Part shown: positions 1 to 64,000 of the stretch, piece by piece
Numbering within the stretch: position 1 is the stretch's first letter
Layout of the letters: each line of letters begins with the position of its first letter
NCBI RefSeq assembly: GCF_016427505.1
Contig: NZ_JAELXS010000001.1
Location: 620,001 to 684,000 of the forward strand
Reading direction: 5' to 3'
Source of the DNA: Sphingomonas mollis
GTDB lineage: Bacteria; Pseudomonadota; Alphaproteobacteria; Sphingomonadales; Sphingomonadaceae
Length of the DNA: 64,000 nucleotides
Notes under the pieces: model-generated
Told to the model about the DNA's origin: nothing
Seen by the model: only the letters and a program-made list of their open reading frames with translations
Databases searched by the model: none
Program-made: the position numbers and the translations under genes

Positions 1-149
1 ATCGCGGTATCCTGGCCGGCGTCTCGCTCGGCCGGCTCTATCCGGGCGAAGGCGACCTCGCCAACGGCCTCGTCGTCGCCGTCACCGAGACGACCACCGC
101 GGAGGATGTCGAAACCCTTGCCGCCGCGCTCCAGGAGATACTGGCATGA
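1..149 (+). CDS. gcvPA: Glycine dehydrogenase (decarboxylating) subunit 1, C-terminal end (partial)
   Basis: Only the last 48 codons are in the window; the reading frame begins at base 3 and ends at TGA 147-149. The visible peptide includes GVSLGRLYPG and VAVTETTTAEDVE, which fit the end of the alpha subunit of the split P-protein of the glycine cleavage system. The P-protein is the PLP enzyme that decarboxylates glycine and passes the aminomethyl group to lipoyl GcvH. The stop overlaps the start of the next gene (ATGA at 146-149), so the two subunits are translationally coupled. The identification depends strongly on the downstream partner. Confidence 0.85.
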   Translation, partial: RGILAGVSLGRLYPGEGDLANGLVVAVTETTTAEDVETLAAALQEILA

Positions 150-1726
150 GCATCAATCAGAGCGGCTGGCGCCCGACCACGCCGACCAAGGGCAACGACG
201 CCGCACCGACCTTCACCGGCAACAAGGCGCTGATGCTGGAGGAAGCGCTGATCTTTAAGATCGGCGATGCGACCACGACGGGTGTTGATTTCACCGGCTT
301 CGGTGCGCCCACCGCGGCGGATGACAAGCTGTCCGGCCTCGCCCGCACCGCCCCGATCGGCCTCCCCGGCCTGTCGGAGCCGGAGACCGTCCGTCATTAC
401 ACCCGCCTGTCGCGCCAGAACTACGCCATCGACCTCGGCCTGTTCCCGCTCGGCAGCTGCACGATGAAGCACAATCCGCGCCTCAACGAGAAGATGGCGC
501 GACTGCCGGGCTTCAGCGACATCCACCCGCTCGCTCCCGTCGATACGGTGCAGGGGGCGCTGGAGGTCATCCATCAGCTCGCGCACTGGCTCGTCACGCT
601 TACCGGCATGACTAGCGTCGCGATGAGCCCGAAGGCCGGTGCGCACGGCGAACTCTGCGGTATCCTCGCCATCAAGGCGGCACTGGCCAAGCGCGGGGAG
701 GGCGCCCGCAAGGTCATCCTCGTGCCCGAATCGGCGCACGGCACCAATCCCGCCACTGCCGCCTTTGCCGGCTTCGCGGTGGAGGACATTCCTGCCACGC
801 CCGATGGCCGCATCGATACCGCCGCGCTGATCGCCCGGCTCGGTCCCGATGTCGCCGGCGTGATGATTACCAATCCCAATACCTGCGGCCTGTTCGAATG
901 CGACCTGAAGACGATCTCCGATGCGGTCCATGCCGCCGGCGGCTACGTCTATTGCGACGGCGCGAACTTCAACGCCATCGTCGGCCGCGTGCGCCCCGGC
1001 GATCTCGGCGTCGATGCGATGCACATCAACCTGCACAAGACCTTCTCCACTCCGCATGGCGGCGGCGGACCCGGCTCCGGCCCGGTGGTCTTCTCGGAAG
1101 CATTGACGCCCTTCGCGCCGCTCCCCTTCGTCGAAAAGCAGGGTGAGCATTTCGTCCTGATCGAGGAGGAAACCGCCGGCGAGCATCACGCCGACAGCTT
1201 TGGCCGCATGGTCGCCTTCCACGGCCAGATGGGCATGTTCACTCGCGCGCTGACCTACATCCTCAGCCACGGCGCCGATGGCCTGCGTCAGGTCGCCGAA
1301 GATGCCGTCCTCAACGCCAACTATGTGCTGCGCAGTCTGGAGGACGTGCTCCACGCGCCGTTCGCTGGCGCGGGGCCTTGCATGCACGAGGCGCTATTCT
1401 CCGATTCGAACCTTGCCGACGGCTTCTCGACGCTCGACGTGGCCAAGGGGCTGATCGACGAGGGCTATCACCCGATGACGGTGTATTTCCCCCTCGTGGT
1501 CCACGGCGCGATGCTGGTGGAACCGACCGAGACGGAATCGAAGGCCGCACTCGATCAGTTCATCGGTGCGCTTCGTTCGGTGGCGGAACGGGCCAAGGCC
1601 GGCGACGCCTCGCTGAAGACCGCCCCCCACTTCGCGCCCCGCAGCCGGCTCGACGAGACGCAGGCGGCGCGCAAGCCCATCCTCGTCTGGAAGGAACCCG
1701 CACCCATCGCGCAGGCCGCCGAATAA
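146..1726 (+). CDS. gcvPB: Glycine dehydrogenase (decarboxylating) subunit 2
   Basis: A 526-residue protein matching the beta subunit of the two-subunit P-protein. It catalyses PLP-dependent glycine decarboxylation in the glycine cleavage complex, together with GcvPA just upstream. The PLP-binding lysine sits in HINLHKTFSTPHGGGG, at about residue 298, followed by the glycine-rich GPGSGP loop. The FPLGSCTMKHNP segment near residue 107 and SAHGTNPATA near 197 are also typical of the family. The start at 146 overlaps the gcvPA stop. Length is normal and no damage is seen. It is followed by a hairpin that may end the operon. Confidence 0.96.
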   Translation: MSINQSGWRPTTPTKGNDAAPTFTGNKALMLEEALIFKIGDATTTGVDFTGFGAPTAADDKLSGLARTAPIGLPGLSEPETVRHYTRLSRQNYAIDLGLFPLGSCTMKHNPRLNEKMARLPGFSDIHPLAPVDTVQGALEVIHQLAHWLVTLTGMTSVAMSPKAGAHGELCGILAIKAALAKRGEGARKVILVPESAHGTNPATAAFAGFAVEDIPATPDGRIDTAALIARLGPDVAGVMITNPNTCGLFECDLKTISDAVHAAGGYVYCDGANFNAIVGRVRPGDLGVDAMHINLHKTFSTPHGGGGPGSGPVVFSEALTPFAPLPFVEKQGEHFVLIEEETAGEHHADSFGRMVAFHGQMGMFTRALTYILSHGADGLRQVAEDAVLNANYVLRSLEDVLHAPFAGAGPCMHEALFSDSNLADGFSTLDVAKGLIDEGYHPMTVYFPLVVHGAMLVEPTETESKAALDQFIGALRSVAERAKAGDASLKTAPHFAPRSRLDETQAARKPILVWKEPAPIAQAAE

Positions 1727-1734
1727 GGCATCGT

Positions 1735-1762
1735 CCGCCCCCAGTCCCGGACATGGGGGCGG
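1735..1762 (+). terminator. Candidate terminator after gcvPB
   Basis: A perfect 9-bp inverted repeat, CCGCCCCCA and TGGGGGCGG, with a 10-nt loop, lies 9 bp after the gcvPB stop. There is no T-tract behind it, so it may be a Rho-assisted stop or only an mRNA 3' end stabiliser. Confidence 0.5.
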
Positions 1763-1957
1763 CTGTCCTACAGGCGGCAGATCGGCTATGCTCCGTGGGC
1801 GGCGCCTCCACGCCCGCCGGCCATGCGGTTCGCCGAAAAACCCGTCTGGGTGCGAAGCAGTGTGAACTTCGATTCGCAACAAGCCGGCGGGCTGGGCCGG
1901 ATCATGCCGGCCGCCGCTGCCCGCAACCGTCGCTGGACGCCGCCACCGGCGGGCGAC

Positions 1958-2479
1958 ATGATGTCCGCCATGCCGATCGAACCCAGCGCCGCCGCCAGCT
2001 ATGCCATCCCGGCCATCGTACTGGCGGTGGTGCTCGCCATCCGATGGAAACGGCTGGGCCGGCCACAGCCACTGAAGCTGGAACGGCTGTGGATCATGCC
2101 CGCCATCTTCACCGCCCTGATGGCTTTTACCTTTGTCGAGATGCCGCCGCATGGATGGGGCTGGGCCTTCTGCTTGATCGCGCTGGCGCTGGGCGGCGCG
2201 CTGGGGTGGCAACGCGGGCGGATGATGCGGATCGAAGTCGATCCCGCCACCCACGCGCTCAGCCAGGCATCGTCGCCGGCGGCGTTGATCTTCGTCGTCG
2301 CCCTCGTCCTGCTCCGCCGCGCCGCTACCGCCGGCAGCGCTTATTGGCTGCACCTCGACACGATCGCGGCGACGGACATGCTGATGGCGTTCGCCTTGGG
2401 CCTGATCGCCGTGCAGCGGCTGGAGATGTTCCTGCGCGCCCGCCGCCTGCTGGCCGCGTCGCGCGCTATTCCTCGCTGA
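1958..2479 (+). CDS. Small polytopic membrane protein, possibly CcdC/DUF1453-like
   Basis: About 173 residues from ATG 1958; ATGs at 1961 and 1970 are equally possible and none has a strong ribosome site. The longer frame starting at 1823 looks artefactual because its first 45 residues are not membrane-like. Five hydrophobic segments can be read: around IPAIVLAVVLAIRW, IMPAIFTALMAFTFV, FCLIALALGGALGW, ALIFVVALVLLRR and MLMAFALGLIAVQ. The arrangement and the basic loop after the first helix resemble CcdC-type membrane proteins, but that is a guess from memory. It converges with the next gene and their ends overlap by 14 bp. The function is unknown. Confidence 0.6.
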   Translation: MMSAMPIEPSAAASYAIPAIVLAVVLAIRWKRLGRPQPLKLERLWIMPAIFTALMAFTFVEMPPHGWGWAFCLIALALGGALGWQRGRMMRIEVDPATHALSQASSPAALIFVVALVLLRRAATAGSAYWLHLDTIAATDMLMAFALGLIAVQRLEMFLRARRLLAASRAIPR

Positions 2480-3419
2480 TCGCCGCTATCGTCTCGGCCC
2501 GCCGCCGCCGATGCTCGCGCCAGACGATATAGATGCCGCTGGCCGCGATGATCGGCGCCCCGATCCACGTCGTCGCACCCGGCAACGCCCCGAACAACAG
2601 CCAGCCATAGGCCGTCGCCCATAGCAGCGACGTATAATCGAACGGCACCACCAGCGACACAGCACCCCGGCGGAGCGACGCCGTCATCGCCAGTTGCGCC
2701 CCACCACCGACAAGACCGACCGCGATCAGTACCAGCCACGTCTTCAACGGATGCGCCTGTGCCTGCGTCAGATACACAACGCCGAGCGGCAGCAACGACA
2801 GGACCGAGAACCACCAGACCGTCGTCTGCGCCCTCTCCGTCCGACCGATCTGGCGCAGCAGGATGAAGATCACCGCGGTCAGGACAGCGGCCGTGATGCC
2901 GCACGCCGCGCCGTACAACGGGATCGCATGCCCGCCCGGCTGCATCACGATCAGCACACCCGAAAAGCCAAGGGCTACCGCCGACCACCGCCGCCACCCG
3001 GTCGGCTCGCCCAGCACCAGCGCGCCCAGCACGGTCGCGAAGATCGGCGTCGTGAAGGCGATCGTCGTCGCCTCCGCCAGCGGCAGCGCCAGCAACGCGG
3101 CAAAGGTAAAGGCCATGCTGATAACGCCGACCGCACAGCGCGATACATGCGCCCCGATCCGCTTCGTCCGCACCGTCGCCAGTCCCGGTCCCGCGGCGAT
3201 CACGCCGGTCACCAGGATCGCCGCCCCGAACTGCCGAAAGAACAGGATCTCGCCCAGCACCGCCCCGCTGGCCTCGGCCAGTTTGATGCAGGCGTTCATG
3301 GTGGCGAACAGGCCGACCGACAGCAAACGCAGACCGATGGCGGGAAAAAGACGATCGTTGATAGTACGTAGGCTCCGACGGACGGCAACGGCTATGCGCA
3401 AGACCCGCCCTGCGAACAA
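2466..3419 (-). CDS. EamA/DMT superfamily transporter
   Basis: A 317-residue inner-membrane protein with about ten hydrophobic helices arranged as two EamA repeats, the hallmark of the drug/metabolite transporter superfamily. The typical repeat endings are visible: LALPLAEATTIAFTTPIFATV followed by LGEPTGWRRW in the first half, and a corresponding LVVPFDYTSLLWA segment in the second. The substrate cannot be told from sequence. The basic N-terminal 25 residues may not be translated; the true start could lie closer to the first helix. No operon partner is evident. Confidence 0.85.
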   Translation of the reverse strand: MFAGRVLRIAVAVRRSLRTINDRLFPAIGLRLLSVGLFATMNACIKLAEASGAVLGEILFFRQFGAAILVTGVIAAGPGLATVRTKRIGAHVSRCAVGVISMAFTFAALLALPLAEATTIAFTTPIFATVLGALVLGEPTGWRRWSAVALGFSGVLIVMQPGGHAIPLYGAACGITAAVLTAVIFILLRQIGRTERAQTTVWWFSVLSLLPLGVVYLTQAQAHPLKTWLVLIAVGLVGGGAQLAMTASLRRGAVSLVVPFDYTSLLWATAYGWLLFGALPGATTWIGAPIIAASGIYIVWREHRRRRAETIAAISEE

Positions 3420-4024
3420 GCCGTTGCCTGCGTTATCTGCCGTCAGCTACGGGCGCAGCAATCCGCACGGTGCGAGCGGGGTGTGTCGGTGGCAGATCGC
3501 TCGGGCACCTCTACGCGCAACTGCAATTGAGTGGCCGCCGTGGATGATCCGGCGTCCATACGCTTGGCGGTAACGGTGATAATCATGAGGCAAGCCCTCT
3601 TCCAGATACCGCCGATCATTCGGCGGTGAATCAGCGAAATGAAGATTGTCTCAACAATACCGCCGTTCGACGCCCCCGATACGGACCCGCCATTTCTGGA
3701 CTGAACGATCCCAATGGAACACATCGCGAAGCGGTTTGACCGCGCAAGCACCAGTGTTTTCAGGTCTTCGCGAATGTCCGTCACCGTCTCCATCGTTAAA
3801 AAACGCGCCAAGCGATCCGACGTTGGCGCGTTCTGGCCGAATGATCGATTTCGGCTGACTGATATACGATCTGAAAGGCAGGGGCAGTCAGGAACCCGAT
3901 TTTTTAGAGCTTGCCTGATCGACGGTCGCGTAAACGTGCCTCTGCCAGGCGAGGCAGAATTAGCCATCTAGTTCACGTCAATGAATAAGGCTGATTTTCA
4001 AATAAAGGCTCTGATAAAAGATAC
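3420..4024. other. Intergenic stretch without a supportable gene
   Basis: About 600 bp of visibly lower GC than the flanks. It holds a possible 174-codon minus-strand frame (3443-3967) and two short plus-strand frames (3646-3858, 3714-3971). None has a convincing ribosome site, a recognisable motif or the third-position GC bias of the neighbours. It may be the remains of a decayed gene or an old insertion scar; I recognise nothing in it. Confidence 0.5.
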
Positions 4025-4053
4025 GGGGTCCTCACTCTCAAGAGTCGGACCCC
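4025..4053 (-). terminator. Terminator of the 3-keto-glycoside operon
   Basis: A hairpin with a perfect GGGGTCC/GGACCCC outer stem and an inner ACTC/GAGT stem lies 22 bp beyond the stop of the GMC oxidoreductase gene. Read on the minus strand, the stem is followed by GTATCTTTTATC, a short T-rich run, as expected for an intrinsic terminator. Confidence 0.7.
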
Positions 4054-4075
4054 AAATCCTCCAGCAATATCGTTA

Positions 4076-5752
4076 TCAGGCCTTTCGCATCTGCTTGACT
4101 GCATGGTCAGCCGCCCGCGCAGTCAACGCCATGAAGGTTAGCGATGGGTTTACGCATGACACGGACGCCATCTGTGCACCATCTGTAACGTACAGATTGG
4201 TCGCATCATGTGCCTGGCTCCAACTGTTCAGCACCGACCGGCGTGGATCGGTGCCCATGCGCGCCCCGCCCATTTCGTGGATGGCGTCACCGGGGACATG
4301 TTCCTTTTCGGAACTGGTGACGTTGGTCAGCCCTGCGCCCTTTAGCATGGCCTCGCCCTGAACACGGGCATCCGCCATCATCTTCAGTTCGTTATCGCGG
4401 AAACGCACGTCGAACCGCATCAGCGGCACACCGAACCGGTCGACCTTGGAAGCGTGCAGGGACACGCGATTGTCCTCATAGGGCAGGCATTCGCCGAATG
4501 CGCCCATGCTGAATTTCCATGGGCCATATTTGCGCATCGCGTGCTTCATCGAAGCGCCGAAGCCGACCGGTTTCGCCGGATCGCGATGGGCGCTGCCCTG
4601 ATAGCCATAGCCGCGCTTGAACCCGACGCCCTCGTCACCGCCGATATTGCGGAAGCGCGGTACATAGACGCCGCCCGGCCGGCGGCCATATTCGATATAT
4701 TCGTCCATACCGGGGATGTCGCCCTCGATCCCGACGCGGAAGATGTGGTCCATGACATATCGACCGAGCGTCCCGCTCGCGTCGAAATAGCTGCGATCGC
4801 TGCCCGGTGCGCGTGAGTTCATCATGATCTGCGTCGATGCCATCGCCGAGGCACACAGGAAGACGAGATCGGCCTTCACCACCTCCGCCTGTCCGGTCTT
4901 GGCATCGATATAGCGTACGCCGGTCACCCGCTTGCGGGCTGCATCATATTCCAGATTGGTGACGACGGCATCCGATTGCAGTGTCAGTCGTCCGGTCGCA
5001 CGCGCCGCTGGCAGCGTCACCGCCTGCGTCGAGAAATAGGCGCCGAACGAGCAGCCATTGCTGCACTGGTTGCGGAACTGGCATTTCGTTCGGTTCTGGT
5101 CGGGCTTGTCCTCGGTCATGTTGGACAGGCGCGTGTTGATGAGCTTGCGGCCGGGAAACTGGGTTTCGAGCCGCTGCTTCAGCCACTTCTCCGCCACGTT
5201 CATCGGCATCGGCGGCTGGAATTCGCTGTCGGGCAGATAGGGCAGGTTCTCGCGTGAGCCCGATACGCCGATGTATTTCTCGACATAACTGTACCACGGC
5301 GCGACGTCGTCATACCCGATCGGCCATTCGCCATCGATACCGTCACGCTTGTTCGCTTCGAAGTCCGCTGGGCTCCACCGAAAAGTCCAGCGACCCCAGA
5401 TCAGCGACTTGCCGCCGACCGCGCCGGGCCTGATCCAATAGAACTGGCTGCCTTCGTCAAAGGCATAGGGGTTCTGTCGATCATCGTTATAGAACCGCTG
5501 ATTGCTGGGCGAGACATAACCATGCTTGGCAATGAAATAATCGCTGTCGATCAGCGGTTTCGGCATGATGTTGCGCGCCGGCACTTCATAGGCGGGCTTG
5601 CCATCGTACGTGTAACCCTCGCCGTGCTCGACCATCACGCCGCGATCGAGCATGAGCACGCGCAGACCTTTTTCGGTCAGTTCCTTTGCCGCGAAACCGC
5701 CGCTGACGCCCGATCCAATAACGATCGCGTCGAACCTGTTGGTCGATGCCAT
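4076..5752 (-). CDS. GMC family FAD oxidoreductase, FAD-GDH/gluconate-dehydrogenase large-subunit type
   Basis: A 558-residue flavoprotein and the last gene of the nine-gene operon. The FAD-binding motif GSGVSGG is at residues 13-19. The C-terminal GMC active-site region contains HEMGGARMG and CVNPSLTFMA, giving the expected catalytic His and Asn. Cysteines at 224, 230 and 234 form C-x5-C-x3-C, the spacing I recall for the 3Fe-4S cluster of bacterial FAD glucose dehydrogenase catalytic subunits. There is no signal peptide. Export piggy-backed on the Tat-bearing subunit encoded two genes upstream is therefore likely. The ribosome site GGAGAGGA precedes ATG 5752. Inferred role: oxidation of a glycosidic sugar at C3 to a 3-keto-glycoside, with electrons passed to the operon's cytochrome c. 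The substrate is not known. Confidence 0.88.
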   Translation of the reverse strand: MASTNRFDAIVIGSGVSGGFAAKELTEKGLRVLMLDRGVMVEHGEGYTYDGKPAYEVPARNIMPKPLIDSDYFIAKHGYVSPSNQRFYNDDRQNPYAFDEGSQFYWIRPGAVGGKSLIWGRWTFRWSPADFEANKRDGIDGEWPIGYDDVAPWYSYVEKYIGVSGSRENLPYLPDSEFQPPMPMNVAEKWLKQRLETQFPGRKLINTRLSNMTEDKPDQNRTKCQFRNQCSNGCSFGAYFSTQAVTLPAARATGRLTLQSDAVVTNLEYDAARKRVTGVRYIDAKTGQAEVVKADLVFLCASAMASTQIMMNSRAPGSDRSYFDASGTLGRYVMDHIFRVGIEGDIPGMDEYIEYGRRPGGVYVPRFRNIGGDEGVGFKRGYGYQGSAHRDPAKPVGFGASMKHAMRKYGPWKFSMGAFGECLPYEDNRVSLHASKVDRFGVPLMRFDVRFRDNELKMMADARVQGEAMLKGAGLTNVTSSEKEHVPGDAIHEMGGARMGTDPRRSVLNSWSQAHDATNLYVTDGAQMASVSCVNPSLTFMALTARAADHAVKQMRKA

Positions 5753-5775
5753 GATATTCCTCTCCGAATATTCGA

Positions 5776-6621
5776 TCAGAAACGCAGCGAGCGCAGCGTG
5801 CGGAAACTGGTGGTGATGTCGGGAATGTAAGGGGCGGGCGCCTGGTCGTTCTCGACGTAGAAATGGCGTACTCCCGCACTGCCCTTTAGTTTGAAGAGCG
5901 CACCGAAATCGATTGCGCCATTACCCACCGCTGTCATGCTGCGATCGGCGCGCATGTCCTTGACGTGATAGGCATATAACCGGGTCGAAAGGCGATCGAT
6001 CAGTGCCGCGGGATTTTCGCCGGCATGTGCCGCCCAATACAGATCGAGCTCGACCTTCACGAGCGCGGGGTCGGTCGCCTTCAGGAACCGGTCGTACAGG
6101 CTGACGCCGCCCGGCTTGGTCGTGAATTCGAAATCGTGGTTATGGTAAGCAAATCCCAGTCCGGCCTTTTTCAGGTCCCGGGCAAAGCGATTGAAGTTCG
6201 GCAGCGCGGCTTCCCAGCCCTGTTCATTCCGATATTGGTCGGTCATGTAGGGGAGAATGACGGTGTCGGCACCGAGCGTTTTCGCCATCGTCACCGACTT
6301 GTCGAATTGTTCGAGCAGCGCGTCATAACCGATATGAACCGACGGCGCGCGCAGGCCGAGCCGGTCCATCGTCTTGCGCAGCATCGCATGGTCCATGGCA
6401 TCATAGCCACCACCGCCATATTCGACCTCGCGATATCCGATCCTTGCGACCGTCTCCAACGTGGCGACGGGGTCCTTTTGGAACAGTTCGCGGACGGTGT
6501 AGAGTTGCAGGCCGATCGCCTTGAGTTGAGCGGCGGAGGCCGGTGACATCGTCAGATCGGCGAGGGTGAGGGCGGCCACCGATCCGGCGCCGGCCAACAG
6601 GTTTCTGCGGTTGATGATCAT
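5776..6621 (-). CDS. Tat-exported sugar phosphate isomerase/epimerase-like TIM-barrel protein (TIM1)
   Basis: 281 residues with an N-terminal twin-arginine signal (INRRNLLAGAGS, residues 3-14) ending near SPASA, so it is probably periplasmic. The rest is an AP-endonuclease-2-like TIM barrel. Likely metal ligands are Glu165 (in HNHDFEF), Asp193 (VELDLYW), His219 (YHVKDM) and Glu257 (YVEND). Family members act as isomerases, epimerases or, in 3-keto-glycoside pathways, lyases that eliminate the aglycone. Its start overlaps the stop of the subunit-3 gene (ATGA), and the GMC gene follows 23 bp later. Cleavage of the 3-keto product is inferred from context. Confidence 0.83.
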   Translation of the reverse strand: MIINRRNLLAGAGSVAALTLADLTMSPASAAQLKAIGLQLYTVRELFQKDPVATLETVARIGYREVEYGGGGYDAMDHAMLRKTMDRLGLRAPSVHIGYDALLEQFDKSVTMAKTLGADTVILPYMTDQYRNEQGWEAALPNFNRFARDLKKAGLGFAYHNHDFEFTTKPGGVSLYDRFLKATDPALVKVELDLYWAAHAGENPAALIDRLSTRLYAYHVKDMRADRSMTAVGNGAIDFGALFKLKGSAGVRHFYVENDQAPAPYIPDITTSFRTLRSLRF

Positions 6622-7187
6622 GCCGAATATACCTTGTTGACCTGAGAATAGGGAAAGGCGCCGTTATACTCGCCGGGGACGGGCAGATACTCGCGCTCCT
6701 GCGTCATGCCGATCTCGGACGTGTAATATCCGGTCAGGACAAGCTGCCGAAAAGCCTCGAAGAAAACGCTGCCGGACGGCAACCCGTCGTTCATCGCCAG
6801 GGTAAGTAGCGCATCCTGCTGCACCGCCGTCGTTCGGGCAGACGGCACCTTGTAATCCTGCATACTGCGGGCCTCGATCGCATCCAGCCCGGCGAGGATC
6901 GGCACCCGATCTTCGGGCATCGCCCAGTCGGCGAGCATCTTTTCGATGAATGCTGGCACCCCTGCCGCAATGGCGCCCGGCGTATCGGTCGTGGGCAGTA
7001 CGCGTTCGCTGAGCGTGGTCATCAGCGCCCGTTGAACCGGGGTGAAGACCGCCACGCTGGGTGGGCCTTCGCTGATGATCGGCATCGTTGCCGTCTTCAC
7101 GGCACCGGCCGCGCGGGCGATTGGTGCATACAAGGCGGTGCCGAACATGGCGGTGATGCCCGCCAGGGCAGTTCTGCGGTCGATCAC
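6618..7187 (-). CDS. Gluconate 2-dehydrogenase subunit 3 family protein (Tat-exported small subunit)
   Basis: 189 residues beginning at GTG 7187. This start is chosen because it overlaps the upstream stop (GTGA), has the ribosome site GGAAAGGA, and gives a clean twin-arginine signal (IDRRTALAGITAMFG). The longer frame to 7469 lies inside the DUF1080 gene and is not real. Segments such as RVLPTTDTPGAIAAGVPAF and GMTQEREYLPVP fit the small (gamma) subunit family that accompanies GMC dehydrogenases. In characterised FAD dehydrogenases this subunit acts as a chaperone and Tat carrier for the catalytic subunit. The GMC gene here lacks its own signal, which fits that role. Confidence 0.87.
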   Translation of the reverse strand: MIDRRTALAGITAMFGTALYAPIARAAGAVKTATMPIISEGPPSVAVFTPVQRALMTTLSERVLPTTDTPGAIAAGVPAFIEKMLADWAMPEDRVPILAGLDAIEARSMQDYKVPSARTTAVQQDALLTLAMNDGLPSGSVFFEAFRQLVLTGYYTSEIGMTQEREYLPVPGEYNGAFPYSQVNKVYSA

Positions 7188-8017
7188 TTGCCGTCCTTTC
7201 CAAGATCCTGCGCGATCGCCGCGTCGGTCAGCGGCCGAACCCAGATGTTGCGGAACGACACGGGGGAGTCGTGATCCTGCAACTGGATCGGCGCTGCGTC
7301 GGGATGCGCTTTGTAACTGGCGACCTGCCGCCAGATAGTGGTGCCAAGCATCGCCTGATGATTTTGGACCAGCACGCCATTCAGGAATGCCGTGACGTAA
7401 GCCGGCCGCAGCAACGCACCATCGGCCGCGAAGCGAGGCCGTTCGAATACGATGTCGTAGCTTTGCCATTCGCCCGGTCGGCGCGCCGCATTCACCAGCG
7501 GTGGTTTCCAGCCATAGACCGCGCCTACCGTGCCGTCGGCATAGGTCGGGTTCTGGTAACCATCGAGGATCTGGACCTCGTACCGCTGCATGAACCAGAT
7601 GCCGCTGTTGCCGCGATCCTGAGACGTCTTGGTCGGCGGGTTGGGCGACCGGAATTCCAGATGCAGTTGGACATCACCGAAGCTCTGCTTCGATACGAGG
7701 TTGTTCTCGCCGCCGCTCTTCGCGCGTGAGGGGATCGTCATCGCGCCATTGGCGACCGGCCATGCTCCCCGCGCGCCCTGCCATGCGTCGGTCGATCGGC
7801 CGTCGAAGAGGATGACCGCATCGGCGGGGGCGCCACCCGGCGTTGCGGCCGGCGCGACTGCGACCGGTGCAGGCCGGTCGGCATCATGGACGCGCCATTG
7901 ACCACCGGGCAGCATCGGCGTGTCCCGAAATCCCGGCTTTTCCTGCGCGGCGGCCGGCAGGGCGGCAGCCGCGATCAATCCCGTCATGATGGCCGCCATC
8001 TTGTGCGTGGTCGTCAT
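7184..8017 (-). CDS. DUF1080 (3-keto-disaccharide hydrolase domain) exported protein
   Basis: 277 residues with a Sec-type signal peptide ending near PAAAQ. The start at 8017 overlaps the preceding stop (ATGA). The mature protein is one concanavalin-like beta-sandwich of the DUF1080 family: ILFDGRSTDAWQG opens it, followed by DVQLHLEFRSP, NSGIWFMQRYEVQILD, GEWQSYDIVFERPRF and a final VSFRNIWVRPL. Recent work on related proteins reports hydrolysis of 3-keto-disaccharides and 3-keto-glycosides. With a GMC oxidase and isomerase-like barrels in the same operon, a periplasmic 3-keto-glycoside cleaving role is the best inference. The frame extending to 8239 is spurious. Confidence 0.88.
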   Translation of the reverse strand: MTTTHKMAAIMTGLIAAAALPAAAQEKPGFRDTPMLPGGQWRVHDADRPAPVAVAPAATPGGAPADAVILFDGRSTDAWQGARGAWPVANGAMTIPSRAKSGGENNLVSKQSFGDVQLHLEFRSPNPPTKTSQDRGNSGIWFMQRYEVQILDGYQNPTYADGTVGAVYGWKPPLVNAARRPGEWQSYDIVFERPRFAADGALLRPAYVTAFLNGVLVQNHQAMLGTTIWRQVASYKAHPDAAPIQLQDHDSPVSFRNIWVRPLTDAAIAQDLGKDGK

Positions 8018-8940
8018 CCTTGTTCCCCTCCTGCTCGATCGATCTCGTGATAGGCGGCGATCAGGCGATCCTCGCCCGCTCGCCCGGCTATCGAGTTGCC
8101 GTGCTCCATGCCGATCACACCCGAATATTGTCTGGATCGCAACCATTTGACGATGTTGGCGAAGTTTATTTCGCCGGTTGTCGGTTCCTTGCGTCCCGGA
8201 TTGTCGCCGAACTGGATATAGCCGATCTCGCTCCAGCAAGTGTCGAGCGTGGGGATCAGGTTCCCGGACTGAATTTGTTCGTGATAAAGATCGGCCAATA
8301 TCTTGACCGCCGGACTGTTCACGCCGCGCGCGACCGCGAAGCCCTGCGCGATGGTCTGCATGTAAACACCAGGGTGATTGGTGCGCGTGTTCAGCGGCTC
8401 CATCACCATTGCGATGTTGTGCGGCGCGACGATATCGCCGGCGCGGCGCATCACGTCGATGACGCGCGCGGTCTGGATATCGACCGGCAATCTCGGGTCC
8501 ATGAAGCCGGTGACGACGGTCATCCGATTGGCGTTCAGGCGCTTGGCGACGTCGATCGATGCGCGGATATTGGCGAGGAAAGCCTCGCGCTCGGCCCCGT
8601 CATCAGCGCCCAGCAGCGGTCGCGACTGTGCCCATTTCGGCATGCTGGCGACGAAGACACCCATCGTCATACCGCGCTGCGACAGCGCTTTCGCCATCTG
8701 TTCCTGCTCGGCGACCGTGCGCAGGCTGGCCTCATTGTCCTCCCAGGCGGTGAAGCCCTGATCCGCGGCAAAGGCGATCTGTTCGATCCGCCCGCCACGG
8801 CTGGCGAAGCTGCCCTCGTGTGGTGCGAATTTCAGCGAGAAGCGCGCCGCGTTGGAGCCGGTTCGCTGGGCGGCGACCAGCCCGGATGCCAGCGACGCTG
8901 CGGCGCCCGCTGCGATGACGGTGCGACGCGAAACCATCAC
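8014..8940 (-). CDS. Tat-exported hydroxypyruvate isomerase-like TIM-barrel protein (TIM2)
   Basis: 308 residues with a twin-arginine signal (VSRRTVIAAGAAAS), so probably periplasmic. The barrel resembles hydroxypyruvate isomerase: Glu181 (MEPLNTR), Asp217 and His220 (ADLYHEQ), Gln243 (YIQFGDNPGR) and Glu279 (GMEHG) are likely active-site and metal residues. The start may be GTG 8940 or ATG 8937; AGGA lies upstream. The gene begins 40 bp after the cytochrome gene and overlaps the DUF1080 gene by ATGA. Its substrate here is more likely a 3-keto-sugar derivative than hydroxypyruvate, judged only from its neighbours. Confidence 0.83.
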   Translation of the reverse strand: MMVSRRTVIAAGAAASLASGLVAAQRTGSNAARFSLKFAPHEGSFASRGGRIEQIAFAADQGFTAWEDNEASLRTVAEQEQMAKALSQRGMTMGVFVASMPKWAQSRPLLGADDGAEREAFLANIRASIDVAKRLNANRMTVVTGFMDPRLPVDIQTARVIDVMRRAGDIVAPHNIAMVMEPLNTRTNHPGVYMQTIAQGFAVARGVNSPAVKILADLYHEQIQSGNLIPTLDTCWSEIGYIQFGDNPGRKEPTTGEINFANIVKWLRSRQYSGVIGMEHGNSIAGRAGEDRLIAAYHEIDRAGGEQG

Positions 8941-8980
8941 ACGCGCATTCCTGCTGAACTGCGATGTACGGGCGGGCGCA

Positions 8981-9370
8981 TCACTTGGCGCCTTCCGCCT
9001 TCAGATAGGCGATGATGGCCGCGCGCTTGGCCGGATCGGGAGTCGAGATCGGCATGCGCGTGCCGGGGACCTTCTTCGATGGCGCCGCAAGATACTCGTC
9101 CAGCGTCTTTTCGTCCCAGCGCAGCTTCGACGCCTTCAATGCGGGCGAGTAATTGAAACCGGGTGCGGAGGCGGCTGCGCGACCGACCACGCCGTACAAA
9201 TTAGGGCCGATCCCATTCTTTCCGCCCTTCGGTACGGTATGGCAGGCGCGGCAGGCAGCGAAGGCGGGTGGCGCGGCGGCGGGCGCGGTCTGCGCAATGG
9301 TCGGCGCGGCTACGGCGACCATCGTCGCCGCAGCGGCGCTGCCGATGGCCAGGCATAGAACGAGCTTCAT
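8981..9370 (-). CDS. Small exported mono-heme cytochrome c
   Basis: 129 residues from ATG 9370, which overlaps the oxidoreductase stop (ATGA) and has the ribosome site GGAGAG. A signal peptide ends near APTIAQ. The single heme site CRACH and the downstream methionine ligand in GTRMPIS mark a class I cytochrome c of the c550/c552 type (GIGPNLYGVVGR is typical). The longer frame to 9682 is spurious. As the only cytochrome in the operon it is the natural electron acceptor for the GMC/subunit-3 dehydrogenase, passing electrons to the respiratory chain. It is much smaller than the tri-heme subunits known from FAD glucose dehydrogenases. Confidence 0.9.
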   Translation of the reverse strand: MKLVLCLAIGSAAAATMVAVAAPTIAQTAPAAAPPAFAACRACHTVPKGGKNGIGPNLYGVVGRAAASAPGFNYSPALKASKLRWDEKTLDEYLAAPSKKVPGTRMPISTPDPAKRAAIIAYLKAEGAK

Positions 9371-10509
9371 GCATTCTCTCCAGAATCGATCATGGTCCAT
9401 TTTTTGTCGGACCCGGCATTTTCTATCACGGCCTCGATGAACCGCATCGTACGGAGGCCATCGACGACGCCCGGAAACGAGCGATCGTTGCTGCCGCGGA
9501 TGGCCGCTGCAAAAGCGCGATAGAGGTTCGCAAACGCCTCGATATAGCCCTCGGGATGACCCGCCGGCGTCCGCAGAAGCGCGGTAGCACCATCGTGCAG
9601 CCCCGGTCCGCCCGCCCGCACGATCTCGGTCGGGCGATCGAGCCATCGGAGCATGAGCGTGTTCGGTTCCATCTGCGCCCATTCCAGGCCGCCGCGCTCG
9701 CCATGGATACGCAGCTTGAGGCCGTTTTCCTCGCCGGCCGCGACCTGACTGGCCTTCAACGTTCCGCGAGCGCCACCGGCAAAGCGCAGCAGGGCGCTGA
9801 CATCGTCGTCGAGCCGCCGGCCCGGTACATGCGTGGCGACGTCCGCCGATACCGACTGCACGCGTAATCCGGATACATGTTCGGCAAGCTGAAAGGCATG
9901 CGTCCCGATATCACCGAGGCAGCCGCCGATACCGGCACGGGCGGGGTCCGTCCGCCATTCGGCCTGCTTGTTGCCATCGGTGTCGATCGGCAGGCTGAGC
10001 CAGCCTTGCAGATATTCGACCTGAACGAGCCTGATCTTGCCGAGATCACCGCGCGCGATCCTGACTCGGGCCTCCTCGATTAACGGATAGCCGCTATAGG
10101 TGAAGGCGAGGGCGAAGCGTTGTCCGCTTGCCCGGGCCGCCTTTGCGATCGCCTCGGCCTCGGTTACGCTCATCGCCATCGGCTTTTCGCAGAATACGTG
10201 GAAGCCGGCGTTCAGCGCCGCGATCGCCATCGGCGCATGCAGATAGTTGGGCGTCACGATCGCCACCGCATCGATGCGCTGATCGGCCGACACTGCTTGT
10301 TCCCGTGCGATCATCGTATCGAGCGACGGATAGACCCGTTGAGAGTCCAGCCCCAGCGATTCCCCGGTTCGCTCGTTGCGGCTAGCGTCGGTGCTGAAGG
10401 CGCCGGCCACCAACTGCCAGTCGCCGTCCAGCGCCGCGGCCATCCGGTGGACCGCGCCGATGAAGGCGCCTTCGCCGCCACCGACCATGCCGAGCCGCAG
10501 CCGGGTCAT
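9367..10509 (-). CDS. Gfo/Idh/MocA family NAD(P)-dependent oxidoreductase
   Basis: 380 residues with no signal peptide, so cytosolic. An N-terminal Rossmann fold (GMVGGGEG) is followed by the family motif CEKPMA at residues 107-112 (catalytic Lys109) and by the Asp200/His204 pair in [10 protein letters not shown]. These enzymes interconvert hydroxyl and keto groups on sugars or inositols. In this operon the likely job is reducing an imported 3-keto-sugar, or a related oxidised sugar, back to a sugar that can enter metabolism. It overlaps both neighbours by ATGA: the TIM-barrel gene upstream at 10506 and the cytochrome gene downstream at 9370. Confidence 0.9.
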
Positions 10510-11570
10510 GACGGCTCCTTCGACAGGCCGAGCAGCGAGCGGATCGCCGCACGATCGACGCCGCTGGCCGCGAAGTCGTCGAATGGACGCTCGGTCAAAC
10601 GGATCATGTGGTCGCGGATGAACGGCGCGCCCTCACGTGCGCCATCTTCGGATCGCTTCAGCGCACACTCCCATTCGAGCACCGCCCAGCCGTCATAGCC
10701 ATATTGCGCCATCTTGCTGAAGATCGATGAAAAATCGACCTGCCCGTCGCCCAGCGAGCGGAAACGACCGGCGCGATCCACCCAGTTCTCGTACCCGCCA
10801 TAGACACCCGAGCGCCCGGTCGGATTGAACTCCGCATCCTTGACGTGAAAGCACGAAATCCGGTCGTGATAGCGATCGATGAAATCGAGATAGTCGAGCT
10901 GCTGCAATACGAAGTGCGACGGATCGAACAACAGGCGCGCGCGGGGATGGTGATCGACCGCGGCGAGGAAGCGTTCCCATGACGCGCCGTCGTGCAGGTC
11001 TTCGCCCGCGTGAATCTCGAACGCGCAATCGACACCCTCCGCTTCGAAGACATCGAGGATCGGTATCCAGCGGCGGGCGAGTTCGGCAAACGCCTCCTCG
11101 ACCAGTCCGGCCGGCCGCTGCGGCCACGGATAGACATAGGGCCAAGCCAGCGCGCCCGAGAAAGTGGCATGCGCCGACAGCCCCAGATTGGCGCTCGCCT
11201 TCGCGGCCAGTTTGACCTGCTCCACCGCCCAGGCCTGACGCTCGGCAGGTTTGCCATGCACTTCGGGTGGGGCGAAGCCATCGAACAGCGTGTCATAGGC
11301 GGGATGGACGGCGACCAACTGGCCCTGAAGATGCGTGGACAGTTCGGTGACTTCGATGCCGTGCTTGGCGAGCGTCCCTCTCAGGTCGTCGCAATAGGTC
11401 TTGCTCCCGGCGGCGAGTGCCAGGTCGATCAATTGCGTGTTGCAGGGTATCTGCACGCCGACATAACCCAGTCCCGCCGCCCATTCGGCGAGATGTTCCA
11501 AGGTGTCGAATGGTGCCGTGTCACCCATGAATTGGGCGAGGAAAATGCCCGGTCCCTTCATCGCCTTCAT
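10506..11570 (-). CDS. Cytosolic sugar phosphate isomerase/epimerase-like TIM-barrel protein (TIM3)
   Basis: 354 residues from ATG 11570, chosen because it overlaps the permease stop (ATGA) and has the strong ribosome site AAGGAGG. The frame to 11654 lacks such support. There is no signal peptide, unlike the other two barrels of the operon. Metal-site motifs are visible in FEIHAGED, LLFDPSHFVLQQ, CFHVKDAEF and VLEWECAL. Family members act as isomerases, epimerases or lyases on sugars and keto-sugars. Placement between the permease and the Gfo/Idh/MocA enzyme suggests it handles the imported sugar inside the cell. Confidence 0.84.
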   Translation of the reverse strand: MKAMKGPGIFLAQFMGDTAPFDTLEHLAEWAAGLGYVGVQIPCNTQLIDLALAAGSKTYCDDLRGTLAKHGIEVTELSTHLQGQLVAVHPAYDTLFDGFAPPEVHGKPAERQAWAVEQVKLAAKASANLGLSAHATFSGALAWPYVYPWPQRPAGLVEEAFAELARRWIPILDVFEAEGVDCAFEIHAGEDLHDGASWERFLAAVDHHPRARLLFDPSHFVLQQLDYLDFIDRYHDRISCFHVKDAEFNPTGRSGVYGGYENWVDRAGRFRSLGDGQVDFSSIFSKMAQYGYDGWAVLEWECALKRSEDGAREGAPFIRDHMIRLTERPFDDFAASGVDRAAIRSLLGLSKEPS

Positions 11571-12814
11571 GCGGCGGCCTCCTTCCTGGTGTCGCGAAAG
11601 GTGAACTGGAACAGGATCGCGATTAGCGCGGCGGCGATCGCCGGATACCACCACATCTGCTGCCAGTCGGCGATGCTCGGCGTAGCCGGCAACTGCGCAT
11701 ACAAAAGCGCGCCGATCTGCGACCCGAGCAACATGCCGACGCCATAGGTGAACAACGTCAGCATCCCCTGTGCCTGCGCGTTCACCCCCTTCGGCGTCGC
11801 GATGGTGCCGGTGTAGATCGCGCCGGCCACGAAGAAGAAGTCGTAGCAGACACCATGCAGGGCGACGCCGAGATAGACCGCCCAGATCGATGAGCCGCCA
11901 TCACCGATCGCGAACAGTGCATAGCGCAGCGCCCAGGCGGCCATGCCGACCAGCAGCAATGGCTTCACCCCGAACCGCCGGTAGAGCCACGGCATCGAGA
12001 ACATGAAGACCAGTTCGGACATCTGCCCGATCGCCAGCGTTCCGCCGACATTCACGATGCCGGTCGCGCCGACATAGGGCGAGGCATAGGCGTAGTACAT
12101 CGCCAGCGGGATCGAGATCAGCGTCGCGCAAGTGATGAAGATCATGAACGAACGCTGCTTCAGCAGGCTGAACGCCTCGACGCAGAAGACCTGCCGGACC
12201 ACGCTTTCATCGCGCGGTGCGTCGGGTTCGACGTTGGGCAGCGTGAAGCTGTACAGTCCTAGGGCGATCGACACGACCGCCGAGATCGTGAAGATCTGCG
12301 GGCTGGCGGACAGGCCGGCCCAGCCGACGATCAGGCCGGCGGCGATCCAGCCCAGCGTGCCGAACGCGCGTACGAAGGGAAACCGGTCGGTCCGATCGCC
12401 GAGGCTCTTCAGCGCGATCGTGTTGGCGAGCCCGACTGTCGGCATATACAGGATCATGTAGCCGAGCAGCACCCAGACGAGGGTGTCGCCGCGCTCCGGC
12501 GTCACCAGCGATGGCAGCACGAACAGGATGGCGCCGCCGATCAGATGCAGGATCACCATCAGCATGCGCGGGCTGACATATCGGGCGGCGGCCATGCCCA
12601 GCAGGAACGATCCGACGATCGAGGCGATCGGCCCGACCGAAAAGGCGTTGCCGATCAGGTTGCCGATACCGACCGTCTGCATCACCAGACCCAGCGTGAC
12701 GGTCCACGCGCCCCACACGAAGAACTGCATGAACATCAGCGCGCTGAGACGCCCAGTCAGCAATCCGTCCGCCGGACGTCCGACGCCCTGCAATGCACCT
12801 TCGGCAGTGGCCAT
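11567..12814 (-). CDS. MFS permease of the nucleoside/sugar:H+ symporter (NupG-like) type
   Basis: 415 residues and first gene of the operon. The start at ATG 12814 has the ribosome site GGAGAGG 8 bp upstream; the upstream extension to 12931 would run through the operator and is rejected. About twelve hydrophobic segments are present, opening with LSALMFMQFFVWGAWTVTLG, a signature of the NupG/XapB nucleoside symporter branch. Genes of this branch in sugar operons of Bacteroidetes and Proteobacteria often carry sugars. It probably imports the 3-keto-sugar or glycoside released in the periplasm. Transcription is likely controlled by the divergent LacI protein. Confidence 0.86.
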   Translation of the reverse strand: MATAEGALQGVGRPADGLLTGRLSALMFMQFFVWGAWTVTLGLVMQTVGIGNLIGNAFSVGPIASIVGSFLLGMAAARYVSPRMLMVILHLIGGAILFVLPSLVTPERGDTLVWVLLGYMILYMPTVGLANTIALKSLGDRTDRFPFVRAFGTLGWIAAGLIVGWAGLSASPQIFTISAVVSIALGLYSFTLPNVEPDAPRDESVVRQVFCVEAFSLLKQRSFMIFITCATLISIPLAMYYAYASPYVGATGIVNVGGTLAIGQMSELVFMFSMPWLYRRFGVKPLLLVGMAAWALRYALFAIGDGGSSIWAVYLGVALHGVCYDFFFVAGAIYTGTIATPKGVNAQAQGMLTLFTYGVGMLLGSQIGALLYAQLPATPSIADWQQMWWYPAIAAALIAILFQFTFRDTRKEAAA

Positions 12815-12877
12815 GCGCCAACCTCTCCTCACGCAGTTTCTTCTGCTTCTTCGTGCATAGGCTAGGCACGGTCGGTG

Positions 12878-12899
12878 GCGATGTAAAGGATTACATCGC
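12878..12899. promoter_or_regulatory. Perfect palindromic operator for the divergent LacI regulator
   Basis: A 22-bp site made of two exact 9-bp arms, GCGATGTAA and TTACATCGC, separated by AGGA. It lies 63 bp upstream of the permease start and 41 bp upstream of the lacI-type start, where a shared divergent operator is expected. The arm length and symmetry fit LacI-family sites, although the centre is wider than the usual CG core. That this regulator binds it is inference. Confidence 0.7.
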
Positions 12900-12940
12900 T
12901 CGCTATCGACAACCGCCGCAACTCGATACATGACAGGGCG

Positions 12941-14056
12941 ATGACGACGATCATCGACGTCGCGGCGTTGGCCGGCGTGTCCACGGCGACGGTATCACGG
13001 GTGTTGTCGAGACCCGAACGCGTGGCGCAGCATACGCGGGAGCGGGTGTTGGCGGTCGTCCGGACGCTGGGTTATGCGCCCAATATCGCGGCGCGAAGCC
13101 TGCGTACGCTCAGGGCCGCCAAGATCTTGCTGACGGTGCCCGATATCTCCAATCCGTTTTTCGCGAGCGTGATCCGCGGCGCGGAAGAAGCGGCGCGCGA
13201 TGCGGGCTATGCCGTCGTGGTCGGCGATACCCGGCACGATCCGGAGGTCGAGGATCAATACGCCGAAATGCTGTCCCGGCGAGAGGTCGATGGCCTGATC
13301 TTCCTGGGCCACCGTCTGCCGGCAAGTCTGAAACCGCTCTTGTCACGGGATGGCGCGGCGGCACCGATCGTCAACGGGTGCGAATACAGCCCGGATATCG
13401 GCGTTCCCAGCGTGCATATCGATAACGCGGCCGCCAGCAGCGACGCCGTCGAGCATCTGGTCGCCCTGGGTCACCGCGATATTGGAATCATCACCGGACC
13501 GACGATCAGTCCGATCAGTCGCGATCGTCTGGCCGGGGCGATGGCGGCGGCCGAACGGCACGGGTTGGCGGATCACCTGCATCTTTGCATTGGCGATTAC
13601 TCGGCGGCGTCAGCCTTCATTCAGGCCACCGAATTGATTGCCCGGCGCGGTCCCGGCGCGGTTACCGCCATTTTCTGTTTCAGCGACGAAATGGCGCTGG
13701 GCGCGATCAGTGCGATCGCCGAGGCGGGTCTGTCTTGCCCCGACGATATCTCGGTGATCGGCTTCGACGATCTGCCGTTTGCCCGCTTCTTCCAGCCAGC
13801 GTTGACGACAATCGCTCAGCCCAAGGGGATGATCGGCCGCCGTGCGGTCGAACTGCTGGTCGACATCCTGCGCGATGTCGATAGCCCGACCCGGCACGTC
13901 ACGCTGCACCATGAACTCATCATCCGCGACAGCACCGCGGCACCGGCTCAAGATTCTAGCGGATCGATGGCCGGCGACGTTCTCGATGGGCGAAAGGTGA
14001 TGATGGCAGGCGAGACACATATACCTGCCGTTTCCGGAAGATATCGCAATCGATAG
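12941..14056 (+). CDS. LacI family transcriptional regulator
   Basis: 371 residues. The N-terminal helix-turn-helix (TIIDVAALAGVSTATVSRVL, residues 3-22) and the hinge region (APNIAARSLRT) are classic for the LacI/GalR family. The periplasmic-binding-protein-like effector domain follows (LTVPDISNPFFASVI, HIDNAAASSDAVEHLVALGH, SVIGFDDLPFARFF). It is divergent from the nine-gene operon and most likely represses it through the palindrome between them. The inducer is unknown, presumably a sugar or glycoside of the pathway. The C-terminal 35 residues beyond HHELIIRDS are an unusual tail. Confidence 0.94.
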   Translation: MTTIIDVAALAGVSTATVSRVLSRPERVAQHTRERVLAVVRTLGYAPNIAARSLRTLRAAKILLTVPDISNPFFASVIRGAEEAARDAGYAVVVGDTRHDPEVEDQYAEMLSRREVDGLIFLGHRLPASLKPLLSRDGAAAPIVNGCEYSPDIGVPSVHIDNAAASSDAVEHLVALGHRDIGIITGPTISPISRDRLAGAMAAAERHGLADHLHLCIGDYSAASAFIQATELIARRGPGAVTAIFCFSDEMALGAISAIAEAGLSCPDDISVIGFDDLPFARFFQPALTTIAQPKGMIGRRAVELLVDILRDVDSPTRHVTLHHELIIRDSTAAPAQDSSGSMAGDVLDGRKVMMAGETHIPAVSGRYRNR

Positions 14057-14089
14057 AAATGGGCGAAGGACAACCCGATGGCTAACGCC

Positions 14090-14383
14090 CTAGTCGAGCA
14101 ATCCGGCTCGTGCCGCGTTCGCCGCGATCAATGGTGTAGCAAACTCGATAGACCATGTGGCGATGGTGGCATTCCGCAAACTTGCGGCCTGTCGATCCAC
14201 ATTGGCCACCACGTCATCGGCAAAACCGTAACGACCCGCTGCTCCCGTTCCGCAGGACGAGGAGAGGATGCCGTCCGACACGGGTGATGCGAAGAACGGT
14301 TGCGGGACATCGACCGGCGCGGCCGTGGCCGTCGTTCCGACGAACAACGTCGCGATCGATGCAAAAGCCAGAACAAGGCGCAT
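14090..14383 (-). CDS. Small exported protein of unknown function
   Basis: 97 residues from ATG 14383, preceded by AAAGGGAA. A Sec signal peptide (MRLVLAFASIATLF to TATAA) is followed by a short mature part beginning PVDVPQPFFASPVSDGILSS, with a single cysteine in SCGTG. I do not recognise a family. It lies between the LacI gene and the large hydrolase, antisense to the untranslated upstream part of the latter. The good ribosome site and clean signal peptide argue that it is real. No function can be assigned. Confidence 0.6.
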   Translation of the reverse strand: MRLVLAFASIATLFVGTTATAAPVDVPQPFFASPVSDGILSSSCGTGAAGRYGFADDVVANVDRQAASLRNATIATWSIEFATPLIAANAARAGLLD

Positions 14384-14528
14384 GACGCTGTTCCCTTTCA
14401 CTGTTGCCCACTCGATCAGGATAGCGATCGATCCATGTTTCTGTTCCATGATGCCGGCAGCGCTGACGCGGCGAGCACTATACGCCCCATCCCACCCATC
14501 GTATGAAGATGCGGGAGCAGGTGAACAG

Positions 14529-17075
14529 ATGTTGCGTCACGTCGTCGTCATCGCATCATGTATCGGGGCGTTATCGACCGTGGTCGCCGGTGCGCGCGAA
14601 GCACCGCGTTATCAGCAGGATGTCACCGGCTTCGTCTCGGCAAAGGGCGAGCGGGCATTGGTCATGGGCTATCCCGACGGTCTCGAAATCTGGGCATGGC
14701 CGCTGCAACTGGCGAGCGATTATCGTCTCCGCTTCCGGGTTGCCGGCGTCGTCGATCCGATCGATGCCGGACCGTTGTTGCGAAGCGTCGAGCGCACGCC
14801 GGCCGAGGTGGTGCGGACCTATGTCGGGGCTACCTTCGTCGTCCGCGAACGGCTGTTCGTTCCGCGCCGTCAGGCAGGCACGATCCTGCGCTATGAAGTG
14901 GAGGGGCGGCCTGACGTACAAGTGGAAGCCAGTTTCCGACCGTCGCTCAATCTGATGTGGCCGGCGGCGCTTGGCGGGCGATCGGTGGGCTGGGATGCCG
15001 CCCGGTCGGGCTATGTCGAGCGTGAGCCGCTACACGGGTTCAGCGCGACGATCTCGTCGGCCGAGGCAATCGCGCATGACGATCCGGTCAATTATGCACG
15101 CCAACCGGCGGAACGGCTCGCCATGCTATTGGCACCGCGCCCCGACGAGAATGGTCGGCGCCATGCCACCATCGTCTTCGCACTCGACCCGGAAGCGAAA
15201 GTCGATGGCGCGAACATGGTGCGCCAGGGCGAAACCGCCGCACGGGTGGAGGCCAAGGCTCATGTCGCCGCGGTGCTCGACCAGTCGATCGCTGTCGAAA
15301 GCCCCGATCCGGCGGCGGACAAGGCTCTCTTGTCCGCTGTCCTCGCGCTCGATGGCGCCTGGGCTTGTAACGATCGGCTCGGTTGCGGCGCGTTGGCGGG
15401 ATACGGCCTGTCGCGCCCCGATCGGCGGCCGCAATATGCCTGGTTCTTTGCTGGCGACGGATTGGTCGCGATGGAAGGGATGTTGGCCGCCGGCCAGTTC
15501 GAACGCGCGCGTGAAGAACTCGCCTTCGTCACCCGCTATCAGGACCCCAGGACGGGAATGATCTGGCACGAAATGTCCCAGAGTGCCGGTCTGATCGATT
15601 GGGTCGGCAAATATCATTACATGTACGTCCACGTCGATATCACTTTTCAGTATCTGGCGGCGGTGCGGCGCTATGTCGCGACGACGGGCGATGTGGGCTT
15701 CGTGCGCGACAACTGGCGGGCGCTGCTGGCGGCATGGGCTTATTGCATCTCGGTGATCGATCCCGCCACCGGCCTTCCGGGCATTCCGCCGGGCAAGCAG
15801 GGACAAAACGAGCAGGAGGATTTGCGCGACGATATCCGCCTGTCCACCTTGTGGATCGATGCCGCCGACGGTTTTGCCGAGCTCGCCGCCCTTCAGGGAA
15901 ACAACGCGCTGGCGGCGAAGGCACGTTCAGGTGCCGCCCGTGCCCGATCCGCGATCGCAACGAACGGTTGGGACGATGCCAGCGGCTTCTGGTTGTCCGG
16001 CCATCGCCGTGATGGCACGCCCGTCCGAAGCCTGCGCCCCGATGCGATCGGCGTGTTGGGGCAGGGGGTCGTGTCGCCGGAACGCGCCGGCCGACTGCTC
16101 GACCGGATCGCGACGCCTGATTTCATGACCGACTGGGGCGTCCGCAGCCTGTCTGCGAGCGATCCCCATTACGACCCCAACCTGTATTCGGCCGGCAGCG
16201 TCTGGACGCTGGGCAGTGCGACGGTGGCCGAGGCATTCTGGCGCCAGCACCGGCCGCTGAACGCTTGGGCGATATGGCGCGGGATGGCGGCAGGCGATAC
16301 GCTCGACAGCGCGGGCCATCTGCACGAGGTGATGGCGGGCGACCTTTACCACCCCGAATTCGAATCCGTGCCCGAGCAGACATGGTCGTCGGCCGGACTG
16401 TTGCTGGCGGCCATGCGCGGTATGTACGGCCTGGACGTCCACGGTGCCGAGCGCCGCCTGACCTTCGCGCCGCATCTGCCCCCCGAATGGGGCGCCATCA
16501 CATTGCGGAACGTGCGTGTCGGCCGCGACCGGATAACCTTGACCATGCGTCAGGATGCCGAGGGGACGGAACTCGATATCGAGAATCCCGGATCGGCACT
16601 GGCGATCGATTTCGAACCGATGCTGCCACTCGGCGCCGGAATTCGGGGGGCGATGGTCGATGGCAAGCCCGTCGCGGCGAAGCTCGTTTCCGAGGGGCAG
16701 GATCAGCACGCCCGACTGAAGGTCGATGCCATCCCCCACGGCGTTACGCACGTGCGTATCGAACATGCGGGCGGGGTGGGCATCGCCGCTATGTCGACGC
16801 CCATCGCGATCGGCGCCCGTAGTCGCAATCCGATCGTGGCGGGGGTCGCGATGACCGACAATGTGTTGCGTCTCGACGCCTGGACATCGCCGGAAGGCAG
16901 CACCGATTTTCTGCTGACGACGGACCGGGTGCCAGGCCATGTTACGGGCGGGCAGACCCACCCTGCCGGCAAGGGGCGCTACCGTCTGTCCATGTCTGCC
17001 GCCGGTGGAATGGCAGATCGAGCGTCCGGTTACGTCCGTCGCACGGTCACTGTCGAACTGCCGCCATCGCCTTGA
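14529..17075 (+). CDS. Exported (alpha/alpha)6-barrel glycoside-hydrolase-like protein (amylo-1,6-glucosidase-like)
   Basis: 848 residues from ATG 14529, which has the ribosome site GGGAGCAGG and gives a signal peptide (LRHVVVIASCIGALSTVVAG). The frame to 14268 overlaps the small antisense gene and is not credible. After an N-terminal beta-rich region, the middle carries six-hairpin glycosidase features: YAWFFAGDGLVAMEGMLAAG, TGMIWHEMSQSAG and MYVHVDITFQYLAAVRRYV. Glutamates in WHEMSQ and in NEQEDLRDDIR are candidate acid/base residues. A C-terminal beta-sandwich follows (RLTFAPHLPPEWG). It probably removes sugars from a glycoside taken up by the adjacent TonB receptor. The GH family number is uncertain. 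Confidence 0.8.
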   Translation: MLRHVVVIASCIGALSTVVAGAREAPRYQQDVTGFVSAKGERALVMGYPDGLEIWAWPLQLASDYRLRFRVAGVVDPIDAGPLLRSVERTPAEVVRTYVGATFVVRERLFVPRRQAGTILRYEVEGRPDVQVEASFRPSLNLMWPAALGGRSVGWDAARSGYVEREPLHGFSATISSAEAIAHDDPVNYARQPAERLAMLLAPRPDENGRRHATIVFALDPEAKVDGANMVRQGETAARVEAKAHVAAVLDQSIAVESPDPAADKALLSAVLALDGAWACNDRLGCGALAGYGLSRPDRRPQYAWFFAGDGLVAMEGMLAAGQFERAREELAFVTRYQDPRTGMIWHEMSQSAGLIDWVGKYHYMYVHVDITFQYLAAVRRYVATTGDVGFVRDNWRALLAAWAYCISVIDPATGLPGIPPGKQGQNEQEDLRDDIRLSTLWIDAADGFAELAALQGNNALAAKARSGAARARSAIATNGWDDASGFWLSGHRRDGTPVRSLRPDAIGVLGQGVVSPERAGRLLDRIATPDFMTDWGVRSLSASDPHYDPNLYSAGSVWTLGSATVAEAFWRQHRPLNAWAIWRGMAAGDTLDSAGHLHEVMAGDLYHPEFESVPEQTWSSAGLLLAAMRGMYGLDVHGAERRLTFAPHLPPEWGAITLRNVRVGRDRITLTMRQDAEGTELDIENPGSALAIDFEPMLPLGAGIRGAMVDGKPVAAKLVSEGQDQHARLKVDAIPHGVTHVRIEHAGGVGIAAMSTPIAIGARSRNPIVAGVAMTDNVLRLDAWTSPEGSTDFLLTTDRVPGHVTGGQTHPAGKGRYRLSMSAAGGMADRASGYVRRTVTVELPPSP

Positions 17076-17139
17076 GGCAAACTAGTGCGGTGAATCTGCC
17101 ACAGTCGGTAACAAAGGCTCGAATGAAGGGTGAGTGACG

Positions 17140-17168
17140 TTGTCGGTTATCTGAATGATCTGTAAACA
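17140..17168 (+). promoter_or_regulatory. Candidate promoter of the TonB receptor gene
   Basis: TTGTCG (17140-17145) and TAAACA (17163-17168) are separated by 17 bp, a plausible sigma-70-type promoter 50 bp before the receptor start. A partly self-complementary stretch with AACGGTTTT and AAAACCGGT lies between it and the ribosome site. Confidence 0.4.
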
Positions 17169-17218
17169 TCGTCCCAACGGTTTTCGAAGAAAAACCGGTA
17201 CGTTGGAGAGGATTACTG

Positions 17219-19786
17219 ATGACCAACCGCTGCGCCCTTCGCACGTTGCTTCTCGCCAGTTGCGCGAGCATCACGCTTCCGGCTTTCGCCCAGACCACCG
17301 AACCACCCGCGACGGCGCAGACGCCGCCGGCGCAGGACCCGGCGACCGCGACCGAGGATGGTCCGGATATCGTCATCACCGGTCAGACGACGCGGAATCG
17401 TCCCCTGATTTCCGCATCCGCCGACATCACGCTGGCCAATCGTGCGGACATCGATCGCAAGGCACCGCGCTCCACCGCCGACATGCTCGAACTCGTCCCC
17501 GGCATCTTCGTCGAGGGAACGGCGGGCGCCGTGTCGAACAACTATTCCGTGCGCGGCCTGCAGGGCGGCGGCCAGCGCTTCGTGCAGTTGCAGGAAGACG
17601 GCATGCCGATCCTGTATGGCGGCGGCGGCGCCGACTTCTTCTTCGACCAGGACCTGACCATCGATCGGCTGGAAGCGGTAAAGGGCGGCTCGTCTGGCGT
17701 GCTGACCGTCAACGGCGCTGGCGCGACGATCAATTTCATCTCGAAATTGCCGAACTTCAACCGGACCGAGGCCATCGCGCGCGTCACGGCATATAATTAT
17801 GGCCTGAAGCGCGGCGACTTCTATTACTCGCAGCCGATCGCCGAGAATCTGGCCTTCAATGTGGGTGGCTATATCCAGTCGAACCCCGGTGTCCGCGACA
17901 ATCCGTTCGATTATGCCGGCTGGCGGTTGAAGGGGGCGCTGGAATACCGGTTCGAGGGCGGCGGTTTCGTGCGGCTGTCGGCCAAGGGCGGCAATGTCGA
18001 AAACGCCTATTATGCCACCCAGCCTTATCGATACAATGACGGCGAGCCTGCCGGCATTCCGGGCCTCGGCACGCAATTCGGCAATATCGGCGGTGACGCG
18101 TTCAACAATATCGCGGTGCCGGTTTCGACGTTCGCACACCCCAGTGGTTTCCGCGACTTCCGCGGTCGCGACGGCATCAAGTCCAAGACCGCGCAAATCC
18201 GGCTGGATATCGAAAAGCCGGTGGGCGATTCGATCAACCTGTTCGCGCGTGGCCGTTATCTGAAATATTCCTATGACTTCAACGGCATCTTTCCCGGATC
18301 GGGCACGGGCAATGCCGGCCTTACCAGCGCCGTCAATTATCTGACGCCCAATCCGGCGACGTCGCCGATCATCGATCTGCTGCGTGCTGGCTTTGCCGCT
18401 TTCCCCACGACGCAGCGTTTCGGCATCAAGAACCTGCGCACCGGTGTGGTGCTGGGATCGAACCAGACGACCGAGTTGAATGCCCTGAACGGCAATGGCT
18501 TTCTTCAGCGGACGACGCTCAACCACGATTATATCGACGGCAAGGACTTCGGCCTGAATGCTGGCGGCACATGGGAATATGAGTCCGGCGACTTCAAGAA
18601 CTCGCTGACCGCCGGCGTGATGTATTACAACGTCAAGCGGTCGCAGGATCAGTCGGCGACCGCCAGCGTCGTGAACGATGTGCGTACGAACAGCGACATC
18701 TACGACATCGTGGCGCTGGATGCATCGAACAACGTGATCGGCACGCTCAGCGACAATGGCCTCGTATCCTATGGCGATTGGGGTGCGGGCATTCGCGAGC
18801 GCAAGGATTCGACCGTCTCGCTCTATGCCAATGACGAGCTGGCGATCGGCGATCTGCGGATCGACGGTGGCATCCGCTGGGAACGCGACACGGCCACGGC
18901 ATTCGATGGCCAGACGGCGGCGGTGAACCAGGATGTACAGCCGGGCGTCGTCGGCGTGGTTCGCACCGTGGGGTCGACTTTCAACGGCGTCTATGCGCCC
19001 ACCAATCTGGCCCGCACCGGGGCCAATGGAAAGCTGACCCAGTCGAAGGCGTCGTACACGGTCGGCGCCAATTATCAGTTCACGCCGAACTTCGCGATCT
19101 ATGCGCGCTATGCCAACGGGTTCCAGACCAACAATATCGATCCGATCACGACGATCGAATTGTACGAGGCCGGTGTCCGTTACCAGTATGGCCGATTGTT
19201 CAACGGATCGGCGACCGTCTTCCGCACCAATTTCCGCAACCAGAACTATAATTTCGCCGATCCGGTGAACCCGACGGTGCAGAGCAACATCAACGCCGAT
19301 CTGCGCACGATCGGTGTCGAGATCGATGTGAACGTGCGGCCGATCGACTGGTTCTCGGTCAATCTGCAGGGCGTGTTTCAGGACCCCAAGCTGCAAAACC
19401 TGCAGATCAACGGCGCGAACCAGGAGGGGTTCGAGGGTAACCGGCCGGAACGCACGCCCGCGACGCTGTTCACGATCACCCCGGCGGTGCAATTGCCGAA
19501 CGGGCTGGGCGAGGTTTATGGCCGCTACAAGCATATCGGCAAGATCTATGCCGATGCCGGCAACGGCGTTGCGCTGCCCAGTTATGGCGTCACCAGCGTC
19601 GGCGTGACGTATAACCTGAGCGATAACATCCAGTTGAATCTGAACGCCGACAACATCTTCAACGTCATCGGACTGACCGAGGGTAATCCGCGACAGGGCC
19701 AGACGCAGGCGATCACCGATGGGTATTTCTACGCCCGCGGTATCGTCGGGGCGACCTATGGCGGATCGGTGACGTTCCGGTTCTGA
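17219..19786 (+). CDS. TonB-dependent outer-membrane receptor
   Basis: 855 residues with a signal peptide (LLLASCASITLPAFAQ). The plug domain is recognised by DIVITGQ, ADMLELVPGIFVEG, SVRGLQGGGQRF and VKGGSSGVLTVNGAGATINF. A long beta-barrel follows and ends in GGSVTFRF with a terminal phenylalanine, as outer-membrane barrels do. The ribosome site GGAGAGGA precedes ATG. Its neighbours, two glycoside-hydrolase-like proteins and a halogenase-like flavoprotein, resemble sphingomonad carbohydrate-utilisation loci. It therefore likely imports an oligosaccharide or glycoside rather than a siderophore. Confidence 0.93.
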   Translation: MTNRCALRTLLLASCASITLPAFAQTTEPPATAQTPPAQDPATATEDGPDIVITGQTTRNRPLISASADITLANRADIDRKAPRSTADMLELVPGIFVEGTAGAVSNNYSVRGLQGGGQRFVQLQEDGMPILYGGGGADFFFDQDLTIDRLEAVKGGSSGVLTVNGAGATINFISKLPNFNRTEAIARVTAYNYGLKRGDFYYSQPIAENLAFNVGGYIQSNPGVRDNPFDYAGWRLKGALEYRFEGGGFVRLSAKGGNVENAYYATQPYRYNDGEPAGIPGLGTQFGNIGGDAFNNIAVPVSTFAHPSGFRDFRGRDGIKSKTAQIRLDIEKPVGDSINLFARGRYLKYSYDFNGIFPGSGTGNAGLTSAVNYLTPNPATSPIIDLLRAGFAAFPTTQRFGIKNLRTGVVLGSNQTTELNALNGNGFLQRTTLNHDYIDGKDFGLNAGGTWEYESGDFKNSLTAGVMYYNVKRSQDQSATASVVNDVRTNSDIYDIVALDASNNVIGTLSDNGLVSYGDWGAGIRERKDSTVSLYANDELAIGDLRIDGGIRWERDTATAFDGQTAAVNQDVQPGVVGVVRTVGSTFNGVYAPTNLARTGANGKLTQSKASYTVGANYQFTPNFAIYARYANGFQTNNIDPITTIELYEAGVRYQYGRLFNGSATVFRTNFRNQNYNFADPVNPTVQSNINADLRTIGVEIDVNVRPIDWFSVNLQGVFQDPKLQNLQINGANQEGFEGNRPERTPATLFTITPAVQLPNGLGEVYGRYKHIGKIYADAGNGVALPSYGVTSVGVTYNLSDNIQLNLNADNIFNVIGLTEGNPRQGQTQAITDGYFYARGIVGATYGGSVTFRF

Positions 19787-19807
19787 TCGGCGACGATGTG
19801 GCATACG

Positions 19808-19840
19808 GGGGCGGCGAGCGCGCAGGCGTTCGGCCGCCCC
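19808..19840 (+). terminator. Hairpin between the TonB receptor gene and the next gene
   Basis: GGGGCGGC and GCCGCCCC form a perfect 8-bp stem with a 17-nt loop, 20 bp ahead of the next start. No T-tract follows, so it may be a partial terminator or processing site that lowers expression of the downstream hydrolase relative to the receptor. Confidence 0.45.
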
Positions 19841-19860
19841 GTTCATGATGGAGTGACGGC

Positions 19861-21882
19861 ATGGCGAAATTCGCGATCTGGTCGGGCGTCGCCACGCTGG
19901 CGCTAGCCACCGGCGGCATGGCGCAGGCGCCGTCCCGGCCCGAACTCGCTTATCAATTGACCGAGGGGCAGAATCTCAATGCCTTCGTCCGTGATGGTTC
20001 GGTGGCCGCTCACCTGTTGCTGCGCAACGGCACCGACCCGCGAATCCTGGTCGCGTTTCCGGCTGGCAACAGCGGTGTCGGATTGTGGTTCGACCGGATC
20101 GGTCGAGCCGCGACATGGCGGCTGGAGACGCCGCCCCGACCGCTCGATCGCGGGGCACTTCACGGCGTCGTCGCGGTCGCCACGATCGATGCGAAGCGCC
20201 TGGTGCCGAAGCAGGCGGTGTTGTCGAACGTCCGTTTTCTGCGCGATTATCAGGCGATCGGCCGTTTCCCGACCGAAGTCGCGACGATGCCGGTAACTGC
20301 CGGCAACACCATGACGTGGCGACGGCAGCGGCTCGATGGTGGGGCGGGTTACGAACTTGCCATCCGCGTCATTGAGGGACGCATCGCGCAGCGAGCGATC
20401 CTTGCAGGCATCAGTGGGCGTATCCGGATCGAGATCACCGCCCTGACCGGTGACCAGCCGCTGACGCCGATCCCTGTTGCGCAACTGCTCAACCGAAACG
20501 CCGCCGCCGACCCGGCGGCGCGCAACGCGCTCGCCTTCCTCAGTTACCGCGAGAAGTTTCTGGCGGGCTCATGGCGCTTCGACACCTATTTCGGACGCGA
20601 TACGCTGATGTCGGTGCGGCTGCTGATGCCGGCGCTGCAACCCGTCGCGATCGAGTCCGGACTGAACGCGGTGATCGCGCGGCTGTCACCCACCGGAGAG
20701 GTCGCGCATGAAGAGGGCATCGGCGAGTTCGCCGTCGTCCAGAACCGCAAGGCGGGCCGTGCCGGCGATGCTGCCGAACTCGATTACGGCATGATCGACG
20801 ACGACTACATGCTGGGACCGGTCGCCGCCGACTATCTGCTCGGCTCCGGCAAGGCGCGTGCCCGTATCTATCTGGCGCAACCGCTGGCCAGCGAAAGCCG
20901 ACCGGGCCAGCGCGAGGCGGTCGGTGCATCGCTGGTCCGCAATCTGCGCTTCGTGCTGGGCCAAGCACGTCCCTTTGTCGATATGCCATCGGCGCGGACC
21001 CTGATCGCGCTGAAGCCCGGGCGCATGACCGGCGAGTGGCGCGACAGCGAGGAGGGGCTGGGCCGGGGCGTCTATGCCTATGACGTCAACGCCGCGCTGG
21101 TTCCTGCCGCGATCGAGGCCGCCGATCGGCTGTTGAAGGCGGGCCTGCTCGATGCGTATCTATCCGCAGAGGATCGCACGACATTCGGTCGGGCGGGAGC
21201 GATGGCACAGGTGTGGCGCGACCGGGCGGGGCCATTGTTTCGCGTCGAGATTCCAGCGGCGGAGGCGGGTGAACAGGTTCGCCGCTATGCCGCGACGGTT
21301 GGCGTACCGGCGGATCGCGCCATCGCTGCTTTGGGTCGGGAGCCGCTGGCGTTCCATGCGTTATCGCTCGGCGCCGATGGCCGGCCGGTGCCGATCGTCA
21401 ATTCGGACGAGGGGTTCGACCTGTTGTTCGGCCGACCGTCACCCACCGATCTCGACCTCTACTTCACCTCGATCATGCGACCGTTTCCCGCCGGGCTGAT
21501 GACCGATATCGGTCTGCTCGTCGCCAACCCTGCATTTGCCGATCGCACGACGCAGGGACGGTTCACGCCTGCGGCCTATCATGGCGCGGTCGTGTGGTCG
21601 TGGCAGCAGGCGATGATGGCGGCGGGGCTGGAACGGCAATTGACCCGCACCGATCTGCCGACCGCAACGCGGCGGCGGCTGGTGGCGGCGCAGTCGGCAT
21701 TATGGCGCGCGATCGCCGCATCGCGCGCGGTGCAAAGCTCCGAATTATGGTCATGGGCGTTCCGCGACGGGCGTTATCAGGTCGTGGCATTCGGCGCGGG
21801 CAAGGCGGATGTCGACGAATCCAACGCCGCGCAATTGTGGAGCACCGTCTATCTGGCCGTGCGTCCGCCCAAGGGCGATTAG
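19861..21882 (+). CDS. Exported (alpha/alpha)6-type glycogen-debranching-like protein
   Basis: 673 residues with a signal peptide (GVATLALATGGMAQA). The central and C-terminal parts carry phrases typical of debranching-enzyme-like six-hairpin proteins: GSWRFDTYFGRDTLMSVRLL near residue 232, GEWRDSEEGLGRGVYAYDVNAAL near 392, and AAYHGAVVWSWQQAMMAAGLE near 573. The acidic residues in YFGRDT and WRDSEEG are candidate active-site groups. I cannot place it in a numbered GH family. Located 74 bp downstream of the TonB receptor on the same strand, it likely processes the same imported glycan. Its stop overlaps the convergent DUF6445 stop by 4 bp. Confidence 0.72.
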   Translation: MAKFAIWSGVATLALATGGMAQAPSRPELAYQLTEGQNLNAFVRDGSVAAHLLLRNGTDPRILVAFPAGNSGVGLWFDRIGRAATWRLETPPRPLDRGALHGVVAVATIDAKRLVPKQAVLSNVRFLRDYQAIGRFPTEVATMPVTAGNTMTWRRQRLDGGAGYELAIRVIEGRIAQRAILAGISGRIRIEITALTGDQPLTPIPVAQLLNRNAAADPAARNALAFLSYREKFLAGSWRFDTYFGRDTLMSVRLLMPALQPVAIESGLNAVIARLSPTGEVAHEEGIGEFAVVQNRKAGRAGDAAELDYGMIDDDYMLGPVAADYLLGSGKARARIYLAQPLASESRPGQREAVGASLVRNLRFVLGQARPFVDMPSARTLIALKPGRMTGEWRDSEEGLGRGVYAYDVNAALVPAAIEAADRLLKAGLLDAYLSAEDRTTFGRAGAMAQVWRDRAGPLFRVEIPAAEAGEQVRRYAATVGVPADRAIAALGREPLAFHALSLGADGRPVPIVNSDEGFDLLFGRPSPTDLDLYFTSIMRPFPAGLMTDIGLLVANPAFADRTTQGRFTPAAYHGAVVWSWQQAMMAAGLERQLTRTDLPTATRRRLVAAQSALWRAIAASRAVQSSELWSWAFRDGRYQVVAFGAGKADVDESNAAQLWSTVYLAVRPPKGD

Positions 21883-22550
21883 GCGGCGAAAAAGCCTGTG
21901 ACGGTCAACCGCCCGGTCCCCGGATCGGCCGGCAGGACGGCGTCGGGCGAGATGGCGCCCGAATGCAGCACCCGGCTGCGATACAGCAATGCACGGTTGT
22001 AGGCACCATCGACATGGCCGGTACGCTCGAACATGGGCGTGTCCGCCGCGATATAGGCGTTCGGTAACGAGGTGCTCTCGATCTCACGATGGAGCGCCGC
22101 GAAATAGGCTGGGCCGCGGGTCGCATCGACCGTCTCGAACCCTGTTGCGCGGTGCCGGTAGAAGGCGGTCCCATCGGTGCCGCCCGGCACCAGATAGTGG
22201 ATCAACGCCAGCCTGCCGGGCTCCAGTGCATCGACATGCGGCAACCGCTGTTCGATCGATAGCGAGGCTGGCGCGACGGTGACGATCGAGAACCGCGCCT
22301 CCAGCACCGATATTTCGGCAATTGCCCCGAACACTTCGCGCAGGACCATTGCGATCAACGGCCCTTGCCGGCGGAGATAATCATCGGGCAGGGGCGCCAT
22401 GATGCCCGGATAGTGACGTCCTGCCGGCGCATATTCCTGCATGGCTGCAAAGGCGCGCAGGGCATCGGGATCGGCGGCGAAATTATCGATGATCGCGACG
22501 GGTTCGCGCTCGTTGCCCATCTCGCGGACCAGAACGCGGGGTCCGGTCAA
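21879..22550 (-). CDS. DUF6445-type, 2-oxoglutarate/Fe(II)-oxygenase-like protein
   Basis: 223 residues with no signal peptide. The pattern HVDALEPGRLALIHYLVP (near 104), RSRVLHSGAI (near 191) and GRLTVTGFF at the C-terminus resembles a double-stranded beta-helix oxygenase fold, with His, His and Arg in plausible iron and cosubstrate positions. Proteins of this kind are regularly encoded beside tryptophan-halogenase-like flavoproteins in TonB-receptor loci of sphingomonads and caulobacters. Its start overlaps the halogenase stop by ATGA, so the two are translationally coupled and probably act together. The substrate is unknown. Confidence 0.72.
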   Translation of the reverse strand: MTGPRVLVREMGNEREPVAIIDNFAADPDALRAFAAMQEYAPAGRHYPGIMAPLPDDYLRRQGPLIAMVLREVFGAIAEISVLEARFSIVTVAPASLSIEQRLPHVDALEPGRLALIHYLVPGGTDGTAFYRHRATGFETVDATRGPAYFAALHREIESTSLPNAYIAADTPMFERTGHVDGAYNRALLYRSRVLHSGAISPDAVLPADPGTGRLTVTGFFAA

Positions 22551-24046
22551 TGCGGTTCGCCGATCAGCGTGGCGATCGCCTCGTCATGGCGCGGTAGCGT
22601 GGGTACCGCGCGAGCGATGACCGCCTCGATCCGGTCGAGCTGCTGCCGGTTCACCGCGCCGTCCAGCGTATCGGCAAGCGGGGCGGGGCCTGCCGCATGG
22701 ATGCCCTGTCCGTTCAGCACCGCCAGCCAGCTCGCCTCACGAAACAGTTCGTCGGTGCCGAGCATCAGCCGTCCGGCGCGGGTATATTGCTCCATCTTTT
22801 CAACTAGCGTGTCGGGCAAGGTCATCGCACGCATATGCCGCCACAGCGGTGCATCGTGACCCTCGGTGGCGTGATAGTGGAGGATCAGGAAGTCGCGGAT
22901 ACCGTCCATATCGCGGCCGAACAACGTGTTGAACTGCCGCGCCAGTCCGGGGTCGCAATCGGCGTCGGGGAACAGCGTGATGAGCTTGGCGATCCCGCTC
23001 TGGATCAGATGGATGCTGGTCGATTCCAGCGGTTCCAGGAACCCTGACGACAATCCGATGGCAACCACGTTGCCGCACCACGCCTCGCGCCGAAACCCCG
23101 CCTTGAACCGCAACAGGTGTGGGTCGGCAAGCGCCTCGCCATCGAGATGGGCGAGCAGCGTTGCCGCCGCCTCGTCATCCGACACGTAATCGCTGGCATA
23201 GACATATCCGTTGCCCGTGCGGTGTTGCAGCGGGATGCGCCATTGCCAACCCGCCGGGCGCAGCGTCGATCGGGTGTAAGGCGTCGTCTCGGCAACCCGA
23301 GCACAAGGCACGGCGACGGCGCGATCGCAGGGCAGCCAATGTGACCAGTCCTCGAAACTCGCGCCCATCGTCTCGTCGATCAACAGCGCGCGAAAGCCCG
23401 AGCAGTCGATAAACAAGTCGCCCATCAGCCGCTCGCCGCGTTCGGTGGTCAGCGCAGTGACGAACCCCGTATCAGGATCGCGCTCGATCTGCCCCAGCAC
23501 GCCCTCAAACCGGGTCACGCCCCAGCCTTCGGCAATCCCGCGCAGATGTCGCGCATAAAGACCGGCATCGAAGTGATAGGCATAGCCGAGTGTCGACAGG
23601 ATCGATCGCTGTTCGCTGGTGGACCTGGCGAAGCGTCCGGCGGCGGCCAGCTGGGTCGCCAGCGAATAGGCAGACAACGGCCGGTCCGATCCATCCGCCT
23701 GCGCGCGCAGCCAATGTTGATGAAACGGCACACGATCCAGATCGACGCCATAGCGACCGAACGGATGGAAATAACGGTGCCCCGGCCGCGCCCAGTCGAC
23801 GAACTCGATCCCCAGCTTGAAACTGGCCCTGGTGGCACGGACGAATTCGGCTTCGTCGAGTCCGATCAGCTCGTTGAACCAGTGGATCGTGGGGATCGTC
23901 GCTTCGCCGACGCCGACCGTACCGATCGCATCGGATTCCAGCACATTGATGGACAGCGTGCGGCCGAACGTCGCACTGAGCGCTGCCGCCGTCATCCAGC
24001 CGGCGGTGCCCCCGCCAAGAACGACCACACGTTCGATACGTCGCAT
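22547..24046 (-). CDS. Flavin-dependent tryptophan halogenase family protein
   Basis: 499 residues. The FAD motif GGGTAGW lies at residues 11-17. The halogenase signature W-x-W-x-I-P is present as WQWRIP (267-272). Lys77 in ASFKLGI matches the position of the hypohalite-handling lysine of PrnA, and FLEPLESTS near 337 carries the family glutamate. By motif it is therefore a complete halogenase. Members found in TonB-receptor loci have mostly unproven substrates. The ribosome site GGAGAG precedes ATG and a promoter is visible upstream. A role in modifying a peptide, aromatic aglycone or receptor-associated ligand is possible, but there is no direct evidence. Confidence 0.88.
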   Translation of the reverse strand: MRRIERVVVLGGGTAGWMTAAALSATFGRTLSINVLESDAIGTVGVGEATIPTIHWFNELIGLDEAEFVRATRASFKLGIEFVDWARPGHRYFHPFGRYGVDLDRVPFHQHWLRAQADGSDRPLSAYSLATQLAAAGRFARSTSEQRSILSTLGYAYHFDAGLYARHLRGIAEGWGVTRFEGVLGQIERDPDTGFVTALTTERGERLMGDLFIDCSGFRALLIDETMGASFEDWSHWLPCDRAVAVPCARVAETTPYTRSTLRPAGWQWRIPLQHRTGNGYVYASDYVSDDEAAATLLAHLDGEALADPHLLRFKAGFRREAWCGNVVAIGLSSGFLEPLESTSIHLIQSGIAKLITLFPDADCDPGLARQFNTLFGRDMDGIRDFLILHYHATEGHDAPLWRHMRAMTLPDTLVEKMEQYTRAGRLMLGTDELFREASWLAVLNGQGIHAAGPAPLADTLDGAVNRQQLDRIEAVIARAVPTLPRHDEAIATLIGEPH

Positions 24047-24082
24047 CCGGTCGTTTCTCTCCTGCGGAGGTAAGCTGACGAT

Positions 24083-24111
24083 GAATTACAGTGTCGATCC
24101 GGTGATGTAAA
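24083..24111 (-). promoter_or_regulatory. Candidate promoter of the halogenase-DUF6445 operon
   Basis: On the minus strand TTTACA (24111-24106) and TAATTC (24088-24083) are separated by 17 bp, 36 bp from the start codon. A TTACA/TGTAA inverted pair overlaps both elements and could be a regulator site. Confidence 0.45.
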
Positions 24112-24113
24112 AG

Positions 24114-24145
24114 GCCGACCGTCCGTCGTTCGACGAACGGTCGGC
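24114..24145 (-). terminator. Terminator of the small proline-rich gene
   Basis: A 9-bp perfect stem, GCCGACCGT and ACGGTCGGC, encloses a further CGTC/GACG stem with a GTTC loop. On the minus strand it is followed by CTTTTACATC, giving a short T-run. It sits 52 bp after the small gene's stop and just ahead of the halogenase promoter. Confidence 0.6.
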
Positions 24146-24197
24146 TGTACGGCTAGTTTGATCCTGGAAATATATCTCGACGTGTATTCGCCAAGCT

Positions 24198-24359
24198 CTA
24201 GATTTCCGCGGGCTGCGACGTCCCGGGATCACCGGCGGGAATGCCGGGTGACGGCTGGTCGAAATCAGGCGCCGGGGGCGAGATTTCCGGTGGCGGCGCA
24301 TCGGGCTGCACCGGCTGGGTCGACGGAACGGGCGTTTCAGGTGGGGGCTGCGTGGCCAT
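24198..24359 (-). CDS. Very small proline-rich protein of unknown function
   Basis: 53 residues from ATG 24359, preceded by the excellent ribosome site AAGGAGA. The longer frame to 24455 lacks this support. About a third of the residues are proline, with acidic residues mixed in (for example PDAPPPEISPPAPD). There is no signal peptide or membrane segment. Short, proline-rich, acidic proteins of this style occur in sphingomonads without known function. It is followed by a hairpin terminator and lies upstream of, and antisense to, the tRNA-tig region. Confidence 0.6.
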   Translation of the reverse strand: MATQPPPETPVPSTQPVQPDAPPPEISPPAPDFDQPSPGIPAGDPGTSQPAEI

Positions 24360-24470
24360 GATTTGCTCTCCTTGGCCCCTTTCAACGATCCTTCGCTCCG
24401 GGGGTTGCCTCGGCGCTTGCTCAAGCGCACTGGGCTGGTATAGACGCCCGCCCAACGGCGGGTCTCGGAT

Positions 24471-24555
24471 GCGGGCGTGGCGGAACTGGTAGACGCAGCA
24501 GGTTTAGGTCCTGCCATCGCAAGATGTGGGGGTTCGAGTCCCTTCGCCCGCACCA
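24471..24555 (+). tRNA. tRNA-Leu (anticodon UAG)
   Basis: An 85-nt cloverleaf with the CCA end encoded. The acceptor arms GCGGGCG and CGCCCGC pair fully. The anticodon stem GCAGG/CCTGC encloses the loop TTTAGGT, giving anticodon TAG (reads CUA and probably CUG). The T-arm is GGGGGTTCGAGTCCC. The long variable arm expected of a leucine tRNA is present (CATCGCAAGATG). It lies 65 bp before tig. Confidence 0.97.
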
Positions 24556-24619
24556 GTCCCGCCGCTAGCGCAGGCGGGTTGACCACCGACAAAAGATTTC
24601 TCCAGATCGAAGGCCAGCA

Positions 24620-26302
24620 ATGCAGACTGTCGAGACGCTGAACGAGGGGCTGAAGCGCGCCTACACGCTCACCATCACCGCCAAGGATATCGACGCCAAG
24701 GTCGATGCCGAAGTGAAACGCGTCGCCCCACAGGTGCGGATGCCCGGTTTCCGTCCCGGCAAGGTGCCCGTGAACCTGGTCCGCAAGATGCACGGCGAAT
24801 CGCTGGCGCAGGATGCGCTGAACTCGGCGATCCAGCAGGGTATCCAGGACCTGATGGCCGAAAAGCAGCTGCGTCCCGCGATGCAGCCATCGGTCGAGCT
24901 GGGCGAGGGTTACGAGCGCGGCAAGGATGCCGAGGTCAAGATCGCGCTCGAAGTGCTGCCGCAGGTGCCGGCGCCCGCGATCGACGCGCTGACGTTGGAA
25001 CGCCTGACGGTGCCCGTCGCCGACGAAGCGATCGACGAGCAGTTGAAGAAGTTTTCCGAGGGTCAGAAGCGCTGGGACGATGCCGGCGATAAGGCGGCCG
25101 AGCAGGGTGATCTCGTCACCGTCGATTTCGTCGGCAAGACGGCCGACGGCGTGGCGTTCGAGGGCGGCACCGGCACCGACATGGGCGTCGAGATCGGATC
25201 GGGTCGCTTGATCCCCGGTTTCGAGGACCAGATCGTCGGCGTGAAAGCCGGTGAGGAGAAGCAGATCTCGGTCACCTTCCCGGAAGATTATCAGGCGAAG
25301 GAACTGGCTGGTCAGCCGGCGACGTTCGATCTCGTCATCAAGTCGGTGAAGACCGCGGGCGAGTCGAAGATCGATGACGACATGGCGAAGAATCTGGGCC
25401 TTGAAAGTCTGGATCAGCTAAGGGGCCTCATCAAGGGGCAGATCGAGCAGGATCATAACGGCCTGACTCGCACGCACATGAAGCGCAAGCTGCTCGACCA
25501 GTTGGCCGATGGCCACGACTTCGAAGTGCCGCCGTCGATGGTCGAAGCCGAGTTCGCCCAGATCTGGTCGCAGCTGGAGCATGAGGCGACGCACGAGGCC
25601 GATCCGGAGAAGGCGAAGGCCGAGATGGAGGCCGAGCGCGAGGATTACCAGAAGATCGCCGAGCGCCGCGTGCGTCTGGGCCTGTTGCTGTCCGAGATCG
25701 GTCAGGCCAACGGCATCGAGGTCAATGCGCAGGAAATGAACCGCCTGATCGCGCAGGCTGCCCAGCAGTATAATGCCGAAGATCGCCAGCGCTTCATGCA
25801 GTATGTCCAGCAGGAGCCGATGGCGGCTGCCCAGCTGCGCGCACCGCTGTATGAAGACAAGGTCGTCGATTTCCTGTTCGGCAAGGCCGAGATCACCGAT
25901 CGCGAGACGACGCGCGAGGAACTGGAAGCGGCGATCGAGAGCGAAGATGGCTTCGCGACCGGCACGCATATCCATAACCATGATGACGATCATCACGGGC
26001 ATGACCACGACCATCATGGCCACGATCACGCCGCGGAGGCAGCCGCTACGGAAGTAGCTGAACCGAAGTCGAAGGCGAAGAAGGCGACCGCCAAAACCGA
26101 GGAGGCCGTTGCCGACTCAGGCACGGATGCTGCGCCCACCAAGAAGCCACGCGCCAAAAAAGCAGCTCCTGTCGACGCGGAAACGCAGGTGACGGAAGCA
26201 TCGCCGGTGGCCGCTGAAAATGCCGAGGGTGCGCAAGCCGCCGATGCGCCGGTGAAGAAGCCACGTGCCAAGAAGGCGAAGGCCGAAACCGCCGGCGAGT
26301 AA
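24620..26302 (+). CDS. tig: Trigger factor with a histidine-rich and Lys/Ala-rich C-terminal extension
   Basis: 560 residues; enterobacterial trigger factors have about 430. Residues 1-150 form the ribosome-binding domain, with the loop motif GFRPGKVP at 43-50. The FKBP-type prolyl isomerase domain follows (DLVTVDFVGKTADG, LIPGFEDQIVG), and then the chaperone domain to about residue 440. Beyond this is an added tail: a histidine/aspartate-rich run at about 450-470 (DDDHHGHDHDHHGHDH) and two or more KKPRAKKA repeats resembling histone-H1-like tails. The gene heads the tig-clpP-clpX neighbourhood. The tail may bind metal or nucleic acid; that is inference. Confidence 0.96.
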   Translation: MQTVETLNEGLKRAYTLTITAKDIDAKVDAEVKRVAPQVRMPGFRPGKVPVNLVRKMHGESLAQDALNSAIQQGIQDLMAEKQLRPAMQPSVELGEGYERGKDAEVKIALEVLPQVPAPAIDALTLERLTVPVADEAIDEQLKKFSEGQKRWDDAGDKAAEQGDLVTVDFVGKTADGVAFEGGTGTDMGVEIGSGRLIPGFEDQIVGVKAGEEKQISVTFPEDYQAKELAGQPATFDLVIKSVKTAGESKIDDDMAKNLGLESLDQLRGLIKGQIEQDHNGLTRTHMKRKLLDQLADGHDFEVPPSMVEAEFAQIWSQLEHEATHEADPEKAKAEMEAEREDYQKIAERRVRLGLLLSEIGQANGIEVNAQEMNRLIAQAAQQYNAEDRQRFMQYVQQEPMAAAQLRAPLYEDKVVDFLFGKAEITDRETTREELEAAIESEDGFATGTHIHNHDDDHHGHDHDHHGHDHAAEAAATEVAEPKSKAKKATAKTEEAVADSGTDAAPTKKPRAKKAAPVDAETQVTEASPVAAENAEGAQAADAPVKKPRAKKAKAETAGE

Positions 26303-26314
26303 GTCATTCGATAG

Positions 26315-26348
26315 CCACTGCCGGTTAATCCACGTGATCCGGCAGTGG
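26315..26348 (+). terminator. Candidate terminator after tig
   Basis: A perfect 10-bp stem, CCACTGCCGG and CCGGCAGTGG, with a 14-nt loop, 12 bp after the tig stop. No T-tract follows. Confidence 0.55.
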
Positions 26349-26761
26349 TATCGTCGAAGGCGACGTTGCCAGACTAGTCCGATATGGCCGAGCTTTCCGT
26401 CGATCCATACTATTGTTGGGTAAATCCCGCCCCGGATCGCACTGTTTGTGATTCGGTCGATAGATCGGTCGAGTAGTCAACCCGATACCGGGGAGGCGGG
26501 TAGCGCGGCACAGGCATTTGCTGCCGGCCGGGGATTAGCCGATCCACGTTTTCCTGGGCCTGGTCTGATGTGCCCTTTATTGCGGTGGCCGAAGTCGCGA
26601 CGGCGTATTTCCCGCCCTGTGTGACGGGCGGAAGGTTGGACGATCTTTTCGGGCGATGATGGCGGGGTGGAAGCATCGGCTTCTGCCCCGCTTTTTCTCG
26701 CCCGGTTAAAAGCACGCTGCTATGCGCAAAAAGTAGCGCGCGGACGCGCTGTCACAGGGGG
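26349..26761. other. Intergenic stretch upstream of the first GT2 gene
   Basis: About 410 bp. The only frame of note is a minus-strand proline/arginine-rich one (26410-26715) with no convincing ribosome site and no recognisable motif. It is probably not a gene. No clear promoter can be read. Confidence 0.45.
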
Positions 26762-26767
26762 GTGTCG

Positions 26768-27694
26768 ATGACCGGAACTCAACCGCGGATTGCGGTGCTG
26801 CTGCCATGCTACAACGAAGAAGCAGCAATCGGTCAGACCGTGACCGATTTCCGCGCCGCGCTGCCGGATGCTCTGATCTACGTCTATGATAATAACAGCC
26901 GCGACCGCACTATCGAGATGGCGGCTGCGGCGGGGGCGATCGTTCGTCGCGAACGTATTCAGGGCAAGGGCAATGTCGTGCGGCGGATGTTCGCCGATAT
27001 CGACGCGGACGTATATGTAATGGCCGATGGCGATGCGACGTATGATGCCGCATCGGCGGGCAAGCTGGTCGCCGAGTTGATTACCGAGAAACTGGACATG
27101 GTCGTCGGCAGTCGGATCAGCGATGCCGAACTCGCCTATCGGCGTGGTCACCGGTTCGGCAATGCGCTGCTGACAGGAATGCTCGGGCGTCTGTTCGGGC
27201 GTAGTTTCACCGATATTCTTACCGGTTATCGCGTGTTTTCCCGTCGCTTCGTCAAGAGCTTTCCATCTCTTTCGGCTGGATTCGAGATCGAGACCGAGAT
27301 CAGCGTACACGCGCTGGAATTGAAGATGCCCTGTGCAGAGATCGAGACGCGTTATTATGCAAGACCGGAAGGGTCCACGTCGAAGCTCGATACCTATGGC
27401 GACGGCTGGCGCATCTTGAAGACGATCGTGACATTGTACCGGTTCGAACGGCCGTTGTGGTTTTTCGGTGCGGGCGCGCTGGTGCTCGCCCTCTTCGGTA
27501 TCGTGTTGTCGGTGCCGCTTGCCGTCACATATGTCGATACCGGACTGGTCCCACGGATGCCGACCGCGATCCTCGTCACCGGCTTGATCATCCTCGCCGC
27601 GCTCAGTTTTTTTGCCGGGCTGATCCTGGACACGGTCGTGCGCGGTCGACGCGAGGTCAGGCGACTGGCATATCTGTCCCACCCCGCGCCCTAA
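26768..27694 (+). CDS. Membrane-associated family 2 glycosyltransferase (polyprenyl-phosphate glycosyltransferase type)
   Basis: 308 residues from ATG 26768, preceded by AGGGGGG; GTG 26762 is an alternative. The GT-A fold opens with IAVLLPCYNEEAAIG, carries the DxD-like MADGDATYD near 88, and continues with GSRISDAELAYRRGHRFGN. Two hydrophobic helices close the protein (FFGAGALVLALFGIVLS and VTGLIILAALSFFAGLILD). This is the layout of enzymes that load a sugar onto polyprenyl phosphate at the inner membrane. The convergent neighbour is a polytopic protein that could use such a donor; their ends overlap by 38 bp. Confidence 0.86.
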   Translation: MTGTQPRIAVLLPCYNEEAAIGQTVTDFRAALPDALIYVYDNNSRDRTIEMAAAAGAIVRRERIQGKGNVVRRMFADIDADVYVMADGDATYDAASAGKLVAELITEKLDMVVGSRISDAELAYRRGHRFGNALLTGMLGRLFGRSFTDILTGYRVFSRRFVKSFPSLSAGFEIETEISVHALELKMPCAEIETRYYARPEGSTSKLDTYGDGWRILKTIVTLYRFERPLWFFGAGALVLALFGIVLSVPLAVTYVDTGLVPRMPTAILVTGLIILAALSFFAGLILDTVVRGRREVRRLAYLSHPAP

Positions 27695-28961
27695 CGAATA
27701 GATCGACCAGCGACGATATCAGGAAAGCGGCGCAATAGGCGAGCAGGGCGTAGAACATATAGGTGTAGCGCGGTACCGGCTGAAAGGGCGCCAGCAATAC
27801 GACCGGTACTGTCGCCATCAGCGCGGGATAGATCCAATGACGGCGTCGCTGCAACACCGCGAGCAGGACGCCTGCCAGGCCGAGTACTCCAACCAGCATC
27901 GCACATAGCGCTTTAATACTGGTTCCGGTACCACGGGCCGAGACGGTGAATTGCCATGGGCGCGGGGCGTAGACCTCGGTGACATGGCGAATGGCAATCG
28001 TCACGGCATCGATCGGCGCCGATCGGATCCACGTAATCGCCTGTGTACCCAGCGCGCGTGCATAGGCAACCTCGCCACCAGCGGCGTGCATGCGTCGTAA
28101 TACGGCGGGGTTGCCGAACGGATGGATCGCCTTCAATCGCGTTTCCATGGTCTTGACCGGGTCCGCCGGACGTATCGCACCGGGATACATGGCCAGCGCC
28201 AATTCCAGTCCACCGTTGCTACGCAGCAAAACCGGCGTACCGAGCGCAGCCTTGTTTCGTAGCGTCCAGGGCACGACAAACAGGGCGAGGCACAGCGCCG
28301 CGATGATGCCGGCGGGAATGATGCGCCGCCATGGTATCGTTTGAAAAAGAAGAATGGCACTGCAGCAATAACAGCCGATGCCAATCACCGGATTCACAAA
28401 GAATATCACCGCATTCAGCGCCGCAAACAGGGCGATCCTTTGCCAGTCGCCGCGTGACGCATCAGCTTGGCGAATGACGCGATCGAGAAACACCGCCGTC
28501 AGAAACGCGGTCAACCCGCCTTCCCAAATTCGAAAATCGATGACTTCCTGCCCGATATATGTCGGAGCAAGACACAAAAATGCCAACGTGCCCAGTCGCG
28601 CCCATTGCGGCACGCCCAATCGGCCGAACGCCCTGTAAAACAGCAGATATGACCCAAGCGCCAAGCCGATCGACCCGCAGGCCAGAATTATCTCGGACAG
28701 CAAGGAGCGAATGCCAAATACGCGATATACGCCGCTGGCCAGCAGCGGGGTGATCGGCAGGAGATGGGCGGTCGCGCCCTGTCCCGCAGCATAGGCATCG
28801 GCGAAGCCGCGCCCCTGTGCCAGTGAAATCGCGACGGATGCCGCCTCTGAATGAGCGACGCCAGGACGCACGATCGCCCAGGCTATCCGCTCTGCACCAC
28901 CCACGCTGAGGAAAGCGAGCAAGAGATTTCGTTCGCGGAACCACGCTGTTGGTTTTGCCAC
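27657..28961 (-). CDS. Polytopic membrane protein, probable GT-C type glycosyltransferase
   Basis: 434 residues from GTG 28961, preceded by the ribosome site GGGGGG; the frame to 29048 adds a non-membrane stretch and is not supported. About ten hydrophobic helices are present. An early periplasmic loop contains RPGVAHSEAASVAISLAQGRGFAD, similar to the acidic first loop of ArnT/PMT-like GT-C enzymes that use polyprenyl-phosphate sugars. It lacks the large C-terminal soluble domain of PglB. The convergent GT2 gene could make its donor. Acceptor unknown; the family placement is tentative. Confidence 0.65.
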   Translation of the reverse strand: MAKPTAWFRERNLLLAFLSVGGAERIAWAIVRPGVAHSEAASVAISLAQGRGFADAYAAGQGATAHLLPITPLLASGVYRVFGIRSLLSEIILACGSIGLALGSYLLFYRAFGRLGVPQWARLGTLAFLCLAPTYIGQEVIDFRIWEGGLTAFLTAVFLDRVIRQADASRGDWQRIALFAALNAVIFFVNPVIGIGCYCCSAILLFQTIPWRRIIPAGIIAALCLALFVVPWTLRNKAALGTPVLLRSNGGLELALAMYPGAIRPADPVKTMETRLKAIHPFGNPAVLRRMHAAGGEVAYARALGTQAITWIRSAPIDAVTIAIRHVTEVYAPRPWQFTVSARGTGTSIKALCAMLVGVLGLAGVLLAVLQRRRHWIYPALMATVPVVLLAPFQPVPRYTYMFYALLAYCAAFLISSLVDLFVRARGGTDMPVA

Positions 28962-29157
28962 GATTTTCCCCCCAGCCCGACAATCCTGCCTATTGGGTGG
29001 CACCGGATGCGGGTGGCAATCATAGATTGATCCGAGATCGCACCACATATGCAGGTATCGTGAATATGGTACGCCATCGATCTGTGCGAGCGATCAGGAC
29101 TTGAAGTCGCTCGCCTGACCGTCGATCTACATGTCATCGGCATAAGGGATATCAATA

Positions 29158-29847
29158 ATGCACAATCCGTTCGAGACCGGCGATTTCGCGAGCCCGCTGA
29201 CGCAGGCTGGCGTCGGTCTCCAGCAGACCCGGAGCGGTCTGGTTCCGATCGTCATCGAGCAGTCGAACCGTGGCGAGCGGTCGTTCGACATCTTCAGCCG
29301 CCTTCTGCGCGAGCGCATCGTGTTCGTGACGGGCGGGGTCGAGGATGGCATGGCCAGCCTGATCACCGCACAGTTGCTGTTCCTGGAATCGGAGAATCCC
29401 AAGAAGGATATCTTCATGTACATCAACTCGCCGGGCGGTGTCGTCACGGCGGGAATGGCGATCCATGACACGATGCAATACATCCGGCCGCGGGTCGGCA
29501 CGGTCTGCATCGGTCAGGCGGCGTCGATGGGGAGTTTCCTGTTGGCCTCGGGCGAAAAGGGCATGCGCGTTGCGCTGACCAATGCACGGATCATGATCCA
29601 TCAGCCATCGGGCGGTGCGCAGGGCATGGCATCGGACATCGAGATTCAGGCGAAGGAAATCCTGCGTATCCGGGCGCGGATGAACGAGCTTTATTCGAAA
29701 TATACCGGTCAGCCGATCGAGGAGATCGAGCGCCGGATGGATCGCGATACGTTCCTGCAAGCGGATGAGGCGAGGGATTTCGGGTTGATCGACGAAGTGT
29801 TCGACAAGCGCCCGATGCCCACCGACGAACTGGCCGCTGCTGCCTGA
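29158..29847 (+). CDS. clpP: ATP-dependent Clp protease proteolytic subunit
   Basis: 229 residues. The catalytic triad is readable: Ser123 in GQAASMGS, His148 in [10 protein letters not shown] and Asp197 in RRMDRDTF. ClpP forms the two-ring barrel that degrades proteins unfolded by ClpX or ClpA in the cytosol. The N-terminus is about 20 residues longer than the processed E. coli form and probably includes a propeptide. tig lies upstream and clpX downstream, but both are separated from it by glycosyltransferase genes. A hairpin follows the stop. Confidence 0.97.
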
Positions 29848-29882
29848 GCCGACTGCTTCCGTTTCCCAAGTCCCATACCGGG

Positions 29883-29910
29883 GCAATCGCCGCTAAAAGG
29901 CGGCGGTTGC
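29883..29910 (+). terminator. Candidate terminator after clpP
   Basis: An 11-bp stem, GCAATCGCCGC and GCGGCGGTTGC with one G-T wobble, around the loop TAAAAG, 35 bp after the clpP stop. No T-tract follows. Confidence 0.5.
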
Positions 29911-29973
29911 CAATGGCGACACCCCGATTAGGGTGGCGTCATCGTCGCCGCGGGTGGGGCGAGGGGGACTACC

Positions 29974-31107
29974 ATGGTTCAATTGAACTTGCTGCCACAG
30001 GCTGGCACCACGAAGCATGCGCTGCCTGCGCAACTCGCCATTGTGGTGCCGGCGTTCAACGAAATCGACAATGTTCCGTTGCTGATCGCGGCAGTGACGG
30101 CGGCACTCCCGAATGTGGCGTGGGAAATCATGTTCGTTGACGACAATTCTCCGGACGGGACGGCGGCGCGGGTGCGGGAACTGGCGATGGAGAACCCACG
30201 GGTTCGGGTCGTCCAGCGTTACGGCCGGCGGGGTCTGGCATCGGCCTGTATCGAGGGCGTAATGGCGACCGCGGCACCCTATGTGGCGATCATGGATGCC
30301 GACCTGCAGCATGACGAGCGGCTGCTGGGCCAGATGTTCGACCGGTTGCGCGGTGGCGACATCGATCTGGTCGTAGGCAGCCGCTACGTCGAAGGTGGCA
30401 GCTTTGGCGACTGGACACGCGGACGGACCGCAGCGAGCAAGCTGGCGACGCGGATGGCCGCGACGTTGACGCGCACGCCGATCAGCGATCCGATGAGCGG
30501 TTTTTTCATGATGACCCGTGCCGCGTTCGAGCGGTCTTTGCCCCGCTTGTCATCGGTCGGGTTCAAGATCCTGCTGGACATCGCTGCCAGCGCGCCGGCG
30601 CCGTTGCGCGTTGCCGAGGTGCCTTATACTTTTCGCACGCGTCAGCACGGCGAGAGCAAGCTCGATTCGCTGGTGCTGTGGGAATATTTCCAGCTGATCC
30701 TCGACAAGGCTTTCGGTCGGGTGATCCCGGTTCGATTTATGAGTTTTGCGATGGTCGGCGGGCTGGGTCTGCTGGTCCATTTCTTCGTGCTGTCGATCCT
30801 GTTCATCGGTGTCGGCACATCGTTCAGCGCGGCGCAGACGGTGGCGACGATCGTGGCGATCTCGAACAACTTCTTCCTTAACAATCTGCTGACCTATCGC
30901 GACCAGCGACTTCGTGGTCCGGCACTGCTGCGGGGGTGGGTCAGCTTCTATCTGGTCTGCGCGACGGGGGCGGTCGCCAATATCGGCATCGCCGACTGGC
31001 TGTTCGATCATCAGACGTTCTGGGTCTTTTCCGCGATCGCCGGCGTGCTTGTCAGCGTGGTGTGGAATTACGCGATGTCGTCGATCTTCACCTGGCGTAA
31101 GCGGTAG
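29974..31107 (+). CDS. Dolichol-phosphate mannosyltransferase-like GT2 fused to a GtrA membrane domain
   Basis: 377 residues, with ribosome site GAGGGGG before ATG 29974. The N-terminal GT2 domain opens with LAIVVPAFNEIDNV, has FVDDNSPDGTA and the DxD motif MDADLQHDE near residue 109, and ends with RTRQHGESKLD, a signature of polyprenyl-phosphate mannosyl/glucosyltransferases. From about residue 250 a GtrA-type domain of four helices follows (FMSFAMVGGLGLLVHFF, ISNNFFLNNLLTYRD, FTWRKR). Such fusions make a polyprenyl-phosphate sugar and help flip it. The next, convergent gene encodes a polytopic protein that could be the cognate transferase. Confidence 0.92.
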   Translation: MVQLNLLPQAGTTKHALPAQLAIVVPAFNEIDNVPLLIAAVTAALPNVAWEIMFVDDNSPDGTAARVRELAMENPRVRVVQRYGRRGLASACIEGVMATAAPYVAIMDADLQHDERLLGQMFDRLRGGDIDLVVGSRYVEGGSFGDWTRGRTAASKLATRMAATLTRTPISDPMSGFFMMTRAAFERSLPRLSSVGFKILLDIAASAPAPLRVAEVPYTFRTRQHGESKLDSLVLWEYFQLILDKAFGRVIPVRFMSFAMVGGLGLLVHFFVLSILFIGVGTSFSAAQTVATIVAISNNFFLNNLLTYRDQRLRGPALLRGWVSFYLVCATGAVANIGIADWLFDHQTFWVFSAIAGVLVSVVWNYAMSSIFTWRKR

Positions 31108-31116
31108 GAGCCGCCA

Positions 31117-32658
31117 CTATTCCTGTGGCTTGATCGATACGTCCGGATCGACACGCAACAGGCGTGACTGGCCGGTCGTCGCGATCTGACGGGCGGCGAT
31201 CGGCAGGGGCAGGGGAAGATCGCCGATATCGATCAGCCAGAGATAATCGATGTGCCGCCACGGCAGCCTGCGGACGATGTCGGCGGCACTGTCCTTTTGC
31301 CCCAGTCGTTCGCAGGGTTCGGCCGAGATCATCGATGGCGCGGCCGTCAGGGCATCGTCGGCGTTTGGAACGAGCGCCATCAGCTGCTGCCCCGAACTCA
31401 TGAAATGCCCGTTGACCAGGGCGTTGCGTCGTACGGTCGCGAATGCGCCGAGGTGGGAATAACGGGGCGGTTCCCAGTCTCGCCTGCAGTCGGTCAGCCA
31501 GATCGCCACCACGCGGCTACCGGATCGGACCCGATCGAGCAGTGCCAGTTCCCGATCCGCCTTTTGCGATACGTCGACGAAGGTCACGGTGCTGACGATC
31601 AGCCGCAACAGCACGAAGGCGAATGCCGCTCCCCAGACCCATCGGGGCAGGGGCTTCGACTCGCGGACGGCAAGCAGGCTGAGTGCCAGAGCCGGCGCGA
31701 TCAGACGGACGGCGGCGAACTCGGATCCGACGATCTGGCTGGGCATCAGGAACACGCAAATCCACAGCAGGATCGCTGGCACCAGTGCGCGCAAGTCGCT
31801 GGCGAACCGGTGCCGGACCAGCAGTGGCAACAGCGCCGCGCCGTACAACAGCCCGGCCGACGCGATGTCGAACGCGTTATGGCGTTCACGCAGGATCATG
31901 AGCAACCAGCGGGCGTCGAGGGCGAAGTCGAACCAACGGCCGGCGGTGCCGGTCTGGTCATTCCGCCAGAACAGAAGGAGTATCAGCGGCCATGAGAGAG
32001 GCAATGCCTTAAGAGCGACCGTTTTCAGCACCTCCAGCGCTGGGTGGCCTCGGCGGATGGCTTGCCCCGCCGCGACGCCCGCGATCATCAGCCCCATCAC
32101 GCCGTAGCCGATCATGTGCGCCGTGATGATGACGGGCGCGGCGACGGCCAGGAGAACGGCGCTCCAGCGCGTCCGGCCGCGCTGCTCCAGCGTCAGCCAA
32201 CCCGCACAGACGACGAACGACAATGAAACCGCGAGGCAGGAATTCACGAAGCCGAAGATCAGCGGATAGGCATAGTTCAGCGGCAGGCTGAGCAGTGTCG
32301 TCGCGGTGATGCGACCATGCAGACGATAACCGAGCCATAACATGCCGGCGGCGCCGATCGGCGGGATGGTTGCCGCGACGAGGCGTGCCGCGGTTTCGAC
32401 GTTCATCCACTGGCTGAGGAAAGCGACGCTTAGATCCACGCCCAGATTGGGAAGGTAACGCCACGAGTAGGTAAAAAATCGACTCAATTCCGGAGTGAAC
32501 GGCAGATTGCGCTCAACGTGATAACGGGCAACATGCGCGGGAAGATCGATCAGCAGCGGGAACGGCGCGGCCAATAACGGCACCGCCATCGCCAGGACGA
32601 TCACGGTCGCCGCCAGCCACCTAAGCCGGTCAGCCGGATAGAATCTTGTAACCTGCAC
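31117..32658 (-). CDS. Large polytopic membrane protein, possibly GT-C type
   Basis: 513 residues from GTG 32658, with ribosome site AAAGGGGGAA. About ten to twelve hydrophobic helices run from residue 14 to about 370, followed by a soluble C-terminal part of about 130 residues. The first periplasmic loop (LLIDLPAHVARYHVER) has an acidic residue in the position seen in GT-C enzymes. No close family is recognised. It is convergent with the GT2-GtrA gene, 9 bp apart, mirroring the GT2/membrane-protein pair between tig and clpP. A glycosyltransferase role is inferred from topology and context. Confidence 0.6.
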   Translation of the reverse strand: MQVTRFYPADRLRWLAATVIVLAMAVPLLAAPFPLLIDLPAHVARYHVERNLPFTPELSRFFTYSWRYLPNLGVDLSVAFLSQWMNVETAARLVAATIPPIGAAGMLWLGYRLHGRITATTLLSLPLNYAYPLIFGFVNSCLAVSLSFVVCAGWLTLEQRGRTRWSAVLLAVAAPVIITAHMIGYGVMGLMIAGVAAGQAIRRGHPALEVLKTVALKALPLSWPLILLLFWRNDQTGTAGRWFDFALDARWLLMILRERHNAFDIASAGLLYGAALLPLLVRHRFASDLRALVPAILLWICVFLMPSQIVGSEFAAVRLIAPALALSLLAVRESKPLPRWVWGAAFAFVLLRLIVSTVTFVDVSQKADRELALLDRVRSGSRVVAIWLTDCRRDWEPPRYSHLGAFATVRRNALVNGHFMSSGQQLMALVPNADDALTAAPSMISAEPCERLGQKDSAADIVRRLPWRHIDYLWLIDIGDLPLPLPIAARQIATTGQSRLLRVDPDVSIKPQE

Positions 32659-32997
32659 CCGTTCCCCCTTTGGTGCGCGCCGGCGTCACCTGTCCGCCGA
32701 ACGATCGTGGTCGGTGCCGATGGGACGTGTCAACAACCGTTACGGACCATTTTGTCCCGCTTCAGGCCTCGCCAAATCGGCGATCGCGGATGTCATACGT
32801 CGACCGATCCGTCCTTGATCGATGTCTCTCGAAGCATCCACCTGGCTGGTTTGGGATTGGTTTGGTCGGACGGGTGGTCGGTTACGGCTTGTAGAGCGGA
32901 TGCCGGAAGGCCATATCCGTGTCCGCGTGCCATTTTCCGATGGCGCACGCTGCATAGCGAGCGACCGTGTGGTGCGGTTGCCAAGAGGGTTATCTGA
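32659..32997. other. Upstream region of clpX
   Basis: About 340 bp with no gene. It should hold the divergent promoters of the membrane-protein gene and clpX. The clpX ribosome site AGAGGG lies at its end. No other element is recognised. Confidence 0.5.
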
Positions 32998-34263
32998 ATG
33001 ACGAAGCTGAGCGGTGGCGACTCGAAGAGCACCCTCTATTGTTCGTTCTGCGGCAAGTCGCAGCACGAAGTGCGCAAGCTGATCGCCGGTCCGACGGTCT
33101 TCATCTGCGACGAGTGCGTCGAGCTTTGCAACGACATCATCCGTGAGGAGACGAAGTCGGCGCTGGTGTCCAAGAAGGATGGCGGCGTGCCGACCCCGCA
33201 GGAAATCTGCAATGTCCTCGACGATTACGTCATCGGGCAGAAGCAGGCGAAGCGCGTCTTGTCCGTGGCGGTGCACAATCATTACAAGCGATTGAACCAT
33301 GGCGCCAAGGGCGCCGATGTCGAACTGGCCAAGTCGAACATCCTGCTCGTGGGACCAACCGGCTGCGGCAAGACGCTGCTGGCGCAGACGCTGGCGCGGA
33401 TTCTCGACGTGCCGTTCACCATGGCGGACGCCACGACGCTGACCGAGGCCGGTTATGTTGGCGAGGATGTCGAGAACATCATCCTGAAGCTGCTTCAGGC
33501 ATCGGATTACAATGTCGAACGAGCGCAGCGCGGCATCGTCTATATCGACGAGATCGACAAGATCAGCCGCAAGGCGGAAAATCCGTCGATCACGCGCGAC
33601 GTGTCGGGCGAGGGCGTGCAGCAGGCGCTGCTGAAGCTGATGGAGGGCACCACCGCCTCTGTCCCGCCGCAGGGTGGACGCAAGCATCCGCAGCAGGAGT
33701 TTTTGCAGGTCGACACGACTAACATCCTGTTCATCTGCGGCGGCGCGTTTTCGGGCCTAGAAAAGATCATCGGCGACCGTCTGCAGGGCAAGTCGATCGG
33801 TTTCGGCGCGTATGTCGCCAGCCCCGAGGAGCGGCGCACCGGCGAGGTGTTGCGGTCGACCGAGCCGGAAGATTTGCTGAAGTTCGGCCTGATTCCGGAA
33901 TTCGTCGGTCGTCTGCCGGTGATCGCGACGCTGGAAGATCTTGATATCGCGGCGCTGGTCAAGATTCTGTCCGAGCCGAAGAACGCGCTGGTCAAGCAAT
34001 ACCAGAAACTGTTCGATATGGAGCAGGTGGAACTGGGCTTTACCGACGATGCGCTGGTGACGATCGCCAAGAAGGGCATCGAACGCAAGACGGGTGCCCG
34101 TGGTCTACGGTCGATTCTGGAGGCGATCCTGCTGGATACCATGTTCGATTTGCCGGGCATGGATGGCGTCGACGAAGTGATGATCGACAAGGACGTGGTG
34201 GAGGGCCGCAAGGAACCTATCCGCGTCTATGCCGAAAAGAAGAAGACCGGCGACGCCGCGTAG
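32998..34263 (+). CDS. clpX: ATP-dependent Clp protease ATP-binding subunit ClpX
   Basis: 421 residues of normal length. The N-terminal zinc domain has Cys15, Cys18, Cys37 and Cys40 (CSFCGK and ICDECVELC). Walker A is GPTGCGKT at 119-126. Walker B is VYIDEIDKI near 182. Sensor and pore-loop regions look intact (for example [11 protein letters not shown] near 270). ClpX unfolds tagged substrates and feeds them to ClpP. The protein ends with a basic KKKTGDAA tail. Here clpX is 3.1 kb from clpP instead of adjacent. A terminator-like hairpin follows. Confidence 0.98.
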
Positions 34264-34280
34264 CGGTGAAGGTTGAGCGA

Positions 34281-34309
34281 GCGTCACCGGCCACATCGGC
34301 TGGTGGCGC
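34281..34309 (+). terminator. Probable terminator after clpX
   Basis: A 12-bp stem with wobble pairs, GCGTCACCGGCC against GGCTGGTGGCGC, followed by TTTCATGTTT. It begins 18 bp after the clpX stop. Confidence 0.6.
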
Positions 34310-34765
34310 TTTCATGTTTACCGGCGGCCATCCATCGATCCGGTTTGAGACGGTGTAAAACCGGTGATGGTGCTTCATCGGCAGCGTGCTGCGCATCATA
34401 TGCGTCCATATCGATGAAGAGTCCGAAAGCCGCTTGTTAACTACATCAGCTTGTTTTGCCGTGCTTGTCGTCGGTCGGTCCGCACTGGGCGGTCATGCGT
34501 GACCATATCGTCTTGCGCAAAGTAGTCGTTGCTTAAGTAAAATGTAAAGACGCCCGAGGCGCTGTCGAATATCCCTTAACACTTGAATGCCCAAACATCC
34601 GGATTGCAAAGCATTCCGGATGCATCGCTCGTTGCTGTCTGGCCGGGCGCTGTGCTGTATCGATGCTTCCTGCGATGGCGAAACCACCGTGAGGAGGCCG
34701 CTCTTTATCTCGCAGATCGACGCTGCGCTGAACCGCATCGTCTGAACCTCAGGCATCGACAGTTG
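34310..34765. other. AT-richer intergenic stretch
   Basis: About 450 bp of visibly lower GC than the surroundings, between clpX and a run of surface-polysaccharide-type genes. No gene is supported; the 5' extension of the next frame into this stretch is rejected for lack of protein-like sequence. It may mark the edge of an acquired block. Confidence 0.45.
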
Positions 34766-35878
34766 ATGATGGCATTTCCCGCTCCGCAGGCGGAACGCTT
34801 GGTCGTTCCTTCGGTGATCGTCTGCACGTACGAGGATCGCGAGTCGGCGTTGCCGGGATTGGCACTTTTGGCCCGGTCTATGGCGAACCGCGCCCCACAT
34901 CTGCGGCTTCTGTGTTTCTCGCCGCTGGCCGGGGCCAAGGTACTATCCGATGAACTGCCAAACATGGAACTGCGCCCGATCGACGATCTGGGCGTCAGCG
35001 GCTGGAGTGTGAAGCCGACGGTACTGCTTCGCGCCTTGGCGGAGGCCGACAGCGCCTTCTGGCTGGATACGGATGTGGTCGTTTCGGGTGATCTTGGCGG
35101 ATTGCTCGACGCGCTGCCCGCCGGGGCGGTCGTCGTCGGCGAAGAATATCGTTATCGTCAGCCCGGTGGATGTTCGGGTCGCGCGCGGGCATGGGGACTG
35201 ACGGTCTCACGTGAACTGGACTGGATGACCAACTCCGGTTCGGTCCGGGTTACCAGAGCCCATCGACCACTTCTGGAACGATGGCAGGCGCTCCTCGCCG
35301 ACCCTCGTTTTATCGCGGCTCAAAAGACGCCGATCGCGACGCGTCCGACCCATTTGCTGGGCGATCAGGACGTGCTCGCGGCACTGCTCGCCTCCACTGA
35401 ATTTGCCGATCTGCCCATTCACTATATCCGCAACGGACCAGAGATGGTGCAACATTGCGGGGCCAATGGCTATCACGCCATCGACCGGCTGCGGATGATT
35501 TTCAGGCGACCGGCGTTCATCCACATGCTGGGCCGGTACAAGCCATGGTCTTTCGTCGTTCCGCCCGATGCCCGACGGTCAAAGGCGGATTATCTGCACT
35601 TCCTATGTTTCGAACTATCGCCGTTTCATGCGGCGGCGCAGCCCTATGCGGCGGCGCTCGGCCATCCGGTCTGGCTTCAGCGGCGAAGCCGGGTGGCACG
35701 GGTGTTGAACGCCGCCGCATTCGGCAATGTAGCTCTGCGCGGGTTGCCGCTCGCACTGGTGGCATGGGCGGCGGAATGGAAGCGGGGAAGCCCGCCGCCA
35801 TTGCCCGGTGACAACGTGGGGGCTGCTTTGCTTCCACGACGGGAGAGGTGTAGCCCGCCGCGGGCGACCTATCAGTAG
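34766..35878 (+). CDS. GT-A fold glycosyltransferase-like protein
   Basis: 370 residues from ATG 34766 (ATG 34769 also possible; no strong ribosome site). The fold begins VPSVIVCTYEDRESALPGL. A DxD-type metal motif sits in FWLDTDVVVSGDL near residue 101, and GDQDVLAALL near 203 completes the nucleotide-sugar transferase pattern. Sugar and acceptor are unknown. It opens a cluster of three transferase-like genes. Its last 7 bases overlap the end of the convergent GT2 gene. Confidence 0.7.
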   Translation: MMAFPAPQAERLVVPSVIVCTYEDRESALPGLALLARSMANRAPHLRLLCFSPLAGAKVLSDELPNMELRPIDDLGVSGWSVKPTVLLRALAEADSAFWLDTDVVVSGDLGGLLDALPAGAVVVGEEYRYRQPGGCSGRARAWGLTVSRELDWMTNSGSVRVTRAHRPLLERWQALLADPRFIAAQKTPIATRPTHLLGDQDVLAALLASTEFADLPIHYIRNGPEMVQHCGANGYHAIDRLRMIFRRPAFIHMLGRYKPWSFVVPPDARRSKADYLHFLCFELSPFHAAAQPYAAALGHPVWLQRRSRVARVLNAAAFGNVALRGLPLALVAWAAEWKRGSPPPLPGDNVGAALLPRRERCSPPRATYQ

Positions 35879-36849
35879 AGACAGTCCATGGCCGCGCTGC
35901 GCAGGCCCTGCGAATAGTGCGCATATCGACCGCGCAGCAATTCGGCGGCGACGACGCAGCAGCGGACGACCCGATTGCGCGCGCGCAATGCACCTCGGTT
36001 TCGCCAGTGGCCGATCTTCCCGCGGATGTGTGTCGGGAAATCCGGGTCGAGCGTCGCGCGACCGGCCAACCGGTCGAGCAGGGCTTCGTAGCGTACGGCC
36101 GTCTGCACGAAATGGTCCGCTGATCCCGACCGCGCCTTTGCATGCTGACGGCGAGTCGCGGGCGTTGATGAAGCTCCATAAACCTGCGCGACATGCTGGC
36201 GATACTGGTTCAGCGGTTGGCGGATTAGCACGACCTTCGATTGCGCGGCGACGATCGTCGCGATCCACGCATCGTGTGTCCAGCCATCGGGCAGCGGAAA
36301 TATCGACGGTGCGAAACGAGCTGCATAGGCCATGGTCGCGCCCGCCGCCATCTGCGCGGGATCCCGCAACAGCGTGCGCGCGCCGATGTCGCTTTCCAGC
36401 GCATCCTGCAACGCATCCGCAAATCCCTGTTTATGCCAGTAGCGGAGTCCGATTGGCGCCAAGTCGCCGTCGACCAGATCAGCGTCGCAGAATACGAGGC
36501 CAACCCGGTCGTCTCGTACGAACGCCTCCACCATCGCGGCAACCTTACCAGGTTGCCAGACGTCATCTTGATCGGAGAAAAACACGAGATCGCCTGTGGT
36601 CAACGACGCCGCCTTTTCGAAATTTCGCGCGAATCCGAGGTTGACGGGGTTGCGATGGAAATGAACCGGAAAATTGACGGTCGCGCGAAAGACGTTGACC
36701 ACCGTTTCTGTGCCGTCGGTCGAACCATCATCGCAGATCACCACTTCGTCGGGCGATCGTTCCTGCGCGGCAAAACTGTCCAGCTGCTGGCGAAGGTACC
36801 GTTCGCCATTGTAGGTACACATTGCAATCGATACGCGCCGCATCATCAT
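35872..36849 (-). CDS. Family 2 glycosyltransferase (rhamnosyltransferase-like)
   Basis: 325 residues. The N-terminus VSIAMCTYNGERYLRQQLDS, then VVICDDGSTDGT near 36 and the metal motif FFSDQDDVW near 90, define a GT2 enzyme of the RfbF/rhamnosyltransferase group that builds O-antigen or capsule. QGFADALQDAL and GWTHDAWIA are also typical. It is cytosolic or peripheral, with no membrane helices. The ribosome site AAGGAG lies upstream of ATG 36849. It is divergent from the next gene. Substrates cannot be assigned. Confidence 0.9.
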   Translation of the reverse strand: MMMRRVSIAMCTYNGERYLRQQLDSFAAQERSPDEVVICDDGSTDGTETVVNVFRATVNFPVHFHRNPVNLGFARNFEKAASLTTGDLVFFSDQDDVWQPGKVAAMVEAFVRDDRVGLVFCDADLVDGDLAPIGLRYWHKQGFADALQDALESDIGARTLLRDPAQMAAGATMAYAARFAPSIFPLPDGWTHDAWIATIVAAQSKVVLIRQPLNQYRQHVAQVYGASSTPATRRQHAKARSGSADHFVQTAVRYEALLDRLAGRATLDPDFPTHIRGKIGHWRNRGALRARNRVVRCCVVAAELLRGRYAHYSQGLRSAAMDCLY

Positions 36850-36989
36850 CTCCTTGGAGGCCGAAAACGCTAACAGCCGTGTCGGAGCGGGGCAACCATT
36901 CCCTTCCCTTCATTCCGGATGTTGTTGCCGTTTATCGCCTTGCAGCCTAGTTGTTGCTTATCCGCAGGCCGGTGTCAGGAGTTCGTGCC

Positions 36990-37757
36990 ATGTCCGTCAG
37001 ACCGGTTACGCTGTTGATGACGGCGACCGTCGCCCCCGCCAGGGGAATGCGCACCTCGCTCGGAAATCCGCAGGCCCGGCGTGACGAGTATATCGCGGCG
37101 CTCTGCTTCTATCGCGACTGGATCGGCCGGGGGATCGACCGGATCGTTTTCGTCGATAATTCCAACAGCGACCTGTCTTCGTTCAATGCGGTGTCGGACG
37201 GATATCCGATCACTCTTCTTTCCTATCAGGGGATCAGTTATCCTGCCGCCCATGGCTATGGTTATGGAGAGATGGCGCTCATCCAGCATGCCATGGATCA
37301 TGTGCCCGAGTTGGGTGAGGGCGTGGTGGTGAAGGTCACGGGGCGGTATCGCGTGACCAATCTGACCAGCGTGATTCAATCGGCAGCTGGCGTCGATTTC
37401 GCGGGCGATATCTGGAACTGGCGTCGGCCTTGGCTCGACATGCGCATCATGATGTGGACTAAGCGCGGGTATAACATGCTACTCCGAGATAGTTATTTGC
37501 TGCTGCGCGACGATGAGAACCGTTTGCCGCCCGAGATGATTTTGTCCCGCCATATAATGGCATCGACAGACGTTGCGGTGCGTACGTATTTAATGGTCGA
37601 TCCAATCGTGCTTGGGGTTCGCGGTATGGATGGAAAAGATTGGGGACGAGGCAGCCTTGCGTTCAAACGCCGCGTTCGTGCACTGACCCGCCCGTTCTCT
37701 CTCGTATTCAGTCTTTATCCCGGTGCCCGTCGTGATAAGGAATATCGTTCGATTTGA
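36990..37757 (+). CDS. Uncharacterised protein of the polysaccharide cluster
   Basis: 255 residues from ATG 36990, preceded by CAGGAG; the earlier start at 36951 is less likely. The sequence looks like a GT-A-type fold: VTLLMTATVAP at the start, RIVFVDNSNSDLSSF near 56, and VVKVTGRYRVTNL near 112, a phrase I associate with small putative sugar transferases. No DxD metal motif is obvious. Codon use is less GC-biased than the neighbours, suggesting acquisition from outside. Function unproven. Confidence 0.65.
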   Translation: MSVRPVTLLMTATVAPARGMRTSLGNPQARRDEYIAALCFYRDWIGRGIDRIVFVDNSNSDLSSFNAVSDGYPITLLSYQGISYPAAHGYGYGEMALIQHAMDHVPELGEGVVVKVTGRYRVTNLTSVIQSAAGVDFAGDIWNWRRPWLDMRIMMWTKRGYNMLLRDSYLLLRDDENRLPPEMILSRHIMASTDVAVRTYLMVDPIVLGVRGMDGKDWGRGSLAFKRRVRALTRPFSLVFSLYPGARRDKEYRSI

Positions 37758-37968
37758 AGTTCGGCAGCCCTGCTGCTGGTAAGTCGCCAGTCATGCGCGC
37801 TATATCTACATCCACAGTTGGTGGACTATCACCCAGCAAAGTAGCCGCTGAATGTTCAATTGCCACAGTTGGGCATGCCCGATGGATTTCAGGCGCCGGG
37901 ACACGCCGTCGTTAACTGTAAACACCGCCATTATGTATTCGATCGGCGTAGGTCGTGTGCTGTGTAGC

Positions 37969-38412
37969 CTACTTTCTTTGCCAACTTTGCCACGTCTGCA
38001 TCTCCTCGACCGCTATCGATCGTCTCAAGACTCGGGCGTCGGGATCGATGGACGACATGGGCGCCTCCGATATCGTCAGCATTCCGCGACCGTCCGTCAT
38101 CGGCAGCGTTCCGCGGATACCATCGACGGTGATATCGATCGGCAAGGGAAAGGGGCCATTGCCGGGAACCCGCCACGCCAGCGTGAGTGGGTCGCCGGTT
38201 CGTGTCTCCACCAGATCGGGCAGCGCCGCCTGACGTAGATAGACGTCGAAGAACCAGCGATAATCCTTGCCCGTCACTTTCACGACCAGCGCCTCATATT
38301 CGCTCGTCGATCCGAAGCGGGGCATGAAGTTGCCGGGGCGGGGGTCGGGGCGGCCATAGACGGCGAGGCGCGTGACATCCCAGAACGCCTTGTCGCCGAT
38401 CAGCCAGCACCG
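37969..38412 (-). pseudogene. C-terminal remnant of an M1 family aminopeptidase
   Basis: The minus frame from 38412 to the stop at 37969 reads FWDVTRLAVYGRPDPRPGNF, SEYEALVVKVTGKDYRWFF and LPDLVETRTGDPLTLAWRVP, matching the C-terminal region of M1 metallo-aminopeptidases. An in-frame TGA at 38418-38416 lies just upstream, and no catalytic HExxH part is present anywhere near. Only about 150 of the usual 600 or more residues remain, so this is a truncated remnant. It lies at the edge of the glycosyltransferase block, consistent with a recombination breakpoint. Confidence 0.75.
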
Positions 38413-38487
38413 TGATCAGATCAGCCCGCCAGCTTAAATCCCCCTTCGACTCAGATAGGCCGGAGAACGCTCAAATATAATCCAACT

Positions 38488-38614
38488 CTAAAGTCGCACT
38501 CACGGCCGCGCGTCGGTGCGTACACGTGAGCGAGAGCGTAGCCCGCGTCTGGATCGACGGTAAGAAAGGGCGATCGTCGGACGGATATAATCGCGTCCGG
38601 GCGTGTAGGACATA
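38488..38614. repeat. Dispersed intergenic repeat, copy A
   Basis: Starts CTAAAGTCGCACTCACGGCC and ends near GTGTAGGACATAAT. A second, diverged copy is at 50463-50580, with the same opening (one mismatch in 20), the same central ATCGACGGT, and the same closing TGTAGGACA. Both copies are intergenic. Confidence 0.65.
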
Positions 38615-38699
38615 ATGCTGCGATGTAATTCGCCGACGGTCGATTTGCGTTCTCGACAGGACGAGTCGGTCCGGTTTTGGAAACGGGAGAAGAGCGCCT

Positions 38700-39020
38700 C
38701 TACTCCTCGACCTTCTCGCGTTCCTTGTCAGCCCAGGTTTTGCCCTCGTCGCCACCCCATAGCAGCCATGCGATGTAACCGGCCGAGGGATCGTCCTCAT
38801 TGCCCCAGTCGTGGCTTTTGGTGTCCTTGTCGACGTCGTGGCGAGCGAAGTAGCTGTGCATCGATTTGACGTCCTCGTCGGACATCGGCTTGCCCTCGAC
38901 GATCTGTTTCGCGCGCTTGACGCCGACCTCCGTACCGCCGCAATCGAAGCGGTCGCGCAGGTCGAGACCCTTTTGCGCATTGATCGCCATCTTCTTCGTG
39001 GGCTTGTGCTCGCTGGCCAT
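38700..39020 (-). CDS. Small soluble protein with a phage-capsid-associated-like domain
   Basis: 106 residues from ATG 39020, with ribosome site GGGAGAC. It contains NAQKGLDLRDRFDCGGTEVG, SDEDVKSMHSYFARHDVDKD and PSAGYIAWLLWGGDEGKTWA. From memory, the same order of phrases occurs in the C-terminal region of some phage XkdF-like or capsid-associated proteins and in stand-alone bacterial proteins. No phage genes surround it, so it is a solitary, possibly domesticated, domain. Highly charged and without signal or membrane segments. Function unknown. Confidence 0.68.
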   Translation of the reverse strand: MASEHKPTKKMAINAQKGLDLRDRFDCGGTEVGVKRAKQIVEGKPMSDEDVKSMHSYFARHDVDKDTKSHDWGNEDDPSAGYIAWLLWGGDEGKTWADKEREKVEE

Positions 39021-39090
39021 CGGTCCGTCTCCCAAAGGATATCGGGAGACGAACCGGCGGGGCGGGAAGGCGTTCCCTAAAGTGCTGACA

Positions 39091-40746
39091 TCACGCCCGA
39101 TTGGCGGCGCTCAACACCGCGCGGACGCTGGCGGTGGCGATGTCGCTGTCGAGACCGACGCCGAACACCGTGCGGCCATCGGCGGTGCGGCATTCGACAT
39201 AGGCGGCGGCCTGCGCATCGGCGCCGTGGCCGATCGCGTGTTCGCTGTAATCCACCACGTCGAGCGTCGGCCCCGTTTCGCCCAGCGCATCGATCACGCC
39301 GGAGATCAGGCCGTTGCCGCGTCCCGAGATTGACCGGTCGACGCCATCGACCGACACATGGCCGACGAACAGGCGCTGGCCGGCGGTGCCGGTCTCCTCG
39401 TAATCGCGCAGCACGAAGCGGTCGCCGGCGCGGGGGAGGTAGGTCGCCTCGAACCGGCCCCAGATATCGGCGGCGCCGAGTTCGCGGCTGGTTTCGTCGG
39501 CCAGCGCCTGAACATGGCGGCTGAAATCGGCCTGCAGCCGCTTGGGCAGCTTCAGGCCCTTGTCCTGTTCGATCACCCACGCGACGCCGCCCTTGCCCGA
39601 CTGCGAATTGACGCGGATTACCGCTTCGTAGCTGCGGCCGAGATCGGCGGGATCGATCGGCAGATAGGGTACTTCCCACAGGCCATCGTTACGCTGGCCC
39701 TGCGCCACGAAGCCCTTCTTGATCGCGTCCTGATGCGATCCGGAGAACGCGGTGAAGACGAGATCGCCGGCATAGGGCGTGCGCGGATGGACGGGCAGGT
39801 TGGTGCAATAGGTGACAGTATTCACCACCTCGTCGATGTCCGACAGGTCGAGCCGCGGATCAACCCCTTGCGTGTACAGGTTCAGCGCCAGCGTCACGAG
39901 ATCGCAATTGCCGGTGCGCTCACCATTGCCGAGCAGGCAACCCTCGACCCGGTCGGCGCCCGCCATCATGCCCAGTTCCGCCGCCGCGACGCCGGTGCCG
40001 CGATCGTTGTGGGTGTGGAGCGAGATGACGACGCTGTCGCGGTCGGGGATATTGCGGCCGAACCATTCGATCTGGTCGGCATAGATGTTGGGCGTCGCGC
40101 ATTCGACGGTGGCGGGCAGGTTCAGGATCAGCGGATGATCCGGCGTCGGGCACAGCACGTCCATTACCGCCGCGCACACCTCGACCGAGAAATCGAGTTC
40201 GGCGGTGGAGAAGGTTTCCGGGCTGTATTCGAAGAACCAGTCGGTATCGGGCTGTTTCGCGGCCTCGTCGCGCAGCACCTTGGCGCCGGCGATGGCGATC
40301 GCTTTCACCTCTTCGCGGGTCATGCCGAACACGATCTGGCGCCAGGCGGGGCTGACCGCGTTGTAGAGGTGGACGATTGCCGTCTTCGCGCCCTTCAGGC
40401 TGGCGAAGCTGGTTTCGATCAGGTCGCGGCGCGACTGGGTGAGGACCTGGATGGTCACGTCATCGGGGATGCGGCCATCGCGGACGAGGCCAGAGATGAA
40501 GTCGAATTCGGTCGCGCCGGCGGAGGGGAAGCCGACCTCGATCTCCTTCAACCCCACCTTGCAGAGCAGGTCGAACAGCCGCGTCTTCTTTTCCGCGTCC
40601 ATCGGATCGATCAGCGCCTGATTGCCGTCGCGCAGATCGGTGGACAGCCAGCGGGGGGCGTGCGTGATCGTGCGTGACGGCCATTGCCGGTCGGGCAGGG
40701 CGATGGGCGGGAACGGTCGGTATTTGGTCGATGGATCGCGGAGCAT
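39091..40746 (-). CDS. leuA: 2-isopropylmalate synthase
   Basis: 551 residues. It condenses acetyl-CoA with 2-ketoisovalerate, the first step of leucine synthesis. The opening [20 protein letters not shown] and [17 protein letters not shown] belong to the longer, type-2 form otherwise known from actinobacteria and fungi. [12 protein letters not shown] carries the metal-binding histidines, and a C-terminal leucine-binding regulatory domain is present (from about 440). The ribosome site CGGGAAG precedes ATG 40746. Expression is probably controlled by a leucine-rich leader peptide and hairpins upstream, in addition to feedback inhibition by leucine. Confidence 0.96.
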
Positions 40747-40763
40747 GGTAACTTCCCGGCTTC

Positions 40764-40859
40764 GCCGCCACGGGTACGAACCCGCGCGGCCATTATGGCG
40801 CGTATGGGTGGTCGTCGGCCCTTAGGGAAGTGCGCATGCGTGCACGACCGCCCTAAGGG
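40764..40859 (-). promoter_or_regulatory. Attenuator-like region upstream of leuA
   Basis: On the minus strand CCCTTAGGG (40859-40851), overlapping the leader stop, can pair with CCCTAAGGG (40827-40819), with a GTGC/GCAC pair between them. A second strong hairpin (40790-40764, inner stem CGGGT/ACCCG with the outer stem GCCGC/GCGGC) ends 17 nt before the leuA start, beside its ribosome site. The layout fits leucine-responsive attenuation, but no T-tract follows either hairpin. Control could therefore act on Rho access or on translation. Confidence 0.55.
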
Positions 40860-40897
40860 CGGGTAAGTCGCAGGATCAGGAGAGCCGCACGCATCAT
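40853..40897 (-). CDS. leuL: leuA leader peptide
   Basis: A 14-codon frame reading MMRAALLILRLTRP, with ribosome site GGAGG 6 bp before the first ATG and stop TAG at 40855-40853. Four of 14 residues are leucine and one is isoleucine, packed in the second half (LLILRL), as in amino-acid biosynthetic leader peptides. Stalling on scarce leucyl-tRNA would change pairing of the CCCTTAGGG hairpin that overlaps its stop. It is too short for routine gene calls and was found by reading the strand upstream of leuA. Confidence 0.7.
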   Translation of the reverse strand: MMRAALLILRLTRP

Positions 40898-41018
40898 CGT
40901 GCGCCTCCAATGCCGCCGGTATGGCGATTTGTCCATCGGTGGCGGTGGCCCTCGCGCACTTTTCCTTAACGGCGATGGGTTAGGTCGGGTTCGGCACCAG
41001 TTTGCCGAAAGGAGCCGA

Positions 41019-41414
41019 ATGCGCCAGATCGTCTATATCAGCAGCCTGTGCCAGAACGTCGTCGCCGATATTCCGGCGATCCTGGCGACCGCACGGCGCC
41101 GCAATGCCGGGCAACTGGTGACGGGCATGTTGTTCTTCGACGGCCGCCGGTTTCTCCACGCGATCGAGGGGGCGGCGGGGCCGGTGCAGCAGATTTTCAC
41201 CCGTATCCAGGGCGATCCCCGGCATCAGTCGATCCTGATCCTGTCCGATCGCGGGATCAAGCGGCGCGAGTTCGGGGTGGAGGCGATGGCGTATCGCCCG
41301 CCGGCGGAATCGGACCTGCCGACGATCGCGCGGATGGCGATCCTGTCGGCGCATGCCTCACCAGCGGCGCGCGATACCTTCGATGCCTTCATGCGGATGC
41401 GCCGGGCGGCGTAG
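41019..41414 (+). CDS. BLUF-domain protein lacking key photocycle residues (BLUF1)
   Basis: 131 residues from ATG 41019 with the strong ribosome site AAAGGAG; the frame to 40899 is spurious. It is a single BLUF (blue light using FAD) domain with a short C-terminal tail. Tyr6 (IVYIS) and Asn29, equivalent to Tyr21 and Asn45 of AppA, are present. The glutamine equivalent to Gln63 is His47 (RRFLHAIEG), and the usual tryptophan position is Glu88 (FGVEAM). The neighbouring paralogue keeps Gln and Trp at the same positions. FAD may still bind, but a normal BLUF photocycle is unlikely. It could have become a light-insensitive partner or a redox-tuned variant. Confidence 0.9.
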   Translation: MRQIVYISSLCQNVVADIPAILATARRRNAGQLVTGMLFFDGRRFLHAIEGAAGPVQQIFTRIQGDPRHQSILILSDRGIKRREFGVEAMAYRPPAESDLPTIARMAILSAHASPAARDTFDAFMRMRRAA

Positions 41415-41462
41415 GCGGCGTCGAAACAAATCGAGCAGAAACGAAAAGTGAACCAGTAGAAG

Positions 41463-41855
41463 ATGCGCCAGATCGTTTACATCAGCACCCTGCACCGCGA
41501 CGCCGTGGTGGATATCGACGACCTGATGGCCGTATCGCAACGGAACAACACGCGGCAGCACGTGACCGGCCTGTTGTTCTTCGACGGCAAGCGGTTCCTT
41601 CAGGCACTGGAAGGCGAGGAAGCGGCTGTCGAGACGACGTTGGCGCGCATCCGCGATGACGCCCGACATCGCGCCATCGTGATCCTGTCCGACCGGACCG
41701 TTGCCGCGCGGGAATTCGGACCATGGGCGATGGCGTATCGCGCATCCGGTGGCGACGAGGGCGAGATCGCCCGGATCGAAGCATTGGTGGCCAACGCGAC
41801 ACCGGCGGTGCGCGCCACGTTCGAAGGCTTTGCCAGGATGCGCCGCGCGGCCTGA
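41463..41855 (+). CDS. BLUF-domain photoreceptor (BLUF2)
   Basis: 130 residues forming one BLUF domain with complete photocycle residues: Tyr6 (IVYIST), Asn29, Gln47 (KRFLQALEG), Trp88 and Met90 (FGPWAMAY). It aligns without gaps through residue 90 with the BLUF protein encoded 48 bp upstream, and both end in ARMRRAA-like or MRMRRAA tails, so the pair arose by tandem duplication. BLUF proteins sense blue light through FAD hydrogen-bond rearrangement and usually signal by protein contact. No output domain is attached. The partner is unknown; the two could form heteromers. Confidence 0.93.
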   Translation: MRQIVYISTLHRDAVVDIDDLMAVSQRNNTRQHVTGLLFFDGKRFLQALEGEEAAVETTLARIRDDARHRAIVILSDRTVAAREFGPWAMAYRASGGDEGEIARIEALVANATPAVRATFEGFARMRRAA

Positions 41856-41877
41856 TACCGCGCGGCGATCCGTCGTC

Positions 41878-42480
41878 TTACTGGGCGGCGAAGGCGGCGT
41901 TGATCGTCAGGTCGACCTTGTCCGATACGACGGGCACGGCCATGCCTAGGCCGAAGTCGTTGCGGCTGATCGATCCGGTCGCACGGAAGCCGAAGTTCAG
42001 CTTCTTGCTCATCGGGTTCGCGCCGGCGCCGACGAAATTCGCCTGCAACGTAACGGGCTTGGTCACGCCCTTGATCGTCAGGTTGCCGGTGATGACGGCG
42101 CGGTCGCCGGTGGCGCGCACGCCGGTCGATACGAAGCGGGCGGTGGGATTGGCGGCGGCGTCGAAGAAATCCTTCGACTTCAGATGCTCGGTGAAGCGCG
42201 GCGAGGTGGTCGACAGCTGATCGACCGCGAAGGTCACGTCGACCTTGGTGTCGTTGGGCTTGGCCGGATCGATCGTGATCGAACCGCCCGAGGCGCCGAA
42301 CTGACCCTGCAGCATCGAGAAGCCCATATGGTTGACCTGCCACGTCACCTGCGTGTGATTGGCGTCGACCGGGTAGGTGCCGGCGGTGACCAGCGCCTTG
42401 TTGGGGGTGCCGGGGGTGCCGGTCTGGGCGAGAAGCGGGGCCGCGATCAGCATGGCGGCGGCGGCGAGGACGAGACGCAT
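41878..42480 (-). CDS. YceI family periplasmic protein
   Basis: 200 residues with a signal peptide (LVLAAAAMLIAAPLLAQ) and ribosome site AGGGAG. The lipocalin-like YceI fold is recognised by YPVDANHTQVTWQVNHMGFS, RFTEHLKSKDFFDAAANPTA and ITGNLTIKGVTKPVTL. Family members bind isoprenoid-type lipids in the periplasm and are often induced by stress. The gene lies 22 bp from the convergent BLUF2 gene. No catalytic role is expected. Confidence 0.92.
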   Translation of the reverse strand: MRLVLAAAAMLIAAPLLAQTGTPGTPNKALVTAGTYPVDANHTQVTWQVNHMGFSMLQGQFGASGGSITIDPAKPNDTKVDVTFAVDQLSTTSPRFTEHLKSKDFFDAAANPTARFVSTGVRATGDRAVITGNLTIKGVTKPVTLQANFVGAGANPMSKKLNFGFRATGSISRNDFGLGMAVPVVSDKVDLTINAAFAAQ

Positions 42481-42597
42481 CGGAAAACTCCCTGTTGGAT
42501 GCCGGCCAAGGTGCCGGGCGGAACAGGCTGCGTCAAACGCCGAGGCGGCAACGGTGCGTTTCGTTGGAGAAGTTCGCCGATCCTTACTCTCGCGTCC

Positions 42598-42701
42598 GTC
42601 ATCCCGGCGAAAGCCGGGACCTATGGATGCAGCGCAATCATCGGCAGCACGCTACAACTGCCTTCATCGTGACCATGGGTCCCGGCTTTCGCCGGGATGA
42701 C
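42598..42701. repeat. REP-type inverted pair, family 1 (CCCGGCGAAAGCCGGG)
   Basis: GTCATCCCGGCGAAAGCCGG at 42598 onward and its reverse complement ending at 42701 face each other about 60 bp apart, between yceI and ilvC. Each copy is itself a hairpin. Such pairs are the usual form of bacterial REP/BIME elements. Confidence 0.8.
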
Positions 42702-42752
42702 GGGTGGGGAGAGGGGATGCAGGCGGCACAAACCACCCGCATCCCGTCGCCC

Positions 42753-43886
<1,134 letters not shown>

Positions 43887-44402
43887 TTACGCCGCGTCGC
43901 GGCCGCGGGCGATGGCGACGATGCCGGTGCGGGCGACCTCGACCAGGCCGACCTCGCCCATCAACTCGACGAACTTGTCGATCTTCTGGAACGAGCCGGT
44001 CACCTCGAACACGAAGCTGGAGGTGGTCGCATCGACCACCCGGCCGCGATAGACCTCGGCCAGGCGCATCGCCTCGATCCGCTTCTCGCCGACGCCCGCC
44101 ACCTTCACCAACGCCAGTTCGCGTTCGACATGCTCGCCCTCGACCGTCAGGTCGACGACCTTGTGGACGGGCACCAGCCGGTCGAGCTGGGCCATGATCT
44201 GTTCCATCACCGGTGGCGACGCGCTGGTGACGATGGTGATCCGACTGACCGCCTTGTCGTGGGTGATCTCCGATACGGTCAGGCTTTCGATATTATAGCC
44301 GCGCGCGGTGAACAGGCCGGCGATGCGGGCCAGGATGCCGGGTTCGTTGTCGACGATCACCGCCAGCGTATGGCGTTCGGCAGGTTCGGGTCTGATGTGC
44401 AT
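43887..44402 (-). CDS. ilvN: Acetolactate synthase small subunit
   Basis: 171 residues from ATG 44402 with ribosome site GGGAGAGAG; the upstream extension crosses a REP element and is not coding. The N-terminal ACT domain (TLAVIVDNEPGILARIAGLF, residues 12-31) and the C-terminal IlvN domain (VFEVTGSFQKIDKFVELM) are complete. It is the regulatory subunit that gives valine feedback control and full activity to IlvB, encoded just upstream. The ilvB-ilvN gap holds a REP pair. Confidence 0.97.
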   Translation of the reverse strand: MHIRPEPAERHTLAVIVDNEPGILARIAGLFTARGYNIESLTVSEITHDKAVSRITIVTSASPPVMEQIMAQLDRLVPVHKVVDLTVEGEHVERELALVKVAGVGEKRIEAMRLAEVYRGRVVDATTSSFVFEVTGSFQKIDKFVELMGEVGLVEVARTGIVAIARGRDAA

Positions 44403-44414
44403 TTCGATCTCTCT

Positions 44415-44511
44415 CCCCTCCCGCTGGCGGGAGGGGTCGGGGGAGGGCAGGTTGAAGGGGGCGGCGTTGGCGGACAGGCCCTCCCCTGACCCCTCCCGCA
44501 AGCGGGAGGGG
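44415..44511. repeat. REP-type pair, family 3 (CCCCTCCCGC hairpins)
   Basis: Two self-complementary units, CCCCTCCCGCTGGCGGGAGG at 44415 and CCCCTCCCGCAAGCGGGAGG at 44490, lie in the ilvB-ilvN junction. They are separated by about 50 bp that is itself partly inverted (GGGGGAGGGC and GCCCTCCCCT). This is a third REP family in the same operon. Confidence 0.78.
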
Positions 44512-44521
44512 AACAGAAAGG

Positions 44522-46267
44522 TCAGACCAGCGCCTTGGCTTCGTCGTCCATTTCGCCGGACACTTCGTTGGCCTGCAGGATCATGTCGGTATGCGCCGCG
44601 CCCGACGGGATCATCGGGAAGCAGTTGGTCAGTTTCGACACTCGGCAATCGACCATCACCGGCCCGTCATAGGCCAGCATGTCGGCGATGCCGGCATCGA
44701 GCTGGTCGCGCGTCTCGATGCGAATACCCTTCCAGCCATAGGCTTCGGCCAGCTTCACGAAATCGGGCAGCGATTCGCTGTAGCTTTCGGCGTAGCGCGA
44801 CGAATAGGTCAGTTCCTGCCACTGGCGGACCATGCCCATATATTCGTTGTTCAGGATGAACACCTTCACCGGCAACCGGTACTGGCCGGCGGTGGCGAGT
44901 TCCTGGATGTTCATCTGGATCGACGCCTCGCCGGCGATGTCGATGACCAGCGCATTGGGATTGCCCAACTGCGCGCCGATCGCGGCGGGCAGGCCGTACC
45001 CCATCGTGCCGAGTCCGCCAGACGTCAGCCACTTGTTGGGCAGTTCGAAGCCGAAATGCTGCGCGGCCCACATCTGGTGCTGGCCGACCTCGGTCGTGAT
45101 GATCGGGTCGCGGGCATGCGTCGCCTCCCACAGCGCGCGGACGGCGCGTTGCGGCATGATGTCGGGGCCGACCTCCGGAAAATCGAGGCAGCGGACGGCG
45201 CGCCAGCCTTCGATCCGGCGCATCCAGTCGCCCAGATCGGGCCGGGGATGCTGGCGCGATTTCCACACGCGGACCATATCCTCCAGCGCGTGGCCGGCAT
45301 CGGCGATCACGGCGAGGTCGACGCGGACGTTCTTGTTCACGCTCGACCGGTCGATATCGATATGGACCTTGCGGCTGTTCGGGCTGAACGCGTCGAGCCG
45401 GCCGGTGACGCGGTCGTCGAAGCGGCTGCCGACGGCGATGACCAGATCGGCCTCGTTCATCGCCATGTTCGCCTCGTACGTCCCGTGCATGCCCAGCATG
45501 CCGAGCCACAGCGGACCGCTCGCCGGATAGGCGCCGAGGCCCATCAGTGTCGAGGTGACGGGCGCGCCGGTCAGCCGGACGAGTTCGCGCAGCAGTTGCG
45601 ACGCGGCGGGGCCGGCGTTGATGATGCCGCCGCCGGTGTAGAGCACCGGGCGCTCGGCGGCGGCGAGCATGTCGACCACCGTCTCGATCGCCTTCGGATC
45701 GGCCTTCACCTGCGGGCGATAGGTCTTGTGCTGGATCGGACCGGGGCGAACATATTTCGCGGTCGCGACCTGCACGTCCTTGGGGATGTCCACGACGACG
45801 GGGCCGGGGCGACCCGACGTGGCGATGTGGAACGCCTCGTGGATCACCGCGCCCAGCTTGGCGGGGTCCTTCACCAGATAATTATGCTTGGTGCAGTGGC
45901 GGGTGATGCCGACCGTGTCTGCTTCCTGAAACGCATCGGTGCCGATCAGTGCAGTCGGCACCTGACCGGTGATGACGACCATCGGGATCGAATCGAGCAG
46001 CGCATCGGTGATGCCGGTGACGGCATTGGTCGCACCGGGGCCTGAGGTGACGAGCACGACGCCGGGCCGACCGGTGGAGCGGGCATAGCCCTCCGCCGCG
46101 TGCGTCGCCGCCTGTTCGTGGCGGACGAGGATGTGCTTGATCCGGCCCGAGCGGAACAGCGCGTCGTAGATCGGCAGCACGGCGCCGCCGGGATAGCCGA
46201 ATACGATCTCGACACCGAGATCGCACAGCGCCTCGACGAGGATGTCGGCTCCGCTTTGCTCGGTCAT
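44522..46267 (-). CDS. ilvB: Acetolactate synthase large subunit
   Basis: 581 residues. The N-terminal thiamine-diphosphate domain has the catalytic glutamate in VRHEQAATHAAEGYAR, and the FAD/middle domain follows. The C-terminal cofactor motif reads AGEASIQMNIQEL and ends in VFILNN. The first acidic residue of the usual GDG/GDA motif is therefore glutamate instead of aspartate, an oddity that may be common in sphingomonads. It makes acetolactate or acetohydroxybutyrate, the first committed step for branched-chain amino acids. It works with IlvN downstream and begins 70 bp after miaA. Confidence 0.96.
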   Translation of the reverse strand: MTEQSGADILVEALCDLGVEIVFGYPGGAVLPIYDALFRSGRIKHILVRHEQAATHAAEGYARSTGRPGVVLVTSGPGATNAVTGITDALLDSIPMVVITGQVPTALIGTDAFQEADTVGITRHCTKHNYLVKDPAKLGAVIHEAFHIATSGRPGPVVVDIPKDVQVATAKYVRPGPIQHKTYRPQVKADPKAIETVVDMLAAAERPVLYTGGGIINAGPAASQLLRELVRLTGAPVTSTLMGLGAYPASGPLWLGMLGMHGTYEANMAMNEADLVIAVGSRFDDRVTGRLDAFSPNSRKVHIDIDRSSVNKNVRVDLAVIADAGHALEDMVRVWKSRQHPRPDLGDWMRRIEGWRAVRCLDFPEVGPDIMPQRAVRALWEATHARDPIITTEVGQHQMWAAQHFGFELPNKWLTSGGLGTMGYGLPAAIGAQLGNPNALVIDIAGEASIQMNIQELATAGQYRLPVKVFILNNEYMGMVRQWQELTYSSRYAESYSESLPDFVKLAEAYGWKGIRIETRDQLDAGIADMLAYDGPVMVDCRVSKLTNCFPMIPSGAAHTDMILQANEVSGEMDDEAKALV

Positions 46268-46337
46268 GGTGTCGCTCCGGTGATGTGAAAGAAGTTGAGG
46301 GGGCGCTAGAGCGGTATCCGGTTAACGTCAACCCCTG

Positions 46338-47237
46338 TCAGGACAATAAAGCATCTATTGATGACGGTATTGAGTCATTTTGTTGCGTGATAATCCATTC
46401 AGGTGATGGTTGATTGCGAAACCAAGTGAATTGCCGTTTGGCATAGCGCCGTGTGTCCGATCGCAGCCGTTCCAGCGTCTCCTCATGACTGGCGTGTCCG
46501 GCGAGATGATCGGCGATGGCCGCGACCCCGATCGCGCGGCGGACGGGGGCGTCGGGCGATATGTCGTCACGGGTCAGCAGGGCGGCGACTTCGGCGGGGG
46601 CGCCGCCGTCCAGCATGATGGCGGCGCGGGCATCGATCGCGGTGAAGAGTTGTTCGCGCGGCGGTAGCAGGCGGATGGCGGCGAGGCGAATGCGGTGGCC
46701 GATGCCGCCGCTCAACTGCCGCTGCCAATGGCCGAGCGGATGGCCGGTGGCGCGCACCACCTCCAGCGCGCGGGCGACGCGGGTGGTGTCGGCGGGGGCG
46801 AGGCGGGCGGCGGCGGCGGGGTCTTCGGTCGACAATTGGCGATGCGCCTCGGCGACCGGCAGGGCGCGGACGGTGGCGCGGATTTCGGGATCGATGTCGG
46901 GGACGGGGGCGATGCCATCCAGCAGGGTGCGCAGGTAGAGGCCGGTGCCGCCGACCAGTACCGGCAGGCGTCCGGCCGCATGGGCTGCGTCGATCGCCGC
47001 GGTGGCCTCGGCGGCCCAGCGGGCGGCGGAATAACTGGTGTCGGCGCCGTCGACATGGCCGAACAGGCGGTGCGGGACGCGGGCTTCGTCCTTCGCGGAT
47101 GGGCGGGCACTCAGGATGCGCAGGTCGCGATAGACCTGGCTGGCATCGGCGTTGATAACGATGCCGCCATGCGCCTCCGCAACGGCGATCGCGGCGGCGG
47201 ACTTGCCGCTGGCGGTCGGCCCTGCGATGAGCGCCAC
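46338..47237 (-). CDS. miaA: tRNA dimethylallyltransferase
   Basis: 299 residues from GTG 47237 ([13 protein letters not shown]); a GTG at 47267 is an alternative, and the longer frame to 47534 overlaps serB and is spurious. The P-loop GPTASGKS is at residues 6-13, with [12 protein letters not shown] near 30 and the tRNA-binding [13 protein letters not shown] near 268. It attaches a dimethylallyl group to A37 of tRNAs that read UNN codons. The gene is divergent from serB, whose start overlaps or lies within 22 bp. ilvB follows on the same strand. Confidence 0.94.
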
Positions 47238-47259
47238 GCTTGGATGGTCTGGAGATACG

Positions 47260-48135
47260 ATGTTCACGGCGACGCTGATAGCAGGCAATGGCCTGCCCGT
47301 GGGAGAGGTGTCCGCCGCAGTCGATCGGCTGACGATGGCGGGCTGCGCGCCCGGTGCCGCCGTGTGGATTGATGCGGGCGAGGCGGTCGACCTGCCGTTC
47401 GGGCAGGAGCCGGCGGCGGCGCGGACGGCGCTGGAGGGGCATGGCTTCGACGTGGTCGTGCAGCCGGTCGCGGCGCGGGCCAAGGCGTTGCTGGTCGCTG
47501 ATATGGATTCGACGATGATTACCGTCGAGTGCATCGACGAACTGGCCGATTATGCCGGCATCAAGGCCGAGGTCGCCGAGGTGACCGAGCGGGCGATGCG
47601 CGGCGAACTGGATTTCGAGGGGGCGCTGGATGCCCGTGTCGCTCTGCTCGCCGGACTGGACGAAAGCGCGATCGACCGGTGTCTGGCGGAACGGGTCACG
47701 ATCACGCCGGGGGCCAGGGAGCTGGTGCGGACGATGCGGGCGCGCGGCGCGCTGGCGGTGCTGGTGTCGGGCGGCTTCACGCGGTTTGCCGAACCGGTGG
47801 CGGCGGAGATCGGGTTCGATCGGGCGATCGCCAACCGCCTGTTGATCGAGAACGGCCGGCTGACCGGCAAGGTCGCCAGGCCGATCGTCGGCGCCGCGAC
47901 CAAGGAAGAGACGTTGCGCAGCACCACCGCCGAGCGTGGTCTGGCGTCGGCCGAGACGTTGGCGGTGGGTGATGGCGCCAACGATCTGCCGATGATCCGG
48001 GCGGCCGGGCTGGGCGTGGCGTACCGGGCCAAGCCGATCGTCGCGGCGGCGGCGGCGGCGCGGATCGAGCATGGCGATCTGACCGCGCTGCTGTGGGCGC
48101 AGGGGATCGCGCGGCGGGACTGGGTGACGGCTTAA
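47260..48135 (+). CDS. serB: Phosphoserine phosphatase
   Basis: 291 residues from ATG 47260 with ribosome site GGAG. The HAD nucleophile motif DMDSTMIT is at residues 81-88 (Asp81, Asp83). [13 protein letters not shown] and [10 protein letters not shown] supply the other catalytic motifs. The N-terminal 75 residues form a small domain typical of the longer SerB form. It removes phosphate from phosphoserine, the last step of serine synthesis. A start at 47152 would lie within miaA and is rejected. Confidence 0.96.
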
Positions 48136-48196
48136 CCTGATCTTAGCGAGGGGCATGCGACTCCCGGTCCGAACGGCTTGGGGAGTGAATACAGCT

Positions 48197-48907
48197 ATGC
48201 GCGTTCTCGCACTGGCATCGCAGAAGGGCGGATCGGGCAAGACCACGCTGTCCGGTCATCTGGCGGTGCAGGCCCAGCGATCGGGCCATGGTCCGGTCGT
48301 GTTGATCGACATCGATCCGCAGGGGTCGCTGGCCGACTGGTGGAACGAGCGTGAGGGCGAATATCCGGCGTTCGCGCAGACCACGGTCGCGCGGCTGGCC
48401 GGCGATCTGGAATTGCTGCGGCAACAGGGGTTCAAGCTGGCGGTGATCGATACGCCGCCGGCGATCACGATGGCGATCCAGAGCGTAATCCAGGTCGCCG
48501 AACTGGTCGTGGTGCCGACCCGGCCATCCCCGCATGATCTGCGTGCGGTGGGGGCGACGGTCGACCTGTGCGACCGGGCGGGCAAGCCGCTGATCTTCGT
48601 GGTCAACGCCGCCACGGCCAAGGCACGGATCACTAGCGAGGCGGCGGTGGCGCTGTCGCAGCATGGCACCGTCGCGCCGGTGATGGTGCAGCAGCGCGTC
48701 GATTTCGCCGCATCGATGATCGATGGCCGCACGGTGATGGAGTGCGATCCCAAGAGCAAATCCGCCGCCGAGATCACGGCGCTGTGGACCTATATCGCCG
48801 ACCGGCTGGAGAAGAATTTCCGCCGTACCGTGTTCGCCGCGCCCTTTGCCGTGGCACCGGCGGCGCGGACCGGCGCCAGTGGCTTCGGCCGTCGCGTGGT
48901 GGGTTGA
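48197..48907 (+). CDS. ParA-family ATPase
   Basis: 236 residues from ATG 48197 with ribosome site GGGAG. The deviant Walker A motif QKGGSGKTT (residues 9-17) and VVLIDIDPQGSLADWW define the ParA/MinD group; KLAVIDTPPAIT is Walker B. It is shorter than chromosomal ParA and has no helix-turn-helix. The two genes that follow encode a ribbon-helix-helix-like protein (1 bp gap) and a TPR lipoprotein (ATGA overlap), so the trio is one operon. It may position an envelope or polysaccharide machine rather than segregate DNA. That is inference. Confidence 0.86.
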   Translation: MRVLALASQKGGSGKTTLSGHLAVQAQRSGHGPVVLIDIDPQGSLADWWNEREGEYPAFAQTTVARLAGDLELLRQQGFKLAVIDTPPAITMAIQSVIQVAELVVVPTRPSPHDLRAVGATVDLCDRAGKPLIFVVNAATAKARITSEAAVALSQHGTVAPVMVQQRVDFAASMIDGRTVMECDPKSKSAAEITALWTYIADRLEKNFRRTVFAAPFAVAPAARTGASGFGRRVVG

Positions 48908-48908
48908 G

Positions 48909-49433
48909 ATGGGGATGCTGGGAACCGCCAAGCCGCTCGCCTCGCTGAGTTCGGGATTGCTGGCGCGCAAGGGTCAGGCGCGGCCGGCGATGCGGCCACA
49001 GGGTTTTTCGGAAATGCCGCCGGTCGCGCCGCCGCTGGACGATCTGGGCTGGAACGACATGGGGACCGCGCCGGTGGCGCCGGTCCGGTCGATCGCGCCC
49101 GCCCCGACCGCGTCGCCGGCCGTCCTGCCGCCGGTGCTGGTGACTCGGGAGGCGTTGCGGGCGAAGGTGGAGGTGACGCCGGTGTCACTGGCGACCGCGC
49201 AGGAGATCAGTCGCGAAAGCGCGACGATGACCGAGAAGGGCAAGGCGGCGTTCACGCTGCGGCTGGACGGCGAGCGGCATCTGCGGCTGCGGCTGGCGAG
49301 CGCCGTGGCCAATCGGTCGGCGCAGGGTCTGGTCGCCGATGCGCTGGACATGTTTCTGGAAACCATGCCGATGGTCGAGGCGCTTGCCGTGCAGCTGCCC
49401 CTGCCAAAACCGGCGCCGGGGAAAACATCATGA
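48909..49433 (+). CDS. Protein with a C-terminal ribbon-helix-helix-like domain, partner of ParA
   Basis: 174 residues from ATG 48909, 1 bp after the ParA stop; the longer frame to 48846 overlaps ParA. The N-terminal 110 residues are proline/alanine-rich and probably disordered. The C-terminal part (AAFTLRLDGERHLRLRLASA then SAQGLVADALDMFLETM) has the beta-strand and two-helix pattern of ribbon-helix-helix DNA-binding proteins. This is the usual partner type of small ParA ATPases, so the two probably form a positioning pair. No known family can be named with confidence. Confidence 0.7.
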   Translation: MGMLGTAKPLASLSSGLLARKGQARPAMRPQGFSEMPPVAPPLDDLGWNDMGTAPVAPVRSIAPAPTASPAVLPPVLVTREALRAKVEVTPVSLATAQEISRESATMTEKGKAAFTLRLDGERHLRLRLASAVANRSAQGLVADALDMFLETMPMVEALAVQLPLPKPAPGKTS

Positions 49434-50449
49434 GGGCGCATAAATTCACCGCGGCGGCACTGTCGGCGCTGATGCTGGGCGGGACGATGGTGGGCTGCAC
49501 CACGACCGGCGCGGGCGGCGTTGCCTCGGCGGGATCGCGGACGATGCCGCATACCGAGGCTGCGGCCTGGGCGAAGCGGGCGACCAAGGCGATGGCGGCG
49601 CATGATCCGGCGGCGGTCGATTTCGCCGAGGCGGCGGTCGCGTCGGCGCCGGCGGAGGCTGATTACCGGCTGTTGCTGGGCCAGACGTACCTGCGGGCGG
49701 GTCGATTCGTATCGGCGCGCGATGCCTTCCGCGATGTGTTGCTGTTGCAACCGGCCAATGGGCGGGCGGCGCTGAATCTGGCGCTGTCGGAGATCGCGAC
49801 GGGCGACTGGGCGACGGCGCGGCAGATATTGACGACGTATGACCGCGACATCTCGCCGACCGATCGTGGGCTGGCGCTGGCGCTGGCGGGCGATCCGGCG
49901 GGGGCGGTGGCGCTGTTGACGCAGGCCGCGCGGCAACCGGGGGCAGATGCGAAGATGCGGCAGAATCTGGCGCTCAGTCTGGGGCTGGCGGGACAATGGC
50001 CGATGGCGCGGGTGATCGCGGCGGCGGACCTGTCGCCGGCCGATCTGGACGACCGGATGCAGCAATGGATCGCCTTCGCGCAGCCGACGTCGGCGTCGGA
50101 TCAGGTCGCGTCGCTGCTGGGCGTGCGGGCGGTGGCCGATGCGGGGCAGCCGGTGGCGCTGGCATTGGTGAAGCCGGCGGCGACGGCGGTCGCGCTGGCT
50201 GCGCCGCCGATCGTCGAGCCGGTCGTTGTGACGGTGGCGGCGGTCAGGTTCGGGCCGCGGCATGAAGTGGTGCAGGATGTGCCGGCTGTCGAGCCGGTGC
50301 GGCGGGTGGCCAAGGTGATCCGCCGGGCGGTGCCGGTCGCGGCGGCGCCGGTCGTGACGCCACCGGAGACGCCGGTGGCAGTGCGCTTCGCGCCACGGCA
50401 GGAGGTAGTGCAACCCTTGCCCGTCGCTGTGGCCGTTCGGGGCGGATGA
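49430..50449 (+). CDS. TPR-repeat lipoprotein
   Basis: 339 residues with a lipoprotein signal (LSALMLGGTMVGC). Two or three tetratricopeptide-like helical repeats occupy about residues 40-200 (YRLLLGQTYLRAGRFVSARD, LNLALSEIATGDWATARQIL). The C-terminal third is low-complexity Pro/Val/Ala, with a motif repeated twice, VRFGPRHEVVQ and VRFAPRQEVVQ. Its start overlaps the previous stop (ATGA). It probably scaffolds an outer-membrane or periplasmic assembly that the ParA pair positions. The function is not established. Confidence 0.8.
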   Translation: MRAHKFTAAALSALMLGGTMVGCTTTGAGGVASAGSRTMPHTEAAAWAKRATKAMAAHDPAAVDFAEAAVASAPAEADYRLLLGQTYLRAGRFVSARDAFRDVLLLQPANGRAALNLALSEIATGDWATARQILTTYDRDISPTDRGLALALAGDPAGAVALLTQAARQPGADAKMRQNLALSLGLAGQWPMARVIAAADLSPADLDDRMQQWIAFAQPTSASDQVASLLGVRAVADAGQPVALALVKPAATAVALAAPPIVEPVVVTVAAVRFGPRHEVVQDVPAVEPVRRVAKVIRRAVPVAAAPVVTPPETPVAVRFAPRQEVVQPLPVAVAVRGG

Positions 50450-50462
50450 GCCCGGAAAGTCG

Positions 50463-50580
50463 CTAAAGTCACACTCACGGCCGCGCGCGGGCGCGTATGC
50501 GCGCGAGGGGCGTGGGCAGTGTAATCGACGGTTTGAAAGATCGGTATTTGAGGGATTACCCTGACTCGGCCCTGTAGGAC
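50463..50580. repeat. Dispersed intergenic repeat, copy B
   Basis: Begins CTAAAGTCACACTCACGGCC and ends TGTAGGAC, matching the opening and closing of the copy at 38488-38614. The central part has diverged but keeps ATCGACGGT. It is directly followed by a different repeat element. Confidence 0.65.
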
Positions 50581-50581
50581 A

Positions 50582-50757
50582 GGCCTTATTCCCGTTCGTC
50601 CTGAGTAGGGGTTGAGCGCAGTCGAAGACCCGTATCGAAGGACAGGTTGGTGTGCGGAACGGTGCTTCGATACGAACCCTCGATATGCCCCTGCGGGGCT
50701 ACTCGGTTTCTACTCTGCACGAACGGATAAGGCCTTAAAGACGAACGAATAAGGTCC
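50582..50757. repeat. Large intergenic inverted-repeat element
   Basis: GGCCTTATTCCCGTTCGT on the left is mirrored by ACGAACGGATAAGGCC near 50735, and a third copy (ACGAACGAATAAGG) runs up to the pyrC' stop. Inside are CGAAGACCCGTATCGAAG and GTGCTTCGATACGA, also mutually complementary. The nested palindromes suggest a mobile REP/BIME-like element; it encodes nothing. Confidence 0.65.
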
Positions 50758-51980
50758 TACAGTTCGCGACCGCCCTTCCAGACGCGCAAGGCGCGGCCCT
50801 GAACGGGCAGGCCGTCGAAGGGGGTGTTGCCGGCCGACGCGAAGGATTCGCCATCGATCTGCCACGGCACGCGGTCGTCGAACAGCAGGAGGTCGGCGGG
50901 GCTGCCCCTGGTCAGGGTGCCCGAGTCGAGGCCCAGTACGCGCGCCGGATTGGCGGCGAGCAGCGCGAACAGGCGGTCGAGCGTGACGTGGCCGTCGCGG
51001 ACCAGCATCAGCGACAGGGGCAGCAGCGTCTCGGCGCCGGCCATGCCGGCGGCGGCGTCGGCGAAGGGGAGGCGCTTTTCCTCCGGCCCGTGCGGATCGT
51101 GGCCCGATGCGATGACGTCGATCGTGCCATCGGCGATGCCGGCCAGACAGGCGCGGCGATCCGATTCGTCGCGCAGCGGCGGCGACAGATGGGCGAAGGT
51201 GCGGAAATCGCTCATCGCGTTGTCGGACAGGTGCAGATGCGCGGGCGTGATCCCGCAGGTGACGGCGACGCCGCGCCGTTTGGCCGCGCGGATCAGGTCG
51301 AGCGCAGTGGCGGTGGTGACCTGCCGGATATGGACGCGGGCGCCGGTTTCCTCGGCGAGCAACAGGTCGCGGGCGACGGCCAGCGCCTCGGCGATGGCGG
51401 GGGCGGCGGCGAGGCCGAGCCGGGTAGCGGTTTCGCCCGCCGTGGCGACGGTGCCGGCGACGAGGCCGCCATCCTCGGCATGGGTGATGACCACCAGACC
51501 GAGGTCATGGGCATAGGACAGGACGCGCGCCATGACCTGCGCATCGGCGATCCAGCGGCGGCCGATCGCGACGGCCCGTGCGCCGGCGGCCTGACAGAAC
51601 GCCATCTCCGCCAGTTCCTTACCCGCCAGCGCGCGGGTGGCGGCGGCGAGGGGGTGTATCCACAGATCGGGCTTGCCGACGAGCGCGGCGCGCTGGACGA
51701 TGCCGGGATCGTCCAGCACCGGCGACTGATCGGGCATCAGCGCGACACGGACGATGCCGCCGCGCCGGCACGCCTCGCGATCGACGCGGAACACGCCGCA
51801 ATCGACGATGCCGGGGGCGAGCAGCTTGCCGCCGCAATCGACCGTGGTGGCATCGGCGGGCAGATCGCTGATCGTTTCGGCAGAGCCGACCGCGACGATG
51901 GCACCGTCGCGGACCAGCAGCGTGCCGGGCACGACGCCGTCCGGCAGGACGAGCCGGGCGTTGGTGAAGGCGATGGTCAT
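50757..51980 (-). CDS. pyrC': Dihydroorotase-like protein, probably inactive (PyrC')
   Basis: 407 residues from ATG 51980, overlapping the pyrB stop (ATGA); the frame to 52550 is spurious. The fold is that of a type I dihydroorotase, but the metal-binding HxH motif is replaced by [10 protein letters not shown] near residue 59, and the usual SDHAPH segment reads [10 protein letters not shown]. The lysine that is normally carboxylated is not evident. Similar non-catalytic dihydroorotases (PyrC' of Pseudomonas) are needed to hold aspartate transcarbamoylase together. The tight coupling to pyrB supports that role. An active PyrC would have to be encoded elsewhere. Confidence 0.88.
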
Positions 51981-52963
51981 GCCCAGCCCTCCACGCCGCG
52001 ATCGCGCCGGGTCAGCACATCCAGACAGGCCATGCGGACCGCGACGCCCATCGCGACCTGTTCGGTGATCGCCGATTGCGGGCCGTCGGCGACGAGCGAA
52101 TCGATCTCGATGCCACGGTTCATCGGACCGGGGTGCATGACCAGCGCATCGGGTTTCGCGCGCTTCAGGCGTTCGGGCGTCAGGCCATAACGGAGGCGGA
52201 ATTCGCGCGGCGAGGGAACATAGCCGCCGTCCATCCGCTCGTTCTGGAGGCGGAGCATCATGACCACGTCGGCACCCTCCAGCGCGGCATCGAAATCGGT
52301 GAAGGGGGTCACGAACATCCGGTCGATCGCGGGCGGCATCAGCGTGGTCGGTGCGCAAACGCGGACTTCCGCCGCCAGCGCGGTCAGCGACAGGATATTG
52401 GAGCGCGCGACGCGGCTGTGTAGCAGGTCGCCGCAGATCACCACGCGCTGGCCGGCGATGCTGCCCCGGCGACGGCGGATGGTGAGCGCGTCGAGCAGCG
52501 CCTGGGTCGGGTGTTCGTGGCGACCGTCGCCGGCGTTGAGGACGGGACAATCGACCTTGTCGGCGATCAGTTTCACCGCGCCCGAACTCATGTGACGGAT
52601 GACGAGGATGTCGGCGCGCATCGCGTTCAGCGTCTGGGCGGTATCGATCAGCGTCTCGCCCTTCTTCACGCTCGATTGCGCGGCGTGCATGTTGACGACA
52701 TCGGCGCCCAGCCGCTTGCCGGCGATCTCGAACGACAGCAGCGTGCGGGTGGAGTTTTCGAAGAAGGCGTTGATCTGGGTCAGGCCGGCGAGGCGGGCGT
52801 CGCCCTTGGCATGGGTGCGGTTCGCCTCGACCCAGCGTTCCGCCTCGTCGAGCAGGAAGGCGATCTCGTGAGGCTGCAGCCCCTCGATCCCGGTCAGGTG
52901 GCGGTGCGGGAAGACGGCGCCGCCGGCGATCATGGCGGCGGGGCGGTGATCGGATGCGGGCAT
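51977..52963 (-). CDS. pyrB: Aspartate carbamoyltransferase catalytic chain
   Basis: 328 residues from ATG 52963; the extension to 52999 has no support. The carbamoyl-phosphate motif [12 protein letters not shown] (near 58), [10 protein letters not shown] (near 139) and the aspartate loop HPGPMNRG (near 272) are all intact. It forms carbamoyl-aspartate in pyrimidine synthesis. No pyrI gene is seen. With the coupled PyrC' it likely makes a dodecameric class A-type complex as in pseudomonads. Confidence 0.96.
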
Positions 52964-53334
52964 GGTGCGCCGGTTAACCGGGGGCGGGGGGCCGCGCAAG
53001 GCTTGGCCCTTCGTCAGCGGCGATCAGCGAGCTGGTCGAGGATCGGTCCGCTGGTCCGGGTGGTAGCGGCGGTGTTGCTACTCTCGCCATAGGGGCCGTC
53101 GGTGGAAAGGCGTGTAGGCGTTCGACATCCGGTTCTCCGGCGAAGACGGGGTCCGGTTGGTGGACATTTCCGTTATCTACCGGGATATCCCAACTGGGCC
53201 CCGGCCTTTGCCGGGGAACGGGTAGTCGTAACGGCCCGGTTTTGGCGTCAGGCGTGTCCTACGCCGTCAGCCTTGCCGGAAAACCCCGCCGGATGGTTGC
53301 GAGAGATGGTGTACTGCGCGGTTGCCGTGATCGG
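52964..53334. other. Intergenic stretch between pyrB and ruvX
   Basis: About 370 bp with no supported gene. It contains a hairpin at 53199-53216 (CCCCGGC, CTTT, GCCGGGG) of the same style as the REP elements nearby, which could end ruvX transcription from the right. The short plus-strand frame at 53102-53503 is antisense to ruvX and is a shadow. Confidence 0.45.
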
Positions 53335-53793
53335 TCAGATCGCGACGAGCGCGTCGATCGCGGCTTGCAGGATATGGGCGGCGGCGAGGTTGTCGATGCG
53401 TTCGGCGCGCTTGGCGCGGCTCATGTCCTGTTCGATCATGAAGCGTTCTACCGCGACGGTGGACCAGCGTTCGTCCCACAGCAGTACCGGTGCCAGATCC
53501 TGAACATTGCGGGCGAAGGAGCGGGTGGATTGCGACCGCGCCCCCTCGCTGCCGTCGAGGTTGATCGGCAGGCCCAAGACGATGCCGCGGACGTTCTGGG
53601 CGGCGATCAGGTCGATCAACTGCGCCTTATCCTTCGCGAACTTGGTGCGGCGGATCAGGAGGGCGGGGCTGGCGAAGCTCCAGCCGGCGTCGCACAGCGC
53701 AGTGCCGATCGTCTTGGTGCCGAGATCGAGGCCGATCAGGCGGCCGCCTTCGGGCAGGGCGTCGCGAAAGACGGCGCGGTCGGCGGTTATCAT
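53335..53793 (-). CDS. ruvX: YqgF/RuvX Holliday-junction resolvase-like nuclease
   Basis: 152 residues of the RNase H-like YqgF family. [13 protein letters not shown] near 21 carries the first catalytic aspartate, [15 protein letters not shown] near 69 the phosphate-contacting loop, and [15 protein letters not shown] near 104 the second acidic group. Members take part in 16S rRNA 5'-end maturation and possibly junction resolution. It is near pyrB but has its own spacing of 370 bp. Confidence 0.93.
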
Positions 53794-53817
53794 GGCCTGA
53801 CTATCACAGCTTGAATT

Positions 53818-54927
53818 TCATGGCTTGAACGCGGCGAGGCGGCGGTTGGCATCGGCGCGGACGTTCGCCCAGAACAGGCTGTAGTCGTACACGTGATAAT
53901 TGTTGCCGGGCAACACATAGGGGCCGACCGCCGGCCCCTCGCCGATCAACAGGAAGCCGCGCTCGTCGCAGCGGGCGGGCACCTTGCCGGCGGTGATGGC
54001 GGCGGTGGCGAGGTCGGCGGCGGGGTAGAGCGTGCCGAGATTCGCGGTGGCGGGCGCAGTGGCGCCGGGCGTGCCGGTCAGCGGATTGGTGCAGATCATC
54101 GGCGTGCCGCGCCGGGGCTGGCCATCGAAGCCGGTCGTCTTGTCATAGGTGTCGACGATCAGCGACGGATCGGCGGGTTCGGCAAAGGTCTGCCACGACA
54201 GGATGCAGTGTGCCTGATCGGCGGTCGCGCAGTCGGGCAGGCCGAGGCGGGGGAGGTCGGTGGTGCGTGAGATCGGCCAGCCGACGACATAGGCGGCGAC
54301 GACGCGGCGTTGGAGCTTCGGGTCGGTCGCGATCCGGTCGCGCAGCAGATGCGTCAGGTGGAGCGCGCCTTGGCTGTGGCCGGCGAGGATGATCGGGCGG
54401 CGGGGGCCGATCTGGTGAAGGAAGCTGTCGAAGGCCGCCTCCACGTCGCCGTACGCGAGGTTCAGTGCGCGTTCGGCATCGGCGGCGCTGGTCAGGAACG
54501 CGCCGAACGTGGCCTGGCGATAGCGCGGTGCCCAGATCTCGCCGGCCTCGTTGAAGGCGCTGGCCTGACCGCGCAGGAACAGCGCGGCGCGATCGTTGGT
54601 CTCGGCATCGTCGATCGGCGCGTTCCAGTGATCGCGGCTGACATAGGAGGTGGGGTGGATGAAGAAGACCGCGGCGCCGCCGGGCGTGGCGCGGGTGCTG
54701 TAGCCCTCGGGCGTCCAGAGGGCGGGATTGCCGGGCAGGTCGGGGCGGGCGAGCCACATCGCCTTGTCGTCATAGGCATTGCGCGCGACATCGGGCTGGG
54801 CGCGGAACTCCTCGCCCGGCACCAGCGTCATGCGGATCAGGTCGTTGCCGAAGAAGCGATAGGCGAAGGCGCCGGCGAGGACGAGGACGATCAGTCCGGC
54901 GATGATGTAGAGAAACTTGCGCGCCAC
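53818..54927 (-). CDS. DUF3089 alpha/beta-hydrolase, membrane-anchored
   Basis: 369 residues from GTG 54927; the long extension to 55377 runs antisense over gatC and is rejected. An uncleaved N-terminal anchor ([22 protein letters not shown]) is followed by a periplasmic alpha/beta-hydrolase domain. The nucleophile elbow GHSQGA holds Ser185, preceded by [27 protein letters not shown] and the C-terminal [12 protein letters not shown] (probable catalytic His) are typical of the DUF3089 family. It may be a lipase or esterase; the substrate is unknown. It is divergent from gatC. Confidence 0.85.
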
Positions 54928-55039
54928 TCGCTCACTCCGTGGGTGGTGGCGACCGCCCGTGCCCCAGAGTGGCCGTTCATGCAATCGCGGGCGGATAAAC
55001 CATTGCATGCGGACAAGCGCGGATGCTAGCCGCGCTCTC

Positions 55040-55327
55040 ATGTCCGTCGACACCAACACCGTCAAGAAGATCGCCAGCCTCGCCCGGCTCGCGATCACCG
55101 AGGAGGATGCGAGCAGGCTCGCGCCCGAACTCGGCAACATCCTCCACTGGATCGAACAGCTCGAACAGGTCGATACCACTGGTATCGAACCGATGACCGC
55201 CGTGATCCCCAACCACCTGCGGCTGCGCGACGATGTCGTGACCGACGGCGGTATTCGCGACGCGCTGATGCAGAATGCGCCGCAGGGTGAGCATGGATTC
55301 TTCACGGTGCCGAAGGTGATCGAATGA
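55040..55327 (+). CDS. gatC: Asp-tRNA(Asn)/Glu-tRNA(Gln) amidotransferase subunit C
   Basis: 95 residues from ATG 55040; the frame to 54917 is too long for the family. [20 protein letters not shown] and [19 protein letters not shown] are the conserved GatC belts that wrap GatA and GatB. GatCAB converts misacylated Glu-tRNA(Gln) or Asp-tRNA(Asn) into the correct amide form. gatA follows after a 67-bp gap containing a REP unit, and gatB is 2.7 kb downstream beyond an inserted glycosyltransferase gene. Confidence 0.95.
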
Positions 55328-55350
55328 TGGCCGCAGGATATCATTCGATC

Positions 55351-55370
55351 ATCCCGGCGCAGGCCGGGAT
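55351..55370. repeat. Single REP-like hairpin
   Basis: ATCCCGGCGCAGGCCGGGAT, a 20-bp imperfect palindrome of the same family as the pair at 42598 but with a different loop, lies between gatC and gatA. Confidence 0.65.
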
Positions 55371-55394
55371 CTCCCACGACATGGGGAATGCTTC

Positions 55395-56879
55395 GTGAGC
55401 GACGTAACCGATCTCGGCATCGCCGGCCTGCGCGACGGGTTCCGCGCCGGGGAGTTCTCCGCGCGCGATGTGGCGGAGGCGTTCAATGCGCGGGTCGATG
55501 CGGCCGATGCGCTGAACGCGTTTCTGGTGAAGACGCCCGACCATGCGCTGGCCGCCGCCGATGTCGCCGATGCCGCGCGGGCGGCGGGGGAAGCGCCGAA
55601 GCCGCTGGCCGGCGTGCCGATCGGCATGAAGGACCTGTTCTGCACGAAGGGCGTCGCCACCACGGCGGCGAGCCACATCCTGGAAGGCTTCGTGCCGCCG
55701 TACGAATCCGCCGTCTCGCAGAATCTGTGGGATGCGGGTGCGGGGATGCTCGGCAAGCTGAACATGGACCAGTTCGCGATGGGATCGTCGAACGAGACGT
55801 CCGCGTTCGGCAATGTGATTTCGCCATGGCGGCGCAAGGATGGCGGTAACGCGCCGCTGGCGCCGGGCGGCTCGTCGGGCGGGTCGTCGTCGGCGGTCGC
55901 GGCGCGGCTGTGTCCGGGGGCGACGGGGACGGATACCGGCGGTTCGATCCGCCAGCCGGCGGCGTTCACCGGGATCAGCGGGATCAAGCCGACCTATGGC
56001 CGCTGCTCGCGCTGGGGCACGATCGCGTTCGCCTCGTCGCTCGATCAGGCGGGGCCGATGGCGCGCGACGTGCGCGACTGCGCGATCATGCTGGAGGCGA
56101 TGGCGGGGTTCGACGTGCGCGATGCGACGTCGCTGCAGCTCGACGTGCCGCAGTGGGAAGCGGGGCTGTCCGCCGACCTGAAGGGCAAGCGGATCGGCAT
56201 TCCCAAGGAATACCGCGTCGACGGCATGCCGGCCGAGATCGAGACGTTGTGGCAGCAGGGCATCGACTGGCTGCGCGATGCGGGGGCGGAGATCGTCGAG
56301 GTCTCGTTGCCGCACACCAAGTATGCGCTGCCGGCTTATTACATCATCGCGCCGGCGGAGGCGTCGTCCAACCTCGCGCGCTATGACGGCGTGCGGTACG
56401 GTCTGCGCGACCTGCCCGAAGGGGCGGGGTTGCAGGATATGTATGCCGCGACGCGCGCCGATGGCTTCGGCGACGAGGTGAAGCGGCGGATCATGATCGG
56501 CACCTATGTGCTGTCGGCCGGCTTCTACGACGCCTATTACACGCAGGCGCAGAAGGTGCGGACGCTGATTGCGCGCGATTTCGAGCGGGCGTGGGAGGCA
56601 TGCGACCTGTTGCTGGCACCGACCGCGCCGTCGGCGGCGTTCGCGCTGGGCGAGAAGTCGGCCGATCCGATCGCGATGTACCTGAACGACGTCTTCACGG
56701 TGCCGTCGTCGCTGGCGGGCCTGCCGGCGATGAGCGTGCCGGGCGGGCTGGATGCGGCGGGTCTGCCGCTTGGGTTGCAGATCATCGGCAAGCCGCTGGA
56801 CGAGCAGGGCGTGCTGAACGCCGGTCTGGCGATCGAGCAGCGCGCCGGCTTCGTCGCCCGGCCAGAGGCCTGGTGGTAA
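55395..56879 (+). CDS. gatA: Asp-tRNA(Asn)/Glu-tRNA(Gln) amidotransferase subunit A
   Basis: 494 residues from GTG 55395. The amidase-signature triad is complete: Lys79 in PIGMKDLF, the cis-serine Ser160 in [11 protein letters not shown] and the nucleophile Ser184 in [10 protein letters not shown]. It releases ammonia from glutamine and passes it to GatB. Length matches the family. The next gene, 16 bp downstream, is a glycosyltransferase rather than gatB. Confidence 0.97.
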
Positions 56880-56895
56880 GCCGGGGCACGCCACG

Positions 56896-58026
56896 ATGAA
56901 CGATGGTCCGTCCGTTCCGGGTTCGGCGCGGCGACCCAAGGTGCATGTGCATCTGTCCTACGGGCAGAGCGTGGCCCGGTTCGCGGAGTTGTTCGCGGCG
57001 GGCCAGCAGCCGGAGCGGACGCCCTACGGGTTCCATCACGCCGAGGAATGCGGCTTCGACGTCAGCTTTTCCGAGGATGACCGGCGCGACGGTCGTCGCA
57101 AGATCGCGCGGTGGACGTTGCGGCGCTTCTCGCTCGACCTGTCGCATGCGTATTTCAACCGGCGCCGGATGGCGGCGGCGGACATCATCTGGACGATGAG
57201 CGAATGGGACGCGATGTCGGCCCGGTTGCTGATGGAACTGGGGGTCGTGCCGAAGCGGCCGATCATCGGCACTGCCATCTGGGTATTCGACTGGTGGGAC
57301 GGTCTGTCGGCGCATCGGCGCCTGGTCTATGAGCCGTTGCTGAAGCGGCTGGACCTGTTGCTGACGCATACGCAGGCGTGCCTGAACAAGGCGCGCGCGA
57401 CCTTGCCGGCGGTGCGAACGCAGCTGATGCATTTCGGGATCGCGGCGGACACGTTCCAGCCGGTGTCGGACGATGTGGCGGGGCGGCGGGTGACCCGCAT
57501 CGTCGCGGCGGGCAACGACATGACCCGCGACTGGCAGGTGCTGCTCGACGCGTTCGGCAACGATCCCGATTACGAGCTGGTCATCATCAACCGCGAGTTG
57601 AGCGACGACCTGTTGGCGAAGTACACCAACCTGACGATCCCGCGCGAACCGCCGATGCCGGAGTTCCGGCGGCTTTATGCGGGCGCGACCTATGTCGCGG
57701 TGCCGATGCGCGACAACATCTATTCGGGCATCACCGTCGCGCTGGAAGCGATGGCGATGGGCGTGCCGGTGATCGCGACGCGGACGGGCGGCGTGCCGAC
57801 CTATATGGGCGAGGATGAGGCGCTGTTCGTGCCGCCGGCCGACCCCGCGGCGTGGCGCGCGGCCGCGACATCGCAGACGCCGGACGAGCGGCAGGCGATG
57901 GCGCGACGAGCGAATGCCCGTTTCCTGCGCGAGGATTATTCGACGCTCGGCATGATGCGGCGATATACTGAATTTTCCGCGCCGCTGATCGGGCGCCGGG
58001 CGAAAGATGGACGAATCGATGACTGA
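56896..58026 (+). CDS. Family 4 glycosyltransferase
   Basis: 376 residues with a GT-B fold. The C-terminal nucleotide-sugar part shows [20 protein letters not shown] near 197 and the GT4 signature [20 protein letters not shown] near 276, with the E-x7-E-type acidic pair. The N-terminal acceptor domain contains [16 protein letters not shown]. There is no signal or membrane segment. It sits between gatA and gatB (16 bp after gatA, overlapping gatB), so it is probably co-transcribed with an aminoacyl-tRNA modifying complex. Sugar and acceptor are unknown. Confidence 0.87.
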
Positions 58027-59491
58027 GCACGCGTACAGGATTCAGGGCGCCACCGGCGAGTGGGAGGTCGTGATCGGCCTGGAGGTCCATGCCCAGGTCA
58101 CCTCCGATGCCAAGCTGTTCTCCGGCGCGGCGACGACGTTCGGCGCGGAGCCGAACACGCAGGTGTCGCTGGTCGATGCGGCGATGCCGGGAATGCTGCC
58201 GGTGCCGAACCGCGAGTGCATCCGGCAGGCGGTGCGCACCGGCATGGCGATCGATGCGCAGATCAACAAATGGTCGCGGTTCGATCGCAAGAATTATTTC
58301 TATGCCGATCTGCCGCAGGGATATCAGATCAGCCAGCTCTATCACCCGCTGGTGGGCGAGGGCGCGATCGAGATCAGTCTGGACGACAAGAACCCCGATG
58401 CCGCCGGCAAGACGATCGGCGTCGAACGTATCCATGTCGAACAGGATGCCGGCAAGCTGATGCACGATCAGCATCCGACGCGCTCCTATGTCGACCTGAA
58501 CCGGTCGGGCGTCGCGCTGATGGAGATCGTCAGCCGGCCGGACATGCGGTCGCCGGCCGAGGCGGGCGCGTATCTGAGCAAGCTGCGGTCGATCCTGCGC
58601 TATGTCGGCAGTTGCGACGGCAATATGGATCAGGGATCGATGCGCGCCGACGTGAACGTCAGCGTGCGCAAGCCCGGCGACGAATATGGCACCCGGACCG
58701 AGACCAAGAACGTCAATTCGGTGCGTTTCGTGATGGCGGTGGTCGAGCAGGAGGCCAAGCGTCAGGTCGAGGTGATCGAGGCGGGCGGCAAGATCGTGCA
58801 GGAAACGCGGCTCTACGATCCCGATCGCAACGAGACGCGGTCGATGCGATCGAAGGAAGACGCGCATGATTACCGCTATTTCCCCGATCCCGACCTGTTG
58901 CCGCTGGAACTGGACGACGCGTTTCTGGACGAATGCCGGGCGAGCCTGCCCGAACTGCCCGACAGCAAGCGCGCGCGGTACGAGGCGGCGGGGATCACCC
59001 GGTACAACGCGGCGGTGCTGACCGCCGACGTCGATACCGCACGCTGGTTCGACGCGCTGCTGGACGCGGGCGCCAGCGCGGTGCCGGCGGCGAACTGGGT
59101 AACGTCGGAATTGTTCGGGGCGCTCAACCGGCTGGGCAAGGATATCGCCGCGTCGCCGGTGTCGCCGGCGCAGGCGGCCGAGCTGCTGGCGCTGGTCGCC
59201 GATGGCACGCTGTCGGGCAGTCTGGCCAAGCAGGTATTCGAAGTGATGTTGGAAACCGGCGACGCCCCCGCCAAGATCGTCGAGGATCGCGGGTTGAAAC
59301 AGACCAGCGACACCGGCGCGATCGAGGCGGTGATCGCGGATGTGATGGCGAAGAACCCCAACCAGCTGGCGCAGTACCGCGGCGGCAAGGAAGCGCTGTT
59401 CGGCTTCTTCGTCGGCCAGACGATGAAGGCGATGGGCGGCAAGGCCAATCCGGGCGTGGTCAACGAATTGCTGAAGAAGGCGCTGGGATAA
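58019..59491 (+). CDS. gatB: Asp-tRNA(Asn)/Glu-tRNA(Gln) amidotransferase subunit B
   Basis: 490 residues from ATG 58019, which overlaps the end of the glycosyltransferase; ATG 58007 would add four residues. The GatB signature begins [13 protein letters not shown], and [31 protein letters not shown] and [14 protein letters not shown] follow. The C-terminal YqeY-like tRNA-binding domain is present ([22 protein letters not shown]). It phosphorylates and amidates the misacylated tRNA. Complete and normal in length. Confidence 0.96.
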
Positions 59492-59572
59492 CCGGCGTCT
59501 CCACGTCGATGTGATGATGGCCGGGGCGCGTGGGTTACGCCTTTTTAACCAGCCAAACTTACATCGGCGCCG

Positions 59573-59902
59573 ATGACTTTCACTGTTGTTCCCGCTGGTA
59601 AAATGCTGATTGCGGTGCAGGGGGCGATGGCGATCATCGCCCTGGTCGTGGTGACGATGTGGCCGCCGGTCTCGGGGAATATGCTGCTCGTTCCCATGAC
59701 CGGCGGCGATGCCAATCAGGTCGCGCGGGTAGCGCTGGCCGGTGGCGCCGCGTTGGTCGGCGCCGGGCCGTTCCGGGGGTCGATGGTCGTCACCGGCAAT
59801 CGGAGCCGGATCGAGCGAGAGATCATGTCGTGGAACATCGTCGTCCTGGCGGCACCGCCGGCCGGTTGCGGCACGGGCCGTGCGCCGGGGGCGCTGGCGT
59901 GA
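59573..59902 (+). CDS. Small membrane protein coupled to the chemoreceptor gene
   Basis: 109 residues with two hydrophobic segments ([20 protein letters not shown] and [17 protein letters not shown]). Its stop overlaps a GTG start of the following chemoreceptor (GTGA at 59899-59902), which supports translation of both. No family is recognised. The protein ends in a Cys/Gly/Ala-rich tail. It could be an accessory of the receptor or simply a short upstream frame that couples its translation. Confidence 0.45.
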
Positions 59903-61497
59903 GCCGGGCGGGCACCATGGCGATCGGCGTCGAGCGGGACATTGCTGCGCCTTCCACGCTCAACGCGCTCGACCGACTGCGTCGGCGTGGTGTCCAGGCA
60001 TGGGCGCTGATCGGCTGGATATCGTTCGCGCTGCTGCTGATCGGCAACGCCGCGCTGGGGGAAAGCGTCACCGCGCCGCTCGTCATCGTCGGCGCGCTCA
60101 TCAACATCGGCCCTACGTTCATGGCCGTCAGGGGACGGTACGATGCCGAGGCGCGGACCCTGATGGGGTCGCTGGCCGCGGTGATCCCGGCCATGCTGGT
60201 GTTCCTGCTGAACGGGCATCCGTGGCAGATGGACGCGCACATGTATTTCTTCGTCGGCATGGCGGCGCTGGTCGTGCTGGCCGATTGGCGGCCGATCCTG
60301 CTGGCGACGGTGTTGACCGCGATCCACCATCTGTCGCTGGAATGGCTGGCGCCGGAATGGGTGTTCACCGGCAGCGGCAATCTGGGCCGGGTGCTGTTCC
60401 ACGTCGTGGCGGTGGGACTGCAATTCGGTGCGCTGACGGTGCTGTCGGTGCAGCTAGAGCGGTTGTTTCTGTCGCAGGAGGAGGCGTTGCGCAACGCGCG
60501 CGACCTGACCGACGTCGCCGAGGAACAGGAGCGGCGCACGAAGGATGCCTTGCGGCAGGCTCATGCCGCCGAGGCCGAGGCGGCGACGGAGCGGAGCCGG
60601 CGTCAGGAGCAGGCGGCACGGGCGGCGGCGGAACGACGCGGCGAACTCGTCTCCCTCGCCAATGAATTCGATCGATCGGTGACGTCGGTGGTGAAAACCA
60701 TCGCTCAGGCGACGAGGCAGTTGGAAAACACCGCCGTCAAGCTGGAGGACGTCAGCAGCGCCGCCACGCAGGAAGCGGTCGAAGTGGCGTCCGGCGCGAC
60801 CAGGGCCGCGTCGGAAATCGCGCAGGTGGCGGCATCGATCCGTATCCTGTCGGGGTCGATCCGGACGATCGCGGTGACCGCCGGCCGCCAGTCCGAATTG
60901 ACCGTCTGGGCCAGCACGGAGGCCGAGCGGAGCGTGCAGACGGTCGCGATGCTGGAGGAACATGCGGTCGAGATCGAGGGCTTCCTCGACGATATCCGCG
61001 ACATCGCCAGCAAGACGAACCTGCTGGCGCTGAACGCGACGATCGAGGCTGCGCGGGCGGGCGATGCCGGTCGCGGCTTCGCGGTGGTCGCGGGCGAGGT
61101 CAAATCGCTGTCGGCGGATACCAAGCGGGCGAGCGACCGCATCCGCACGCTGATCGTCGGTATCCGCGACGGCGTGGCGGATACCGGGCAGAAGCTGCGC
61201 AGCGTGAACGACGCGATCGGCAAGGTGTCGGCCGCTGCATCCGGCATCGCGGTCACGGTCGGCGAGCAGCGATCATCGGCGGAGGAGATCGATACCGGGG
61301 CGGACAGGGCGGTGGGGACGGCCGACGACATCGAAAGCCGCATCGCCGGCGTCGCCACGACGATCGGCGCGGCATCGTCGCTATCGGCATCCGTCCGCAG
61401 CAGCGCCGGCGATCTGGCGATCAGTGCGCAGGACCTTCGCGCATCGACCGACCTGTTCGTCTCGTTCCTGCAGGCGGAGGAGACGTTCGCGGCGTAG
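59899..61497 (+). CDS. Methyl-accepting chemotaxis-type signalling protein with a polytopic membrane domain
   Basis: 532 residues from GTG 59899 (ATG 59917 is an alternative); the frame to 59659 overlaps the previous gene. The N-terminal 190 residues hold about six hydrophobic helices with histidine-bearing loops ([27 protein letters not shown]), with no periplasmic ligand domain. A coiled coil follows (about 200-260), then the cytoplasmic signalling hairpin, with the CheA/CheW-contact tip in [20 protein letters not shown]. The sensor design suggests detection within the membrane, for example of redox or energy state. No pentapeptide for CheR is seen. Confidence 0.88.
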
Positions 61498-61566
61498 ATC
61501 GGCCGGCGAGGGCCGACACCGCTTTGCGCTGGCAAGGCGCGGCGTGGATGGGCTATCCGGCCGGGC

Positions 61567-63099
61567 ATGAAGCATGCGCTCCCCGTCACCCGCGAAGCGG
61601 ATTTCTCCGCCTGGTATCAATCCGTCATCGCCGAGGCCGATCTGGCCGAGGAATCCGGCGTGCGTGGCTGCATGGTCATCCGGCCATGGGGATACGGCAT
61701 CTGGGAGCGTATCCAGCGGCTGCTCGACGACCGGATCAAGGCGACCGGGCATGAGAATTGCTATTTCCCGCTGTTCATCCCGCTGTCGTACTTCGAAAAG
61801 GAGGCGGAGCATGTCGAGGGGTTCGCCAAGGAGATGGCGGTCGTCACGCATCACCGGCTGATCGCCGACGGCAAGGGCGGTTTGACCCCCGATCCGGCCG
61901 CGAAGCTGGAGGAGCCGCTGGTCGTGCGGCCGACGAGCGAGATGGTGATCGGCAGCGCCTTTGCCCGCTGGATCCAGTCGTGGCGCGACCTGCCGGTGCT
62001 CATCAACCAATGGGCGAACGTCGTCCGCTGGGAAATGCGGACGCGGATGTTCCTGCGCACGTCCGAATTCCTGTGGCAGGAGGGCCATACCGCGCACGCC
62101 AGCGCCGACGAGGCGCGCGAGGAGACGCTGAGGATGCTGGAGGTGTACCGCGAGTTTTCCGAAACCTGTCTGGCGGTGCATGTCGTGACGGGCGAGAAGC
62201 CCGAGAACGAGCGCTTTCCGGGGGCCGTCGCGACCTATTCGATCGAGGCGATGATGCAGGACGGCAAGGCGTTGCAGGCCGGCACCAGCCATTTTCTCGG
62301 CACCAACTTCGCCTCCGCGCAGAACATCCGGTTCCAGAACACGAGCGGCGAATTCGAGCTGGCGAACACGACGAGTTGGGGCGTGTCGACGCGGATGATC
62401 GGCGCGGTCATCATGGTGCATGGCGACGACGACGGCCTGCGTGTGCCGCCGGCGATCGCGCCGTGGCAGGTGGTGATCGTGCCGATGCTGCGCGACCAGC
62501 CCGAGGATGAAGCGATCGTGGCGTATTGCCGTGATCTCCAAAAGGAGCTGGCGGGGCTGTCGACGCTGGCCGAGCCGGTGCGGGCGTTGCTCGACCTGAA
62601 ACCGGCCAAGGCGGCCACCAAGCGCTGGGGCTGGGTGAAGAAGGGCGCGCCGGTGGTGATCGAGGTCGGTGGCCGTGACGTCGCCGGCGGCAACGTGTCG
62701 GTCATCCGGCGTGATCGCCTGTACCGCGAAGACGGCAAGCTGAATTCGGCGGTGATGCCGCGCGGCGAGTTGGTCGATACGCTGTCCGCCACGCTGGCCG
62801 ACATGCAGGGCGGATTGCTGGCCCAGTCGACCGAGGCGCTGCGGGCGCAGGTCGCGCCGGTGGACGAATGGTCGGCGGTCGAAACGCATTTCGCCGAGGG
62901 TCGCAGGAACCCCGGCTGGCTGGACGTTCGGTGGTCAAAGCCGACGGGGGCGACGCTGGACAAGGTGGTCGAGCGGTTGAAGGCGTTGAAGCTGACGATC
63001 CGCAACGCGCCGCTAGGGCAGACCGGCTGCGACGAAGGCCCCTGCATCTTCACCGGCGAGCCGGCGGTGGAGCGCGTCCTGATCGGGCGGGCTTACTGA
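61567..63099 (+). CDS. proS: Prolyl-tRNA synthetase, archaeal/eukaryotic-like (type 3)
   Basis: 510 residues. Class II motifs are visible: motif 2 region (NQWANVVRWEMRTRMFLRTSEFLWQEGHTAH, described in pieces: VVRWEMRTRMFLR near 156 and FLWQEGHTAH near 174) and motif 3 (GTNFASAQNIRF region). The opening FSAWYQSVIAEADLAEESGVR and the C-terminal zinc-domain-like TGCDEGPCIFTGEP, ending in a terminal Tyr, mark the archaeal/eukaryotic-like form. The usual bacterial editing insertion is absent. It charges tRNA-Pro in the cytosol. It lies 69 bp after the chemoreceptor gene. Confidence 0.94.
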   Translation: MKHALPVTREADFSAWYQSVIAEADLAEESGVRGCMVIRPWGYGIWERIQRLLDDRIKATGHENCYFPLFIPLSYFEKEAEHVEGFAKEMAVVTHHRLIADGKGGLTPDPAAKLEEPLVVRPTSEMVIGSAFARWIQSWRDLPVLINQWANVVRWEMRTRMFLRTSEFLWQEGHTAHASADEAREETLRMLEVYREFSETCLAVHVVTGEKPENERFPGAVATYSIEAMMQDGKALQAGTSHFLGTNFASAQNIRFQNTSGEFELANTTSWGVSTRMIGAVIMVHGDDDGLRVPPAIAPWQVVIVPMLRDQPEDEAIVAYCRDLQKELAGLSTLAEPVRALLDLKPAKAATKRWGWVKKGAPVVIEVGGRDVAGGNVSVIRRDRLYREDGKLNSAVMPRGELVDTLSATLADMQGGLLAQSTEALRAQVAPVDEWSAVETHFAEGRRNPGWLDVRWSKPTGATLDKVVERLKALKLTIRNAPLGQTGCDEGPCIFTGEPAVERVLIGRAY

Positions 63100-63104
63100 T
63101 CGAC

Positions 63105-64000
63105 ATGTCCGTGTCGCCGAAACGGCCCATCGCCCGGCGCGCGCTGACGCCGGGCCGACTGGCGGCGCGGGCGGCGATCGTGGCGGCGCGACCGCGATTC
63201 TATCGGGCGGGGCGGCTGGGGCCGTTCGTCACGCTGGCGATCCGGGCGGTGGCGGTGCTGGTGCTGGTCGGGATCGCGCTGGGCGGGCACTGGCTGGAGC
63301 GGGACGGGCTGCGCGACAATACCGATGGCGCGATCTCGTTTCTGGACGTCGTGTATTTCACGGTCATCACCGTCACCACGGTCGGGTATGGCGATATCGT
63401 GCCGGTATCGGACGCGGCGCGAATGTTCGACACGTTCGTGGTTACGCCGATCCGCATCTTCGTGTTCCTCATCTTTCTGGGGAGCGCGTACAGTTTCATG
63501 CTGCGGCAGGGTTGGGAACGGTGGCGGATGGACCTGATACGACGCGAACTGAAGGGCCATGTGATCGTCTGCGGCTATGGCCGGTCGGGCACGGCGGCGG
63601 TGGCGGAACTGCTGGAGCGGGGGCATGACCCGCGCAGCATCGTCGTGGTCGACGAACGCGGCGAACGCCTGCGGCTGGCGGAGGAACTGGGCGTCGCGAC
63701 GGTCGAGGGCGATGCGACGCACAACCGCGTGCTGTCGATCGCCAAGGTGGAGGCGGCGTCGCAGGTGATCGTATCGCCGGGACGCGACGATACCGCCGTG
63801 CTGATAATCCTCACCATCCGCCGGTTGTCGCCCCATGCGGTGATCGCGGTGGCGATCGCGGCGATCGAGAACGAACTGCTCGCCCGCGATGCCGGCGCGA
63901 CGATCATCGTCAACCCGGTCAGTTTCGGCGGGCAATTGCTGGCGCAATGTACCGCCGGGCCGCACATCGCCGATTATGTCGCCGATCTGGTGACGCGCGG
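63105..64000 (+). CDS. Potassium channel with RCK/TrkA-N domain (partial, runs off the window)
   Basis: The frame opens at ATG 63105, 5 bp after proS, and is still open at the window end (298 codons seen). A basic N-terminus precedes one transmembrane helix (VAVLVLVGIALGG). A pore loop with the potassium selectivity filter TVGYGD comes next, then a second helix (FVFLIFLGSAYSFML). From about residue 148 a Rossmann-type RCK/TrkA-N domain begins (HVIVCGYGRSGTAAVAELLE) with GDATHNRVL. This is the two-helix MthK/YugO-type ligand-gated potassium channel layout. The C-terminal end is missing because of the window limit. Confidence 0.92.
   Translation, partial: MSVSPKRPIARRALTPGRLAARAAIVAARPRFYRAGRLGPFVTLAIRAVAVLVLVGIALGGHWLERDGLRDNTDGAISFLDVVYFTVITVTTVGYGDIVPVSDAARMFDTFVVTPIRIFVFLIFLGSAYSFMLRQGWERWRMDLIRRELKGHVIVCGYGRSGTAAVAELLERGHDPRSIVVVDERGERLRLAEELGVATVEGDATHNRVLSIAKVEAASQVIVSPGRDDTAVLIILTIRRLSPHAVIAVAIAAIENELLARDAGATIIVNPVSFGGQLLAQCTAGPHIADYVADLVTR

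Follow-up and report, generated by a model that had tools for sequence, protein, structure and literature searches.

The BLUF domain has a ferredoxin-like alpha/beta fold, and the role of its glutamine (rotation, tautomer formation, or proton relay) has been a long-debated question. In blue light, a canonical BLUF receptor with bound flavin undergoes a reversible red shift of 10 to 15 nm. This role has been studied with designed mutants (PMC5899715, PMC7005313, PMC6695109, PMC3915823), and what is said of them here reflects the portions of those reports that were available. Replacement of Gln abolished BLUF photoactivation and replacement of Asn did not (PMC5899715), and the red shift of AppA was removed by replacement of Tyr21 or Gln63 (PMC7005313). 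The Slr1694 Q50A and AppA Q63E proteins were locked in pseudo-lit states, and the BlsA Q51A and W92A proteins behaved as if lit and were insoluble when overproduced (PMC6695109). As for the tryptophan, Slr1694 W91A showed wild-type photochemistry (PMC6695109), and AppA W104A recovered 80-fold faster and was blind in vivo (PMC7005313). The Slr1694 Q50A protein formed a neutral semiquinone that lived for a few nanoseconds and no signaling state, and changes of Slr1694 Asn31 to Arg or His were used to shift the flavin potential (PMC3915823). LOV receptors have a glutamine that was for many years regarded as essential and turned out to be dispensable, and natural Gln-less LOV receptors exist, one of which was tested and responded to light (excerpts of PMC9098866). 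When titles and the first part of abstracts in the open-licence literature were searched, no natural Gln-to-His BLUF was found. Similarly, no published Gln-to-His BLUF mutant was found in the open-licence literature, where the mutants were Gln to Ala or Glu, and its reports on Sphingomonas BLUFs yielded nothing on the locus described below.

This locus lies in a 64,000-nucleotide stretch (the window) of Sphingomonas mollis contig NZ_JAELXS010000001.1, and unlabeled coordinates refer to the window. BLUF1 (41019-41414, + strand) and BLUF2 (41463-41855, + strand) encode stand-alone BLUF proteins of 131 and 130 amino acids, respectively. The genes are adjacent and head to tail on the same strand, with a 48-base gap between them (41415-41462, +), and a Shine-Dalgarno-like AGGAG was identified in the sequence 5' of BLUF1 (41010-41014, +). 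They are located between two conserved neighbors on the opposite strand, which we take to be leuA (2-isopropylmalate synthase, named from its sequence; 39091-40746, -) and, presumably, a YceI-like gene (41878-42480, -). Both proteins scored above the Pfam PF04940 cut-off of 25 bits (74.6 bits over residues 1 to 90 for BLUF1 and 90.2 bits for BLUF2), and BLUF1 is a BLUF family member by sequence, with the curated cut-off exceeded across the whole domain. The sequence-only reading had placed two BLUF open reading frames here and aligned them without gaps through residue 90; the Pfam search and our alignment confirmed this, through and past that residue. The best sequence matches of known structure were 2byc (a BLUF-family receptor, presumably BlrB; E value of 8e-10) and Tll0078 1x0p (E value of 3e-9). 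A BLUF fold is predicted for BLUF1 from the sequence match to these solved BLUFs; a fold model built from four sequences had a mean pLDDT of 43.5, too low for use.

A Pfam search of the whole 3.94-Mb genome, which can miss very degenerate BLUF copies such as the one in genome G566, identified no BLUF gene besides BLUF1 and BLUF2. No model was found in NCBIfam. Viral contigs contained no close relative of BLUF2, and the 150 plasmid records that matched BLUF1 were all less than 60% identical to it. A scan of positions 40740 to 41900 yielded no terminators (0.8 expected in shuffled sequences) and likewise no promoters, an Rfam search produced only microRNA matches below their cut-offs, and counts of 8-mers upstream of leuA-linked BLUF genes revealed no interpretable shared promoter motif. 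Two other elements of the window were observed. A short open reading frame, MMRAALLILRLTRP (40853-40897, -), lies upstream of leuA, is followed by a hairpin at about 40817-40862 (region z of -2.4), and has a near-identical counterpart in Sphingomonas sp. Leaf339; together, the reading frame and hairpin resemble a leuA leader for attenuation by leucine. A palindromic element (44406-44522), whose two strands matched microRNA models below their cut-offs, is located between genes that we take to be ilvN- and ilvB-like, and it is probably a dispersed repeat.

Direct reading of the codons confirmed that positions 47 and 88 are His and Glu in BLUF1 but Gln and Trp in BLUF2, and that both proteins have Tyr6, Asn29, and Met90. 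The canonical set in BLUF2 was encoded by TAC (Tyr6), AAC (Asn28), AAC (Asn29), CAG (Gln47), TGG (Trp88), and ATG (Met90). The corresponding BLUF1 codons, with + strand positions for four of them, were TAT (Tyr6, the electron donor; 41034-41036), CGC (Arg28; 41100-41102), AAT (Asn29), CAC (His47; 41157-41159), GAG (Glu88; 41280-41282), and ATG (Met90). When aligned to solved BLUFs, His47 and Glu88 fell at the glutamine and tryptophan sites, respectively. Thus, compared to a canonical photoactive receptor, BLUF1 had the strand-1 Tyr (also found in the BLUF1 protein of Leaf339) and the Asn that holds the flavin C4=O, it lacked the hydrogen-bond-switching Gln (as did its Leaf339 counterpart), and it had the Met but not the Trp among the signal-passing residues of strand 5. 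Arg28, which the sequence-only reading did not mention, is one more substitution close to the flavin. It adjoins the flavin-holding Asn29; residue 28 is taken, by position, to correspond to Asn31 of Slr1694. The earlier statement that BLUF1 had lost both photocycle residues held for the glutamine, which is essential and gone. It did not hold for the tryptophan, which is a signaling residue whose loss is photochemically tolerated in at least one BLUF, and Tyr6 was kept. Because the Slr1694 W91A protein had wild-type photochemistry in the available part of PMC6695109, Glu88 need not matter in BLUF1.

A search of genome contigs for close relatives of BLUF1 yielded one, which was at the same locus in Sphingomonas sp. 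Leaf339. The two BLUF1 proteins were 98% identical (3 of 131 residues changed), and the codons for His47 and Glu88 were the same in both species, which indicated that these residues were not errors of one assembly. In this single species pair, BLUF1 had a dS of 0.212, a dN of 0.010, and a dN/dS of 0.049, and the dN/dS values of leuA, ilvC, and yceI were 0.051, 0.060, and 0.082, respectively. The neutral chance of three or fewer amino acid changes among the 22 differences in BLUF1 was 6e-9. Based on this value and the dN/dS of 0.049, BLUF1 is constrained, and as strongly as the flanking genes in the one pair compared. The proposal that BLUF1 is a natural Gln-to-His, Trp-to-Glu variant was therefore borne out by the dN/dS and by the same codons in Leaf339, with the addition that the variant has been retained by selection. 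Since evolution has left BLUF1 nearly unchanged, the protein probably performs a task in which the normal light switch plays no part.

The BLUF2 proteins of the two species differed at 35 of 130 residues, and the BLUF2 dS of 0.845 was about four times that of the flanking genes leuA, yceI, and ilvC (0.17 to 0.23). An island of low identity to Leaf339 surrounded BLUF2 (41419-41880, +), with 48% identity in the intergenic gap that precedes the gene and 62 to 92% per 60 bases within it. Identity was 85 to 98% before the island and 92 to 100% from 41881 to 42472, and it was lower again past the yceI-like gene. The BLUF2 proteins of S. mollis and Leaf339 were each other's nearest relatives (tree support of 100/99), and either a diverged allele was swapped in within one species or BLUF2 has evolved much faster. 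The Leaf339 BLUF2 gene (locus L033, 3460-3849, +) has a TGC codon for TAC and thus Cys6 for the electron-donor Tyr, a residue found in 2 of 413 BLUF domains; genome G031, whose coordinates agree with those of the Leaf339 contig, is the same assembly, and Cys6 in G031 is not independent proof. With Cys6 in BLUF2 and His47 in BLUF1, Tyr6 and Gln47 do not occur together in either gene of the Leaf339 pair. The idea that Leaf339 is without any ordinary BLUF was rejected, as three further domains elsewhere in its genome (two in L421 and one in L422) have Tyr6, Asn29, Gln47, and Trp88.

Many Sphingomonas species have BLUF genes located between leuA and a yceI-like gene, and BLUF1 is one of this set. 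In the genus tree, whose rows are best matches and no census, 120 of 144 rows had a BLUF gene beside leuA or ilvC, and most of the loci read at the leuA-linked site had a single canonical BLUF gene. A BLUF1 match was present in 225 of 295 genus genomes; among the matches listed, those above 55% identity were from the S. mollis genome and G031. Among the genus domains read, His47 at the leuA locus occurred only in S. mollis and Leaf339, and Glu88 also occurred in G151. This third genome has two BLUF genes at the same locus in the reverse order, with the canonical gene first, and the second copy has Arg28, Glu88, Gln47, and Leu90. Across the three species, Glu88 and Arg28 were found in all three divergent copies and His47 in two of them. 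The S. mollis BLUF1, Leaf339 BLUF1, and second G151 copy formed a clade with a support of 100/98 (97 in a larger tree); the canonical G151 protein grouped with one from G213 (100/100), which is in another clade. Given that the G151 copy has Glu88 and Arg28 yet retains Gln47, parsimony suggests that Trp88 was probably lost before Gln47 in the BLUF1 lineage. A scenario in which the gene was duplicated in place in these two species alone, with BLUF1 and BLUF2 of both forming one clade, was rejected (p-AU of 0.0185). A clade that also included the Glu88 copy of G151 was not rejected (p-AU of 0.255). At three other loci (L078, L101, and L103, from G290, G222, and G011), BLUF genes flank leuA on both sides, about 2.3 kb apart, and in L103 the tryptophan position of one copy (3611-4006) is occupied by Arg.

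A survey of other BLUF sequences for His at position 47, which the sequence-only reading had proposed, was run in part. In 413 distinct BLUF domains, position 47 was Gln in 401, His in 7, Glu in 2, and Gly, Ser, or Thr in 1 each; repeats and sequences with fewer than about 60 aligned residues had been dropped, and the set was biased toward Sphingomonadaceae and relatives of the queries. The seven His47 domains were the BLUF1 domains of S. mollis and Leaf339, two loci of G138, and one domain each in G343 (L148), G323 (L246), and G512 (L401). On a quick tree of the 413 domains, which was poorly resolved and placed L246 on a long branch, the His47 label required five changes. In the 12 Gln-less domains, Tyr6 was kept in three, replaced in five, and at an unalignable position in four. 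All three Gln-less domains that kept Tyr6 (S. mollis, Leaf339, and G323) had lost Trp88, compared to 4 of the 382 Gln domains that kept the tyrosine (Fisher test, 4e-6; rows with a gap at position 88 were left out, and the three represent only two lineages). Arg28 was present in 79 of the 413 domains, 75 of which have Trp88, and in 5 of the 148 genus loci. The G323 domain, from another genus, belongs to a single BLUF gene (L246, 1052-1522, +) with Tyr6, Asn29, His47, Gly88, and Met90, and it is the closest parallel to BLUF1 outside the BLUF1 clade. In two tandem pairs (L247 and L381, from G297 and G451), both members have Ala for the flavin-holding Asn29 and keep Gln47.

In a retrospective count, the glutamine was absent from 8 of 23 tandem domains and 2 of 274 others (Fisher test, 1.5e-8). 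Domains were considered tandem when their genes lay no more than 900 bases apart on one strand. Before the count, we removed the fragment loci L248 and L274, repeats of the same sequence, and any row in which position 47 was a gap. Some of the counted rows are related (S. mollis and Leaf339, the two G138 loci, and G566 and G596 of one genus) and the set was partly picked via degenerate queries, and for these reasons the notion that tandem loci are prone to loss of the glutamine from one member is treated as a lead and not claimed. Results were mixed when 240 genomes of the family were sampled afterward (176 listed places, 130 loci read). All four domains of the two close tandem pairs that Pfam listed, in G550 and G451, had retained Gln, and the newly found Gln-less domains in L386 (Gly) and L401 (His) had no BLUF neighbor within the stretch fetched. 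This sample also included G566 and G596, which were known before; their Glu47 members were missed by the Pfam search, which shows that the search can miss just such copies. Tandem pairs with Gln in both members were found at L084, L181, and L247 and in G550 and G451. Genome G138, which had 11 BLUF matches, carries a canonical BLUF gene next to a gene for a His47 BLUF without a recognizable Tyr6 (L107, 1002-1430 and 1427-1921, +; L104, 1369-2288, -), and the gene overlap at L107 (ATGA) suggests translational coupling. In G566 and G596, a highly degenerate Glu47 BLUF is beside a canonical one (L153, 2114-2533 and 1480-1929, -; L162, 917-1111 and 1480-1764, +).

Our main reading, to which we assign a probability of roughly 0.45, is that BLUF1 functions, under selection, as a BLUF protein uncoupled from light and most likely lit-like. 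With Asn29 and the Asp-x-Arg-His motif kept, BLUF1 would still fold as a BLUF and bind flavin, although the insolubility of overproduced BlsA Q51A and W92A, described in the available part of PMC6695109, means that flavin binding is not assured. Light would be unable to drive the Tyr-Gln hydrogen-bond switch, and on the mutant data in the accessible text of PMC5899715 and PMC7005313, BLUF1 is expected to lack a normal red-shifted state. The protein would then be held in one signaling form regardless of light and would keep at a steady level, independent of light, an output that ordinary BLUFs adjust in response to light. The sequence-only reading had suggested a dark-locked form. This suggestion was not supported, because the published Gln mutants are pseudo-lit (Slr1694 Q50A and AppA Q63E) or lit-like (BlsA Q51A, and likewise W92A) in the portion of PMC6695109 that was available; by this analogy a lock in the lit-like form is more plausible, with the limit that the mutants have Ala or Glu and that a His could still act as donor and acceptor of hydrogen bonds. 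The dispensable glutamine of LOV receptors (PMC9098866) also counts against the main reading.

The same residues could be read differently. BLUF1 may be a non-canonical photoreceptor in which a flavin radical or photoreduced flavin replaces the Gln switch as the signal; an electron would move from Tyr6 to the photoexcited flavin, with His47 as carrier of the proton, and Arg28 would shift the flavin potential. We consider this the main alternative, at a rather low probability. It fits the retention of Tyr6, Asn29, and Met90 in BLUF1 when the tyrosine of 9 of the 12 Gln-less BLUFs is replaced or unalignable, as well as the recurrence of Tyr6, Asn29, and His47 with loss of Trp88 in another genus (G323). 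The partial texts of PMC3915823 and PMC9098866 add the semiquinone of Slr1694 Q50A, the potential shifts caused by Arg or His at Asn31, and the light response of a natural Gln-less LOV receptor. However, the radical of the engineered Gln-less BLUF lives for nanoseconds and leads to no signaling state in the same part of PMC3915823, and Tyr6 may have been kept only for flavin packing. In an improbable alternative, BLUF1 has a structural role, joining BLUF2 in hetero-oligomers and adjusting how BLUF2 responds to light. Large assemblies are known for short BLUFs, PixD among them, the two genes are adjacent on one strand with 48 bases between them, and other tandem loci have one Gln-less member (the overlapping G138 genes, G566, and G596). 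The idea of a BLUF2 partner, which the sequence-only reading had raised, was nevertheless weakened by the fates of the two proteins, as BLUF2 changed at 35 of 130 residues or was replaced while BLUF1 changed at 3 of 131. In addition, the canonical neighbor in G151 is from another clade, the Leaf339 BLUF2 itself lacks Tyr6, and there are tandem pairs with Gln in both members.

Two further explanations had still lower standing. BLUF1 might be a flavin-based redox or pH sensor in which His and Glu beside the flavin report on the cell; two titratable residues and one Arg do replace neutral residues at positions in the flavin pocket, and we judged this quite improbable. The loss of a key residue from a duplicated gene is what a decaying copy might show, and this reading was rejected as very improbable because BLUF1 has an open frame, a ribosome-binding site, and a dN/dS of 0.049 versus Leaf339, with 128 of its 131 residues unchanged.

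Beyond the main reading of BLUF1 as a light-uncoupled protein, there may be a natural class of Gln-free BLUFs that keep Tyr and Asn, change Gln to His, drop Trp, and signal through another kind of flavin chemistry, either photoreduction in which His carries the proton or a state that stays lit-like at all times. BLUFs with these residues were found in two lineages, and we think the existence of such a class is rather unlikely. If it does exist, the Leaf339 locus does not rely on the textbook switch, and ordinary BLUFs are encoded at other sites in that genome. In any case, BLUF1 (His47), the G151 copy (Gln47 without Trp), and the ordinary paralogue BLUF2 are a ready series for separating the roles of Gln and Trp. 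There is a parallel in LOV receptors, where variants that included natural ones overturned the belief in an essential glutamine (PMC9098866, in the part available).

BLUF1 resembles the short BLUFs PixD/Slr1694, Tll0078, BlrB, and BlsA in that it consists of a BLUF domain and a short C-terminal tail and has the Tyr, Asn, Met, and Asp-x-Arg-His residues. It differs from these proteins in that His replaces the essential Gln and Glu replaces the Trp, whereas BLUF2 has the canonical residues. The engineered Slr1694 Q50A, AppA Q63E, and BlsA Q51A proteins lost the same Gln and are photoinactive or lit-like in the available parts of the reports cited above, but they are laboratory changes of Gln to Ala or Glu, whereas BLUF1 is natural, has His, and is also changed at Trp88 and Asn28. 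Natural glutamine-deficient LOV receptors, as described in the available part of PMC9098866, are like BLUF1 in that the active-site Gln is absent and His is among its replacements, and they differ in their LOV fold and cysteine-adduct chemistry. The leuA-linked BLUFs of other Sphingomonas species occupy the same locus as BLUF1 and are mostly encoded there by a single canonical gene.
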